This document shows positions 1 to 47,296 of a stretch of DNA of 47,296 bases, one piece after another. The notes beneath the pieces are model-generated. The model did not search any database. It saw nothing but the letters and a program-made list of their open reading frames with translations, and was not told the DNA's origin. Source of the stretch: Candidatus Jettenia ecosi (GTDB lineage: Bacteria; Planctomycetota; Brocadiia; Brocadiales; Brocadiaceae); contig SULG01000020.1 in NCBI GenBank assembly GCA_005524015.1, forward strand, positions 1-47,296, in the 5' to 3' direction. The stretch's first letter is position 1; the number at the start of each line of letters is the position of its first letter. A program made the position numbers and the translations under genes.

Positions 1-190
1 TAGTGAATGCTTTAGAAAAGGGGGAAATCCCTCGTTCCTCCTTTTTCTACACTTATCCTTCTTCCCCCCTTTTTTAAAGGGGGGCAGGGGGGATTAGAGG
101 GGAATATGGACACACGTTGTTCTTTTTCCAAGGAGATACCGCCTTTTTTATGGAACACTATTCTTGGCTTGATGCGTATGGGGTGGACCA
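1..190 (+). repeat. G/C-run dispersed repeat, copy A
   Basis: Runs of C and G flanking TTTAAA-type centres (about 65-100) are followed by a conserved tail with a Phe/Ser-rich pseudo-ORF and a GATGCGTATGGGG-like end. The same order of blocks recurs at 19723-20066 on this strand and at 39045-39235 on the opposite strand, so this is a dispersed repeat about 190-340 bp long. The open frames on both strands here are translations of the repeat, not genes. The left end is cut by the window edge. Confidence 0.75.
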
Positions 191-423
191 GTGTCGGGGA
201 AATAGGTATTTTACGTCGCCGAAAGGTCTCATTTGCTCTTTCTTCGTGCACTTCGTGGTTTACCTTGCTTCTCCCTTCGCTCCCTACCCAACGTGTAGAT
301 AAGGATAAATTTAGAAAAGCATCATGGAGAGTATCCATAAATACATTCTATTAAAAATATATCTCAAATGATGCGCTTAAAATAATTTGAGTATTTTTGG
401 CAAAAATATTTTTCTTATTTTCC
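191..423. other. intergenic, no gene seen
   Basis: This stretch holds a decayed block of the TTCGTGGT class (about 243-262: cttcgtgcacttcgtggttt) that recurs near 4440-4480, 29400-29430 and 29932-29965. It is followed by AT-rich DNA. No ORF with a ribosome site or family similarity is visible. Confidence 0.5.
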
Positions 424-452
424 TTGACAGAGAAACCAATCAATGTTATATA
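424..452 (+). promoter_or_regulatory. sigma70-type promoter upstream of wecA-like gene
   Basis: A perfect -35 TTGACA lies at 424-429 and a -10 TATATA at 447-452, with a 17-bp spacer. The predicted start is near 459. It points toward the transferase gene at 840, which implies an unusually long leader of about 380 nt. Confidence 0.55.
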
Positions 453-839
453 AAGTGCCAAATTTCAGCAGCACGCAGCAATACAATACCGGTTTGTCTG
501 AGAGATTATGCAATTTGAAGTGAGGAGTTTTGAAAGTTCTTTGAAGTGTTGTTAAAAAGTATCATCTTACCATTGAACTGTCTACTGTTTGAGGAATCGT
601 GTCTTGTGAATGAAGGTTTTTATCTTTCGGTATCTTTGCAGGATGCTTGCGCATAGTTATTTTGCCTCAAAATAATCAAGCAGTTTACTTCTGTGGCTTA
701 CTTATGAAACATGTATCATGTATCCGGGAAGAGAGGTTAATTATGGTGTGAATATCGATGTGGAAAGTGTTGATGTGCAGTAAATTGAGCTTACCTTTTA
801 TTATACCTTAAAACATTTTCTATGATATTTTAACAAACA
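453..839 (+). other. long 5' leader of the wecA-like gene
   Basis: About 380 nt lie between the predicted promoter and the first gene. I see only very short possible ORFs, for example 508-555, which would encode 15 residues. There is no recognisable riboswitch and no JUMPstart/ops GGCGGTAG element. It could carry a small RNA or a leader regulator, but nothing proves this. Confidence 0.3.
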
Positions 840-1898
840 ATGATATTTTTAATTTCTTTGACTTCGCTCGTTATAACTCTCGTTATTCTGCCAGGCCTTT
901 CCAATGTCGCACCTAAAATAGGGTTAATGGATTTACCCCATAAGAGAAAAATCCACATGAGCCCTAAGCCTCTTGTCGGCGGGCTTGGAATCTTCATAGC
1001 CTTTTTTATTTGTTCCCTCTTATTTATTTCCCTTTCAAACCTGAGAGGATTTTATGTAGGCCTTATTGTCCTTGTTATTACCGGATTTATCGATGATTTC
1101 AAAGGATTGAATCATCGATGGAAGTTTGCAGCACAAACATTTTCAGCAATCCTTATGATGTATTTTAGTAAAACGGTTCTTGTCTCTTGCGGGAACCTCC
1201 TTTCACTCGGTCCAGTCCATCTCGGCATTCTTGCAATTCCCATTACCATATTCTGTGTGGTAGGCGTTATAAATGCAATGAACATGATCGATGGTATTGA
1301 TGGCCTTGCAGGCGGCATTTCCTTTATAACCCTTATATCATTTGCCATTCTCTCTTACATAAACCATCAGAAAGAGTTGATGTTGCTGAGTATAGCCTTG
1401 AGTGGCGCTGTTGTTGGTTTCCTGAAATACAATTGGCATCCTTCTAAACTGTTTATGGGAGATATAGGAAGCGGTTCTCTTGGTTTTACTATCGCCTTTC
1501 TCGCCATAGCCATAACACAGAAGCACCACACCCATGTTTCACCTATGGTTCCCGTGCTTGTATTGGCTGTACCGATCGTTGATACCTTAACGGTTATGAT
1601 TAAACGAAAGTTAAAAAACAAAAGTCCATTTCATGCAGGCAAAGACCATATCCATCATATCCTGTTAAGAATGGGTTTTCAGAAAGGGACAACCGTTAAG
1701 ATAATTCTTTTCGCATCATCACTCTTTGCTATTCTGGGAATTTTTTGTGCAATCATGAAAATCCCGGATTACTACCTGTTCTTTATATTCTTCACCTATT
1801 TCATCCTCTATTTCTCATCCTCATTCTTTGTAAAAGAACTTTATCTATACAAAATGAAATTCACAAAGAGGATTGGCTTAGCTCATGGCTCAAAATAA
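840..1898 (+). CDS. wecA: WecA/MraY-family undecaprenyl-phosphate sugar-1-phosphate transferase
   Basis: This is a polytopic inner-membrane enzyme of 352 residues. The family moves a sugar-1-phosphate (usually GlcNAc-1-P from UDP-GlcNAc) onto undecaprenyl phosphate, the first membrane step of O-antigen, capsule or teichoic-acid synthesis. Visible family motifs are the N-terminal D31-LPHKRKIHMSPKPLVGG stretch, D85-D86 of the Mg/catalytic region, NAMNMIDGIDG at 145-154, FMGDIGSG at 205-212 and the His-rich KDHIHH at 268-273. These fit WecA/TagO better than MraY, which is normally linked to mur genes. The ATG is fixed by a stop just upstream in a competing frame, and the ribosome site is weak. 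It lies next to, but opposite in direction from, the polysaccharide locus at 2.2-19 kb, for which it is the likely initiating enzyme. A MITE-like element begins 65 bp after the stop. The exact sugar is not deducible. Confidence 0.88.
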   Translation: MIFLISLTSLVITLVILPGLSNVAPKIGLMDLPHKRKIHMSPKPLVGGLGIFIAFFICSLLFISLSNLRGFYVGLIVLVITGFIDDFKGLNHRWKFAAQTFSAILMMYFSKTVLVSCGNLLSLGPVHLGILAIPITIFCVVGVINAMNMIDGIDGLAGGISFITLISFAILSYINHQKELMLLSIALSGAVVGFLKYNWHPSKLFMGDIGSGSLGFTIAFLAIAITQKHHTHVSPMVPVLVLAVPIVDTLTVMIKRKLKNKSPFHAGKDHIHHILLRMGFQKGTTVKIILFASSLFAILGIFCAIMKIPDYYLFFIFFTYFILYFSSSFFVKELYLYKMKFTKRIGLAHGSK

Positions 1899-1963
1899 TA
1901 ACGAAGTCAGCAATATATACTTTCCTAAAATTCGTTATATATTTAGTATTTCACTTGTCCATT

Positions 1964-2196
1964 TATAGCATCCAATAGATAAAACCGAACAAAATATGGC
2001 GCAAGTTGAGTCTTTGGTTATATGCTGGTATAGGGAACGTTACGGAATCCTTAAAAATGTCATTGCGAGGGTTTTTTCCGAAGCAATCTCTTCTGAAACT
2101 TGTAAAGGATTGCTTCGGAAAAAACCCTCGCAATGACTGGCGGGATAGTCTTTCCTCTGTTGAGGATATGTTCGTTTTCATCCTTGAAATACTATA
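1964..2196. mobile_element. MITE-like element, copy 1 (233 bp)
   Basis: The termini are imperfect inverted repeats that begin TATAG(C/T)AT and run to a GAACA block, about 28 bp each side. The interior holds a perfect 30-bp inverted repeat (gtcattgcgaggg outward, ending in gaagcaatc) that would form a long hairpin. Four more copies lie at 4260, 19492, 22835 and 29987. The TA at each outer edge suggests a TA target duplication, as in Tc1/mariner or IS630 relatives. There is no transposase. The right end overlaps the 3' end of the GH20-like gene and provides its stop codon. Confidence 0.8.
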
Positions 2197-3568
2197 ATTG
2201 TCGTCTATGCTTTGTATCCCAAAAGGTATTAGCCGACGTTTGTATTATTTTTTTTAAAGCATTAAAATCACCTCTTAATGAAGCTAACCATGTTGTAGCA
2301 ATCATACCTTCCGCATTTGGGGACATATTGATAATATAACGACTAAAATTTCTTATTGTCTTCTCTTTCTTCCAGGTAGCGCCAAGTACTTTATGACCTG
2401 TTTTTACAAATGATAAGGCTGACGGGAAATCAGACTGCTCATCAAAATAATGCCAATCACAAATAACTATGTCTCTGGGAATTTTGCCTCTTAAGGAAGA
2501 ATAACCTTTAATACCATGGAGATGTCTGGCAAGCATCGTCGGAAACTCCTTTGGAGCTATAAGCATATCCCCCCACATCCATGTCTTAATACCCCGATTT
2601 TTAAGATGTTTATGCAAATATTGTACATCAGCAAGAAAAAGATGCCTGGGTAACGGTACTTCACCCTTACGAAGCCACTTCTTGCTAGATACTGGGCTAA
2701 GACCAGCTAACTCATCATGCCCTATATGAAATGCTTTTGGGTTAATTAAGTCTATTACTTCATCAATCATTGGTAATATAGTATCATATGTATCTTTATT
2801 TTGAGGATCATAGGTAGCTTGATTATACATAAGATGCGGGTAAAATATTTTGAGCAATTTATTTTGATGGGTAAGTAATTTTATCTCTGGTATGACATCA
2901 AGCCCGTTTTCTCTGGCAAATCTCACTACATCTAAAAATTCTTCCTTTGTCCAGGCATCCGCGCTTGCTAACTGCTCCATGGTATTAAAGCGAACATTAT
3001 CTTTTATAAAAATTATCAAGGTATTATAATGACCAAATCGTGCTAATTTTATCTGTTCTTTCATAGCTTCTGGCCTTAACCCTTTTATAATTACTAAATG
3101 AAGGGCACGAACCTTCATATCAGGCCAATCAGCGATCTTCCCTTTTTTGATTTTTCCCTCGTTTTCCCTTACCAATGCCTCAAAAAAAGTTAAACCATGC
3201 AATGCGCCTAAATAATCCTTCCCTGTAATTACTATTTCACGGGAAGATATTTTTATTGTGTAGCCCTCATAATACCTTAATGCTTTTGTTTGTCGATTTG
3301 GTAATATTTTAACTACGACATCTATAGTATTTTCTTGTGAATCTAAACTCTTTAAGTAATTTTCTATCTCAAGTACCGCGGATTCAAAGCGATACCTAAA
3401 GTAGACAGGCATAATTAACCGGCTATTTGAGCCTACTTTAATATCATTATCTTCAAAATTGCTTTGCTTTGGAGAGGGGACAATGATCTGTTCGGATAAT
3501 GCAATGCCTCTGCATAAGAATAAGAAGAAAAGTAAAGAGGCGAAAGAGCTTATCATTTTATAACTCAT
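2192..3568 (-). CDS. exported GH20-like glycoside hydrolase, paralogue 1
   Basis: The protein is 458 residues with a signal peptide at about 1-26. An N-terminal alpha/beta domain ends in the GALHGLTFFEALV stretch (121-133) that typically precedes a GH20 barrel. The barrel carries H281-I-G-H-D285-E286, matching the HxGxDE catalytic motif of beta-N-acetylhexosaminidases, and a Trp-rich WMWGDM at 330-335. In GH20 enzymes the Asp orients the substrate acetamido group and the Glu is the acid. The residue before DE is His, where classical family members usually have Gly or Ala. The probable role is trimming amino-sugar polymers in the periplasm or outside the cell. A paralogue sits at 7794-9176 in the same locus. 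Compared with it, this protein has five extra C-terminal residues (HRRQL), and the stop codon lies within the end of the MITE-like element. The substrate is unknown. Confidence 0.75.
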   Translation of the reverse strand: MSYKMISSFASLLFFLFLCRGIALSEQIIVPSPKQSNFEDNDIKVGSNSRLIMPVYFRYRFESAVLEIENYLKSLDSQENTIDVVVKILPNRQTKALRYYEGYTIKISSREIVITGKDYLGALHGLTFFEALVRENEGKIKKGKIADWPDMKVRALHLVIIKGLRPEAMKEQIKLARFGHYNTLIIFIKDNVRFNTMEQLASADAWTKEEFLDVVRFARENGLDVIPEIKLLTHQNKLLKIFYPHLMYNQATYDPQNKDTYDTILPMIDEVIDLINPKAFHIGHDELAGLSPVSSKKWLRKGEVPLPRHLFLADVQYLHKHLKNRGIKTWMWGDMLIAPKEFPTMLARHLHGIKGYSSLRGKIPRDIVICDWHYFDEQSDFPSALSFVKTGHKVLGATWKKEKTIRNFSRYIINMSPNAEGMIATTWLASLRGDFNALKKIIQTSANTFWDTKHRRQL

Positions 3569-4259
3569 GTATCACCTCAGAATTTGGGTAAAATATTTTT
3601 TTGTCCATTTACTAATTTATGCTTGATTTTTGAATACATTGTATGTTTGGTTTTTGTTCTTTGTAAAATCAAAAGACATACCATAAAGTCGGATTGTATT
3701 TTACCTGGTAAAGATGTTATCTTGTTGAAAGTATTTATAAATTTGAGATAAGTCACGTGTACACAGATATTTAAATTTAGACATGTTACTATTTCATGTC
3801 TATTCTATTAAAACTTCTTACTTTTGATTAATTATTATATAAATACCTATGGTTATTATAGTTAAATTTAATTTTTTTATTTTCGAACAAAATATAAAGT
3901 ATCATCCCAAGAAGAGAACAAAAGATGCTTAAACAAAAATGATAACATGTGAAATATCACATAAGTGTGTCGTTACAAGAATGTGACATGCTACACTGCG
4001 TTATGCAGAAAGGAGAAAAAAGTGAGGTGTACCCATTTGTCAAGACAATATTTTGATAAAAATAAGATAAAATTTATTTTATCTACATGATATTAAATTG
4101 AATGGCAGGGAAACGGAGTGGAGCGTAGCGGAGTTTCCCTGCCATTCCACCATGTGCTTGAAACTCTGTTCCTCAAATCAAAGAGTTTCCTATGTCACCC
4201 TTTCGGGGTTTAAAGGCTTTTTTCTGTTTTTTTCTATAATCATGACATCCCTACGGGAT
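3569..4259. other. intergenic, AT-rich, one strong palindrome
   Basis: No gene is visible. The first half is very AT-rich. At 3947-3962 a small dyad (ATGTGA-AATA-TCACAT) resembles a regulator half-site pair, but its spacer is 4 rather than the 6 of CRP sites. A long hairpin lies at 4100-4147, listed separately. The rest, about 4165-4259, is low-complexity sequence leading into MITE copy 2. Confidence 0.5.
4100..4147. repeat. 15-bp perfect inverted repeat
   Basis: The arms 4100-4114 (gaatggcagggaaac) and 4133-4147 are exact reverse complements around an 18-nt loop. No T-run follows, so it is not an obvious Rho-independent terminator. It looks like another dispersed palindrome and may block transcription between the two flanking minus-strand genes. 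Confidence 0.65.
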
Positions 4260-4446
4260 TATAGTATCCAATAGATGAAACCGAACAGAATAGGGAGAAA
4301 GTTGAGTCTTTGGCTCATAGGTAAGTGTATGAAATGGAGAGGATTCCTAACATGTCATTGCGAGGGGTAGAGACGCAAAATCTTGCGTCTGTACAGAAGA
4401 GATTGCTTCGGAAAAGACACTCGCAATGACAGACAGGATAATCTTT
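4260..4446. mobile_element. MITE-like element, copy 2, right end lost and carrying a second repeat
   Basis: The left terminus (TATAGTATCCAATAGATG) and the tgtcattgcgagg arm match the other copies. The middle of the hairpin has been invaded by the GTAGAGACGC palindrome at 4367-4394, which occurs independently at 19114 and 25605. The right terminal repeat is missing, and the sequence passes into a TTCGTGTGCTTCGTGG-type block up to about 4490. The remainder to 4711 has no recognised feature. This is a nested, decayed copy. Confidence 0.7.
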
Positions 4447-4711
4447 CTTCGTGTTTTTCGTGTGCTTCGTGGTGTTGATGTTTTAAAGATGTGGGTGATG
4501 TGGGTAAGGATAAGAACAGAAGGGGCACGTTGCCATGCCTGTTATCATCCCCGAGGTTGAGATTGATGTGTTTTCATTCGAATAGTAGCAAGGGCAGGCA
4601 AAAGAGTTTTATTTTCGATGAACTTGCCGGGTCCTGGTGAATTCCGAAAGGATATATGACATCAGAAATCTCAATTCATCTTACATGAGATTTTGGGATA
4701 GCTTCTAAATA

Positions 4712-5611
4712 TTAAACATGCTGGAACTTTTTATCTTCAACAGGAAGATAACTCTCTATTAACTTCTTAGTCTCTTTTATATGCTGGCCGCTAGAAGCGC
4801 CAAAGACTATCGTTTTAATATTAGACAGATTATGAATATATTCAACTGCTTCACTTGGTTTAATAGCGCCTGAAGCAAAAATTGACATTGCAACAGGGCG
4901 AAATTGCTTTTCACGTATGGTCTTCTCGTATGATGAAATATCAGGGTTCATAAAATAGCCGATTTTATTGATTGAAGAACAAATAATAGGATTTTCTATG
5001 CCGCAATCGAGTAAAAAGTTGCATAATTTTGGCAAGTTCATAGTAATAAATCCTGGTTCAGCCGAATATTTTTCTCTTATATAGTTAACATAACCAATAA
5101 AAATTTCTTTTACCCCCAATCCAAGTAAAAGATCAGTAATCACATTTTGCAAAAAGACAACTTTTATATTCAATCCATGAAATATCTTCATCTCGGTATC
5201 TATCAAAAGTTGCATCACCTTGATACTATCTCTATCAAAAAGAGTAAAACTCCCTTTGACCAATAAACCAAAAATATCCTTTGCTGAATTTTCGGAAATA
5301 ATAATATCCTTTACAGCATTAAAGATCCCTTTTTCATTTACCAGATCAGCATATTTATGTGGGTAAGGGATAGATGGATACAGTCTCAAATCGGCATACC
5401 GCGCTGAGTTTTTACGAAGATAGGAGCAAATATCTTTCGCTCTTTCATTTGTATTAAGCATGAAAGCCCTGATACCGCAATCATATGCAGCATCAATAAC
5501 ATTGATAATGGCTTTTAAATCATAAAATTTTTCTGATAACGCCTGTGCCTTTTCTTCAGACATATGGTTAATCCCGAAAAATTGATTGTCGCCTAAAATA
5601 ATCCTATCCAT
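4712..5611 (-). CDS. unrecognised TIM-barrel-like protein of the polysaccharide locus
   Basis: The protein is 299 residues from the ATG chosen here. An upstream in-frame ATG at 5632 would add seven residues and overlap the previous gene further. The chosen ATG shares TAATG with the stop of the preceding oxidoreductase gene and has GGAG about 11 nt upstream, so the two are translationally coupled. There is no signal peptide or membrane segment. Alternating beta/alpha segments, an N-terminal LGDNQFFG motif and a C-terminal FGASSGQHIKE stretch resemble an aldo/keto-reductase-like barrel, but I cannot identify the canonical D-Y-K-H tetrad. A role in sugar-nucleotide or glycan modification is inferred only from position. 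Confidence 0.55.
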   Translation of the reverse strand: MDRIILGDNQFFGINHMSEEKAQALSEKFYDLKAIINVIDAAYDCGIRAFMLNTNERAKDICSYLRKNSARYADLRLYPSIPYPHKYADLVNEKGIFNAVKDIIISENSAKDIFGLLVKGSFTLFDRDSIKVMQLLIDTEMKIFHGLNIKVVFLQNVITDLLLGLGVKEIFIGYVNYIREKYSAEPGFITMNLPKLCNFLLDCGIENPIICSSINKIGYFMNPDISSYEKTIREKQFRPVAMSIFASGAIKPSEAVEYIHNLSNIKTIVFGASSGQHIKETKKLIESYLPVEDKKFQHV

Positions 5612-6633
5612 TATTTTTTTATCTCCATACAATTATTGAAAATCTCTTCCATAACAATGTCTGTCTTTAATGCCTCGGCAAAATTGGAGGTATTATTAGC
5701 ACGTTTTTTCTCAATAAAGTCAACAAAATAGCTTAATTGACGACTAAATTCATTACCTCTCACATAGAAATGAACACCCTCTGCACAATCAGTAATGTAA
5801 CGCGTATTCCAACCCGTATGGAATGTATGAGACTCGTCGGATTCTTTTAAAAAAACTTTATAGGCATGTTTATCAGCTACAATTTTTCCCTTCTTCCCGC
5901 AAATCTCTATCCTGTTCGTTGGTTTACGATATGATAACTCACTCCAGTTAACCAGGATATTCCCGACACACCTATTATCATAAATGAATGTGGAGGAAAC
6001 AAGGTCTTCTACATCAGAAGAAAAAATGCTCTGGAGAACATTGCCAATAACTTTGTTTGGTTGACCAATGAGGTAAACAACAAGATCTATGCAATGCGAG
6101 GCAAATTCATACATACATCCGCCGCCAAGATTCCTGTTGCTTCTCCAACTGGATTTGGAATCCTTTGATACCGTACAACCGAACATTTCAAAGGTAAAAT
6201 TCTTTATTTCACCAATTAATCCCTCGTCCAATAATTGTTTTACTTGCATAAAAACCTCATTAAACCTATTCACATATCCTACCTGGTTAACCAACGATCT
6301 ACCATTAAGGAGTCGCAATATCTCATTCCCTTGTACGGAGCTTGTTGCCAGTGGTTTTTCCACAAAGATATGCAGGTTATTGGCAATCGCAGCTTTTATA
6401 ATTTCAGCATGTGAATCTGTTGGAGTAGAAATAACAACAAAATCCAGGCCGGACTCTTGTATCATTTTGTCATAATCAGAAAACGTGTTTACCCCAACAT
6501 ATTTTTTAAAAAAGTTTAGTATAGTCTTCGATTGATCACAAATAGCCACTGTCTTGACTGATGGATGGGCATTCAAAATTGAAAAATGGGTAATACCCAT
6601 TCTCCCCATCCCGATAAAACCAGCTTTGAGCAT
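5611..6633 (-). CDS. Gfo/Idh/MocA-family NAD(P)-dependent sugar oxidoreductase
   Basis: The protein is 340 residues. The ATG at 6633 is preferred over an upstream one at 6666 because AAGGAG lies about 11 nt before it and the Rossmann strand then begins at residue 3. The N-terminal dinucleotide fold shows GMGRMG (G8-x-G10-x-x-G13). The family signature EKP is at 92-94, and the C-terminal alpha/beta domain contains H180-C-I-D183, the His/Asp pair usual in the active site. Members oxidise or epimerise sugars or sugar nucleotides, or reduce biliverdin and similar substrates. Here the neighbours are glycosyltransferases and a translationally coupled barrel protein, so a precursor sugar for the polysaccharide is the likely substrate. 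The exact sugar is unknown. Confidence 0.82.
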   Translation of the reverse strand: MLKAGFIGMGRMGITHFSILNAHPSVKTVAICDQSKTILNFFKKYVGVNTFSDYDKMIQESGLDFVVISTPTDSHAEIIKAAIANNLHIFVEKPLATSSVQGNEILRLLNGRSLVNQVGYVNRFNEVFMQVKQLLDEGLIGEIKNFTFEMFGCTVSKDSKSSWRSNRNLGGGCMYEFASHCIDLVVYLIGQPNKVIGNVLQSIFSSDVEDLVSSTFIYDNRCVGNILVNWSELSYRKPTNRIEICGKKGKIVADKHAYKVFLKESDESHTFHTGWNTRYITDCAEGVHFYVRGNEFSRQLSYFVDFIEKKRANNTSNFAEALKTDIVMEEIFNNCMEIKK

Positions 6634-6685
6634 TTTTAACAATTCTCCTTTTATACGTATCTCCAAATACCTTTGTAAAAAGGTG

Positions 6686-7804
6686 TTAATGAAAGGCAGC
6701 GGGTTTTAGAACTTTTTCCATAGCTTTCAAATACCCTTCAGAAACTTCTATCCAATTGTAGCACGTTCCTATTTTATCTTTATTTTTTTTAATAAATTCA
6801 CACCGGGCATCTTCTCTATAATTATTAATGAGAGAAGAAACTTCCTCTGCGTTTCTAAAGTAGAATCCATTCCTCTCTAATACATATCTATTAAATATAT
6901 TATCATGTGCCGCTATGTATGCATTTGATGCCATGGCCTCCAATAAAGATGGATTTGTTCCCCCACAGGAATGACCATGAAAATATAGCTTAGAGAACCA
7001 TCTCAGCGAACTTAATATCTCATAATTGTAAATTCCACCTACAAATCTTACCTTTGGATGCTCTCTGTATTTCTTCTTAAGAAATTTGCCATAGTTATCC
7101 GAATGATTTCCAATAACAATAAACGGCTCATTCGCCTTTGACAAAACATATCCATCTAATATCATCTCAATATTATTATCCGGTTGAAACCTTGCAACGA
7201 GTATAAAATAGTTATATTTTTCTACTCCATACTCCTCCAAAAATTCCTCTTTTGGATTATAAAAAAGCTCCGCCCCGTATGGTATATAAAGGCTTTCTCT
7301 TCCATATTCCTTGAAAAGATAATCCTGAATGCCGGGGTTGTCTGCAATGAGAGCGTCACTCTTTTCAACTGCAAGTTTTTCGCAATATTTGATTATTCTC
7401 TTTGTAAGAGCATTCCACTTACTCCGTTTCCATTCAAGTCCAGCCACGTTTGTAATTATTTTCGACCTGCTCTTTCGCTTTAAATTATAAAAAAAAGAGC
7501 TTACTGAGTAACCTAATTCAAAAACAATATCAAACTCCTCTTTTAAAGCATCTTTCAAAGACAGGTAATCAAAAATAAAGGTGCCGAAAGACTTAAATTT
7601 TTTTTCGTTTGAAGAGATGCGCTTTATTTTTACTCCATTCCACTCATCCTTTTTATAGAAATGTTCGGAAGGATTATACACCGTAACATCCTGTCCTTTT
7701 TGGACAAAATACGATGAAATCTTTTCAGCGCATTGCTCAAACCCGCCGTAATTATTCGGAATTCCCCGGGTTCCTAATATTGCTACACGAATCCTATTTT
7801 GCAT
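6686..7804 (-). CDS. DUF1972-type GT4 glycosyltransferase
   Basis: The protein is 372 residues with a GT-B fold and no signal peptide. The N-terminal domain begins with the DUF1972 hallmark GTRGIPNNYGGFE (11-23). The C-terminal donor-binding half contains FHGHSCGGTNPSLLEAM, where the Glu lies in the sugar-nucleotide site of retaining GT4 enzymes. Related proteins include rhamnosyl- and other transferases of O-antigen clusters, which fits the rfbA/rfbC genes upstream. The start overlaps the last codons of the preceding GH20-like gene by 11 nt, implying cotranscription. A paralogue with the same motifs is at 31764-32897. Donor and acceptor are not deducible. Confidence 0.82.
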   Translation of the reverse strand: MQNRIRVAILGTRGIPNNYGGFEQCAEKISSYFVQKGQDVTVYNPSEHFYKKDEWNGVKIKRISSNEKKFKSFGTFIFDYLSLKDALKEEFDIVFELGYSVSSFFYNLKRKSRSKIITNVAGLEWKRSKWNALTKRIIKYCEKLAVEKSDALIADNPGIQDYLFKEYGRESLYIPYGAELFYNPKEEFLEEYGVEKYNYFILVARFQPDNNIEMILDGYVLSKANEPFIVIGNHSDNYGKFLKKKYREHPKVRFVGGIYNYEILSSLRWFSKLYFHGHSCGGTNPSLLEAMASNAYIAAHDNIFNRYVLERNGFYFRNAEEVSSLINNYREDARCEFIKKNKDKIGTCYNWIEVSEGYLKAMEKVLKPAAFH

Positions 7805-9176
7805 TCCAAAACGATTCCGAAGATGTTACTATAATTTTATTTACAAGATTCCAGTCTTTCTTTTGTACATGGAACCACGTGGTTGCAATCATACCTTCTC
7901 CCCCCGTTGGCAAATTTGCAATGTAACGACTGAAATTCTTTATCGTTTCCTCAGATGTCCAGGTAGCACCTAGCACTCTATAACCATCTTTTACAAACGA
8001 TAAAGCTGAGGGAAATTCAGATTGCTTATCAAAATAATGCCAATCGCAAATGACTATGTCTTTTGGAATTTTATCTCTTAAGGAAGCATACTCTTGAGCA
8101 CCATGTAAATGTCTGGCTAGCATTGCCGGAAACTCGTCCGGTGCAATAAGCATATCCCCCCACATCCATGTCTCTACTCCACGCCCTTTTAAATAGGTAT
8201 GTATACGCTCTACATCCTTTAAAAAAAGTTCTGCAGGGAGTATTTTTTCTCCCTTCGAGAGCTTCTTTTTCTTTGAATTTTCATTATGGCCTGCAACCTC
8301 ATCATGGCCAATATGGAATGATTTGGGATGGATAAGTTCTATTAACTCATGAATCATTGGTAAAACAGCAGCATACGTCTCTTCTTTTCTTGGATCATAA
8401 GTATCTTGATTATACATAAGGTCTGGATATTTATTGCCAAATAATAAACTTTGATGCGTAAGAAGATTTAAATTTGGTATAATATCAAGGCCATTTTCTT
8501 TTGCGAAATTGACAACATCTAGAAATTGCTCTACTGTCCAGGCATTTTTTCGTGCAATACGGCTCATAGTCTTGAGACCTACACCATCGGCTACACCCAA
8601 AATTAAAGTATTATAATGTCCAAAACGCGCGTACTTAATAAGTTGCTTTATATCATCAGGAGTTGTAAGCCGAAGTACCAAATGGAGAGCACGTATTTTA
8701 TGGTCAGGCCAATCCATAATTCTACCCCTTGGAATTTTACCTTTCCTATCTATTATGAGTCTTTCAAGGGTTGTTAAACCGTGCAATGCTCCTAATTCAT
8801 CAGCACCTATAACCCTTATATTATCACCTATCGCAATCACATAACTTTCTCTCCAATTAAGGATTGAGACTATATCTTTCGATAAAGAATCTTTCATTTT
8901 TTGAGAAAAAATTACCACAGTTATTGGCACATTATCTTCCAATGTAGTCAATGTACCTATGCTTGATTTAAAAGAATCAATTGAAACCGTAAAACGGTCA
9001 CTTACCGTTGTGGGAATATTCAGAGAACTTTTGCTTCCAACAATAACTTTCGTATCTTTAAAATCCACTTCTTTAGGATTTGGAACAAAAGTAATGGTCG
9101 ATGAAAAGCAAGGGGTTGATATAAAAAACATAGAGAGAAAAACCGGTATCAGAGAATAGAGACACAACCTTTTCAT
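7794..9176 (-). CDS. exported GH20-like glycoside hydrolase, paralogue 2
   Basis: The protein is 460 residues from the ATG at 9176, which has AAAGGAG upstream and opens directly into a signal peptide of about 25 residues. A longer frame from 9233 would overlap the previous gene and bury the signal. As in paralogue 1, an N-terminal domain ending GALHGLTTLERL precedes a barrel with H288-I-G-H-D292-E293 and the shared WMWGDMLIAP block. Long stretches such as ARFGHYNTLI and KDIVICDWHYFD are nearly the same in both proteins, so they arose by duplication. It sits between a GT4 gene and a DUF1972 transferase gene with gaps or overlaps of a few bases, so it is part of the polysaccharide operon. Its role may be editing or releasing an amino-sugar polymer. 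Confidence 0.77.
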   Translation of the reverse strand: MKRLCLYSLIPVFLSMFFISTPCFSSTITFVPNPKEVDFKDTKVIVGSKSSLNIPTTVSDRFTVSIDSFKSSIGTLTTLEDNVPITVVIFSQKMKDSLSKDIVSILNWRESYVIAIGDNIRVIGADELGALHGLTTLERLIIDRKGKIPRGRIMDWPDHKIRALHLVLRLTTPDDIKQLIKYARFGHYNTLILGVADGVGLKTMSRIARKNAWTVEQFLDVVNFAKENGLDIIPNLNLLTHQSLLFGNKYPDLMYNQDTYDPRKEETYAAVLPMIHELIELIHPKSFHIGHDEVAGHNENSKKKKLSKGEKILPAELFLKDVERIHTYLKGRGVETWMWGDMLIAPDEFPAMLARHLHGAQEYASLRDKIPKDIVICDWHYFDKQSEFPSALSFVKDGYRVLGATWTSEETIKNFSRYIANLPTGGEGMIATTWFHVQKKDWNLVNKIIVTSSESFWNAK

Positions 9177-9177
9177 C

Positions 9178-10329
9178 TTACACTTCTCCTTTTTTACAAG
9201 AAACCAATATTTTTTCAACATATTCATTCGCAATCGTATCCCAGGAAAATTCTTCTTCTATAGTTTTTTGAGCATTTTTCCCAATATATGATATCAAGTC
9301 CGTGTTATTAAGTAATACATTTATTTCTTCAGCAAGGGATCTCTCATCTTCAGATTTAAATAATATGCCATTAAAAGCATGTTTAATAATCTCTTTATTT
9401 GGTTCCAAATCCGATGCAACAATAGGTAATCCATAACCCATTCCCATGAGAAGAACACCACTTTGGAAAATAGTTCGATAAGGAATAATTAATGCATCTG
9501 AAGCTTTGAATAATAGCTCTCTTTCTTTATCTGAGATAAATCGAATAATTTTTATTATCCTGTTTTCTGTATGATTCAAATCTATTATCTCCTGATATTT
9601 TTTAAAATCATCCCTCCACAGTTGTCCTGCTATTATGAGTTTTATATTATTATGAATACTTGGCATTGCCTTCAGTAAGATATCTAAGCCTTTTACCCTC
9701 TTTATTTGCCCAAAAAATAAGATATATTTATTGGAATTATTTAAATTGAGTTCTTTTAAAGCCTTCTCCTTATTAATATTTTGATTAATAAGATTTGAAT
9801 ATCCACCATGTTTTATAACAGATACTTTTTTCAGAGATTTCTTATGAAGGACCTTAGAAATTTCTTTATATGAATAGCTATTATGCACTATTATTTTATT
9901 TGTTAATCTATCATAAATTAATTTTTTAAAAAAACCTACATCGTTATCGGCAAAGCCTGAAATATCATGTGCTATAGCTATCAATTTCAAATTAAAAGAT
10001 CTTACCAATAAAATAGGGAGTAAATTTAAAAAAGATGTTGAGAAAATATGATAAATTACAAAATGTATTCTTTCTTCTTTGCACTTTTTAATAGCTTTTA
10101 CAAACCCTTTGAAAAGATTAAATATGTATATCCTTTTATTTTTTGCTCTTGTATCAAAATAATGATAAATATTTATTTCCTTATTCTTTTTCTCATAGTT
10201 TGTAAACAGGTATGTTTTTATCGATAGCTTGGAAATGGAATCAAGTAAAGACAGATCATAATAATCCATCCCAGCTTTATTCCCTACGGGATCAATAATT
10301 GCTAATTTTATAGCTAATCTGTTATCCAT
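9178..10329 (-). CDS. GT4-like glycosyltransferase
   Basis: The protein is 383 residues from the ATG at 10329, right after the stop of the preceding sulfotransferase gene. A GTG at 10341 would add four residues. The GT-B fold shows an N-terminal acceptor domain, then the strand FFGQIKRVKGLDILLKA typical of the second Rossmann domain in GT4 enzymes. The donor loop is GYGLPIVASDLEPNKEII, where the Glu fits the E-x7-E motif. It is very Lys/Asn/Ile-rich, like its sulfotransferase neighbours. It presumably adds one sugar to the lipid-linked repeat unit. The sugar is unknown. Confidence 0.8.
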   Translation of the reverse strand: MDNRLAIKLAIIDPVGNKAGMDYYDLSLLDSISKLSIKTYLFTNYEKKNKEINIYHYFDTRAKNKRIYIFNLFKGFVKAIKKCKEERIHFVIYHIFSTSFLNLLPILLVRSFNLKLIAIAHDISGFADNDVGFFKKLIYDRLTNKIIVHNSYSYKEISKVLHKKSLKKVSVIKHGGYSNLINQNINKEKALKELNLNNSNKYILFFGQIKRVKGLDILLKAMPSIHNNIKLIIAGQLWRDDFKKYQEIIDLNHTENRIIKIIRFISDKERELLFKASDALIIPYRTIFQSGVLLMGMGYGLPIVASDLEPNKEIIKHAFNGILFKSEDERSLAEEINVLLNNTDLISYIGKNAQKTIEEEFSWDTIANEYVEKILVSCKKGEV

Positions 10330-10330
10330 G

Positions 10331-11203
10331 TTATGATGCACACCAAGTATTCAAATTTACCTCCAGCAATGCTTCCAGCTTCTTTCGGTCTTCTGCATAA
10401 ATATTTTTTAAGTAATTCTTTATTTCTTCATCAATAACGGGTTTTCTCCCGTTCGAAAAAAAAGCCTTCTTTATTTTTGATTTATATGAATCGGGTAATA
10501 TTTTTTTAATACATCTCCTCATGATCATCGAATTGTAGAAAGGCTTAATTACATTATTTTTCGGTATTTCAAAGACATTATACTTCTCTTCTAAATTAGG
10601 AACAAAATTCCTATCGACATCTAAAAAACTATATAAAGAAGATATAATTTTTTTTACATTATTTTTTAAATCATCGAATATAAATATTTTTACATGTTCT
10701 TTTCCAAAAATCCCGATATAGCGCTTGATTTGCCCGAAATAGAGACCTAACTCAACATATTGCTGGTAATAAAGAGACACTATTCGGCTATTTGATTTCC
10801 CGTAAATTATATCTCCAAAAGGAATGTTTACATATCCAAGTCTAAGATCCATTAAATAATGAGAAAATGCCCTCTCTATAGGGTCTCTTAACATTATTAT
10901 TATTTTTGCATTAGGTATCATATTCTCTATTTTTTGAGGTACTGTCGGATAAAACAAATACGATACACTCGCCTCACCTATTGCTTTTTCATCTTTTACT
11001 CCTTCAAATAATTTTTTATATTCCTCTAATTTTGTTATATTCTTCTCTTTATAATAAAGGTTCTGTTTTTTTATCTCATCCCAGGAAAAATAATTTGGTT
11101 CTTTTATGGAGCTCATATAAACTTCTGGATGTTCATTTAAATAATAAAATAACGAAGTAGTCCCGGCTTTTGGTGCTCCTACAATGAAAAAATTTGGCAA
11201 CAT
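10331..11203 (-). CDS. PAPS-dependent sulfotransferase 1
   Basis: The protein is 290 residues from the ATG at 11203, which has GGGGA just upstream and places the PAPS loop at the expected N-terminal position. A longer frame starts at 11254. The 5'-phosphosulfate loop is PKAGTTSL (11-18), and the 3'-phosphate motif is RDPIERAFSHYL with R106 and S114. Both are diagnostic of the Sulfotransfer_1/heparan-sulfate type fold. The enzyme would move sulfate from PAPS to a sugar hydroxyl or amine. It is the third of three adjacent sulfotransferase genes and is most similar to the one just upstream, sharing the SPIKEPN/SSIKEPN and KAIGE blocks. Confidence 0.85.
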   Translation of the reverse strand: MLPNFFIVGAPKAGTTSLFYYLNEHPEVYMSSIKEPNYFSWDEIKKQNLYYKEKNITKLEEYKKLFEGVKDEKAIGEASVSYLFYPTVPQKIENMIPNAKIIIMLRDPIERAFSHYLMDLRLGYVNIPFGDIIYGKSNSRIVSLYYQQYVELGLYFGQIKRYIGIFGKEHVKIFIFDDLKNNVKKIISSLYSFLDVDRNFVPNLEEKYNVFEIPKNNVIKPFYNSMIMRRCIKKILPDSYKSKIKKAFFSNGRKPVIDEEIKNYLKNIYAEDRKKLEALLEVNLNTWCAS

Positions 11204-11232
11204 AGTCTTTCCCCGAAAAACGAAACCTCTAT

Positions 11233-12216
11233 CTACTTTGTTATTTCCAGCCAAGTATGCAAATCTCTATTCATTACATGAGATAAATTTTTTATGTCTT
11301 CTCTATAAATACCGAGTAAGAATTTTTTATCTTCGACGCTTAATTTAGGTTTTTTTTCATTCGTAAAAAATATTGATTTAATTTTTTCCCTGTACTCAAG
11401 GGGAAATAGTTTAATAGCTGATTTTTTTATCCCTGATTTTGAAATAATAAAATTAAAATATTTATTTTTTGGTATTTTTGATTCATTATATTTTTTTGAA
11501 AAATCTATAGTTATGTTAGGGTTTACCCCAATAAAACGAAACAAATCTTTTACGAGGAGCATCAAATCTTTTTTGTAATCATCATAAAAATATATCTTGA
11601 TGTTTTCTCTGGGAAAAACATCAAGATATCTTTTAACTTGCTGATAATACATACCCAGTTCGATATATAAATATTTCTTTCCCCATTCTCTCGTTTCCAA
11701 GGTATAATTACTTTCAACTTCTTCTCTAAAATTTTTAATAGTTTTCCCATCTCTCATATTTGCTAAATAATGAGAAAATGCTCTTTCCATGGGATTCCTC
11801 AACATCATAATGATTTTTACCTGCGGGAGTTTTTCTATAATATTTTTAGCTGCAACCTGAGAAAATAAGTACGAATTACTTACTTCTCCAATTGCTTTCT
11901 CATGTTTAACATTCTTAAATAACTTTCTATATTGCTCCCATTTTTGTACATAATCTCCCCATAATTTATTGTCCATATTCCCATTAAGGTATTCATCTAA
12001 ATCAATTCTTTTTTCTCTCTCATGTTTTTTAAAAGCTTTATTAAATTTTTCCGGTTCAATATCAGAGGAAAAATGGTTTGGTTCTTTTATCGGGCTCATG
12101 TATACGTCTGGATGCTCATCCAAGTAATTATACAATGAAGTTGTTCCAGATTTTGCCGCTCCTACTATAATAAAATTGGGTAATTTCGTGTCTTTATCCA
12201 AATTATCCAAGTTCAT
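11233..12216 (-). CDS. PAPS-dependent sulfotransferase 2
   Basis: The protein is 327 residues and cytoplasmic. The start is supported by AAGGAG about 10 nt upstream. The PAPS loop is AKSGTTSL (21-28), the 3'-phosphate motif is RNPMERAFSHY with R140 and S148, and the conserved KEPNHF lies between them. It has a Lys-rich insertion at about 55-90 that sulfotransferase 1 lacks. The two are probably a local duplication that then diverged, perhaps for different positions on the glycan. Confidence 0.86.
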   Translation of the reverse strand: MNLDNLDKDTKLPNFIIVGAAKSGTTSLYNYLDEHPDVYMSPIKEPNHFSSDIEPEKFNKAFKKHEREKRIDLDEYLNGNMDNKLWGDYVQKWEQYRKLFKNVKHEKAIGEVSNSYLFSQVAAKNIIEKLPQVKIIMMLRNPMERAFSHYLANMRDGKTIKNFREEVESNYTLETREWGKKYLYIELGMYYQQVKRYLDVFPRENIKIYFYDDYKKDLMLLVKDLFRFIGVNPNITIDFSKKYNESKIPKNKYFNFIISKSGIKKSAIKLFPLEYREKIKSIFFTNEKKPKLSVEDKKFLLGIYREDIKNLSHVMNRDLHTWLEITK

Positions 12217-12277
12217 TTAACATTTCTCCTTTTTACGTTTATGGAAATCAAAGGTACTAGACCTGCCGGGATATTCA

Positions 12278-13219
12278 CTATTTCCAGGGCGGCCGGGTTC
12301 CAAACAGGTCAGTTAAATTATCAGCCTCATGACAATAATAATCATGTAAGAGCTTCATTGTCGCCTTTGACATTGACAATTGTTCTGAAGATTTTGCGTT
12401 AAATTTTAAATAGATCGGTTCAAATGTAAAGCGAATTTTTCTCAGGATTTTATGAATTACTGGTTTATTATACGTATAATTGCGGGCATGAATTCTAAAT
12501 TTAACATAGAATTGATGTAATTTCAGGCTTTTCATGATATCACTACGATTAAATATTTTAAAATCGTAGTTCATATAAAACTCTGGATCAATATCTGCAA
12601 ACGTACAAATTGATTTAAGATTGAGCATAGGATTCTTTGAGAAATCCTCATAAAAAACAATGAAAATCTGATCCCTGTTAAATACCTTAAGAAAATATTT
12701 TAAATACAAAGAGTATCTTCCCTGTTTGAGTGCGAACTGAGATGGATGAGACACACGTTGTTCGGAATCGGAATCCGCATCATTTTTAAACTGAAATTGC
12801 ACATACTCATCAAAGGTGACTTCACCGGGAAGCTTTCCAATCTGTTTTGCATACTTGTACCAGGAAATTAACCGTGAGACGGGCTCACGCAAGATAAAAA
12901 TGAATTTTGTCTTTGGCAGGGAATCTTTAATTTTTTGTGGTGTATTGAAAGAATAAAGATAATCAGGCGTAGCTTCTAAACGTATCTTTTTATCTTTGCT
13001 ATAGCTATAAAACTCTTCATATTTATGCAAACCATCCTCAAAGCGATATTTTGAAGGCAATGGATAATTTGCATCTAAAAAAAATCGAGTCTCTTTTATA
13101 TTGGTAGCACAAATTTGTGGGTGATCTGCAAGATAGTTAAATAATGATGTTGTTGCAGCTTTTGTAGTTCCTCCAATAATCAAATAAAAGTTATTTGTCA
13201 CGTTTAAATCAGTCCTCAT
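12278..13219 (-). CDS. PAPS-dependent sulfotransferase 3
   Basis: The protein is 313 residues. The phosphosulfate loop is TKAATTSLFNYL with K20, and the 3'-phosphate region is REPVSRLISWYKY with R111 and S119. It is more distant from the other two and lacks the KEPN motif, having IKETRFF instead. It lies between the O-antigen-ligase-like gene and sulfotransferase 2 on the same strand. Three such enzymes in a row argue for a multiply sulfated polymer rather than a single capping sulfate. Confidence 0.83.
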   Translation of the reverse strand: MRTDLNVTNNFYLIIGGTTKAATTSLFNYLADHPQICATNIKETRFFLDANYPLPSKYRFEDGLHKYEEFYSYSKDKKIRLEATPDYLYSFNTPQKIKDSLPKTKFIFILREPVSRLISWYKYAKQIGKLPGEVTFDEYVQFQFKNDADSDSEQRVSHPSQFALKQGRYSLYLKYFLKVFNRDQIFIVFYEDFSKNPMLNLKSICTFADIDPEFYMNYDFKIFNRSDIMKSLKLHQFYVKFRIHARNYTYNKPVIHKILRKIRFTFEPIYLKFNAKSSEQLSMSKATMKLLHDYYCHEADNLTDLFGTRPPWK

Positions 13220-13285
13220 CTTGCTTTCTTACAAAGAGAATAGAGAAAGTAACTATACTTAGATAGAACACATGATACGTATTAA

Positions 13286-14683
13286 CTATGATATTTTTAA
13301 ATCCAACGGTTTATTTTGTACTCTTAAACGGAGATATTCATTCATTACCAACCCTGCCATTAACCAAAAAAGAAAGCAAAAAGGCCTAAACTCAAAAGTT
13401 CTGACAAGAAACGTCAAAGGAATTGTAAGAATAATTAAGGTAGAGAAACTAACGGCAATACTAGTAAATATATAATTTTGAGCTCTTCTTAAGACAAAAT
13501 TTGAGCATGTATACAGTTTATACAAAATCCAAATAAATAAAGTTTCTCCTATAATTCCAAAATAAGCCAGAAGAGCTATCCAATAAACATCTTCAAATGC
13601 TTTAGAAGTGATTATTTTACGCAGCGTTCCCCCGGAAGCTTTTAGAATTTTTTCCCTCGCAGTAAGCTCATCAGGACTAAAACCTATTAACGTGAGCGAT
13701 CCTATTATCGTACTCCCTACTTCTTTTAATATCCATTGGCGTGAACCTTTTGTTTTTTCAACATATTCAGAACTCAGCATCAGGCGTAAGTTATCTAATG
13801 GATTCGTATACTCCTTATTCAATCTTTTATATTTGGTTCCAATACCTTGATTTGTAAATAGAAAAATATTTATGATAAAAGATATAAGAATAAAGCTTAT
13901 TATCGTAAATTTCAATAAAGTTCTTTTTTTCTGTAAAAGAATAAGTATTATGGGAACCATGAATAGTGTCGCAAGAAAGATTCCTCTCGAATAGGTAAAC
14001 AATATTCCTATGAAAATAATACATAATCCAATATATTGAAAAGTTTTTTTTATTTTAGATAATTCATGAGAGTTATACATATACGATAGTAAGGAGATTA
14101 TCGCTATAAGAAGATAGAGAGCCATATTGACACTATGGCAAAATGTTCCTATTGAAGCACCTTTTTCAAGTGCCCCCGAGAGGACGGTAAAGACTTTACT
14201 ATATCCAGCAATCTCAAGATCTGTAGTCCGTGGAAGCCAGAAGTTACTTATTCCATAAAAATGCTGTATGCATGCTAATAAACTTTCACCAATTGCAATA
14301 ACGATAACAAGAAGAATTAATCTCCGAATATGATTCGGGCTCAGATTTGAATTAACGATAAGATAATAAACAGCAATATACCTGAGCAATGTTCGAATAC
14401 CTAAAAGACCTCCAAACAAGGGAGCTTTGTTCACAACAATAGATACAATACCAAGGAAAATAAAAAGAAGCAAAGGAATGTCGATAGGTGTTCTGCGTAA
14501 AGGCAATCCCTGAAAAATTCTGTTCAAGAGCACTAAAATAAGAAGCGAGTAAACTGATAATTCACTTAATATTCTTGAATAAGAATAAACTTTATCGGAA
14601 ACTGGCAACCATTTGAGGATAAAGTCTTCAGAAGGCAAAAATATTATCAAAGCAACAATTATCCAGTAAGGATGAAATTTCAT
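13286..14683 (-). CDS. O-antigen ligase/polymerase-like membrane protein (Wzy/WaaL type)
   Basis: The protein is 465 residues with roughly ten to twelve hydrophobic helices and one large non-membrane loop in the second half (about 275-345). That loop follows the TYSRGIFLA motif, where the Arg is typical of Wzy_C/O-antigen-ligase proteins. Such enzymes either polymerise undecaprenyl-linked repeat units or transfer the finished chain to an acceptor. Sequence alone does not separate the two roles. The start is one base after the stop of the flippase gene, showing tight coupling. Polymerase is my preferred reading because it sits next to the flippase. Confidence 0.78.
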   Translation of the reverse strand: MKFHPYWIIVALIIFLPSEDFILKWLPVSDKVYSYSRILSELSVYSLLILVLLNRIFQGLPLRRTPIDIPLLLFIFLGIVSIVVNKAPLFGGLLGIRTLLRYIAVYYLIVNSNLSPNHIRRLILLVIVIAIGESLLACIQHFYGISNFWLPRTTDLEIAGYSKVFTVLSGALEKGASIGTFCHSVNMALYLLIAIISLLSYMYNSHELSKIKKTFQYIGLCIIFIGILFTYSRGIFLATLFMVPIILILLQKKRTLLKFTIISFILISFIINIFLFTNQGIGTKYKRLNKEYTNPLDNLRLMLSSEYVEKTKGSRQWILKEVGSTIIGSLTLIGFSPDELTAREKILKASGGTLRKIITSKAFEDVYWIALLAYFGIIGETLFIWILYKLYTCSNFVLRRAQNYIFTSIAVSFSTLIILTIPLTFLVRTFEFRPFCFLFWLMAGLVMNEYLRLRVQNKPLDLKIS

Positions 14684-14684
14684 A

Positions 14685-16082
14685 TTAATCTTTTTTCTTG
14701 CTTATCATGGGAATATATAAAGTAGTTATGTTTAAATATAATTTAACATACATTACCGAGCTTAGATTCCAAAAAGTTATGCTAATTGCAGTTGCAAATG
14801 CTGCCCCGTTAATTCCATATTTTGGTATTAAGAATGCGTTCAAGCCTATGTTCAGTATGGTTGCAATTACTATTATATTTTGAAACGCCTTTTGCTTTCC
14901 TGTCATTTGAAGAATCAACCCTACAGAACCTGATATAGCATTAACAAACTGCCCTATAGTTAATAGTATTAATGCATAAACGCCTGACTTAAATTCTGTT
15001 CCAAAAACTCCCAGTACCATAGAGGGGAAAAATAAGAAAATCAAAAGGACCGGAAAAGAACTCCAAAATATAAGTTTTGTTGATTGCCTTGCTACCTTAC
15101 CAAGACCTTTCATGTCTCTTTTCCCATAAAATTCAGCAAATTTTGGCGCTGCTATACTATTAATAGCAAATAACGAAATACTGGTAAAATTTGCGATTTT
15201 TAAAGCAACATTATAGATGCCTACTTCTGCTTCTGTTTTTAATATTCCAAGCATTATCGTATCAGTCCATTGCAGGATAAAAAGCATAGAACTTGATAGC
15301 ATTAACGGAAGAGAAACATTAAGTATAGTGTTGTAGCTTATTGAATTTTCTATTGTATATTTGAAAATATTAGTATGTTTGAGCCATACAATGAGACTTA
15401 CTATAGTCAAAATTATTATTCCTATAACATGGGCTATAACAGGCACTCGGGCATCCTTTGAAAGGAAAATGGCAATACCTATAACTACAGCCCCGGAAAG
15501 CGATACAGACATATTTCTAAAAAATGCATATGCTATTATCTTCTTTAAACCCCTCAGGCTCTCAGAATGTATAGAGAGTATAACCAAAGGAAGAATGGAA
15601 AGAGAAATTATTTGAAAGTACGAAGATAAATGAGGCTTTTTAAAAAAATAATCCGATATAAATGGTGAAAAATAAAAAAACAGGCAACTGAGGAAAAGAG
15701 AAACTGGAATTACCATTTTCAGGCTCTTTATGTATACTTCTTTTACGGAATTCCACTTCCCTTGCGATGAATATTCCGATATAAATCTCATAGATGCCGT
15801 ATCTAACCCTAGTTTGCTAAATAATGAGATTACTAAAAGCACTGTTTGAGAAAGTGCAAATATACCCATAGCCTCAGCACCGTAGTTTCTCGTGACAAGC
15901 AAAGCAAAAAGATAACCGGTCACCATCCCCAACATGCGAATAATAAAAGCAATTGAACTACCCTTAAGAAGTTCCTTGAGATGTAGATCAAAATGAGAGG
16001 GTAAGAAAGGAAGATAGTGAGAGAGTTTTTTATAAATATGAGAAAGTAAGAAAGTAATGCCGAATGATGTAGTTTTATTCAT
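14685..16082 (-). CDS. polysaccharide flippase (Wzx/MOP superfamily)
   Basis: The protein is 465 residues with about twelve to fourteen predicted membrane helices. The N-terminal ALLVTRNYGAEAMGIFALSQT segment matches the start of MOP-family polysaccharide exporters, which use this region as helix 1-2. The role would be to flip undecaprenyl-linked repeat units across the inner membrane. AAGGAG lies almost against the start codon, which is unusually close. It is followed immediately by the polymerase-like gene, the usual Wzx/Wzy pairing. Confidence 0.85.
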   Translation of the reverse strand: MNKTTSFGITFLLSHIYKKLSHYLPFLPSHFDLHLKELLKGSSIAFIIRMLGMVTGYLFALLVTRNYGAEAMGIFALSQTVLLVISLFSKLGLDTASMRFISEYSSQGKWNSVKEVYIKSLKMVIPVSLFLSCLFFYFSPFISDYFFKKPHLSSYFQIISLSILPLVILSIHSESLRGLKKIIAYAFFRNMSVSLSGAVVIGIAIFLSKDARVPVIAHVIGIIILTIVSLIVWLKHTNIFKYTIENSISYNTILNVSLPLMLSSSMLFILQWTDTIMLGILKTEAEVGIYNVALKIANFTSISLFAINSIAAPKFAEFYGKRDMKGLGKVARQSTKLIFWSSFPVLLIFLFFPSMVLGVFGTEFKSGVYALILLTIGQFVNAISGSVGLILQMTGKQKAFQNIIVIATILNIGLNAFLIPKYGINGAAFATAISITFWNLSSVMYVKLYLNITTLYIPMISKKKD

Positions 16083-16139
16083 TCTCCTTCTATCCTAAGG
16101 ACTTCTTTCTTCTTTATTCTTACTTCTATTTTATAATTT

Positions 16140-17051
16140 TTATCTGTTTTTTTCATGTAACTCATAGTTGTTCTTTGAAAAGACAATAAACCATGGATTT
16201 ACAAGACTCTCTTTATTGTAACGTAAAGACATGTCAGCTTGAGACTCCATCACCTTACCGCCTGATCCCTCTACTATTGCCTGCCCTGCCGCAGTGTCCC
16301 ACTCCATAGTTGGACCAAACCTTGGATAGATATCGGCTTTTCCTTCTGCAATGAGACAAAATTTTAATGAACTACCAATAGTGACAAGTTCCATTTCCCC
16401 ATATTCTTGTTTTACTGCATGTATGTAATCTTCGGTTTCTTTCGAGAGATGAGAACGGCTGGCAACTATCGTTATAGGCAAGATAGTATTTGTGGATGGT
16501 GTAGATCCTTTTATAATGGGAAGTTTTTGTGATATTTTTTTTAAAATTTCAATATTTTCTCTCTTTGCGATATTTATTTTCTGACCATGTGCCGCATCAT
16601 CATAATCTGATAATTTATAGGCTCCTATCCCTTCTGCAGCAAAATAAAATACCTTTAAAACCGGGGCATAAATAACGCCAAGAACTGGTTTCCCATTGTG
16701 TATGAGCGCAATATTTACCGTAAATTCACCATTTCTTTTGATAAATTCTTTCGTTCCATCAAGTGGATCGATGAGCCAGAAATATTCCCAGTTCTTTCTT
16801 TCCTCATAAGGGATGTCTTTACCCTCTTCGCTGAGTATATGACCAGTAATATATGCCTTCTGATTGGTAAGTTGTGATACATGCTTCGCAATAATCTCAT
16901 GAGAGCGCTTATCTGCTATCGTTAAAGGAGAATTGTCCTCTTTTTTCTCAACAGAAAAGTTTGAATTATAAACCTCCAAGATAGCATCACCCGCTTCCTT
17001 TGCAGCCAGTATGGCAGCAATAAGGTTTACTCCATATTTATCATTATTCAT
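16140..17051 (-). CDS. cysQ: 3'(2'),5'-bisphosphate nucleotidase
   Basis: The protein is 303 residues of the inositol-monophosphatase fold. The metal-binding motifs are all present: LSEEG (73-77), WLIDPLDGTKEF (92-103, D95 and D98) and EWDTAAGQ (250-257). CysQ hydrolyses PAP, the inhibitory by-product of PAPS-dependent sulfation, to AMP. Finding it in the same operon as three sulfotransferases is functionally coherent. The enzyme is somewhat longer than the E. coli protein because of an insertion at about 150-190. Confidence 0.9.
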   Translation of the reverse strand: MNNDKYGVNLIAAILAAKEAGDAILEVYNSNFSVEKKEDNSPLTIADKRSHEIIAKHVSQLTNQKAYITGHILSEEGKDIPYEERKNWEYFWLIDPLDGTKEFIKRNGEFTVNIALIHNGKPVLGVIYAPVLKVFYFAAEGIGAYKLSDYDDAAHGQKINIAKRENIEILKKISQKLPIIKGSTPSTNTILPITIVASRSHLSKETEDYIHAVKQEYGEMELVTIGSSLKFCLIAEGKADIYPRFGPTMEWDTAAGQAIVEGSGGKVMESQADMSLRYNKESLVNPWFIVFSKNNYELHEKNR

Positions 17052-17065
17052 TTATTTGGTGCTCT

Positions 17066-17641
17066 CTATTGAAAGTTTACCTTGGATTCGAAAACGAAGT
17101 TATTATCAGTATTTTTTAACAGAGGAAGCTTTCTGTCCTTCTCTGAGACGATTGGGGTTTCAACAGGCCACGTAATGTTAATATCCGGATCATTCCAGAT
17201 AATTCCCCGGTCACTCTCAGGAGCATACTCTTTTGTACATTTGTAGATAACATCTGCAGTATCACTCAACACTACAAACCCATGAGCAAATGCAGGTGGA
17301 ATGTAAAGCATACGATTATTTTCTTCAGAAAGCTCCACTCCAATCCATTGTCCGAAAGTAGAAGACCCTTCTCTTATGTCTACTGCCACATCAAAGATCT
17401 TTCCTCTTAAGCATCGCACTAATTTACCCTGCGCGCTTGGATTTTTCTGGTAATGAAGTCCCCGGAGGACATTCTTTTTTGATTTTGTATGGTTGTCCTG
17501 AACAAAAGATTCTTCTATACCAAACTGAGCAAAATCTGAATACTTATAAACTTCTATGAAGCATCCCCTTTCATCGTAAAAGACTTTCGGCTCAATGAGT
17601 ATAATCTCAGGTATTGATAATCGCTTAAAATGAAAAGGCAT
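17066..17641 (-). CDS. rfbC: dTDP-4-dehydrorhamnose 3,5-epimerase
   Basis: The protein is 191 residues with a cupin fold. The catalytic His63 lies in VLRGLHYQ, with Y133 and D169 at the positions expected from RmlC. It catalyses the double epimerisation of dTDP-4-keto-6-deoxyglucose on the way to dTDP-L-rhamnose. It lies 14 nt before cysQ. rfbB and rfbD are not in the window, so the pathway is split, or the product feeds a different dTDP sugar. Confidence 0.92.
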   Translation of the reverse strand: MPFHFKRLSIPEIILIEPKVFYDERGCFIEVYKYSDFAQFGIEESFVQDNHTKSKKNVLRGLHYQKNPSAQGKLVRCLRGKIFDVAVDIREGSSTFGQWIGVELSEENNRMLYIPPAFAHGFVVLSDTADVIYKCTKEYAPESDRGIIWNDPDINITWPVETPIVSEKDRKLPLLKNTDNNFVFESKVNFQ

Positions 17642-17669
17642 TAATTCCTCTTTTAAAAAGGCACAAATG

Positions 17670-17761
17670 GGACACAGATTAACACAGATACGTACAGATA
17701 AAATAATAATGTAGGGATTTACGGTTGAAAAATCAGTGTTTATCTGCGTTCTTCTGTGTCC
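17670..17761. repeat. ACACAGAT-type inverted repeat (copy 1)
   Basis: The left arm reads ggacacagattaacacagat, and the right arm ends atctgcgttcttctgtgtcc, forming a long imperfect hairpin of about 92 bp. A longer relative with a different middle is at 35481-35608. It lies directly after the stop of the GxxExxY gene, between it and rfbC. Confidence 0.8.
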
Positions 17762-17784
17762 TATGGTAATTTTTAGGTAGTTAA

Positions 17785-18180
17785 TTATTTTCTAAAATTA
17801 TCAAATACCTTACGTTTAATCTCCGGTTTAGGACCAAAATTAAATAAGAGTCCAACTTCAATATTACTCGCTTTTAAGTAATTCAAAAGCTGTGCTTCAT
17901 TTTCTATTACTAAACCCTTTGCCGCTTTTATCTCCACAATCACCTTATCATCAACGAGTATATCCGTAAAATATTCACCTATAACATTGTTTTCATAGGA
18001 CACTTTTATTGGAGATTGAGAAACAGCAGGAATATCTTCTTTTTTTAATTCTATCATCATTGCACTTTCATAAATCTTTTCTAAAAAACCATAACCCAGT
18101 TTGTTATACACTCTATAAAAAATATTAATGACTTTCTCAGTCAAATCTTTATATTTAATACTCTCATAATCCGTGTTCAT
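17785..18180 (-). CDS. GxxExxY protein (PD-(D/E)XK nuclease fold)
   Basis: The protein is 131 residues, the normal family length. The signature G31-FLE34-KIY37-E is complete. D73 followed by E83-I-K85 fits a PD-(D/E)XK metal site (the PDDEXK_3 family), and Q97 is in the following helix. The biological role of this family is not established. It is not a polysaccharide enzyme, although it lies inside the operon. Its first codons are encoded by a GGACACGGATGAACACGG-type repeat that also encodes the last residues of rfbA through an ATGA overlap. A related inverted repeat follows the gene. The arrangement suggests that gene and repeats arrived as one unit. Confidence 0.88.
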
Positions 18181-18188
18181 CCGTGTCC
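18169..18188 (-). repeat. repeat at the rfbA/GxxExxY junction
   Basis: Read on the minus strand this is ggacacggatgaacacggat, a tandem ACACGGAT motif. It holds the rfbA stop codon and the GxxExxY start codon (ATGA). It is related to the ACACAGAT arms of the element at 17670-17761. Confidence 0.65.
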
Positions 18189-19055
18189 AACCAGATTCAA
18201 GAGATACTGCCCATAACTATTTTTCTTTAAAGGTTCAGCAAGTCTCAATAACTGTTCTTTATCTATGTAGTTCAATCTATATGAAATCTCCTCTATGCAC
18301 GCTATTTTCATTCCCTGCCTTTTTTCTATGGTTGCTATAAACTCTCCGGCCTCCAGAAGGCTCTCAGGTGTCCCTGTATCAAGCCATGCATAACCTCTTC
18401 CAAGAAGCTCAACCCTGAGACTGCCCTTTCTGAGATACTCTTTATTTACATCTGTTATCTCGAGTTCCCCTCTCCATGAAGGCACAATATTCCTGGCTAT
18501 TTCAATAACTTTATTATCGTAAAAATATAGCCCTGTAATTGCGTATCTTGATTTTGGGGACTTGGGTTTCTCCTCTAAGGATATAGCCACCCCATTTTTA
18601 TCAAACTCAACTACCCCATACCGTTCCGGATCATTTACATAATATCCGAATATCGTTGCTCCTTTTTTCATAGATACATCCTGAACAGTTTTTTTTAGCA
18701 AGTCAGTCAGACCATGTCCGTAAAATATATTATCTCCCAATATGAGGCACACGTCATCGCTGCCAATAAATTCCTTACCAAGTAAAAATGCCTCAGCAAG
18801 CCCATTTGGTTGGGGTTGTTCTTTGTATGAGAAACTTAAGCCTAAATGAGAGCCGTCATGGAGTATTTCACGAAATTTGTGGAGATCATGAGGTGTGGAG
18901 ATTATTAAGATTTCCCTTATACCCGCAATCATCAGGACAGATAAAGAATAATATATCATTGGCTTGTCATAAATCGGTAAAAGCTGCTTACACACAGCCA
19001 ACGTTACCGGATATAACCGTGTGCCACTACCACCCGCTAAGATAATACCCTTCAT
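18177..19055 (-). CDS. rfbA: glucose-1-phosphate thymidylyltransferase
   Basis: The protein is 292 residues, full length for RmlA. The nucleotide loop GGSGTRLYP is at 8-16, K23 follows in CKQLLP, and the metal Asp108 sits in [12 protein letters not shown]. The reaction is dTTP plus glucose-1-phosphate to dTDP-glucose and pyrophosphate, the first step to dTDP-rhamnose. It is the first gene of the long minus-strand polysaccharide locus. Its final residues (GHG) and stop are encoded in the junction repeat at 18169-18188. Confidence 0.95.
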
Positions 19056-19113
19056 AGTATTGTTTATAATCTTTTTCTTTACATGTAATGTTTAGGAATT
19101 TCGAAATAGCCAC

Positions 19114-19141
19114 GTAGAGACGCAAAATCTTGCGTCTCTAC
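19114..19141. repeat. GTAGAGACGC palindrome (28 bp)
   Basis: A near-perfect hairpin whose arms begin gtagagacgcaa. It is preceded at 19090-19102 by the tttaggaatttc motif that borders most modular repeats in this window. The same palindrome recurs at 4367-4394 and 25605-25632. It would lie in the untranslated leader of rfbA. Confidence 0.75.
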
Positions 19142-19223
19142 AGGTTCGTGTCAGCCTGATACCAACACGAATCACTAACACTGAAAAGCTATCAAAGGCC
19201 TGATGTAAAATTTAAAGGTAGTT

Positions 19224-19252
19224 GATATACCATAAAAACTTTTGAAAATCAA
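19224..19252 (-). promoter_or_regulatory. possible sigma70 promoter for the rfbA operon
   Basis: On the minus strand TTGATT (19247-19252) and TATATC (19224-19229) are separated by 17 bp. The predicted start near 19217 gives a leader of about 160 nt that contains the GTAGAGACGC hairpin. The match is fair, not strong. Confidence 0.35.
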
Positions 19253-19377
19253 GAATAAACAAAAACGAGGTGATGTACATCTTCTCGTGGGATATATGAT
19301 AATTGATGAGTTTTATTATTGCGAAGCTGATAAAACATCTTATAATCAGGAATACATAACTATTATTTTATAATGAA

Positions 19378-19491
19378 TGTTTAGGAATTTCAAAATTTTT
19401 CATGATGCCGCTAACACACCCTTAACCCCTCTCAAGAGAGGAATAAAAAAGTCCCCTCCTGGGAGGGGATTTAGGGGCATATGCATCAAGC
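19378..19491. repeat. short repeat block with tttaggaatttc border
   Basis: The block begins with the tttaggaatttc border and contains two short imperfect palindromes, one of the ctctcaagagag type and one of the cccctcctgggagggg type. It ends with atgcatcaag just before MITE copy 3. No gene is visible between 19253 and 19491. Confidence 0.5.
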
Positions 19492-19722
19492 TATAGCTCC
19501 AACAGATGAAACCGAACAGAATGTGGGGAAAGTTGAGTCTTTGGCTCATAGGTAAGCGTATGAAATGGAGAGGATTCTTAACATGTCATTGCGAGGGTAG
19601 TGTCCGAAGCAATCCCTTGAATATTTTAGAAGAGATTGCTTCGGAAAAGACCTTCGCAATGACAGACAGGGTGATCCTTCTTCAGTTGATGATATGTTCG
19701 GTTTCATCATTTGGATACTATA
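19492..19722. mobile_element. MITE-like element, copy 3 (231 bp)
   Basis: A complete copy with both terminal inverted repeats, starting TATAGCTCCAACAGATG and ending in the reverse complement of TATAGTATCCAAATGATG. The inner hairpin gtcattgcgaggg...gaagcaatc is present. It differs from copy 5 (29987-30218) at only about half a dozen positions, so the two spread recently. A 77-residue ORF inside is a by-product of the element. Confidence 0.85.
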
Positions 19723-20066
19723 ACATGTGGAAACGGTGAAGAATAACAAACCACCCATAATCCCCCTTGATCCCCCTTTAAAAAAGGGGGAAATGTATAA
19801 TCCCCCTTAGTCCCCCTTTAGAAAAGGGGGAAATGGTGAATGTTTTAGAAAAGGGAGAAAAGTTTGATATTTTTGATCGGGCAAACTTTTCTCAAGAGAA
19901 AATCCTTTCTTCTTTCCCCCCTTTTCTAAACTTATCCTTCTTTCCCGCCTTTTTTAAAGGGGGGTTAGGGGGATTTGAGGGAAACATGGACGCACCTTGC
20001 TCTTTTTCCAGGTGGATACCTCCTTTTTTATGGAACACGAGTCTTAGCTTGATGCATATGGGATTT
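19723..20066 (+). repeat. G/C-run dispersed repeat, copy B
   Basis: It abuts MITE copy 3. Blocks of CCCCCTTTAAAAAAGGGGG type repeat three times, followed by the same tail as at 1-190. The first 70 bp match the copy at 39110-39235 almost exactly in reverse orientation. Confidence 0.75.
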
Positions 20067-20069
20067 AGG

Positions 20070-20285
20070 GGTGGGTAAAAAGTCGTTGGGTTTTGCCTTT
20101 TAAAACCCAACCTAATGTAATGTATAGGAATTTCAATGTTCTTTTGTAGGGGAGAACCTTGTGTTCGCCCTTGCTCTGCACAATCCAGAACGTTTGTGTT
20201 TGTTTCCCATTTGGGCGAACACAAGGTTCTCCCCTACAGAGGTGCTATAAAAAGCAACCGAAGGCCTATTTTATTGAAATTCCTA
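20070..20285 (-). repeat. modular framed palindrome with GGGGAGAACC cargo (copy 1)
   Basis: A small gttgggttttgcc/aaaacccaac hairpin (about 20087-20111) adjoins the border tataggaatttc. Next is an inverted repeat of about 92 bp (20146-20237) whose arms begin gtaggggagaaccttgtgtt. The unit ends in the second border, tataaaaagcaaccgaaggcct. The same cargo with the same borders in the other orientation lies at 24908-25050 and 29446-29590. Confidence 0.8.
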
Positions 20286-20314
20286 AATAGTAAACCAGGA
20301 TATACCATAACTCG

Positions 20315-20528
20315 TAACACGGTAGTCTTTTGAAAAATAACCCTATAGGGGTGAAATATTTATAGAAACATGTGATATACAAAACCTTAGCTCCATCGGA
20401 GCGGCAGATGAAACACAGAAATAACATGCCGCTCCGATGGAGCTTGATTGTGGCAGAATGATGTGTCTATAAACATTTCGCTCCCAACGGAGCTGTTCAC
20501 GGTATTTTTTCAAAAAACTACCGTGTTA
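20315..20528. repeat. inverted-repeat element of 214 bp (TAACACGGTAGT termini)
   Basis: About 25 bp of terminal inverted repeat (taacacggtagtcttttgaa at 20315 and its complement ending at 20528) enclose two GCTCCATCGGAGC-type palindromes. It is structurally a MITE-like element but of a different family, and a single copy in the window. Confidence 0.65.
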
Positions 20529-20697
20529 AGTACCTGACTATAAGTTTTTGTATATTCCTCGTTATCAACAGAAGTCAGAAGCCAGAAGATAGAATATCGT
20601 GCATCAGGCATTGTGTATCCTGTCTTCTGGATTCTGACTTCTGAATTCTCTATTCTGTTGACACAGAGAATGTACAAAAACTTGTGGTCAGGTACTT
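20528..20697. repeat. inverted-repeat element of 170 bp (AAGTACCTGAC termini)
   Basis: The outer arms aagtacctgactataag... and its complement at 20668-20697 match over about 30 bp with few mismatches. An inner pair of 20-bp arms (cagaagtcagaagccagaag) differs at one position. It directly adjoins the previous element and ends 62 bp before the MATE gene. Confidence 0.7.
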
Positions 20698-20759
20698 ACC
20701 ACAATTCTCATAAAGTTATTGATAGTTTGGGAATAAGCATTTGAAAAAAATTAACTTCT

Positions 20760-22109
20760 ATGAAACAACTTGAACTTACAGAAAAAAATCTCAACAACAA
20801 TATCCTTACATTAAGTGTTCCTGTAGTTATTGAAAACATTTTACATATGGGTGTCTTTCTATCAGACACGATCATGGTAAGCCGATTGGGGACAGATGCT
20901 ATTGCTGCAGTGGGTTTGGCAGGTACTCTTTTCTTCATTATCTCTATGGTCTTCTCTTCCTTCAATGTTGGCACAACGAGTATCGTAGCAAGACATGTAG
21001 GTGCAAAAGAATATGAGCAAGCCCGGATGGTCGGGGGCCAATCCATACTTATGTCACTCATTACCGGTATAATAGCCACGCCATTCCTGTTGCTTTTTGC
21101 AAAAAAAATATTAATTCTCATGAGCGCAGAGCCAAACATTGCAGCCCTTGGCAGCGATTTTCTTCACATTATCACGGCATTTCTTGTATTTCGCCTGATT
21201 ACTCTTACCGGTAATGGAATCCTACGAGGAGCAGGTGATACAAAAACTCCCATGAAGATAGCTCTTATTGTCAATGGTATAAACATTCTGCTCAATTGGC
21301 TATTAATCTTTGGTATAGGACCTCTTCCGGAACTCGGCGTTACCGGAGTCGGATGGGCCACAGCCATCGCTTATACTATAGGCGCCGTATTACTCTGTAT
21401 AAGGCTCTTTGCGGGAAGGTATGCTCTGCATATCTCTCTCCGTCATGTGGTACAGATCAATTACCACGCAATCCAAAGAATTATCCGTATTTCTGTTCCT
21501 GCTTCTATTGATGCCGTTCTGACACAGACAGGATACTTATTCTTTACAAAAATTGTCGCTCTCCTTGGCACGGCGCCTCTGGCAGCGCATGAAATTGCTG
21601 TTCGGATCGAAGCGATGTCCTTTATGCCTGGATTCGCCTTAGCGGTTTCGACAGCCACGCTCGTTGGTCAGAGTCTCGGAGGAAAGAATGTAAATCTTGC
21701 ACTGCTCATTATGAGACGTAGTTGCTATTTTGCCCTGATTTTGATGGGGTCATTTGCCTTCATTTTTCTTATCTTTCCTCAGCAAATAGCTATGATATTC
21801 AAACCCGAAGACAAGGTACTCTCATTGTCAGTAGCATGTATCATGGTAGCCGCCATTGAGCAACCTGCCCTCGCTATCTATATGGTTTATGCCGGGGGGC
21901 TTCGCGGAGCGGGTGATACGATAAGTCCCATGATTATAACTATCGTAGGTACTTTATGTTTCCTCGCCCCTCTTGCCTATTTTTTTGGCATTACACTTGG
22001 CTGGGGATTAGCTGGTATATGGTTTGGCTCTGCCCTGGACTGGATTGGCCGCGCTGTCGCTATTTATATTCTCTATAGAAGGGGCAGATGGAAGAGGATT
22101 TATGGGTAA
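20760..22109 (+). CDS. MATE-family multidrug/metabolite exporter
   Basis: The protein is 449 residues with about twelve membrane helices in two homologous halves, as in NorM/DinF proteins. The N-terminal half starts with ILTLSVPVVIENILHMGVFLSDTIMVSRLG, where the Asp fits the cation-coupling region. Both halves carry the RGAGDT motif (repeated near residues 156 and 383) typical of MATE proteins. The role is sodium- or proton-driven export of organic cations or metabolites; the substrate is unknown. No good ribosome site precedes the ATG. It is isolated by repeat arrays on both sides and is not clearly part of an operon. Confidence 0.87.
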   Translation: MKQLELTEKNLNNNILTLSVPVVIENILHMGVFLSDTIMVSRLGTDAIAAVGLAGTLFFIISMVFSSFNVGTTSIVARHVGAKEYEQARMVGGQSILMSLITGIIATPFLLLFAKKILILMSAEPNIAALGSDFLHIITAFLVFRLITLTGNGILRGAGDTKTPMKIALIVNGINILLNWLLIFGIGPLPELGVTGVGWATAIAYTIGAVLLCIRLFAGRYALHISLRHVVQINYHAIQRIIRISVPASIDAVLTQTGYLFFTKIVALLGTAPLAAHEIAVRIEAMSFMPGFALAVSTATLVGQSLGGKNVNLALLIMRRSCYFALILMGSFAFIFLIFPQQIAMIFKPEDKVLSLSVACIMVAAIEQPALAIYMVYAGGLRGAGDTISPMIITIVGTLCFLAPLAYFFGITLGWGLAGIWFGSALDWIGRAVAIYILYRRGRWKRIYG

Positions 22110-22245
22110 ATAAAAGAAAGAACCAATAAGCATTTATAAATCGATAATAAGTTTCTCCATGACCGTATGTTTTCACTTGACTTGCAATGAAAAAGGTATT
22201 AGCATGATTTCATAAGTTAATGAGACCTTCGGCAACCAGGTAACA

Positions 22246-22340
22246 TGTAGGGCAAGGCTTTACCTTGCCTCCCCGCGTGAATGCGCACGGGGATAGCAAA
22301 CCTAAAGGTTTGCCCTACAGAATTGAAATCCCTGTACATG
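22246..22340. repeat. modular framed palindrome with TGTAGGGCAAGG cargo (copy 1)
   Basis: The palindrome 22246-22319 (arms tgtagggcaaggc and its complement, plus an inner aacctaaaggtt) is followed by the border gaattgaaatccctgtacatg. It is preceded by gaccttcggcaac, a form of the other border. Related copies are at 25441 and 29600, and a fragment is near 39020. Confidence 0.7.
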
Positions 22341-22374
22341 AAAATATAACCTCCTTCATTTGTGAGCGTTGGAT

Positions 22375-22761
22375 ATGCCTTTGAAGTATTTCAGAAAAAA
22401 TAAAAATTTAGCAAACAACGTGTTTGTTTCTGTCCTGCTTCCCTATCTCCTCCTGTGTCTGACGATAGGCGGGTTCCATGATAGTATCTTTACCACCCCA
22501 CATTGTGCCCACACCCAACAATCAGCAACTAACGATACAGATACTACACAAATTGGGATCTGTGAGGATGCGTCAGAACACAACTCCGAGACATGTCAAA
22601 TTTGCCAGTGGTTAAAGACACCCTCAACACTTATACGGTTTCTCTTACCAGATACTCAATTCCAGTGTATCTGTGTCAAATTCGTATGCCGTTCCAATCC
22701 ATTACTTCCGTCTCTATCCATCCATAAATTTACCATCCGGCCACCTCCGTCTCTCGCCTGA
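22375..22761 (+). CDS. small exported or membrane-anchored Cys/His protein, unknown
   Basis: The protein is 128 residues from the ATG at 22375; a TTG two codons upstream is also possible. One hydrophobic segment (about 18-36) acts as signal or anchor. A polar middle follows with HCAH and a CxxC in ETCQICQW, then a Pro/Ser-rich C-terminus. The layout resembles short DUF2946-like proteins that accompany metal transport genes, but I cannot confirm the family. It precedes the outer-membrane protein and the zinc ABC genes, separated from them by MITE copy 4. A metal-related role is an inference. Confidence 0.5.
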   Translation: MPLKYFRKNKNLANNVFVSVLLPYLLLCLTIGGFHDSIFTTPHCAHTQQSATNDTDTTQIGICEDASEHNSETCQICQWLKTPSTLIRFLLPDTQFQCICVKFVCRSNPLLPSLSIHKFTIRPPPSLA

Positions 22762-22834
22762 TTTTCAGCATAATAAAAAAACGATAAGGGCTTTAAACAG
22801 GAATAGTATTTGTTTGTTTTCAGGACTTACTAAC

Positions 22835-23130
22835 TATAGTATTCAAGAGATGAAACCGAACAGAATGTGGAGAAAGTCAAGACTTTTGCTATATACAGGT
22901 GTATAGGATGTACGGAATCCTTAACCATGTCATTGCGAGGGCCTTTTCCGAAGCAATCTTTTTTATAATGCCAGATTCAATCAGAGTAATGGACAAATTA
23001 TACTGCGTCTACATAATGACGAATAAAAATAATACAGTACGTACTGAAAAAAATGTGGGTAAGAAGGTGTAATGACCGGTAGCCCTCTGTCAGTTAAGGA
23101 TATGTTCGGTTTCATTCTTTGGATACTATA
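22835..23130. mobile_element. MITE-like element, copy 4 (296 bp, altered core)
   Basis: Both termini match the family, but the right arm of the inner hairpin has been replaced by about 125 bp of unrelated sequence (about 22965-23090). It is therefore longer than the other copies and cannot form the perfect core stem. It lies between the small Cys/His gene and the outer-membrane protein gene, about 110 bp before the latter. Nothing else is seen in 22762-23242. Confidence 0.75.
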
Positions 23131-23242
23131 TTTGTACCTATACACTACCTGAGACTGCGGGGGATTCTGCAGATTTATACTCGTTCATAATAATTTCCTG
23201 CATGATTATTTATATAAGAGTCGTTTTCACAGGAGAGTTCGT

Positions 23243-24901
23243 ATGAGACGGCCAAGTCATCTTTTACTCGTATGCATACTTATTATAGAAAGTAATATAC
23301 CGTATGCATATAGCGAGGTAATAAAGAAGAATTCACAATTGATAAGCACAGAAGAAGATTCAGATAGTATCCGTATGAAAAAGGACGAATTTAATGAGAT
23401 CATTGGGCAACTGCAGGGTATGAGAGACCTTCTGGAAGAGATGAAACAGGATTATGATTCGCGCTTGAAAGAAATGCAAGAAAAGATCGCTACCCTTGAG
23501 AAAGAGAAAACGGAACTCGAAAAAGAAAAAATACCGTGGGAAGAGAATACAACCATCCCTCCGGAGACAGATTCAAAACTCTTAGAGACTTCTGTTACAA
23601 ACGAAGAAGAAGTATCTATGCTATCAAGCACAGATACTATTACAACTACCCCTCCGCCTTCTCAAACAGTATCACCTTCTCCGGAAAGTGAGACAACAGA
23701 ATCTGTCATGCCATCAATGAATGTAACCGCACCTGATCAATCGGCAGGCGCAGGAACAGGACAATGGTCTCCTGCACAACCTGTCACGTTATGGAGTAGC
23801 GGACAGAGTTATATGAATATCTCTTTTAATGGATTGTTTGCGGCAGCAGGTTCTACAGCGAAAGATTTAGAAAAAATTGAAACAGGAGCACATGACCCTG
23901 TTCAGCGAGGATTTACTGTGCAAAATTTAGAAACTACCTTTGAGGGCGCAATAGATCCTTATTTCAAGGGACAAGCAAATATCATTTTTCAAATCGATAA
24001 AGATGGTGAATCGTCTCTCGAAGTGGAAGAAGCTTATCTGACTTCTTTATCGTTACCTCTGAATTTACAGGTAAAGGCCGGAACATTTTTTACCGAATTT
24101 GGCAGACAGAATCAACTTCATCCTCACGCATGGAGTTTTGCAGACCAGCCGTTAGTTAACGGCCGGTTTTTAGGACCGGACGGGATGAGAAACCCCGGCG
24201 CGCGCCTTTCATGGTTAGCTCCTACAAACAACTACACGGAATTATTCTTTACGGTACAAAATAGTCAGGGAGAAACTGTTCACAGCTTCAGATTTGAAGA
24301 AGATGGCACAGGACTGTTTGGGCGTGAGGCAGTGGAAACACGCGTACGCAGCATGGAAGATCTCCTCTATGTTCCACGAATTGCTACCTCCTTTGATATA
24401 ACAGATGAGCAAACCGTTTTATTGGGCGCATCAGCAGCCTTTGGGCCAAATTCCACAGGAAGGGATAAAAATACCCTGATCTACGGGATAGATATGTTTT
24501 GGAAATGGAAGTCTAAATACGCCGCCGGTGGATTCCCCTTCGTCGCCTGGCAGACAGAAGTTATGGGCAGACGTTTCGAAGCCGGAGAAGATGTTAATTC
24601 CAATTTGCCAGACGAAGTAATGAATAACTGGGGCGCTTACTCTCAGATTATGTGGGGATTTAAAAAGCGCTGGATAGCCGGGCTCCGTGGTGATTATGTT
24701 GATGGAGAGAAGGAAGCAACGGATCCTTTAGGATTTGAACGATGGAGACTTTCCCCCAATATTACCTTTTATCCATCAGAATTTTCAAAAATACGGTTGC
24801 AATACAACTACGATACTATCTTAGGCAATGATAGTACGGAACATTCCGTATTTTTACAATTTGAATTTTTGCTGGGTTCACATGGCGCGCACAAGTTCTA
24901 A
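23243..24901 (+). CDS. outer-membrane beta-barrel protein with N-terminal coiled coil (putative metal porin)
   Basis: The protein is 552 residues with a strong AGGAG ribosome site. It has a signal peptide at about 1-24, then a coiled coil at about 45-95 (repeating E/K/L heptads) and a Thr/Pro/Ser linker at about 100-190. The C-terminal region of about 360 residues consists of alternating amphipathic strands and ends in QFEFLLGSHGAHKF rather than a classical terminal Phe strand. The coiled coil plus barrel layout is seen in porins that anchor to peptidoglycan or form trimers. The znuACB genes follow on the same strand, so passage of zinc or another metal across the outer membrane is a reasonable guess. 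There is no TonB box or plug domain, so it is not a TonB-dependent receptor. Confidence 0.65.
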   Translation: MRRPSHLLLVCILIIESNIPYAYSEVIKKNSQLISTEEDSDSIRMKKDEFNEIIGQLQGMRDLLEEMKQDYDSRLKEMQEKIATLEKEKTELEKEKIPWEENTTIPPETDSKLLETSVTNEEEVSMLSSTDTITTTPPPSQTVSPSPESETTESVMPSMNVTAPDQSAGAGTGQWSPAQPVTLWSSGQSYMNISFNGLFAAAGSTAKDLEKIETGAHDPVQRGFTVQNLETTFEGAIDPYFKGQANIIFQIDKDGESSLEVEEAYLTSLSLPLNLQVKAGTFFTEFGRQNQLHPHAWSFADQPLVNGRFLGPDGMRNPGARLSWLAPTNNYTELFFTVQNSQGETVHSFRFEEDGTGLFGREAVETRVRSMEDLLYVPRIATSFDITDEQTVLLGASAAFGPNSTGRDKNTLIYGIDMFWKWKSKYAAGGFPFVAWQTEVMGRRFEAGEDVNSNLPDEVMNNWGAYSQIMWGFKKRWIAGLRGDYVDGEKEATDPLGFERWRLSPNITFYPSEFSKIRLQYNYDTILGNDSTEHSVFLQFEFLLGSHGAHKF

Positions 24902-24907
24902 TTACAT

Positions 24908-25050
24908 GAGGCCTTTGACGACTTTTTTATAACACCGGCGTAGGGGCGAACCTTGTGTTCGCCCGAACGGAAAACACATACAAACGTTTTGAATTGCGCT
25001 GAGTAAGGATGAACACAAGGTTCGCCCCTACAGCAGAACATTGGAATTTC
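24908..25050 (+). repeat. modular framed palindrome with GGGGCGAACC cargo (copy 2)
   Basis: The left border is aggcctttgacgacttttttata. The inverted repeat 24940-25031 has arms beginning gtaggggcgaacc, and the right border is ttggaatttcttaaacg. It is opposite in orientation to the copy at 20070-20285. It starts seven bases after the stop of the porin-like gene. Confidence 0.78.
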
Positions 25051-25296
25051 TTAAACGTTTAAATTAAGCTGCCTTTGGCAGCGACTTTTTGAATATACGG
25101 AAAATATCGGTTAAAAATAACCTCCTGACCCTCTTTACTAACAGAGACAACCCCCTAGCCCCCTTTCTTAAGGGGGATTTCTTCAAGTCCCCCTTAGAAA
25201 AGGGGGATTCAGGGGGTTGTTTCGTATGCTATGATACAAACTTTGAAATTCCTAAACATTACATTAGGTTGGGTTTTAAAAGACAAAACCCAACGA
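25051..25296. repeat. repeat cluster: GCTGCCTTTGGCAGC hairpin, CCCCCT/AGGGGG runs, AAAACCCAAC hairpin
   Basis: Contains ttaaattaagctgcctttgg (recurs at about 25394), CCCC/GGGG runs at 25150-25215, the border tttgaaattcctaaac and a gttgggtttt/aaaacccaac hairpin. That hairpin is the reverse of the block at 20087-20111. The 71-residue ORF here is a translation of these repeats. Confidence 0.6.
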
Positions 25297-25394
25297 CTTT
25301 TTAGATACACGACATATGGCGCTTAAAGACAACCCCCTTGCCCCCTTTCCTAAGGGGGATTTGGGGGAGGCATACGTTTGAATTTCCTATGCAT
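25297..25394 (+). repeat. 98-bp direct repeat, copy 1
   Basis: It matches 29694-29791 at 97 of 98 positions by eye; the one difference is gaggcat versus gagacat. It contains a CCCCTTTCCTAAGGGGG palindrome and ends in the gaatttcctatgcat border. Confidence 0.85.
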
Positions 25395-25440
25395 TAAATT
25401 AAGCTGCCTTTGGCAGCGAATCACGAAAAAACAGTGCCGA

Positions 25441-25560
25441 TGTAGGGCAAGGCTTTAGCCTTGCTTCCCCGATGGAATGTACCTGGGTAAGAGCAACCCT
25501 AAAGGGTTGCCCTACAGAATTGAAATTCCTATACATTTAAATAGGCCTTTGGCAACTTTC
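25441..25560 (+). repeat. modular framed palindrome with TGTAGGGCAAGG cargo (copy 2)
   Basis: The palindrome 25441-25515 is followed by the border gaattgaaattcctatacat and then aggcctttggcaac. That order puts both border motifs side by side. A GTAGAGACGC palindrome follows at 25605-25632. Confidence 0.75.
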
Positions 25561-25604
25561 CAATGTCAGTTGATTAGTAACCAGCATCAGACTGACATGA
25601 GCCT

Positions 25605-25632
25605 GTAGAGACGCAATATTTTGCGTCTCTAC
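25605..25632. repeat. GTAGAGACGC palindrome (28 bp)
   Basis: Same hairpin as at 19114-19141 and inside MITE copy 2, here with an AATATT centre. It lies 45 bp before znuA, next to a small catgcc/ggcatg hairpin at about 25637-25653. The latter is followed by five T residues and could act as a weak terminator or leader structure. Confidence 0.7.
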
Positions 25633-25676
25633 GTGTCCATGCCTTTGTGGCATGATTTTTATAAAGGACGTACGAT

Positions 25677-26591
25677 ATGAAGATAAAATACCAAATATGC
25701 CTTTGTCTGTTATTTGTTTCCAGCTGGATGTCTGTTGCCCATGCAAAACTAAATATCGTCGCATCAACATCTGATTTGGGCGCCTTAGCTGCTGAAATTG
25801 GAAAAGATAAGGTTACCGTTACCAGCATTGCAAAACCCACAGAAGATCCCCACTTTGTGGATGCAAAACCCAGTTTTATTGTTAAACTAAATAAAGCAGA
25901 TATACTTATCGAGGGAGGATTGCAGTTGGAAATCGGCTGGTTACCACCTCTGGTTATGGGAGCAAGGAATAAAAAAATACTTCCGGGGCAAGCCGGATAT
26001 CTGACTGCCTCCAGGGGAGTTGAAATAGTAGATGTACCCAAAACCCCTGGCAATCGTTCTCTGGGCGATATTCATTCTTTTGGAAATCCACACTTCATAC
26101 TGGACCCATCCAATGGCAAAATAGTTGCGACACATATTTGTGAACGCCTCTGCCAAATCGATACCGTAAATTGTAACTATTATAAGAAGAATTTACAGGA
26201 TTTTATGAAAAGGCTAGACCAGAAATTATCCGAATGGCAAAAAATATTACAACCCTTTCAGGGAACAAAAATCGTTACGTATCATAAGACCTTTCCTTAT
26301 CTTGCACGACGATTTCATTTGAATGTATTGGGAACGCTTGAGCCAAAACCTGGCGTTCCACCTTCTCCCTCGCATCTAAACAGCCTTATTCCCATGATGA
26401 AAAAGGAAGGAGTAAAATTGATCATTATTGAAGAATTCCGGGAACGCAAGATACCTGAATTTGCTGCATCCCAGACAGGGGCAAAGATCGTTATCTTGCC
26501 CATCATGGTTGGAGGTCAAAAAGAAACCAAAGATTATGTAGCCCTTTTTGATTATATTATTAAGCAAATTGCATCAGCCCTTAAAGCGTAA
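25677..26591 (+). CDS. znuA: zinc/manganese ABC transporter, periplasmic binding protein
   Basis: The protein is 304 residues with a signal peptide at about 1-23 and AAGGA nine bases upstream of the ATG. It is a cluster A-I (TroA/ZnuA) binding protein. Metal ligands at family positions are H59 in EDPHF, H139 in GNPHF and H203 in YHKTFPYL, with a C-terminal acidic residue completing the site. It lacks the His-rich loop between the first two ligands that many ZnuA proteins have, so manganese, or zinc without an accessory loop, is possible. The ATPase and permease genes follow directly. Confidence 0.88.
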   Translation: MKIKYQICLCLLFVSSWMSVAHAKLNIVASTSDLGALAAEIGKDKVTVTSIAKPTEDPHFVDAKPSFIVKLNKADILIEGGLQLEIGWLPPLVMGARNKKILPGQAGYLTASRGVEIVDVPKTPGNRSLGDIHSFGNPHFILDPSNGKIVATHICERLCQIDTVNCNYYKKNLQDFMKRLDQKLSEWQKILQPFQGTKIVTYHKTFPYLARRFHLNVLGTLEPKPGVPPSPSHLNSLIPMMKKEGVKLIIIEEFRERKIPEFAASQTGAKIVILPIMVGGQKETKDYVALFDYIIKQIASALKA

Positions 26592-26625
26592 ATTATATCC
26601 ACAGATTTCTCTGAATAATACAGAT

Positions 26626-27327
26626 ATGGATACAGACAACTGCATCACACTGAAAGACCTGGCTATCGGGTATAAAGGGAAAATCATCCTCAGTGATATT
26701 AATTTCTCATTAAAAAAAGGGGAATTTACAGTCCTGTTTGGATCAAACGGTTCAGGCAAAACCACATTGTTCAAGACCATTTTACGGATTATTCCCCCTA
26801 TTCAGGGTACCATCCTTTATGGTAATAGCCAGTATCCGAAATTTGGTTATGTACCGCAACGCAAATATTTAGATGAAATATATCCATTTACCGCAGAAGA
26901 AGTAGTATTAATGGGCACTTTCGGATCGGTAAAACCATTTAGCCCGATTCCTGCCTCAAATCATATTTTAGTGAACCAATGTTTAAAGGATGTTGGAATG
27001 TTTGAGTTAAGAAAACAATTGTTCTCCGAGCTATCCGGAGGGCAAAAACAGCGTATACTGATAGCCCGGTCACTTGTGACAAAACCTGATGTTTTACTGC
27101 TTGACGAACCTATTACCGGAGTTGATATCCATGCACAAAGGAAGATTACAGAGCTTATTTCTGAATTACATAAAAAGCGCAAATTAACGATTATGATGGT
27201 TACCCACGAGGTTCATCATATTCCAAGATGGGTAAATAAAATAATCCATATTCATCACTATAAAGTGGTACTTGGCTCATTGGAAGAGATAATTTCTTTA
27301 TCAAGAATTGATGAAATACCAAATTAG
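26626..27327 (+). CDS. znuC: zinc/manganese ABC transporter, ATP-binding protein
   Basis: The protein is 233 residues from the ATG at 26626. An in-frame ATG at 26548 would add 26 residues overlapping znuA with no domain content. The Walker A is GSNGSGKTT (39-47), the signature LSGGQ (136-140), the Walker B ends D160-E161, and the switch His194 is in VTHE. It energises metal import together with the flanking ZnuA and ZnuB. Confidence 0.9.
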   Translation: MDTDNCITLKDLAIGYKGKIILSDINFSLKKGEFTVLFGSNGSGKTTLFKTILRIIPPIQGTILYGNSQYPKFGYVPQRKYLDEIYPFTAEEVVLMGTFGSVKPFSPIPASNHILVNQCLKDVGMFELRKQLFSELSGGQKQRILIARSLVTKPDVLLLDEPITGVDIHAQRKITELISELHKKRKLTIMMVTHEVHHIPRWVNKIIHIHHYKVVLGSLEEIISLSRIDEIPN

Positions 27328-27339
27328 GAATACGTATAC

Positions 27340-28206
27340 ATGGAACAATTAGGAGAAATATTGAATCCGCATTTTCTTTTGCGAAATGCCCTGTATGCAG
27401 GATTATTGGTAGGCCTCGTATGCCCACAAGTGGGTATATTTTTTGTATTACGCCGTATGATTTTACTAGGCATAGCCTTACCTCAGGTATCAAATGCCGG
27501 AATTGCCTTTGCATTTTTAATGCATACCTTAGGATGGCATCTCTTCTACCATATGGAATCTGAAAAGGTTATGGCTCTGTCAGGTTCGATCGTTTTCACG
27601 TTCATTGCTATATTTACCCTGGCAATTCTCGAACGCAAGCAAAAAGGGTTTGCTGAAAATCGTATAGGTTTTACCTATGCCCTTGCAGGAGCGGCCTCCA
27701 TACTGTTTGTTGCCTGGAATCCGTATGGACAAACAGAAGTACTTTCTATGCTTAAAGGAGAGATTATCTCTATTCCGGATATTTATGTGTTATCAATGCT
27801 TATTATTTATGGCACTATTTTCATTTTTTTAATCGGTTTTCATCGCAATTTTATCCTGGTATCATATGATATCGACATGGCTACCACCCTTGGTAAAAAT
27901 GTTATCCTGTGGGACACCCTCCTCTACCTGATCATCGGTATCATTATATCATTCGGTGTAATGACCGTTGGACCGTTGGTTATATTTGGTTTCCTCCTGA
28001 TACCGCCAATGGCTGCGAAAATGGTCACCCGGGGTATCTTCCTTTTCTGCATTGTTTCCTCTATTATCGGAACTTTCACATCTTTTATTGGCTTTTATAT
28101 CTCATACCGTTTCGATCTTCCAACAGGCCCCACTGATGTAGCATTGCTTTGCGTCATATTTGTGATGCTCTCCTTAGGGAAAATATTTTTCCGGCTCAAG
28201 AGATAG
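27340..28206 (+). CDS. znuB: zinc/manganese ABC transporter, permease (ABC-3 family)
   Basis: The protein is 288 residues with about eight or nine membrane helices. AGGA lies ten bases upstream, and the gene starts 12 nt after znuC. Family features are the early FVLRRMILLGIALPQVSNAGIAFAF stretch, the central DMATTLGKN (coupling helix that contacts the ATPase) and the GPLVIFGFLLIPPMAA block. It is the channel for the metal delivered by ZnuA. Confidence 0.9.
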   Translation: MEQLGEILNPHFLLRNALYAGLLVGLVCPQVGIFFVLRRMILLGIALPQVSNAGIAFAFLMHTLGWHLFYHMESEKVMALSGSIVFTFIAIFTLAILERKQKGFAENRIGFTYALAGAASILFVAWNPYGQTEVLSMLKGEIISIPDIYVLSMLIIYGTIFIFLIGFHRNFILVSYDIDMATTLGKNVILWDTLLYLIIGIIISFGVMTVGPLVIFGFLLIPPMAAKMVTRGIFLFCIVSSIIGTFTSFIGFYISYRFDLPTGPTDVALLCVIFVMLSLGKIFFRLKR

Positions 28207-28365
28207 GTTGCATGTCTACCCCTGTATCGATATAATTACTACGATAACTTTTTCTGCAATAGTGCCATACAGGCACTGGAATGGAAAAAGTTTATTGATG
28301 ACGGAACCAAAAGACTTTTTTATTATTGATAAATCCATAAGCGTTGATACCTTTTGGATTAAACT

Positions 28366-29379
28366 ATGAGGAGAGGTATATTGAATAAGAGAAATATTGT
28401 AAGTGTTGCAACTGTTTGCAGTCTTGTGATGGTAACATTATGTAATCCAGCCCGTTGCTTTTCTCAGGAAGGAAAAGAAAGAGGCACAAGTGATACTGCC
28501 AGTAAAGTCGAAAAAGATAGCTCATTCAACAATATTAATACTGCGCGTGAACAGTATAAGCAAGGCTTACATTATGCAAAGTATGGCCTTTTTGAAGAAG
28601 CGATAGAGATGTTTAAAAAATCGCTAGCCAAAAATCCCAACAATGTGGATGCGTATAACAATCTGGGGCTCGCATATACCCAAAAGGGCATGTTTGATAA
28701 CGCTATTGAGGCATTTCAGAAGGTTATAGAACAAAAACCCGATAATGTCGATGCTCATTATAATTTAGGTACTGCATATTTTGATACGGGTCGTTTTGAT
28801 AAGGCTATTGAAAGCTTTAAAAAAACCGTTCAGATAAAACCCGATCATCGGACTGCTTACTCCCTCCTGGGAATTGCATATTCAAAAGTCGGCAAATACG
28901 ATGATGCAATCCAGACATTGAAAAAACGCATAGAGTTAGACCCAAATCTGGCAATAGCCCATTCAAACTTAGGTATTGTTTATTCTATGAAGGGCAGGGA
29001 CAAGGAAGCTATGAAAGAATACACGAAGGCATTAGAAATTGACCCAGGCCATGAAAGTGCACTGTACAATACAGCGCTTTTATACGATAAAACAGGAGAT
29101 ACAGATAAGGCTATTCAATATTATATAAAGGCAACCGAGTCAAATGTAAGTAATGCAGATGCCCAGTATCGGTTGGGCAAAAATTATATAAAGAAAAAAC
29201 AATATGACGATGCAATCAATGCCTTTCAAATAGCGGTAATGACAAATCCAGACAATGCAGAAATCTATCAGGATATCGGCAATGCCTATAAGGCAAAAGG
29301 TATGAAGAAGGAAGCAGAGGGATATTTCTCTTTATACAAGAAGCAGACAAAGGGAAAGAAGAAAGCAGCAGCAAAATAG
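28366..29379 (+). CDS. exported eight-TPR protein
   Basis: The protein is 337 residues. The first ATG at 28366 itself lies in the sequence ATGAGGAGAGG. A TTG at 28381 has that AGGAG in ideal position, so the true start may be five codons later. A signal peptide (about 12-32) leads into a short polar linker and eight consecutive TPR units of 34 residues (about 62-330). Examples are AYNNLGLAYTQKGMFDNAIE and AHYNLGTAYFDTGRFDKAIE. TPR arrays bind partner proteins, here in the periplasm. The C-terminus is Lys/Ala-rich. The partner is unknown, and it is not obviously linked to the znu genes 160 bp upstream. Confidence 0.8.
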   Translation: MRRGILNKRNIVSVATVCSLVMVTLCNPARCFSQEGKERGTSDTASKVEKDSSFNNINTAREQYKQGLHYAKYGLFEEAIEMFKKSLAKNPNNVDAYNNLGLAYTQKGMFDNAIEAFQKVIEQKPDNVDAHYNLGTAYFDTGRFDKAIESFKKTVQIKPDHRTAYSLLGIAYSKVGKYDDAIQTLKKRIELDPNLAIAHSNLGIVYSMKGRDKEAMKEYTKALEIDPGHESALYNTALLYDKTGDTDKAIQYYIKATESNVSNADAQYRLGKNYIKKKQYDDAINAFQIAVMTNPDNAEIYQDIGNAYKAKGMKKEAEGYFSLYKKQTKGKKKAAAK

Positions 29380-29445
29380 TGAAATACTAAGGGAGAAGCA
29401 AGGTAAACCACGAAGCACACGAAGAGCACGAAGAAAGAGTAAATG

Positions 29446-29592
29446 AGGCCTTTCGGCGACTTTTTTATAGCACCTCTGTAGGGGAGAACCTTGTGTTCGC
29501 CCAAATGAAAAACAAACACAAACGTTCTGGATTGTACAGGGCAAGGGCGAACACAAGGTTCTCCCCTACAAAAGAACATTGAAATTCCTATA
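29446..29592 (+). repeat. modular framed palindrome with GGGGAGAACC cargo (copy 3)
   Basis: The left border is aggcctttcggcgacttttttata, the inverted repeat is 29478-29569, and the right border is attgaaattcctatac. It is preceded at 29390-29445 by a block of cacgaagcacacgaagagcacgaag repeats that recurs near 243 and 4450. Confidence 0.8.
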
Positions 29593-29599
29593 CATGTAC

Positions 29600-29690
29600 G
29601 TAGGGCAAGGCTTCAGCCTTGCCTCCCCCGCTTGAACGTGCACAGGGATGGCAACCCTAAAGGGTTGCCCTACAGAATTGAAATTCCTAA
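29600..29690 (+). repeat. modular framed palindrome with TAGGGCAAGG cargo (copy 3)
   Basis: The palindrome 29600-29673 with an inner aaccctaaagggtt is followed by the border gaattgaaattcctaata. It shares the border of the preceding unit, so adjacent units appear to use one border between them. Confidence 0.72.
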
Positions 29691-29693
29691 TAA

Positions 29694-29791
29694 CTTTTTA
29701 GATACACGACATATGGCGCTTAAAGACAACCCCCTTGCCCCCTTTCCTAAGGGGGATTTGGGGGAGACATACGTTTGAATTTCCTATGCAT
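29694..29791 (+). repeat. 98-bp direct repeat, copy 2
   Basis: Nearly the same as 25297-25394. It lies in the same relative order after a TAGGGCAAGG-type unit border. A degenerate GTAGAGACGC palindrome follows at about 29797-29824, then a gacaggatgaac/gttcatcctgtc inverted repeat at about 29859-29905. Confidence 0.85.
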
Positions 29792-29986
29792 GAACGTAGA
29801 AGACGCAAGGTTTTGCGTCTCTCTCCTGATATTACATGGATAAAAAGAATTCGTTAAGACAGGATGAACAGAATTATTATTTTTATCTTGTTCATCCTGT
29901 CTCAATAAAAACAAATTGGAACTCTCTCATTCTTCACGTACTTCATGCTCTTCGTGGTGTTTTAAAAATGTGGGTAAGAATACGTC

Positions 29987-30218
29987 TATAGCATCCAACA
30001 GATGAAACCGAACAGAATGTGGGGAAAGTTGAGTCTTTGGCTCATAGGTAAGCGTATGAAATGGAGAGGATTCTTAACCTGTCATTGCGAGGGTAGTGTC
30101 CGAAGCAATCCCTTGAATATTTTAGAAGAGATTGCTTCGGGAAAGACCCTCGCAATGACAGACAGGGTAATCCTTCTTCAGTTGATGATATGTTCGGTTT
30201 CATCATTTGGATACTATA
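29987..30218. mobile_element. MITE-like element, copy 5 (232 bp)
   Basis: A complete copy, nearly the same as copy 3, with both terminal inverted repeats and the inner hairpin. It ends 75 bp before murD, so it lies within or just upstream of the murD promoter region. The enclosed 85- to 100-residue ORFs on both strands are products of the element. Confidence 0.85.
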
Positions 30219-30293
30219 GAACAAGGGGTTTCGGTCTCTGCCTGGAAACAGGTTTATATTTTGTTTTGAGTAAATACTATATTTATACAATCT

Positions 30294-31676
30294 ATGCATT
30301 ATGAGTTTAAAAACAAAAAAATCACTGTTATGGGGTTAGGCTCTTTTGGCGGCGGTGTGGGTGTAGCTCAATTTCTTGCAAAACAAGGCGCTCTCGTTAC
30401 GATAACTGATTTAAGGAATATGCCAGAACTTTCTTCATCCATAAAACAGCTTGAAGGACTCCCTATTTCATATAAACTCGGAGGACATTGCGAAGAAGAT
30501 TTTATCAATACAGATATGGTTGTTGTTAACCCCGCCGTGCCAGATAATTCAAAATTTCTACAAATTGCAAGAAATAACCAGGTACCGTTACATACCGAAA
30601 TAAATATTTTTTTCTCCTTATGTCCTGCCCCTATTATCGGTATTACCGGCAGCAACGGAAAATCAACTACAACCGCTCTTCTTGGTAAAGTACTCCAGCA
30701 AACCTCTCGTACAACATGGATTGGAGGAAATATCGGGAGGTCTTTACTGACAAATCTTGAAGAGATAAAACCTCAGGGAATTGTAGTTCTTGAACTCTCC
30801 AGTTTTCAACTGAAAGAACTATCGGGTATCAAAAAAAGTCCACACATTTCCATTGTAACCAACATATCTCCCAATCATCTTGACAGACACACAGGTATGG
30901 ATGATTACATTCAAGCGAAAAAAACTATTATCACCTATCAAAAACCGGGGGATTACGCTATTCTTAACTATGATGATCCCGAGTTAAGAAGATGGGAGCA
31001 AGAGTGCAAAAGCCATGTTTTATGGTACAGTGCAAGACAAAGAATAAAAAACGGCGCATGGATAAAAGATGGTAATATTGTATTATCTATCTATGGCCAG
31101 GAAAGAGTGATAGCATGCACATCCAGAATCAAGATACCAGGGAATCACAACCTTCAGAATATTTTGGCGGCCTCTTGTGCTGCCTACCTGGCGGGCGCCC
31201 ACGAGCAACACATGGAAAGAATTATGACAAACTTTGGTGGATTGGAGCACCGTCTGGAATTTGTGCGGGAAATACAGGGTGTACGGTATTACAACGACTC
31301 CAAGTCCACTACACCAGAATCGGCCATTGCCGCTATGAGAGCCTTTCAGGAACCGGTAATACTTATTGCCGGTGGAATTGATAAGGGAAGTAATTTTGAG
31401 GAATTTGCTGAAACCTGCATACAACAAACTAAAGCTATTGTTCTGATCGGAAAAATGGCGCATAAAATACAAGAGCTTATCCTGCAAAAAACAGAGGGAG
31501 AGAAAAAGCTCTCAATATTCATATCAAACACCTTCAGAGAGGCATTTCAGCAAGCCCATGGTATCGCAAAAACAGGAGAAATTGTACTGCTCTCCCCTGC
31601 TTGTGCCAGTTATGATATGTTTCTGAATTATGAAGAACGAGGGAGGCAATTTAAGAATATGGTGCAAGCTTTATGA
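30294..31676 (+). CDS. murD: UDP-N-acetylmuramoyl-L-alanine--D-glutamate ligase
   Basis: The protein is 460 residues. The N-terminal UDP-binding domain has VMGLGSFGGGVG (12-23). The ATP loop is GITGSNGKSTTT (116-127). The central domain contains NISPNHLDRH, and the C-terminal domain has YYNDSKSTTPES. It adds D-Glu to UDP-MurNAc-L-Ala in the cytoplasm, so the organism should make peptidoglycan. MurD is usually inside a mur/fts cluster; here it stands alone between an eight-TPR gene and a convergent glycosyltransferase gene. The 5' region is short and has been remodelled by the MITE copy. Confidence 0.93.
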   Translation: MHYEFKNKKITVMGLGSFGGGVGVAQFLAKQGALVTITDLRNMPELSSSIKQLEGLPISYKLGGHCEEDFINTDMVVVNPAVPDNSKFLQIARNNQVPLHTEINIFFSLCPAPIIGITGSNGKSTTTALLGKVLQQTSRTTWIGGNIGRSLLTNLEEIKPQGIVVLELSSFQLKELSGIKKSPHISIVTNISPNHLDRHTGMDDYIQAKKTIITYQKPGDYAILNYDDPELRRWEQECKSHVLWYSARQRIKNGAWIKDGNIVLSIYGQERVIACTSRIKIPGNHNLQNILAASCAAYLAGAHEQHMERIMTNFGGLEHRLEFVREIQGVRYYNDSKSTTPESAIAAMRAFQEPVILIAGGIDKGSNFEEFAETCIQQTKAIVLIGKMAHKIQELILQKTEGEKKLSIFISNTFREAFQQAHGIAKTGEIVLLSPACASYDMFLNYEERGRQFKNMVQAL

Positions 31677-31763
31677 TCCATGGTGCAGTATAGTACGGCT
31701 ACGGCAAAAAGTTTCCAAAGTAATCGTAAGGCCATCATAATTCATTGTTTTATAAATCCTGAC

Positions 31764-32897
31764 CTACTTTTTATTTCCCGTGTAGTCAGGTATGCTAAAA
31801 TTTGGCTTATCAGCAATAAGTCTCATATATTTAGCCGTTATATCATCCCAATTGTATTTTGATTGAACACGTCTTTTTGCTTTATCTGAGATATCTTCCT
31901 GTTCATGAGATGAATATAGTTCAATTCTTTTTATAAGAACAGGAATATCATGTGAACCAGTAAAGTATAATGCAATGTCACCCGCTACTTCCCGGTTAAA
32001 TCGATTATCATGCGCAATCACAATATTTCCGCAACCAAGAGCTTCAAGTAAGGATGGATTTGTCCCGCCCGCTGTATGGCCATGAAAATAAGCTAATGAA
32101 TGGGAGCGGAGCGCCTGCAGTTTTAATTTATCATAGACAGTACCAATAAAACGAATACGATCATCTTTTAACCTTAATAAACACTCCACATACGGTGTTC
32201 TTGTTGTATGGTCACCAACAATGACAAGGGGATAAGAGCTACCAGAAGCGATAAATCCCTCTATTACTTCTAATACGCTATTCTCTGGCTCTAATCTGCA
32301 TACCACAAGATAATATGCCTTAGCATACAATTTCCACTCCTGTAATAAAATCAACAAGGGGAGAAACTTCAGACACACAGGCGCCGTATGGAATAACTGA
32401 ACATGGTGGCGCATATGTTTATGCCGTAATTGTAAATGCTCCTTAATACCATCGGCATCAGCAATAAGTTGATTTGGCATATACATAGCAGCAGTTTCCA
32501 TACATTTGAACCATAGTTTAGCAAAAGCGCCACATTTGGAGCGAGCCCATTCAATACCATCCATGTTTAACCAAACCCGATTTCCCCATAAACGTGGAAT
32601 AAAACATACTATGCTAGCACCGTAGCCTAACATATAAACTATGTCAAACCTATTTCTGGCATGCCAAAGGCAAAGAAAATCAAACCAAATAGTAGTAAGA
32701 GGACCTAAATGAAAGGAAGGAATATATACCAAATGAACGCCCTTATAAGTATTTGGCTGTTGGTTATTGTCTGCCTTACAATATACCGTTACATCAATAC
32801 CTTGCTGGGCAAGACGGACAGCCAATTCTTCCGCAAATGTCTCAAAGCCACCATATTTGGCTGGTATACCCCGAGTTCCAAGAATAGCTACTTTCAA
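31764..32897 (-). CDS. DUF1972-type GT4 glycosyltransferase, second copy in window
   Basis: The protein is 377 residues with a GT-B fold. GTRGIPAKYGGFE (7-19) and YFHGHTAGGTNPSLLEALG match the paralogue at 6686-7804 at the same places, though the rest has diverged and the base composition is less AT-rich. It is convergent with murD. The upstream gene on the same strand, korC, starts more than 100 bp away. It is likely a transferase of a cell-surface polysaccharide; donor and acceptor are unknown. Confidence 0.82.
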   Translation of the reverse strand: MKVAILGTRGIPAKYGGFETFAEELAVRLAQQGIDVTVYCKADNNQQPNTYKGVHLVYIPSFHLGPLTTIWFDFLCLWHARNRFDIVYMLGYGASIVCFIPRLWGNRVWLNMDGIEWARSKCGAFAKLWFKCMETAAMYMPNQLIADADGIKEHLQLRHKHMRHHVQLFHTAPVCLKFLPLLILLQEWKLYAKAYYLVVCRLEPENSVLEVIEGFIASGSSYPLVIVGDHTTRTPYVECLLRLKDDRIRFIGTVYDKLKLQALRSHSLAYFHGHTAGGTNPSLLEALGCGNIVIAHDNRFNREVAGDIALYFTGSHDIPVLIKRIELYSSHEQEDISDKAKRRVQSKYNWDDITAKYMRLIADKPNFSIPDYTGNKK

Positions 32898-32966
32898 AAT
32901 ATTACCTAACTCATATCCATTGGCATAAAGTGAAAACTATAATCAAAGACTGAGAGAGATGCAACC

Positions 32967-33509
32967 TTATAAGAGAGATTCTATCACTTGCATACCGCTC
33001 TCAAAGGCTTGCTTATTGATAAGAAATAATTCCCCTTTTTTCTGTTTTAACATTATCCGCAATTGGTCTAAAACATGATCGGTAGAAAATAACTTTTTAA
33101 TTGCTATATAGGCGCCTAACATAACGATATTGGAAACAAGCACACTTCCCAGCTTGCTGGCAATCTCTGTTGCCGGCACATTGTATATTTTTACATGAGG
33201 AAGATTATCTGATTTGCTCATGGAGGAATTTAAGATAAGTAACCCGTCATGCTTCAACATATCCTTAAATTTTTGATACGAGGGTTGATTCATTATGATA
33301 AGAGTATCAGCAACCTCGATGAGTGGAGAAAAGATTTCTTCCGTTGAAATAATAAGGTGATATACAGCCGTCCCTCCTCTTACTTCAGTACCGTAGGAGG
33401 GAAAATAAGTAACATATTTGTCATTGGTCATAGCCGTCTGAGCAAGCAACTTACCTAACAGCATCATTCCCTGTCCGCCAAAACCGGCTAAGATTATCTT
33501 TTCCGTCAT
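32967..33509 (-). CDS. korC: 2-oxoacid:ferredoxin oxidoreductase, gamma subunit
   Basis: The protein is 180 residues. The N-terminal GFGGQGM loop (9-15) and the YFPSYGTEVRGGTA segment are typical of the gamma domain of the pyruvate/2-oxoglutarate ferredoxin oxidoreductase family. It is the last gene of the korDABC set, separated from korB by about 88 nt. The complex oxidatively decarboxylates a 2-oxoacid to the acyl-CoA with reduced ferredoxin, or runs in reverse for carboxylation. Confidence 0.88.
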   Translation of the reverse strand: MTEKIILAGFGGQGMMLLGKLLAQTAMTNDKYVTYFPSYGTEVRGGTAVYHLIISTEEIFSPLIEVADTLIIMNQPSYQKFKDMLKHDGLLILNSSMSKSDNLPHVKIYNVPATEIASKLGSVLVSNIVMLGAYIAIKKLFSTDHVLDQLRIMLKQKKGELFLINKQAFESGMQVIESLL

Positions 33510-33597
33510 AGTTATAATTATTTAGCTACGAATGGACACGAGTCTACACGAATAACGAAGGTATTATAATAGGTATTATACATTTGCATAGCTAAAT

Positions 33598-34344
33598 TTA
33601 AGTTTTGCGCTCCCAATCTTTCACCACTCCCAGGGGAAAGGTAAGAGACATCTCTTCATCAATATATTTCATTGCTTCATTAGCGTCCATTCTCCAGTAA
33701 ATTGGACAGGGGGAAAGAACCTCTATGAGAGAAAACCCTCGCTTTTCTATCTGAGTCTTAAAACCCTTCTCAAGAGCCTTCTTTGTCTTTCGAATATTTT
33801 CCGGAGAGGAGATGCTAACTCTCTCCAGATAACTGCTACCATCAAGAACGGCCAGTAATTCACATACACGGATGGGATATCCATAATTCATCGCATCACG
33901 GCCCGAGGGCGTGGTGATAGTTTTCTGCCCGATTAAGGTTGTTGGAGCCATCTGTCCGCTTGTCATGCCATAAACAGCGTTATTAACAAAGATAAAGGTA
34001 ATATTCTCTCCTCTGTTGGCAGCATGAATAATTTCTGCTGTCCCGATTGCTGCCAGGTCGCCGTCCCCCTGGTAAGCAAACACAATGTGGTCAGGATGAA
34101 CTCTTTTGATACCGGTAGCTACAGCAGGCGGGCGGCCATGAGCAGCTTCGCACATGTCGATATCAAGATAATTATAAGCAAGAACGGAACAACCTACCGG
34201 AGCTAGCCCAATAGTTTTGCCTCGAATATCCCATGCATCAATAATCTCTGCAATCAGCCTCAACACAATTCCATGACCGCAACCTGGACAAAAATGTGTT
34301 GGTGTTTCTGTAAGCGCCTTTGGTTTTTCATATATTAGTTGCAT
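33598..34344 (-). CDS. korB: 2-oxoacid:ferredoxin oxidoreductase, beta (TPP) subunit
   Basis: The protein is 248 residues. CPGCGHG (19-25) near the N-terminus and the thiamine diphosphate motif GDGDLAAIG...FVNNAVYGMT are complete. The short beta subunit fits the 2-oxoglutarate (Kor) or branched-chain (Vor) type better than pyruvate enzymes with long beta chains. It starts 14 nt after korA. Confidence 0.9.
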   Translation of the reverse strand: MQLIYEKPKALTETPTHFCPGCGHGIVLRLIAEIIDAWDIRGKTIGLAPVGCSVLAYNYLDIDMCEAAHGRPPAVATGIKRVHPDHIVFAYQGDGDLAAIGTAEIIHAANRGENITFIFVNNAVYGMTSGQMAPTTLIGQKTITTPSGRDAMNYGYPIRVCELLAVLDGSSYLERVSISSPENIRKTKKALEKGFKTQIEKRGFSLIEVLSPCPIYWRMDANEAMKYIDEEMSLTFPLGVVKDWERKT

Positions 34345-34358
34345 AGTACCAATCTCAA

Positions 34359-35435
34359 TTAATGTGATGCCACAGAGACTGAGTGGCTATCCGATATGAT
34401 GTCTGCTAATTTCTTCATCACTTCCAAAGATGTAGGTACCCCACCTCCGGTTCTTCCATAAAAATGAACCGGGCATCTACCCTCAACTGCCAGCCTCACA
34501 TCCTCAACCATCTGCCCCGCACTCATCTCCACCGTCAAAATACACTGCACTTTTTCTGATACCGTTCTGATACACTCCTTTGGAAATGGCCATAAGGTAA
34601 TGGGGCGTATCAAACCTACGTTACATTCAAGTTGACTGCTTTTCCTGATAACCTCTTTGCATATACGCGCAGAGGTACCATAAGCAATGAGAACAACATC
34701 GGCCTCATCAATATCAATGGCTTCATAACGAACTTCATGTTCTTCAATTGTCCTATATTTCTTCTGCAGGTGGGCATTGAACTCTTCCAATTGACCCTTA
34801 ATAGGATAAAAGGACTTTACAATATTCCTCTTTCTCCCTTCGGCGCCTGTCAATGCCCAATCTTTTGGTGGAAGATCTTTTTTCTGTTTCTTATGAAATT
34901 CTACCGGTTCCATGAGTTGTCCTATCTGCGCATCTCCCAGTATCAAAACAGGATTTCTGTATTTATCAGCTAAATCAAAAGCATCATACACAAGATCTGC
35001 CATCTCCTGAACAGAGGCTGGCGCAAGCACTATAACATGATAGTCGCCATGCCCTCCGCCTTTTACCGCCTGAAAGTAGTCAGCCTGAGACGCTGAAATA
35101 TCACCTAATCCTGGTCCACCCCTTTGTATATTAACAATTACACAGGGAAGTTCACTTCCGGCCAAATAGGAAATTGCTTCTTGTTTTAAACTTATTCCAG
35201 GACTCGAGGAAGAGGTCATTGTCCGGGCGCCTGCCGCTGCACTCCCGTAAACCATATTAATTGCTGCAATCTCACTTTCAGCCTGAATAAAGGCGCCGCC
35301 AACCTGAGGCATTCTTACTGCCATATAGTTAATAAGCTCATTCTGGGGAGTGATAGGATATCCGTAATAGTATCTGCAACCGGCTTGTATGGCAATCTCG
35401 GCAGCAGCTTCATTTCCCGTTAATAACTGCTTCAT
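34359..35435 (-). CDS. korA: 2-oxoacid:ferredoxin oxidoreductase, alpha subunit
   Basis: The protein is 358 residues. The start region GNEAAAEIAIQAGCRYYYGYPITPQNE, the central TSSSSPGISLKQE and QRGGPGLGD are hallmarks of the alpha chain, which binds the substrate and shapes the TPP pocket. 2-oxoglutarate is the most likely substrate; 2-oxoisovalerate cannot be excluded. A repeat of about 128 bp separates it from korD. Confidence 0.88.
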   Translation of the reverse strand: MKQLLTGNEAAAEIAIQAGCRYYYGYPITPQNELINYMAVRMPQVGGAFIQAESEIAAINMVYGSAAAGARTMTSSSSPGISLKQEAISYLAGSELPCVIVNIQRGGPGLGDISASQADYFQAVKGGGHGDYHVIVLAPASVQEMADLVYDAFDLADKYRNPVLILGDAQIGQLMEPVEFHKKQKKDLPPKDWALTGAEGRKRNIVKSFYPIKGQLEEFNAHLQKKYRTIEEHEVRYEAIDIDEADVVLIAYGTSARICKEVIRKSSQLECNVGLIRPITLWPFPKECIRTVSEKVQCILTVEMSAGQMVEDVRLAVEGRCPVHFYGRTGGGVPTSLEVMKKLADIISDSHSVSVASH

Positions 35436-35480
35436 AATCGTATGTCCTTCGAAAATTATCTTTCTCTACAATCTGCAATG

Positions 35481-35608
35481 GGACACAGATTAACGCAGAT
35501 ACGTACAGATACATAATGATGTAGATCTATGTACCTCACCTACTAGGTGATTAACCATACTTCTCTCTTCTATTGAAAATCAGTGTTTATCTGTGTTCTT
35601 CTGTGTCC
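35481..35608. repeat. ACACAGAT-type inverted repeat (copy 2)
   Basis: The arms ggacacagattaacgcagat and atctgtgttcttctgtgtcc match the element at 17670-17761. The centre carries about 40 extra bases with a cacctactaggtg palindrome. It is inserted inside the kor operon between korD and korA. Unlike copy 1, no GxxExxY gene adjoins it. Confidence 0.8.
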
Positions 35609-35619
35609 GGCTGCAACGC

Positions 35620-35823
35620 TCAGGTATAAATCTCTATCGCTACATCAGGACACATGATTGCGCATTTCTTACAGCCATCACACACACTACCTTCTTTAAA
35701 TACTACGGGGTGCAATCCTTGTTCATTTATCGTAGTTGATACCACTAATGACTTATTATGGCATACCGGTAGACAAAGAAGACACCCTTTACAGTAATTT
35801 TCTTTTATTTTAATTACGGCCAT
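35620..35823 (-). CDS. korD: 2-oxoacid:ferredoxin oxidoreductase, delta subunit (2[4Fe-4S])
   Basis: The protein is 67 residues. There are two complete [4Fe-4S] motifs: C11-C14-C17-C21 and C48-C51-C54-C58. It would carry electrons from the TPP site to soluble ferredoxin. GGAGG precedes the ATG at a good distance. The start overlaps the end of nadK by 14 nt, so kor expression is tied to the upstream housekeeping genes. Confidence 0.9.
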   Translation of the reverse strand: MAVIKIKENYCKGCLLCLPVCHNKSLVVSTTINEQGLHPVVFKEGSVCDGCKKCAIMCPDVAIEIYT

Positions 35824-36652
35824 AATTCGGATGTCCTCCCCAGTTTAATTTTTCGCGCAATACGCTATAAAATGTCCTTGTCCCTGTATCGATCATTTGG
35901 ACTTCAATAGCAGATCGCTCGATCTTTATTTTATCACCTACCTCTAACTCGGTAAAAACCTGTCCATCTACGGTAAAACCGGTGCCGCCCAATTGTGATA
36001 AAAGCTCCATTTCTATTTTCACATTGCCTGAAACAACTAACGGACGGTTTGTGAGGGTGTGGGGACATATAGGCACAATAATAAATGCGTTTAAATCAGG
36101 GGTAAGAAGCGGCCCTCCCGCAGACAAAGAATGCGCTGTTGACCCTAAAGGGGTTGATACAATTAAACCATCAGCCCGGTATGTTGCTACACATTCTCCG
36201 TTGATATTCAACTTAATAGAAATCAACCTTGATAAGGATGAGCGGGAAATTACCGCATCATTAATACCCGTCGATTCATTCAGTATTTTACCTGAACGTT
36301 CAACATGGCATAAGAGCAGCATTCTCTTTCGTATCAGATAATCTCCCATAAATATCTTTTCTAAGGACACGAACACATCCTTTTCCATAAGTTCTGCCAG
36401 AAAGCCAAATCTTCCCATATGCACACCAATAATTGGTATTTGATTCCTTCCGAGGGCTCTACAGGTAGAAAGGATTGCGCCATCGCCGCCAAATACTATG
36501 GCAATTTCTGCTCCAACTCTCTCAAATTTTTTTTCTTTAGACAGATCAATAATTTCAATACCTACATACTTCTCAAGCCACGGCTTTAATCCGTAAATAG
36601 AATCATAAATCTTTTTTCTGCTTAAATCGCCTAAAACTAAAATCTTTTTCAT
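35810..36652 (-). CDS. nadK: NAD kinase
   Basis: The protein is 280 residues from the ATG at 36652; a TTG at 36667 would overlap dxs. The nucleotide motif FGGDG is at 54-58, INDAVISR follows in the middle, and the STPLGSTAHSLSAGGP loop is the conserved NAD-binding stretch. It phosphorylates NAD to NADP. The gene follows dxs by a few bases, which fits demand for NADPH in the MEP route. Confidence 0.92.
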   Translation of the reverse strand: MKKILVLGDLSRKKIYDSIYGLKPWLEKYVGIEIIDLSKEKKFERVGAEIAIVFGGDGAILSTCRALGRNQIPIIGVHMGRFGFLAELMEKDVFVSLEKIFMGDYLIRKRMLLLCHVERSGKILNESTGINDAVISRSSLSRLISIKLNINGECVATYRADGLIVSTPLGSTAHSLSAGGPLLTPDLNAFIIVPICPHTLTNRPLVVSGNVKIEMELLSQLGGTGFTVDGQVFTELEVGDKIKIERSAIEVQMIDTGTRTFYSVLREKLNWGGHPNYGRN

Positions 36653-36656
36653 TCGC

Positions 36657-38588
36657 TTAAACGGCAAAGCTCCGGCTTCTCACTCTGGTAAATAGATTAA
36701 TATTTGTCATTTCAAGCGCCTCGATAAACCTGTTAGCAATTCCATCCTCATCTAAATTCAGGTTTTTTAGTATGAGATTCCGGGGTCCATGCTCAATAAA
36801 GCGATCGGGAATACCCATCCTCACAATTTTATTTGCATCTTCGCCTTCACTCGTAATAAGCTCAAGCACTGCAGACCCAAAACCACCCATGAGGGCATGA
36901 TCCTCGACTGTCAGGATTAATTTATGATTCTTCACCAGGCTTAAAAGAAGTCCTTTATCAAGGGGTTTGGCAAATCTTGCATTAACCACCATAACTTCTA
37001 TACCTTTTTTACTTAACTTCTCCGCTGCCCCTAAACACCGGTATACCATCGCACCATACGCAAGAAGCGCTCCATCAACTCCCTCCCGTAATACCTCAGC
37101 CTTCCCAATCTCAAATGTTTTATCGTGTGAATCCTGTTTTTCTTCAGGAATATCTTCCTTAGGATATCTGATCGCTACAGCTTTACCTGAATCCAGAGCT
37201 ATTTTCAGCATAGATCTCAATTCACTTCCGTCTTTTGGCGCCATCAGGATAATTTCCGGCAAATGACGGAGATAGCCAATATCAAATATACCATTATGCG
37301 TAGGCCCATCGTTACCAACAATCCCTGCCCGGTCTAACATAAATACGACTCCGTTTCGCTGCAGGCAAATATCATGGAATACCTGATCATAGGCTCTTTG
37401 TAAAAACGTTGAGTAAATAGCCACAACAGGTTTCATGCCCCCGGCAGCTAACCCATTTGCCAAACCAATTGCATGTTGTTCACAAATCCCGACATCATAA
37501 AACCGGTCAGGAAATTTTTTACCAAAAGAAATAATACCAGTCCCATCAGGCATGGCAGCAGTAATTCCCACGATCTTATGATCCGTTCTGGCAAATTCTA
37601 CAAGGGCGTCTCCGAAAACATTCGTATAAGAAATTGTCTTTTGGTCTTTTGTACTTTGTGTGACCTTTCCACCGCACATTTCAAATTTACCAGCGCTGTG
37701 GTATTGGGTCGGATTCTGACATGCCGGCTCAAAACCTCTTCCTTTTTCTGTAATCACATGCAAAAGTACCGGACCTTCAAGATGCTTCATATTATTCAAC
37801 GTCTCAAGTAATATTTTAAAATCATGTCCATCAATCGGACCAAAATAATTAAACCCAAGATCCACAAATATCTGGCCCGGAGCAGCCCCTTTTCTTATTG
37901 ACTCAACAATATGCTCCAGCGTCTTTCCTACCGGCTTGCCAAATACTGGTAAGATACTCAGTAAATTATGAAAATCCTTCTTGAGATCGGTATAGAGTGG
38001 CGCGGATCTAATCTTATTCAAATATTTTGAAAAAGCTCCAACCGTATTGGAAATTGACATCTCATTATCATTTAACACTACCAATAAATTTTTCTTAAGA
38101 TCGCCCGCATGATTAAGCGCCTCCAAAGACATTCCAGCCCCTATAGCGCCGTCTCCAACAACAGCAACAACAGACCTCCTGTATCCAAGAATCTCATCAG
38201 CGCAAGAAATTCCGAGAGCTGCCGATATAGCATTACCACTGTGTCCGCAGGTAAAGGGGTCATAGGGACTTTCATTCTTATCTGGAAAACCACTCAGGCC
38301 CTTGTATTGCCTTAAGGTTGAAAATTTCGATTTTCTTCCGGTAAGGATCTTATGAACATAGGCCTGGTGGCCTACATCCCATACTATTTTATCCCTTTTA
38401 AAATCGAAGCAGTAATGCAGTGCAATGGTTAATTCAACAACACCCAGGTTTGAAGAAAGATGGCCTGGATTTTTTGAAACAACATCTACGATGAGTTCTC
38501 TAATCTCTGTTGCCAGTTGAGGCAAATCCTCTGCTTTTACTTTTTTTAAATCCTCTGGATATTCAATACAATCTAATAATTTACTCAT
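36657..38588 (-). CDS. dxs: 1-deoxy-D-xylulose-5-phosphate synthase
   Basis: The protein is 643 residues, full length. The TPP motif runs from GDGAIGAG (145-152) to NDNEMS (173-178). Conserved His residues are in PGHLSSNLG (H43) and DVGHQAY (H74). The DRAGIVGNDGPTHNG segment is a family mark. It condenses pyruvate with glyceraldehyde-3-phosphate, the first MEP pathway step. xseB upstream is the common dxs neighbour in bacteria. Confidence 0.96.
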   Translation of the reverse strand: MSKLLDCIEYPEDLKKVKAEDLPQLATEIRELIVDVVSKNPGHLSSNLGVVELTIALHYCFDFKRDKIVWDVGHQAYVHKILTGRKSKFSTLRQYKGLSGFPDKNESPYDPFTCGHSGNAISAALGISCADEILGYRRSVVAVVGDGAIGAGMSLEALNHAGDLKKNLLVVLNDNEMSISNTVGAFSKYLNKIRSAPLYTDLKKDFHNLLSILPVFGKPVGKTLEHIVESIRKGAAPGQIFVDLGFNYFGPIDGHDFKILLETLNNMKHLEGPVLLHVITEKGRGFEPACQNPTQYHSAGKFEMCGGKVTQSTKDQKTISYTNVFGDALVEFARTDHKIVGITAAMPDGTGIISFGKKFPDRFYDVGICEQHAIGLANGLAAGGMKPVVAIYSTFLQRAYDQVFHDICLQRNGVVFMLDRAGIVGNDGPTHNGIFDIGYLRHLPEIILMAPKDGSELRSMLKIALDSGKAVAIRYPKEDIPEEKQDSHDKTFEIGKAEVLREGVDGALLAYGAMVYRCLGAAEKLSKKGIEVMVVNARFAKPLDKGLLLSLVKNHKLILTVEDHALMGGFGSAVLELITSEGEDANKIVRMGIPDRFIEHGPRNLILKNLNLDEDGIANRFIEALEMTNINLFTRVRSRSFAV

Positions 38589-38732
38589 ATTGCATCCATT
38601 ATGTTAAAGGTAAACATGTATGTAATTTATTCATCTTCCAGGCAGTTCCGGAATATATTTTTCCTCAAAATCTTCATATCCCTTTATGCATGATAGTACA
38701 TAATCCTGACAAAAACAGATACAAAAATTTCT

Positions 38733-38963
38733 TCAGGTAGTCTCAATCCCGAAATCTTTTGTACGAAAGCCTCTGTTCCCATCTTTCATCAGGATTTGAA
38801 TCTTTTTTTCTGCATCTTCTAACATAGAGACACATTGTTTATACAATTTAATACCGTTCTCATATTCAGATAATGCCTCATCCAGAGATAAATCCCCTCT
38901 CTCGATCCGCTCTACAATATCTTCTAATCCTTTTAGTGCATCCGCAAATTTTATCTTGGCCAT
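38733..38963 (-). CDS. xseB: exodeoxyribonuclease VII small subunit
   Basis: The protein is 76 residues, all helical. FADALKGLEDIVERIERGDLSLDEAL is the family signature that packs against the XseA C-terminal helices. It normally abuts xseA, but here a 346-bp gap with inserted repeats separates them. The next gene, dxs, is 144 bp further. Confidence 0.9.
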   Translation of the reverse strand: MAKIKFADALKGLEDIVERIERGDLSLDEALSEYENGIKLYKQCVSMLEDAEKKIQILMKDGNRGFRTKDFGIETT

Positions 38964-39009
38964 ACAATCGTAACCATATATTCCTGATTCGAAATATCCT
39001 ATACACCGA

Positions 39010-39275
39010 AATGTTTAGGAGTTTTAATTCTGTAGGGCATGGCAAGGCTAAAGCCCATATGCCCATAAAAAAGGAGGTATCTCCTTGGAAAAAGAACAAC
39101 GCATGTCCATGCTCCCCTCTAATCCCCCCTACCCCCCTTTAAAAAAGGGGGAACAAGGGATTTCCCCCTTTTTTAAAGGGGGATCAAGGGGGATTACGGG
39201 TGGTTTGTTATTCTTCACCGTTTCCACATGTTAGCTTGATGCATATAAGGCTAAAGCCTCGCCCTACATCGATTC
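39010..39275 (-). repeat. G/C-run dispersed repeat, copy C, framed by a split TGTAGGGC unit
   Basis: The core 39045-39235 is a reverse-orientation copy of the element at 1-190 and 19723-20066. It is flanked by the halves of a TGTAGGGCAAGG-type palindrome, with tttaggagttttaattctgtagggc before and ggctaaagcctcgccctacatc after. The large repeat apparently inserted into a smaller one. The whole array fills the gap between xseA and xseB. Confidence 0.75.
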
Positions 39276-39309
39276 TCTCTTTTACCAAAGGCAGTCTCAT
39301 ATAAAATAT

Positions 39310-40554
39310 TTACTTTACTATCTCAACTATTGAAGATACAACGTTACCATGAGAAAATCGTATTTTCAATTTTTTCCCAACAACGAGTCCCTCGGTTGAC
39401 TTGATCGGTTTATCATCTTCTCCGTTTGTCGTAATGGAGTAGCCTCTTTCTAATACTTTTAATGGACTCACATTATCCAATCTACTAGCAAGACCCGTTG
39501 ACCGTTCCCATTCCAACTCCACGGTATGTTTACTTACCGTAATTAATCTTTGCGCAACTTCATCTAATTCCTGTTGTAACCTAAGAATTTTATCACGTAG
39601 TTTCTTAAAGGAAAGACTATTTTTGATTCCCATAAGCTGACTCCTGATAAGCAATATTTTATTATATAGCGCCTGGGCAAGTCTAGTTTTAATTTTCTCC
39701 AATGAATCGCTTACCTGATCATAGCATGGAACAACGAGCTCTCCCGCCTCTGTAGGTGTAAGAGCCCTTTTATCAGCAACCAAATCGGAAATAGTTATAT
39801 CAATCTCGTGACCTACTGCGGAGATAACGGGAATTTTTGAGGCATAAATACTCCGTGCAACTACCTCCTCATTAAAGGCCCACAAGTCTTCTAAACTACC
39901 ACCGCCCCTTCCAACAATCATCACATCAATATCCGGAATAGTATTCAAATCAGAAATTGCCTGAGCAATCTCCTGTGCTGCCCCTTCCCCCTGTACTTTT
40001 ACCGGATAAATGAGAATCTTTACCTTAGCGAATCTTCTGTGAATCACCTGGATAATATCCCTGATTGCGGCGCCGGTTAGAGACGTTACAATAGCGATCT
40101 TTCCCGGAAACGACGGAAGGGCTTTTTTATGTGCCAGATCGAATAATCCTTCTTTCCCGAGTCGTTCTTTTAGCTGCAAAAAGGCCAACTGCAATGCTCC
40201 CATACCTTTTGGCTCAATCGCTTCAATAATTAATTGGTATTGACCACGGGATTCGTATACGGTAACAGAGCCAAAGACCAACACCTCCATCCCATCTTTT
40301 AACTCAAATTTTACAGAGCTTGCAACAGACCTGAACATAACAGCCTGAAGCTGGGCATCGGCATCTTTTAATGTCAGATATACATGCCCGGATATCGGTC
40401 TTTTCATGTTGGATATTTCTCCCACAACCCATACATGAAAAAACTCCTGCTCAAGCGAACCACGTATCCTTCGTGTAATTTCAGAGATCGTTAGTATACT
40501 TTTTCGATTCTTTGTGATATCCGTCCGGAAAGGTAATGGTTCAGTAAAATTCAT
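39310..40554 (-). CDS. xseA: exodeoxyribonuclease VII large subunit
   Basis: The protein is 414 residues. The N-terminal OB-fold spans about 20-115 (VVGEISNM, SGHVYLTLKD). The catalytic domain contains TSLTGAAIRDI (158-168), VGRGGGSLEDLWAFNEE (214-230) and GHEID (248-252). A helical region follows at about 280-370 that binds XseB. It degrades single-stranded DNA from both ends without needing metal. The ATG directly follows the stop of the ymdB-like gene. Confidence 0.94.
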   Translation of the reverse strand: MNFTEPLPFRTDITKNRKSILTISEITRRIRGSLEQEFFHVWVVGEISNMKRPISGHVYLTLKDADAQLQAVMFRSVASSVKFELKDGMEVLVFGSVTVYESRGQYQLIIEAIEPKGMGALQLAFLQLKERLGKEGLFDLAHKKALPSFPGKIAIVTSLTGAAIRDIIQVIHRRFAKVKILIYPVKVQGEGAAQEIAQAISDLNTIPDIDVMIVGRGGGSLEDLWAFNEEVVARSIYASKIPVISAVGHEIDITISDLVADKRALTPTEAGELVVPCYDQVSDSLEKIKTRLAQALYNKILLIRSQLMGIKNSLSFKKLRDKILRLQQELDEVAQRLITVSKHTVELEWERSTGLASRLDNVSPLKVLERGYSITTNGEDDKPIKSTEGLVVGKKLKIRFSHGNVVSSIVEIVK

Positions 40555-41346
40555 TTAATCACCCTCTCTGACTTCAACTCTCTTTATACTATCAGCTTTT
40601 CCCGTTTGGCTATCAACAACTACCTTCACTCCGTTTATACGGATATCTCCTTCTGCCACCTCAAACCGGGTTGGCATTTGTGTCGTGATTGCCTTCAATA
40701 CACAATCAATTTTCCTTCCCAGTATAGACTCATGAGGACCTGTCATTCCCAAATCGCTGATGTATGCCGTTCCTTTTGGCAATATCTTCTCATCTGCAGT
40801 AGGCACATGAGTATGGGTGCCAACAACGGCGCTCACCCTGCCATCCAGATACCATCCCATTGCAATCTTTTCAGAGGTTGCTTCTGCATGCATATCTACA
40901 AAGATTACCTTTGTCTCTTTTGATATAATCTTTAAAATATCATCAACTACCCGAAAAGGACAATCTACCGGTTTCATAAATACCCGACCTAATAAGTTAA
41001 TAACACCAATTGGCGTACCTAAATGAGAAGTCTTTACAACATACCCTTTTCCAATTGCTAACGGTGAATAATTGCCTGGTCTCAGGAGACTCCTATTCGT
41101 TTCTAAAAAATGCATTATATCCTTTTTATCCCAGACATGGTCACCCATAGTTATAACATCAACACCATAAGAAAATAACTCATTAGCTATCTCCTCAGTA
41201 ATACCGGCGCCGCCAGCAGCATTTTCCCCATTTGCTATACAAAAATGTATCTGTTCCCTATCGATATATGCCTTTAATTTATTCTTTAATATGATACGTC
41301 CAGGTTTCCCCACGATATCGCCAATAACCAGAACGTTAATTTTCAT
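40555..41346 (-). CDS. YmdB-type metallophosphoesterase (TIGR00282 family)
   Basis: The protein is 263 residues. Metal ligands fit the family: D10 in IGDIVGKPG, E41-N42 in GEN, the GDHVWD motif (68-73), VDMHAE and the GTHTHVPT pair of His. Most relatives have GNHxWD, so D69 in place of Asn is a small variation in the metal site. Described members hydrolyse cyclic nucleotides such as 2',3'-cAMP and affect RNA turnover and development in Bacillus. The function here is unproven. Confidence 0.85.
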   Translation of the reverse strand: MKINVLVIGDIVGKPGRIILKNKLKAYIDREQIHFCIANGENAAGGAGITEEIANELFSYGVDVITMGDHVWDKKDIMHFLETNRSLLRPGNYSPLAIGKGYVVKTSHLGTPIGVINLLGRVFMKPVDCPFRVVDDILKIISKETKVIFVDMHAEATSEKIAMGWYLDGRVSAVVGTHTHVPTADEKILPKGTAYISDLGMTGPHESILGRKIDCVLKAITTQMPTRFEVAEGDIRINGVKVVVDSQTGKADSIKRVEVREGD

Positions 41347-41843
41347 TCAACTTTCTTTCCATAAAAATCCTTAAATTTCTGTTTTAAACGCCTTTCGACA
41401 TCAGCCGGAACAAATTGACTCACACTACCTCCCAAACTAACAGCCTCCTTAATTAAGGTAGAGTTTAAGAATGAATACTGCTCGCTTGTCATTACAAATA
41501 CCGTCTCAACTTCTTTATTGAGGACCCGGTTAGTAAGCGCCCTCTGAAATTCATACTCAAAATCAGACACCGTACGTATACCGCGGAGTATGATATTCGT
41601 CTGTTGTTCTTTTAGATAATCAACGAGCATGCCGGTAAAATAGTCAACTTCCACATTCTTCAAATCTCCGATATTATCACGGATCATCTCCATACGCTCA
41701 TGAACGGAGAACAGGGCGTCCTTCAAAGGATTGCATCCTACAGCAACAATTAAGGTATCAAAAATAATACAACCCCTTCTTATTACATCCAGGTGCCCAT
41801 TCGTAACCGGATCAAATGTTCCCGGATAAACTGCTTTTTTCAT
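41343..41843 (-). CDS. coaD: phosphopantetheine adenylyltransferase
   Basis: The protein is 166 residues from the ATG at 41843, which opens on MKKAVYPGTFDPVTNGHLDVI. A frame open from 41930 would add 29 unrelated residues that run into the lptD gene. The T/HxGH nucleotidyltransferase motif is TNGH, and the C-terminal LNSTLIKEA replaces the usual ISST signature. It makes dephospho-CoA from phosphopantetheine and ATP. It overlaps the next gene by ATGA. Confidence 0.93.
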   Translation of the reverse strand: MKKAVYPGTFDPVTNGHLDVIRRGCIIFDTLIVAVGCNPLKDALFSVHERMEMIRDNIGDLKNVEVDYFTGMLVDYLKEQQTNIILRGIRTVSDFEYEFQRALTNRVLNKEVETVFVMTSEQYSFLNSTLIKEAVSLGGSVSQFVPADVERRLKQKFKDFYGKKVE

Positions 41844-41859
41844 AGTAATATGGTATCGC

Positions 41860-44631
41860 TTAAAACCAAAAACGGTTTCGGGTTCTCTGCAATCCTTTCG
41901 GTGATATATCAAACCTGTAGGAACTATCATTCCTCACAGGATCGAGTTCCAGAGTAAGACTTGCCACCCAATCGTGAAAATAACGGGACAGGATAAAATT
42001 CGTTCTTAGATTTTTAGGGTCGTTTTCGCCATCATCATCGGTATCGTCCGTATCGAGAGATTTAAAATCATACATTTCCCTGGCTGCCACACTCCATTTC
42101 TCACTAATCCGGTAATCTGCCGCCAGGATGAGAGTAGAACTGATGTCCCGGATAAATCTGTGGCCAACAAAATATTGCCATTTCGGTGGATTGTAAATTT
42201 CAAAACCTGAACTAAGGACGTCAAATCGGAATTCTTCGGTATTAAACTCATTTCTTTCAGAAACAAACGTAACGATATCGGTGAGTTTACAACGGAAATC
42301 AAGATTCACAAAATTGTCTTCCCTTATGACAATTCCATTAATACCATCATTAAAAATACCGGCATCTGTTGGAAAAATGTAATACTCTAAGTTAAAATAA
42401 ACAAAATCTACATTTTTTTCAAAACCCGGCTCTCCCCGTTTTGTCTGCAACATATTCTTTACCCCTATTACAACAATCTGCGATGAGTCCTGCGCATCAA
42501 TTTCATCATACTGATAGAACTCGTTCGGATCTTTCGTAACAACCGGATTGTACACATAACGCAACTCAGGAACAAAGATATGTCTTAAACGGTTTATCTT
42601 TAAGAAATCGTTATAGACACTGTAGGTTCTCCAATGTGTCGAACTCCAATCAAATCCCAGGGAACCTATGAAACGACCTGTGGCAGGACCGTTTGGCTCA
42701 TCATTCGGACCAGAGGTATCTATACTTTCGGAATATCCTGTCACTCTGCCTTCTACAAAAGGATTTATATTAAAAAACCCCGGTTTCCAGGGCATGGTTA
42801 TCCGATTCACATTATCAAGTCTTACAACAGATTGAGGTTGCACTGGTTCATCTATCCGGTCAAGAGAACTATCAAAATGAGTCGCTGATGATTCTGAGGT
42901 AAATATAAGGCGGTTATCCCATATAGGTTCTCCAATAACCTGATACGTTAATTCCGGTAAACGCTCCGCATATCTCTTTTCCCTTAACGAATCCACCGTT
43001 GTATCGAATCCATTGAACTGCTCGTTAATCAAAAATGTCTGCGCAGTAGTATCGTGAATTCTTCGTAAATATAATACCGTCTCACGGTCTTTTTCTTCTT
43101 TAAATTCATGGCGGAAAAATTCTCTCAGGAACCTTGGATCACTCAAATATGAATACTCCATATCCAAACGAAAATCATAAGGCAATTCCTGACGATGTCG
43201 CCAAAGAACTGCGCCACGGTCTTCGTCTTCGACAGGAATATCATTAATATCGAATTCACCCTTATCTTTTATATAATAGGTGTCGAGAAAACCATAAGCA
43301 TCCTGCCCCCTGTACTCAAAATTAATTCCTGCGCCCAAACCTCTCTCCTGCAAATAATCGAGGCTAAAGATAAGGTCACTCCAGTCTTTTTGACTTCCAC
43401 CTGTTATCGCAAATAAGTCCCAGTCCGTACTAAGAAACGAACCAAAGCGTGAAGAACTTCCAAATTCCCAGTTTCTTAAGATTTTTTCCTTTTTCCGGAC
43501 ATCAAGGGATAAATAGGGTAAATAGCCCATAGGATAGCTGCCTACATGAAACGTATTGTTTGTAGAAGATATAATATTGTGTTTACCTCTCTGAATCAAC
43601 CGTATCTTTTTACCTTTAAAATGATAGTGGGGATGCCCATATCCACACGTAGTTATTACACCGTTTTTAATCTCATATTGTCCTTTATCAACGTGTTTTA
43701 TCTGTTCTCCACTAATATAAACAGGCAACCCCTCGAGATATTCACTTTTACCTTTTTGAGATTCGTCGCGTATGGTATCTTGCTTTTGTGGCTGAAGAGT
43801 CGTTTTTATCTGACTATTAATAAGAATCCCTTTATCTTCCTCTATATTCTCAAATATTTTATCGGCAATGAGCATATCATCTTTGCGGCGCATCATCACA
43901 TTACCTTCCGCATATATCGCACTCAACGGTAGCTCCGAATATTCAGAATCCTCCGATTTTTTTTGATCAAACCATAAAATTACATTATCAGCATCTATCG
44001 TCGCATCTTTTTTGTTAATTTTAACATTTCCAAGCGCTACAACGATACGCTTATCTTCTTCCTGCCATGAGTCGATATTGTCGGCTATAATATCAACTAT
44101 TTCCTGTTTCTCAGGAGTATCTGAGGTTAAGACTTTTTTGGGTATCTCATAAGATAAATATTCCTCTTCTTTCCTGGATCGTATTTCTTCACCACGTAAA
44201 ATAACTTCTGTCTTTTGCGCCTCTTCAAAAGTCTTTATCGGTGGTGTATACGAATTAACTACGACACCAGTCATCGTCTCAAATCTTAAATATACCTGTT
44301 CGTACTTCTCGTAGTTCTCATCTTGCAGAATAGTTATGTTACCCTCACAATACACTTCTACCGTTGCCTCTTTACTTTGTATAGCTTCTTCTTCATGAAA
44401 CCAGCATACAATAGTATCTGCGGTAATTTGGAATGGCGCCTGTAATACTTTCGCTTCCTTATGGGCAACAAACACTCTAATCCCTTCTTTTTTCCAGGTA
44501 CTAACGGTTTCCGCCGACAGAGAAAAAGGCTTTTGTTCTATATATTTTACCGACAATAGTCCATCAGCATAACTATCTCTGTTTACAACAAACAGAATGG
44601 CTAACATTATGAAAATATGTATTTTTTGCAT
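41860..44631 (-). CDS. lptD: LPS-assembly protein LptD
   Basis: The protein is 923 residues with a signal peptide at about 1-22. Two successive OstA/LptA-like modules can be read, about 28-125 and about 185-290. Each has W..E...V-A-G-V-I-AD--W-EG-(I/V) patterning, then a region with ITTCGYGHPHYHFKGKKIRL and the C-terminal beta-barrel (about 350-915). The usual LptD has one such module, so the N-terminus appears duplicated. It would insert LPS in the outer membrane with LptE, which is not visible here. Only a few cysteines are present, so the disulfide pattern of E. coli LptD is not obviously kept. Confidence 0.85.
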   Translation of the reverse strand: MQKIHIFIMLAILFVVNRDSYADGLLSVKYIEQKPFSLSAETVSTWKKEGIRVFVAHKEAKVLQAPFQITADTIVCWFHEEEAIQSKEATVEVYCEGNITILQDENYEKYEQVYLRFETMTGVVVNSYTPPIKTFEEAQKTEVILRGEEIRSRKEEEYLSYEIPKKVLTSDTPEKQEIVDIIADNIDSWQEEDKRIVVALGNVKINKKDATIDADNVILWFDQKKSEDSEYSELPLSAIYAEGNVMMRRKDDMLIADKIFENIEEDKGILINSQIKTTLQPQKQDTIRDESQKGKSEYLEGLPVYISGEQIKHVDKGQYEIKNGVITTCGYGHPHYHFKGKKIRLIQRGKHNIISSTNNTFHVGSYPMGYLPYLSLDVRKKEKILRNWEFGSSSRFGSFLSTDWDLFAITGGSQKDWSDLIFSLDYLQERGLGAGINFEYRGQDAYGFLDTYYIKDKGEFDINDIPVEDEDRGAVLWRHRQELPYDFRLDMEYSYLSDPRFLREFFRHEFKEEKDRETVLYLRRIHDTTAQTFLINEQFNGFDTTVDSLREKRYAERLPELTYQVIGEPIWDNRLIFTSESSATHFDSSLDRIDEPVQPQSVVRLDNVNRITMPWKPGFFNINPFVEGRVTGYSESIDTSGPNDEPNGPATGRFIGSLGFDWSSTHWRTYSVYNDFLKINRLRHIFVPELRYVYNPVVTKDPNEFYQYDEIDAQDSSQIVVIGVKNMLQTKRGEPGFEKNVDFVYFNLEYYIFPTDAGIFNDGINGIVIREDNFVNLDFRCKLTDIVTFVSERNEFNTEEFRFDVLSSGFEIYNPPKWQYFVGHRFIRDISSTLILAADYRISEKWSVAAREMYDFKSLDTDDTDDDGENDPKNLRTNFILSRYFHDWVASLTLELDPVRNDSSYRFDISPKGLQRTRNRFWF

Positions 44632-44646
44632 GAAAAGAATGTAACG

Positions 44647-45753
44647 TTATATCTTTGAAAAGAAATTTTTTATGTGATCAATTACACAATCCTGCTCCTT
44701 GTATGTAATTTCAGAAAACACAGGCAGGGCTAATGTCTCACGCGATGCTCGTTCGGATTCGGGTAAATCACCTTCTTTATACCCCAGATATTCAAAACAC
44801 TCTTGTAAATGAAGGGGCATTGGATAATAAACAGTAGTTTCTACTCCTTGTTGCCCAAGATACTTCATCAGAGCGTCTCTTTGAGATGTCGCTATCACGT
44901 ATTGATGAAATATGTGAGTATTATAAGATTCTATTTCAGGCAGGCGGATGGGTAACGACTTCAAATGCTCAGAATAATATGAAGCAGCCAACCTGCGCTT
45001 CTCAGACCACTCATTCAGATATTTTAATTTAACCGACAGAACAGCAGCCTGTATGGCATCTAATCTTCCATTCATACCAACATATGAATGATAATACCTG
45101 GATTTCGACCCATGCACTCTCAAAACCTTAATAAGCTCTGCCAGTTTATCATCATAAGTTGTCACAAGCCCACCGTCACCATAGCCGCCCAGATTCTTTG
45201 TAGGATAGAAAGAAAAGCAACCTATGTTCCCGATAGAGCCGGCTTTTTTACCTTTATACACCGCCCCTATTGCCTGTGCAGCATCTTCAATAACCACGAA
45301 TCCATGCACACCTGCAATTTCAAGGATACTGTCCATATCGGCACACTGCCCGTACAGATGAACGGGAAGGATAGCTTTTGTCCTTTTACTTATTGCAGAT
45401 GCAATCTTGCTTACCTCAATATTATAGGTAACAGGATTTATATCCACAAATACCGGAACCGCTCCCAAACGAGCAATCGACCCTGCCGTTGCAAAGAAGG
45501 TAAAAGGTGTAGTGATAACCTCATCATCCTTACCAATACCGGATGCCATTAAGGCTAATAAGATTGCATCTGTACCTGAAGATACTCCAATGGCGTGCCT
45601 AATGTGGCAGAATTCTGCTATGCTGTGCTCGAATGATTCGACAAAAGGACCGAGGATAAAAGATTGGCTGGCTATTACTTCCAAAACAGCGTTATTTATT
45701 TCATCTCGAATATTTTCGTATTGCCGTTTTAAATCCAGAGCTGTTACTTTCAT
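44647..45753 (-). CDS. DegT/DnrJ/EryC1/StrS-family sugar aminotransferase
   Basis: The protein is 368 residues of the fold-type I PLP class. The PLP lysine is K186 in SFYPTKNLGGYGDGG. Other motifs are GVSSGTDAILLAL (56-68), EDAAQAIGA (156-164) and the substrate loop YYHSYVGMNGRLD. It transfers an amino group to a keto-sugar nucleotide for surface glycans. Proximity to lptD suggests a sugar for LPS. It is the first gene behind the strong promoter at 45834-45862. Confidence 0.88.
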   Translation of the reverse strand: MKVTALDLKRQYENIRDEINNAVLEVIASQSFILGPFVESFEHSIAEFCHIRHAIGVSSGTDAILLALMASGIGKDDEVITTPFTFFATAGSIARLGAVPVFVDINPVTYNIEVSKIASAISKRTKAILPVHLYGQCADMDSILEIAGVHGFVVIEDAAQAIGAVYKGKKAGSIGNIGCFSFYPTKNLGGYGDGGLVTTYDDKLAELIKVLRVHGSKSRYYHSYVGMNGRLDAIQAAVLSVKLKYLNEWSEKRRLAASYYSEHLKSLPIRLPEIESYNTHIFHQYVIATSQRDALMKYLGQQGVETTVYYPMPLHLQECFEYLGYKEGDLPESERASRETLALPVFSEITYKEQDCVIDHIKNFFSKI

Positions 45754-45833
45754 CTACGAGTAATAATTATCCCCTCTATAAATTTAATTCATAAATTTGC
45801 TAATCTATTGTATTTGCATAATAAGAGTTTGGA

Positions 45834-45862
45834 ATTATATTTATAGAATAAGGCTTTGTCAA
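45834..45862 (-). promoter_or_regulatory. near-perfect sigma70 promoter of the aminotransferase-lptD-coaD-xseA-dxs-kor operon
   Basis: On the minus strand TTGACA (45857-45862) and TATAAT (45834-45839) are separated by 17 bp, matching the consensus at every position. The expected start is near 45826, about 70 nt before the aminotransferase ATG. All genes down to korC run in the same direction with mostly short gaps, so this may drive the whole set. Confidence 0.7.
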
Positions 45863-45961
45863 TTAAAAAGAGATTTTACCTATCCTAACTTATGTCGAAC
45901 ATTAATCTTGATTTTAGTTATTCTTTTTATGTAAAATTTCGAAATATACGTGAAATGAGTA

Positions 45962-46035
45962 GCCCCTATAGCTCAACTGAATAGAGCGTTGGCCTCCGGA
46001 GCCAAAGGTTGCAGGTTTGAATCCTGCTGGGGGCG
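45962..46035 (+). tRNA. tRNA-Arg (anticodon CCG)
   Basis: A cloverleaf of 74 nt can be folded. The acceptor arm is gcccctа-type at 45962-45968 with tggggGC at 46028-46034, the D arm contains gctcaactgaatagagc, and the anticodon stem ttggc/gccaa encloses loop ctccgga with anticodon CCG. The T arm is gcagg-tttgaat-cctgc. The discriminator is G, and CCA is not encoded. It reads CGG codons. An ORF on the opposite strand is an artefact of this gene. Confidence 0.92.
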
Positions 46036-46254
46036 CTTGTATCTCACAGGTTTCAAGGTATAAGTAAGGGTGGATTAAGGCGTTGGTTTTTACACCGAAT
46101 CCCACTAATACTATTTCCAGAAAAGGCGGATTCGCTATCGCTTAATCAGCCCTACCGCAAACCCGCTTCATGAAAATGAAAATTTCTCTACAATCAAGAT
46201 ACCCCGTATGAAGGTGTGGCATATGTGTGACGCAGCGCCTTCAAAATAATATTA

Positions 46255-46335
46255 AATAGGCCTTCGGTTACTTTTATAACAGTAGTGGCAAGGCGCGCCT
46301 TGCCACTACGTAGTTTGTTTGAAATTCCTATACAT
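46255..46335 (+). repeat. modular framed palindrome with GTAGTGGCAAGGCG cargo
   Basis: The left border is aataggccttcggttacttttataac, then a perfect 28-bp palindrome (46282-46309), then the border tttgaaattcctatacat. These are the same borders as the GGGGAGAACC and TAGGGCAAGG units with a third, different cargo. The stretch 46036-46254 before it has no recognised feature. Confidence 0.8.
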
Positions 46336-46354
46336 ATATGATGGATTTTATTAG

Positions 46355-46516
46355 AGATCAAAATGGAATGGCAGCTTTACTGTTAAAGTCCTGAATTACT
46401 TTATCTATACAGAAGCTGATATGAAAGAAGAAGTGATCACTTTAGTGAAGTTCCTGCAGTATATAAGCGGAAACGAGCTTATTAAATACCTCTCAGAACA
46501 GGCGGTAAAGCTATGA
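46355..46516 (+). pseudogene. possible ORF remnant (53 codons, no clean start)
   Basis: An open frame beginning after a stop at 46352 ends with TGA at 46514-46516. The first ATG is at 46421. The C-terminal part is helical in character, ending FLQYISGNELIKYLSEQAVKL. There is no ribosome site, and I do not recognise a family. It may be the tail of a gene lost when the repeat at 46255-46335 inserted. Confidence 0.25.
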
Positions 46517-46570
46517 GTATAGTAATATGAAAAAAGCTAAGATTTTCAATATATCCTTCATTGTTTTACA

Positions 46571-46831
46571 TCAATTTTCTAATAGTCCTTTACTAATAAA
46601 GAACTTTAATGTTCGCTGAACATCCTCTGCTATATCATACTCTCTTGTCATAGAAAAGTTATCCCTTACAGCTTGCTCTATATCTTCTATGCTATGCTCA
46701 CCATCACAAAGTTCCCAAATGAATTTTGCTGTAGCATTAAGGACGTGAAATACCCGCTCCCTGGCGCTATAAATAAGCGTTTCACGTCCTATGTCTTGTA
46801 CAAAAATACCCTGTTTTCGGATAGGCATCAT
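46571..46831 (-). CDS. PqqD-like RiPP recognition protein
   Basis: The protein is 86 residues, the size of a stand-alone PqqD. The pattern of three beta strands followed by helices, with LNATAKFIWELCDGEHSIEDIEQAV in the middle and a C-terminal FISKGLL, matches the PqqD family (RiPP recognition element). Such proteins hold the leader of a precursor peptide and present it to a modifying enzyme, often a radical SAM protein. It lies 48 bp downstream of the candidate precursor gene on the same strand. No radical SAM, cyclase or transporter gene follows it in the window. Confidence 0.8.
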   Translation of the reverse strand: MMPIRKQGIFVQDIGRETLIYSARERVFHVLNATAKFIWELCDGEHSIEDIEQAVRDNFSMTREYDIAEDVQRTLKFFISKGLLEN

Positions 46832-46879
46832 TTTATCAATATCATCGTTCCTTATATCCTTTTTATTCGCGAAAAACCT

Positions 46880-47029
46880 TTATGACGCTAAAACTTCCAT
46901 GGGCATGTTCTGATGCATCGGCCGTTGTGATCTCATTGGTCTATGACGGACTAACTCTTCAAGAATCTCCTCATCGGTATAGGTAACCACACTGGGTAAC
47001 TCATATTCGGGTAATTTTTTTTCTTCCAT
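46880..47029 (-). CDS. candidate RiPP precursor peptide
   Basis: The peptide is 49 residues from the ATG at 47029, with GGA nine bases upstream and a promoter just before. A longer frame from 47089 would start upstream of that promoter's transcription start. The N-terminal half has an acidic leader-like stretch, ELPSVVTYTDEEILEEL (10-26), reminiscent of precursors found beside PqqD/radical SAM genes. The C-terminal half (28-49) is basic and repetitive: RPM at 30-32 and 36-38, MPM at 42-44, with His, Gln and Asn between, then EVLAS. There is no Cys, so lanthionine or thioether products are excluded. The leader/core assignment is inferred. Confidence 0.6.
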   Translation of the reverse strand: MEEKKLPEYELPSVVTYTDEEILEELVRHRPMRSQRPMHQNMPMEVLAS

Positions 47030-47059
47030 TTTGTATATCCTTTCCGTAAATAGGAATTT

Positions 47060-47089
47060 TTTATATGTAAACTTTCCGGTCTTATTCAA
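47060..47089 (-). promoter_or_regulatory. probable promoter of the precursor/PqqD operon
   Basis: On the minus strand TTGAAT (47084-47089) and TATAAA (47060-47065) are 18 bp apart. The start would fall near 47053, about 24 nt before the precursor ATG, with the ribosome site in between. Confidence 0.5.
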
Positions 47090-47237
47090 GTATTTTATCG
47101 ATTTTAGGAAATCATCTTTATCAAAATATGTGCCAGTTAACAGGTAAATTTTGAAATGTTTATTTTTAGAAAATTATTTATATCATAAATAACCTTTAAT
47201 AATAAATTTACATAGTTTTTAGCAAGAAAAATAAACT

Positions 47238-47296
47238 ATGAAATTCTGGCAATATCAGAATAAGGTTATCAAACAAAACAATAAAAAGTGTGACTT
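47238..47296 (+). CDS. possible 5' end of a divergent gene, cut by the window
   Basis: An ATG at 47238 opens a frame of 19 codons (starting MKFWQYQNKVIKQ) that is still open at the window end. The ribosome site is poor. The 47090-47237 stretch between it and the precursor gene is AT-rich and has no other feature. It could be the start of a biosynthetic partner or nothing at all. Confidence 0.2.
   Translation, partial: MKFWQYQNKVIKQNNKKCD

Follow-up and report, generated by a model that had tools for sequence, protein, structure and literature searches.

The locus described here lies on the minus strand near the right end of the window, by which we mean the whole stretch of 47,296 nt that was analysed (G000:C20:1-47296). 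As the sequence-only reading had it, a gene for a 49-residue peptide is followed, after a gap of 48 bp, by a gene for a stand-alone PqqD-like protein; both ORFs are found at that place. The coding part of the peptide gene runs from an ATG at 47029 to 46883, and the stop codon occupies 46880-46882. The features are as follows.

46880..47029, minus strand: gene for the 49-aa precursor-like peptide MEEKKLPEYELPSVVTYTDEEILEELVRHRPMRSQRPMHQNMPMEVLAS, stop included (homologues, purifying selection)
46952..47029, minus strand: conserved leader, residues 1-26 (homologue search and alignment)
46988..47005, minus strand: YELPSV, a YxxPx[V] RRE-binding motif, residues 9-14 (Y9 and P12 invariant; motif defined in PMC13381572)
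46883..46951, minus strand: divergent C-terminal part, residues 27-49, with LVRH instead of L-G-x-A-x-T (alignment against canonical relatives)
47038..47042, minus strand: ribosome-binding site AAGGA of the peptide gene (conserved in the genus)
46571..46831, minus strand: stand-alone PqqD-family protein or discrete RRE, 86 aa (PF05402, 3.2e-11)

The ribosome-binding site reported earlier for the peptide gene is indeed present, and much of the region 5' of the gene, this site included, is kept within the genus. A promoter of its own, which had also been claimed, could not be upheld: four promoter-like sites were counted against 4.6 expected by chance in shuffled sequence, and a dedicated sigma-70 promoter was rejected because this count is not above chance. 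Intact, adjacent peptide and PqqD ORFs occur in five genomes of two genera, hereafter orphan-type genomes: the window's genome (G000, 3.86 Mb in 223 contigs), the other two of its genus (G001, complete and in a single contig, and G002) and two of a second genus, g4 (G005 and G012, the latter also a single contig). The spacer between the two genes differs by ~125 bp between species of the genus, being ~173-176 bp in the sister species (L062:9312-9487, L063:9728-9906) vs 48 bp in the window (46832-46882). The longer form contains a 17-codon ORF led by a ribosome-binding site, M[N/D]WLTISHCPYWRSGYH, and the short form places peptide and PqqD in one frame with a single TAA between them. A tRNA-Arg (CCG) precedes the pair in the window (45962-46036); in G001 (L062:6059-8600) an apparent integrase remnant and a HicA/HicB-like pair, recognised by eye, lie between the place of this tRNA and PqqD, both being absent from the window and from G002.

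When searched against 98 related genomes, the peptide is found nearly unchanged in the two other members of its genus and as a ~60% identical homologue in each genome of the second genus (E 1.5e-12 and 1.5e-11 in G005 and G012). Residues ~1-27 alone matched dozens more family ORFs with different C-termini (E ~3e-8 to 1e-3), relatives having up to eight or so precursor copies per genome. Judged by these E-values, the acidic half earlier called leader-like is conserved far beyond chance, and it recurs with varied C-termini. Nine positions are invariant across a 21-row alignment (Y9, P12, T16, Y17, T18, E20, E21, E24 and L26), and the peptide has no matching family in Pfam or NCBIfam. A scan of 84,980 species, one genome each, returned 29 loci, nearly all of them named Candidatus Brocadia, Kuenenia, Brocadiaceae or Planctomycetota, and because of this naming we regard the leader family as one of Brocadiaceae (anammox bacteria). 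The same leader is found with PqqD in the relatives' clusters, which answers the earlier suggestion to look for conserved neighbourhoods. Two further genomes (G026 and G028) have peptide, PqqD and HprK one after the other, the arrangement of the window with a kinase added. On a 4.4-kb contig of a Brocadia MAG (MAG_8; G032, contig C87, L078) the orphan pair occurs as well, flanked by sequence that almost matches that of G001. This copy is probably a cross-genus contamination of the bin, and G032 was not counted as a third genus with the orphan peptide because near-identity of the contig to G001 makes mis-binning likely.

The window PqqD matches PF05402 (3.2e-11, 43.8 bits; cut-off 23.4) and falls under every curated PqqD equivalog cut-off (31.7 vs 46 bits). 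Its best PDB sequence match is LppB (9x8z, E 0.0013), in which an Asp hydrogen-bonds the leader Tyr and an Asn fixes the Pro kink (PMC13381572). In the alignment both residues (the equivalents of LppB D70 and N33) are kept, as is most of the hydrophobic pocket, LppB F74 being replaced by Thr. Two features of an LPP-type system are hence present, a YxxPxV leader motif (YELPSV, with Y and P invariant in 21 rows) and a discrete RRE with leader-binding pocket residues. In the earlier assignment the peptide has a leader of RiPP type and PqqD is the RRE cognate to it; the conserved YxxP, the adjacency of PqqD and the retained pocket bear this out, and by homology the first 26 residues are a genuine RiPP leader with a YxxPxV RRE-binding motif.

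A model of the leader-PqqD complex, proposed earlier as a check, was obtained with AlphaFold from the window's own frame, which extends from peptide to PqqD once its single TAA is replaced by Gly. This read-through fusion is a modelling device only, forced into one chain, and the alignment used leaders only. The model has a strand at leader residues 14-18 and then a helix at 19-28, at modest confidence (mean pLDDT 65 overall, 73 for residues 11-20 and 61 for 21-30), and the best PDB matches of the model in Foldseek are TbiB1 RREs solved with their leader. The check thus recovered a leader strand and matched RRE-leader folds, with the modest pLDDT and single forced chain weighing on the other side. 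The result supports leader binding at the level of a prediction, and the window PqqD most likely grips the YELPSV leader as an extra strand of its winged-helix sheet. Of the bootstraps of a PqqD tree, 86% have a branch that keeps the orphan PqqDs on the same side, with weak support (38/93); a single origin of the orphan type, with loss of partners, appears likely.

What these partners may have been is suggested by Brocadia- and Kuenenia-type genomes, in which the leader family sits with a PqqD of the same kind as the window's. Their clusters contain an HprK-related kinase of 380-400 aa (TIGR04352, 2.2e-17 over the P-loop region, below the family cut-off), an S24/S26 signal-peptidase-like protein of archaeal type (TIGR02228), a nucleotidyltransferase (NTP_transf_5, PF14907, 3e-30) and a PorU-like C25 peptidase with propeptide (1,050-1,100 aa; PF01364, 3.6e-93). 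This enzyme set closely resembles that of LPP RiPPs and not radical SAM chemistry. The radical SAM or YcaO class of maturase expected from the sequence alone therefore looks wrong; radical SAM chemistry was discarded for the leader family on the strength of these clusters, and no radical SAM maturase was recognised beside its precursors in the loci read. Among distinct precursors with enough upstream sequence, 17 of 41 lie 20-311 bp downstream of a gene for a secreted FN3-domain protein on the same strand.

L066-L074, L077, L080, L089, L097, L099, L105, L108 and L115, in relatives whose genomes also encode a PorU-like C25 peptidase: loci with a precursor downstream of an FN3-domain protein

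The proteins encoded directly upstream end in one shared domain (WETATEVDNAGFNLYR...STMHGP), which has no Pfam or NCBIfam match and a confident FN3-like fold (AlphaFold and Foldseek). FN3-domain proteins, precursors and the PorU-like C25 peptidase possibly form a linked system of peptide modification and surface sorting in anammox bacteria.

The C-termini set the two types of precursor apart. After the leader, L-G-x-(A/V)-x-(T/A) is found in all 38 non-orphan distinct precursors, 35 of which have strict L-G-x-A-x-T, whereas the orphan type never has this segment, in either form, and shows L-V-(R/Q)-(H/Y) in its place. This segment is a plausible site of cleavage or modification: G-x-A may supply positions -3 and -1 of a signal-peptidase site, and the Thr that follows may accept phosphate. 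The orphan C-termini of the two genera are almost completely different, with a faint common pattern V-R/Q-H/Y ... EVLA/EAL. The RPM/MPM units noticed earlier are present, yet in the alignment they are not conserved outside the genus and, as the two genera share only that faint pattern, they are a genus trait; the Met/Arg/His repeats are genus-level and carry little information on chemistry.

The partners themselves were sought by profile searches, fragmentation of genomes other than G001 and G012 limiting how absences are to be read. No HprK match was obtained in the three genomes of the window's genus, and the sole one in G005/G012 is weak (7.5e-5, in G012, at a lasso-like locus). The C25 peptidase gave no match in G000-G002, G005 or G012, and neither did the FN3-domain partner in any of the five orphan-type genomes. 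Of the 13 family genomes that have canonical precursors, 11 contain the kinase at >570 bits, and none of the five orphan-type genomes has it at that level (Fisher p 0.0025, uncorrected for relatedness). The window locus has no archaeal-type signal peptidase, the only homologue in the genome being a remote one at the C8 locus described below; no NTP transferase or transporter was recognised within about 9 kb in G001/G002, and a remote NTP_transf_5 homologue of the genus lies at C10, away from the locus. The orphan lineages thus lack segment and enzymes alike.

Despite these absences, the pair is under constraint. In comparisons among the genus's three species, PqqD has a dN/dS of 0-0.06 and the peptide one of ~0.12-0.18; the leader shows zero amino-acid changes and the C-terminal part of the peptide has a dN/dS of ~0.17-0.25 (small counts). 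Such low values indicate that both genes are maintained as proteins by purifying selection.

We therefore weighed several readings of the pair. The one that we consider rather probable is that it descends from an LPP-like system as an orphan leader-RRE module, kept without tailoring enzymes and serving as a binding pair, not as a maker of the ancestral product. Homology, co-occurrence, absence of partners and selection are observed; we infer from them the binding, the residue on which each partner acts, the direction of change by loss and the final role. PqqD would be the cognate discrete RRE of the peptide, holding its YELPSV leader. In the ancestral system the HprK-related kinase presumably phosphorylated the core, the signal-peptidase-like enzyme would have been the leader peptidase, and the nucleotidyltransferase and C25 peptidase would have been further partners. 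None of these partners is at the locus, two of them (kinase and C25 peptidase) are missing from the genome as well, and the peptide would have shed the L-G-x-A-x-T segment on which these enzymes may act. Since kinase, peptidase and site are absent, the simplest state would be a linear, uncleaved 49-mer held by the RRE. A more tentative proposal is that the complex of RRE and unmodified peptide is the functional end product of a RiPP pathway that has shed its maturases, the two parts acting as a binding or regulatory module that may, for instance, tune further YxxP-dependent RRE pathways such as C8. Against the orphan-module reading stand the AlphaFold model, modest in confidence (leader pLDDT ~61-73) and forced into one chain, the remote NTP_transf_5 homologue in the genus and the signal-peptidase homologue at C8, and two other RiPP-like loci of the window's genome, whose kinase-like and peptidase genes could act in trans.

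Maturation in trans by one of these loci is possible but doubtful. C8 and C30 are both present in G000, the C8 precursor leader is also of the YxxPx[I] type (SYKKPSI) and RRE motifs can be common to different pathways (PMC13381572). However, both loci come with a PqqD of their own and with another leader, the C30 PqqD of G000 is missing from G001/G002, the C8 signal-peptidase homologue was not found in the second orphan-type genus, and no trans locus common to all five orphan-type genomes was found. C8 (G000, L117:8778-12224) lies in an exopolysaccharide export region and encodes an HprK/ScmC-like protein, a PqqD, a radical SAM protein, a signal-peptidase-like enzyme and the YxxP precursor, likely MENLKVSTKQSYKKPSIKSEQLEMNVLANHGATCCCSGKSQSSFIQNAVSNWVS (11253-11417), with a Cys-rich CCC core. 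Its radical SAM gene is in two overlapping frames in G000 and intact in G001 (L120), and the locus also occurs in G001 and, by PqqD and signal-peptidase matches, in G002. The lasso-like C30 locus (G000, L118:8873-12316) encodes an HprK-like protein, a radical SAM protein, a PqqD and a lasso B2 peptidase, and its precursor ends EITGGFFGSFAPYE; no cyclase was recognised there, and its PqqD was not found in the genus's two other species.

That the pair is a decaying remnant, on its way out after loss of the system, we regard as unlikely: loss of the ancestral partners from the locus, the ~125-bp variation of the spacer between species and the near-complete difference of the core between the two genera fit decay, whereas the purifying selection seen for peptide and PqqD, the intactness of their ORFs in all five genomes of the two genera and conservation of the RRE pocket and of the upstream region with its ribosome-binding site do not. 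It is very improbable that the contig end truncates an otherwise complete RiPP cluster whose classical maturase would follow immediately to the right, as first supposed. The contig does end 267 bp upstream of the peptide start, but the same place in G001/G002 holds a glycosyltransferase/mannose-6-phosphate-isomerase gene and ordinary genes, and no radical SAM, YcaO, nitroreductase or kinase gene was seen there within ~9 kb. A glycosyltransferase could tailor a RiPP, yet this one is beside the pair in the genus and not in the second genus, for which reason it was dismissed as a conserved partner. Hardly credible is a small protein pair that merely resembles a RiPP, such as a regulator and its peptide ligand; the maturase and the canonical site are missing, but both leader and PqqD have homologues in full clusters with multi-copy precursors.

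The pair thus gives the impression of a natural-product system that has been pared down and put to a new use, not of a complete one. If the orphan-module reading is true, selection can preserve RiPP leader-RRE pairs after their tailoring enzymes have gone, a point of relevance to how genome miners interpret orphan RREs. Lineages with the full system and those with the stripped-down one offer a natural contrast that makes the roles of the kinase, peptidase and L-G-x-A-x-T testable. Through the pair one also comes upon an LPP-like system of anammox bacteria with FN3-linked precursors and a gingipain-like C25 peptidase, of which the literature searched gives no description; this full Brocadiaceae system, where precursors lie just downstream of genes for secreted FN3-domain proteins, is a more surprising discovery than the orphan pair.

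Several known systems share parts with the pair. PQQ biosynthesis (PqqA/PqqD/PqqE) has the PqqD family in common with it; the window protein is below the equivalog cut-off, there is no PqqE-type radical SAM protein nearby and the peptide is without the Glu-Tyr core of PqqA. SynChlorMet/GeoRSP radical SAM cassettes likewise have a PqqD-family chaperone, and their ScmC is HprK-like, but no radical SAM gene was found beside the leader family. Lasso peptides with a discrete B1 RRE (TbiB1, paeninodin type) have the same RRE fold and YxxP leader recognition, and paeninodin-type systems also have an HprK kinase and an NTP transferase; unlike them, the pair has no lasso core, and neither a macrolactam synthetase nor a B2 leader peptidase was recognised at the locus or in the leader-family neighbourhoods read. 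The closest comparison is with the linear polyphosphorylated peptides (LPP) of Bacillota, exemplified by lppAKBSDN of Paenibacillus alginolyticus (Popov et al. 2026, PMC13381572). There, precursors bear YxxPxV leaders whose Y and P are required for efficient binding, the HprK-like LppK phosphorylates Ser3 of the core, the signal peptidase LppS cuts the leader with the help of the RRE LppB, and the NTP transferase LppN and transporter LppD complete the set; motifs can be common to RREs of different pathways (PMC13381572). LPP systems share the YxxPxV leader and a discrete RRE with the Tyr-binding Asp and Pro-kink Asn with the window pair, and the HprK-like kinase, archaeal-type signal peptidase, NTP transferase and variable C-termini with the Brocadiaceae relatives, which add the C25 peptidase and secreted FN3-domain proteins. 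The phylum differs, and the consensus after YxxPxV is TYTDEE here vs LxHQxIxFET in LPP. The kinase, signal peptidase, NTP transferase and transporter were sought at the window locus and not found, for which reason the pair does not qualify as an LPP cluster; if it functions at all, it does so in the manner of the leader-RRE half of such a cluster.
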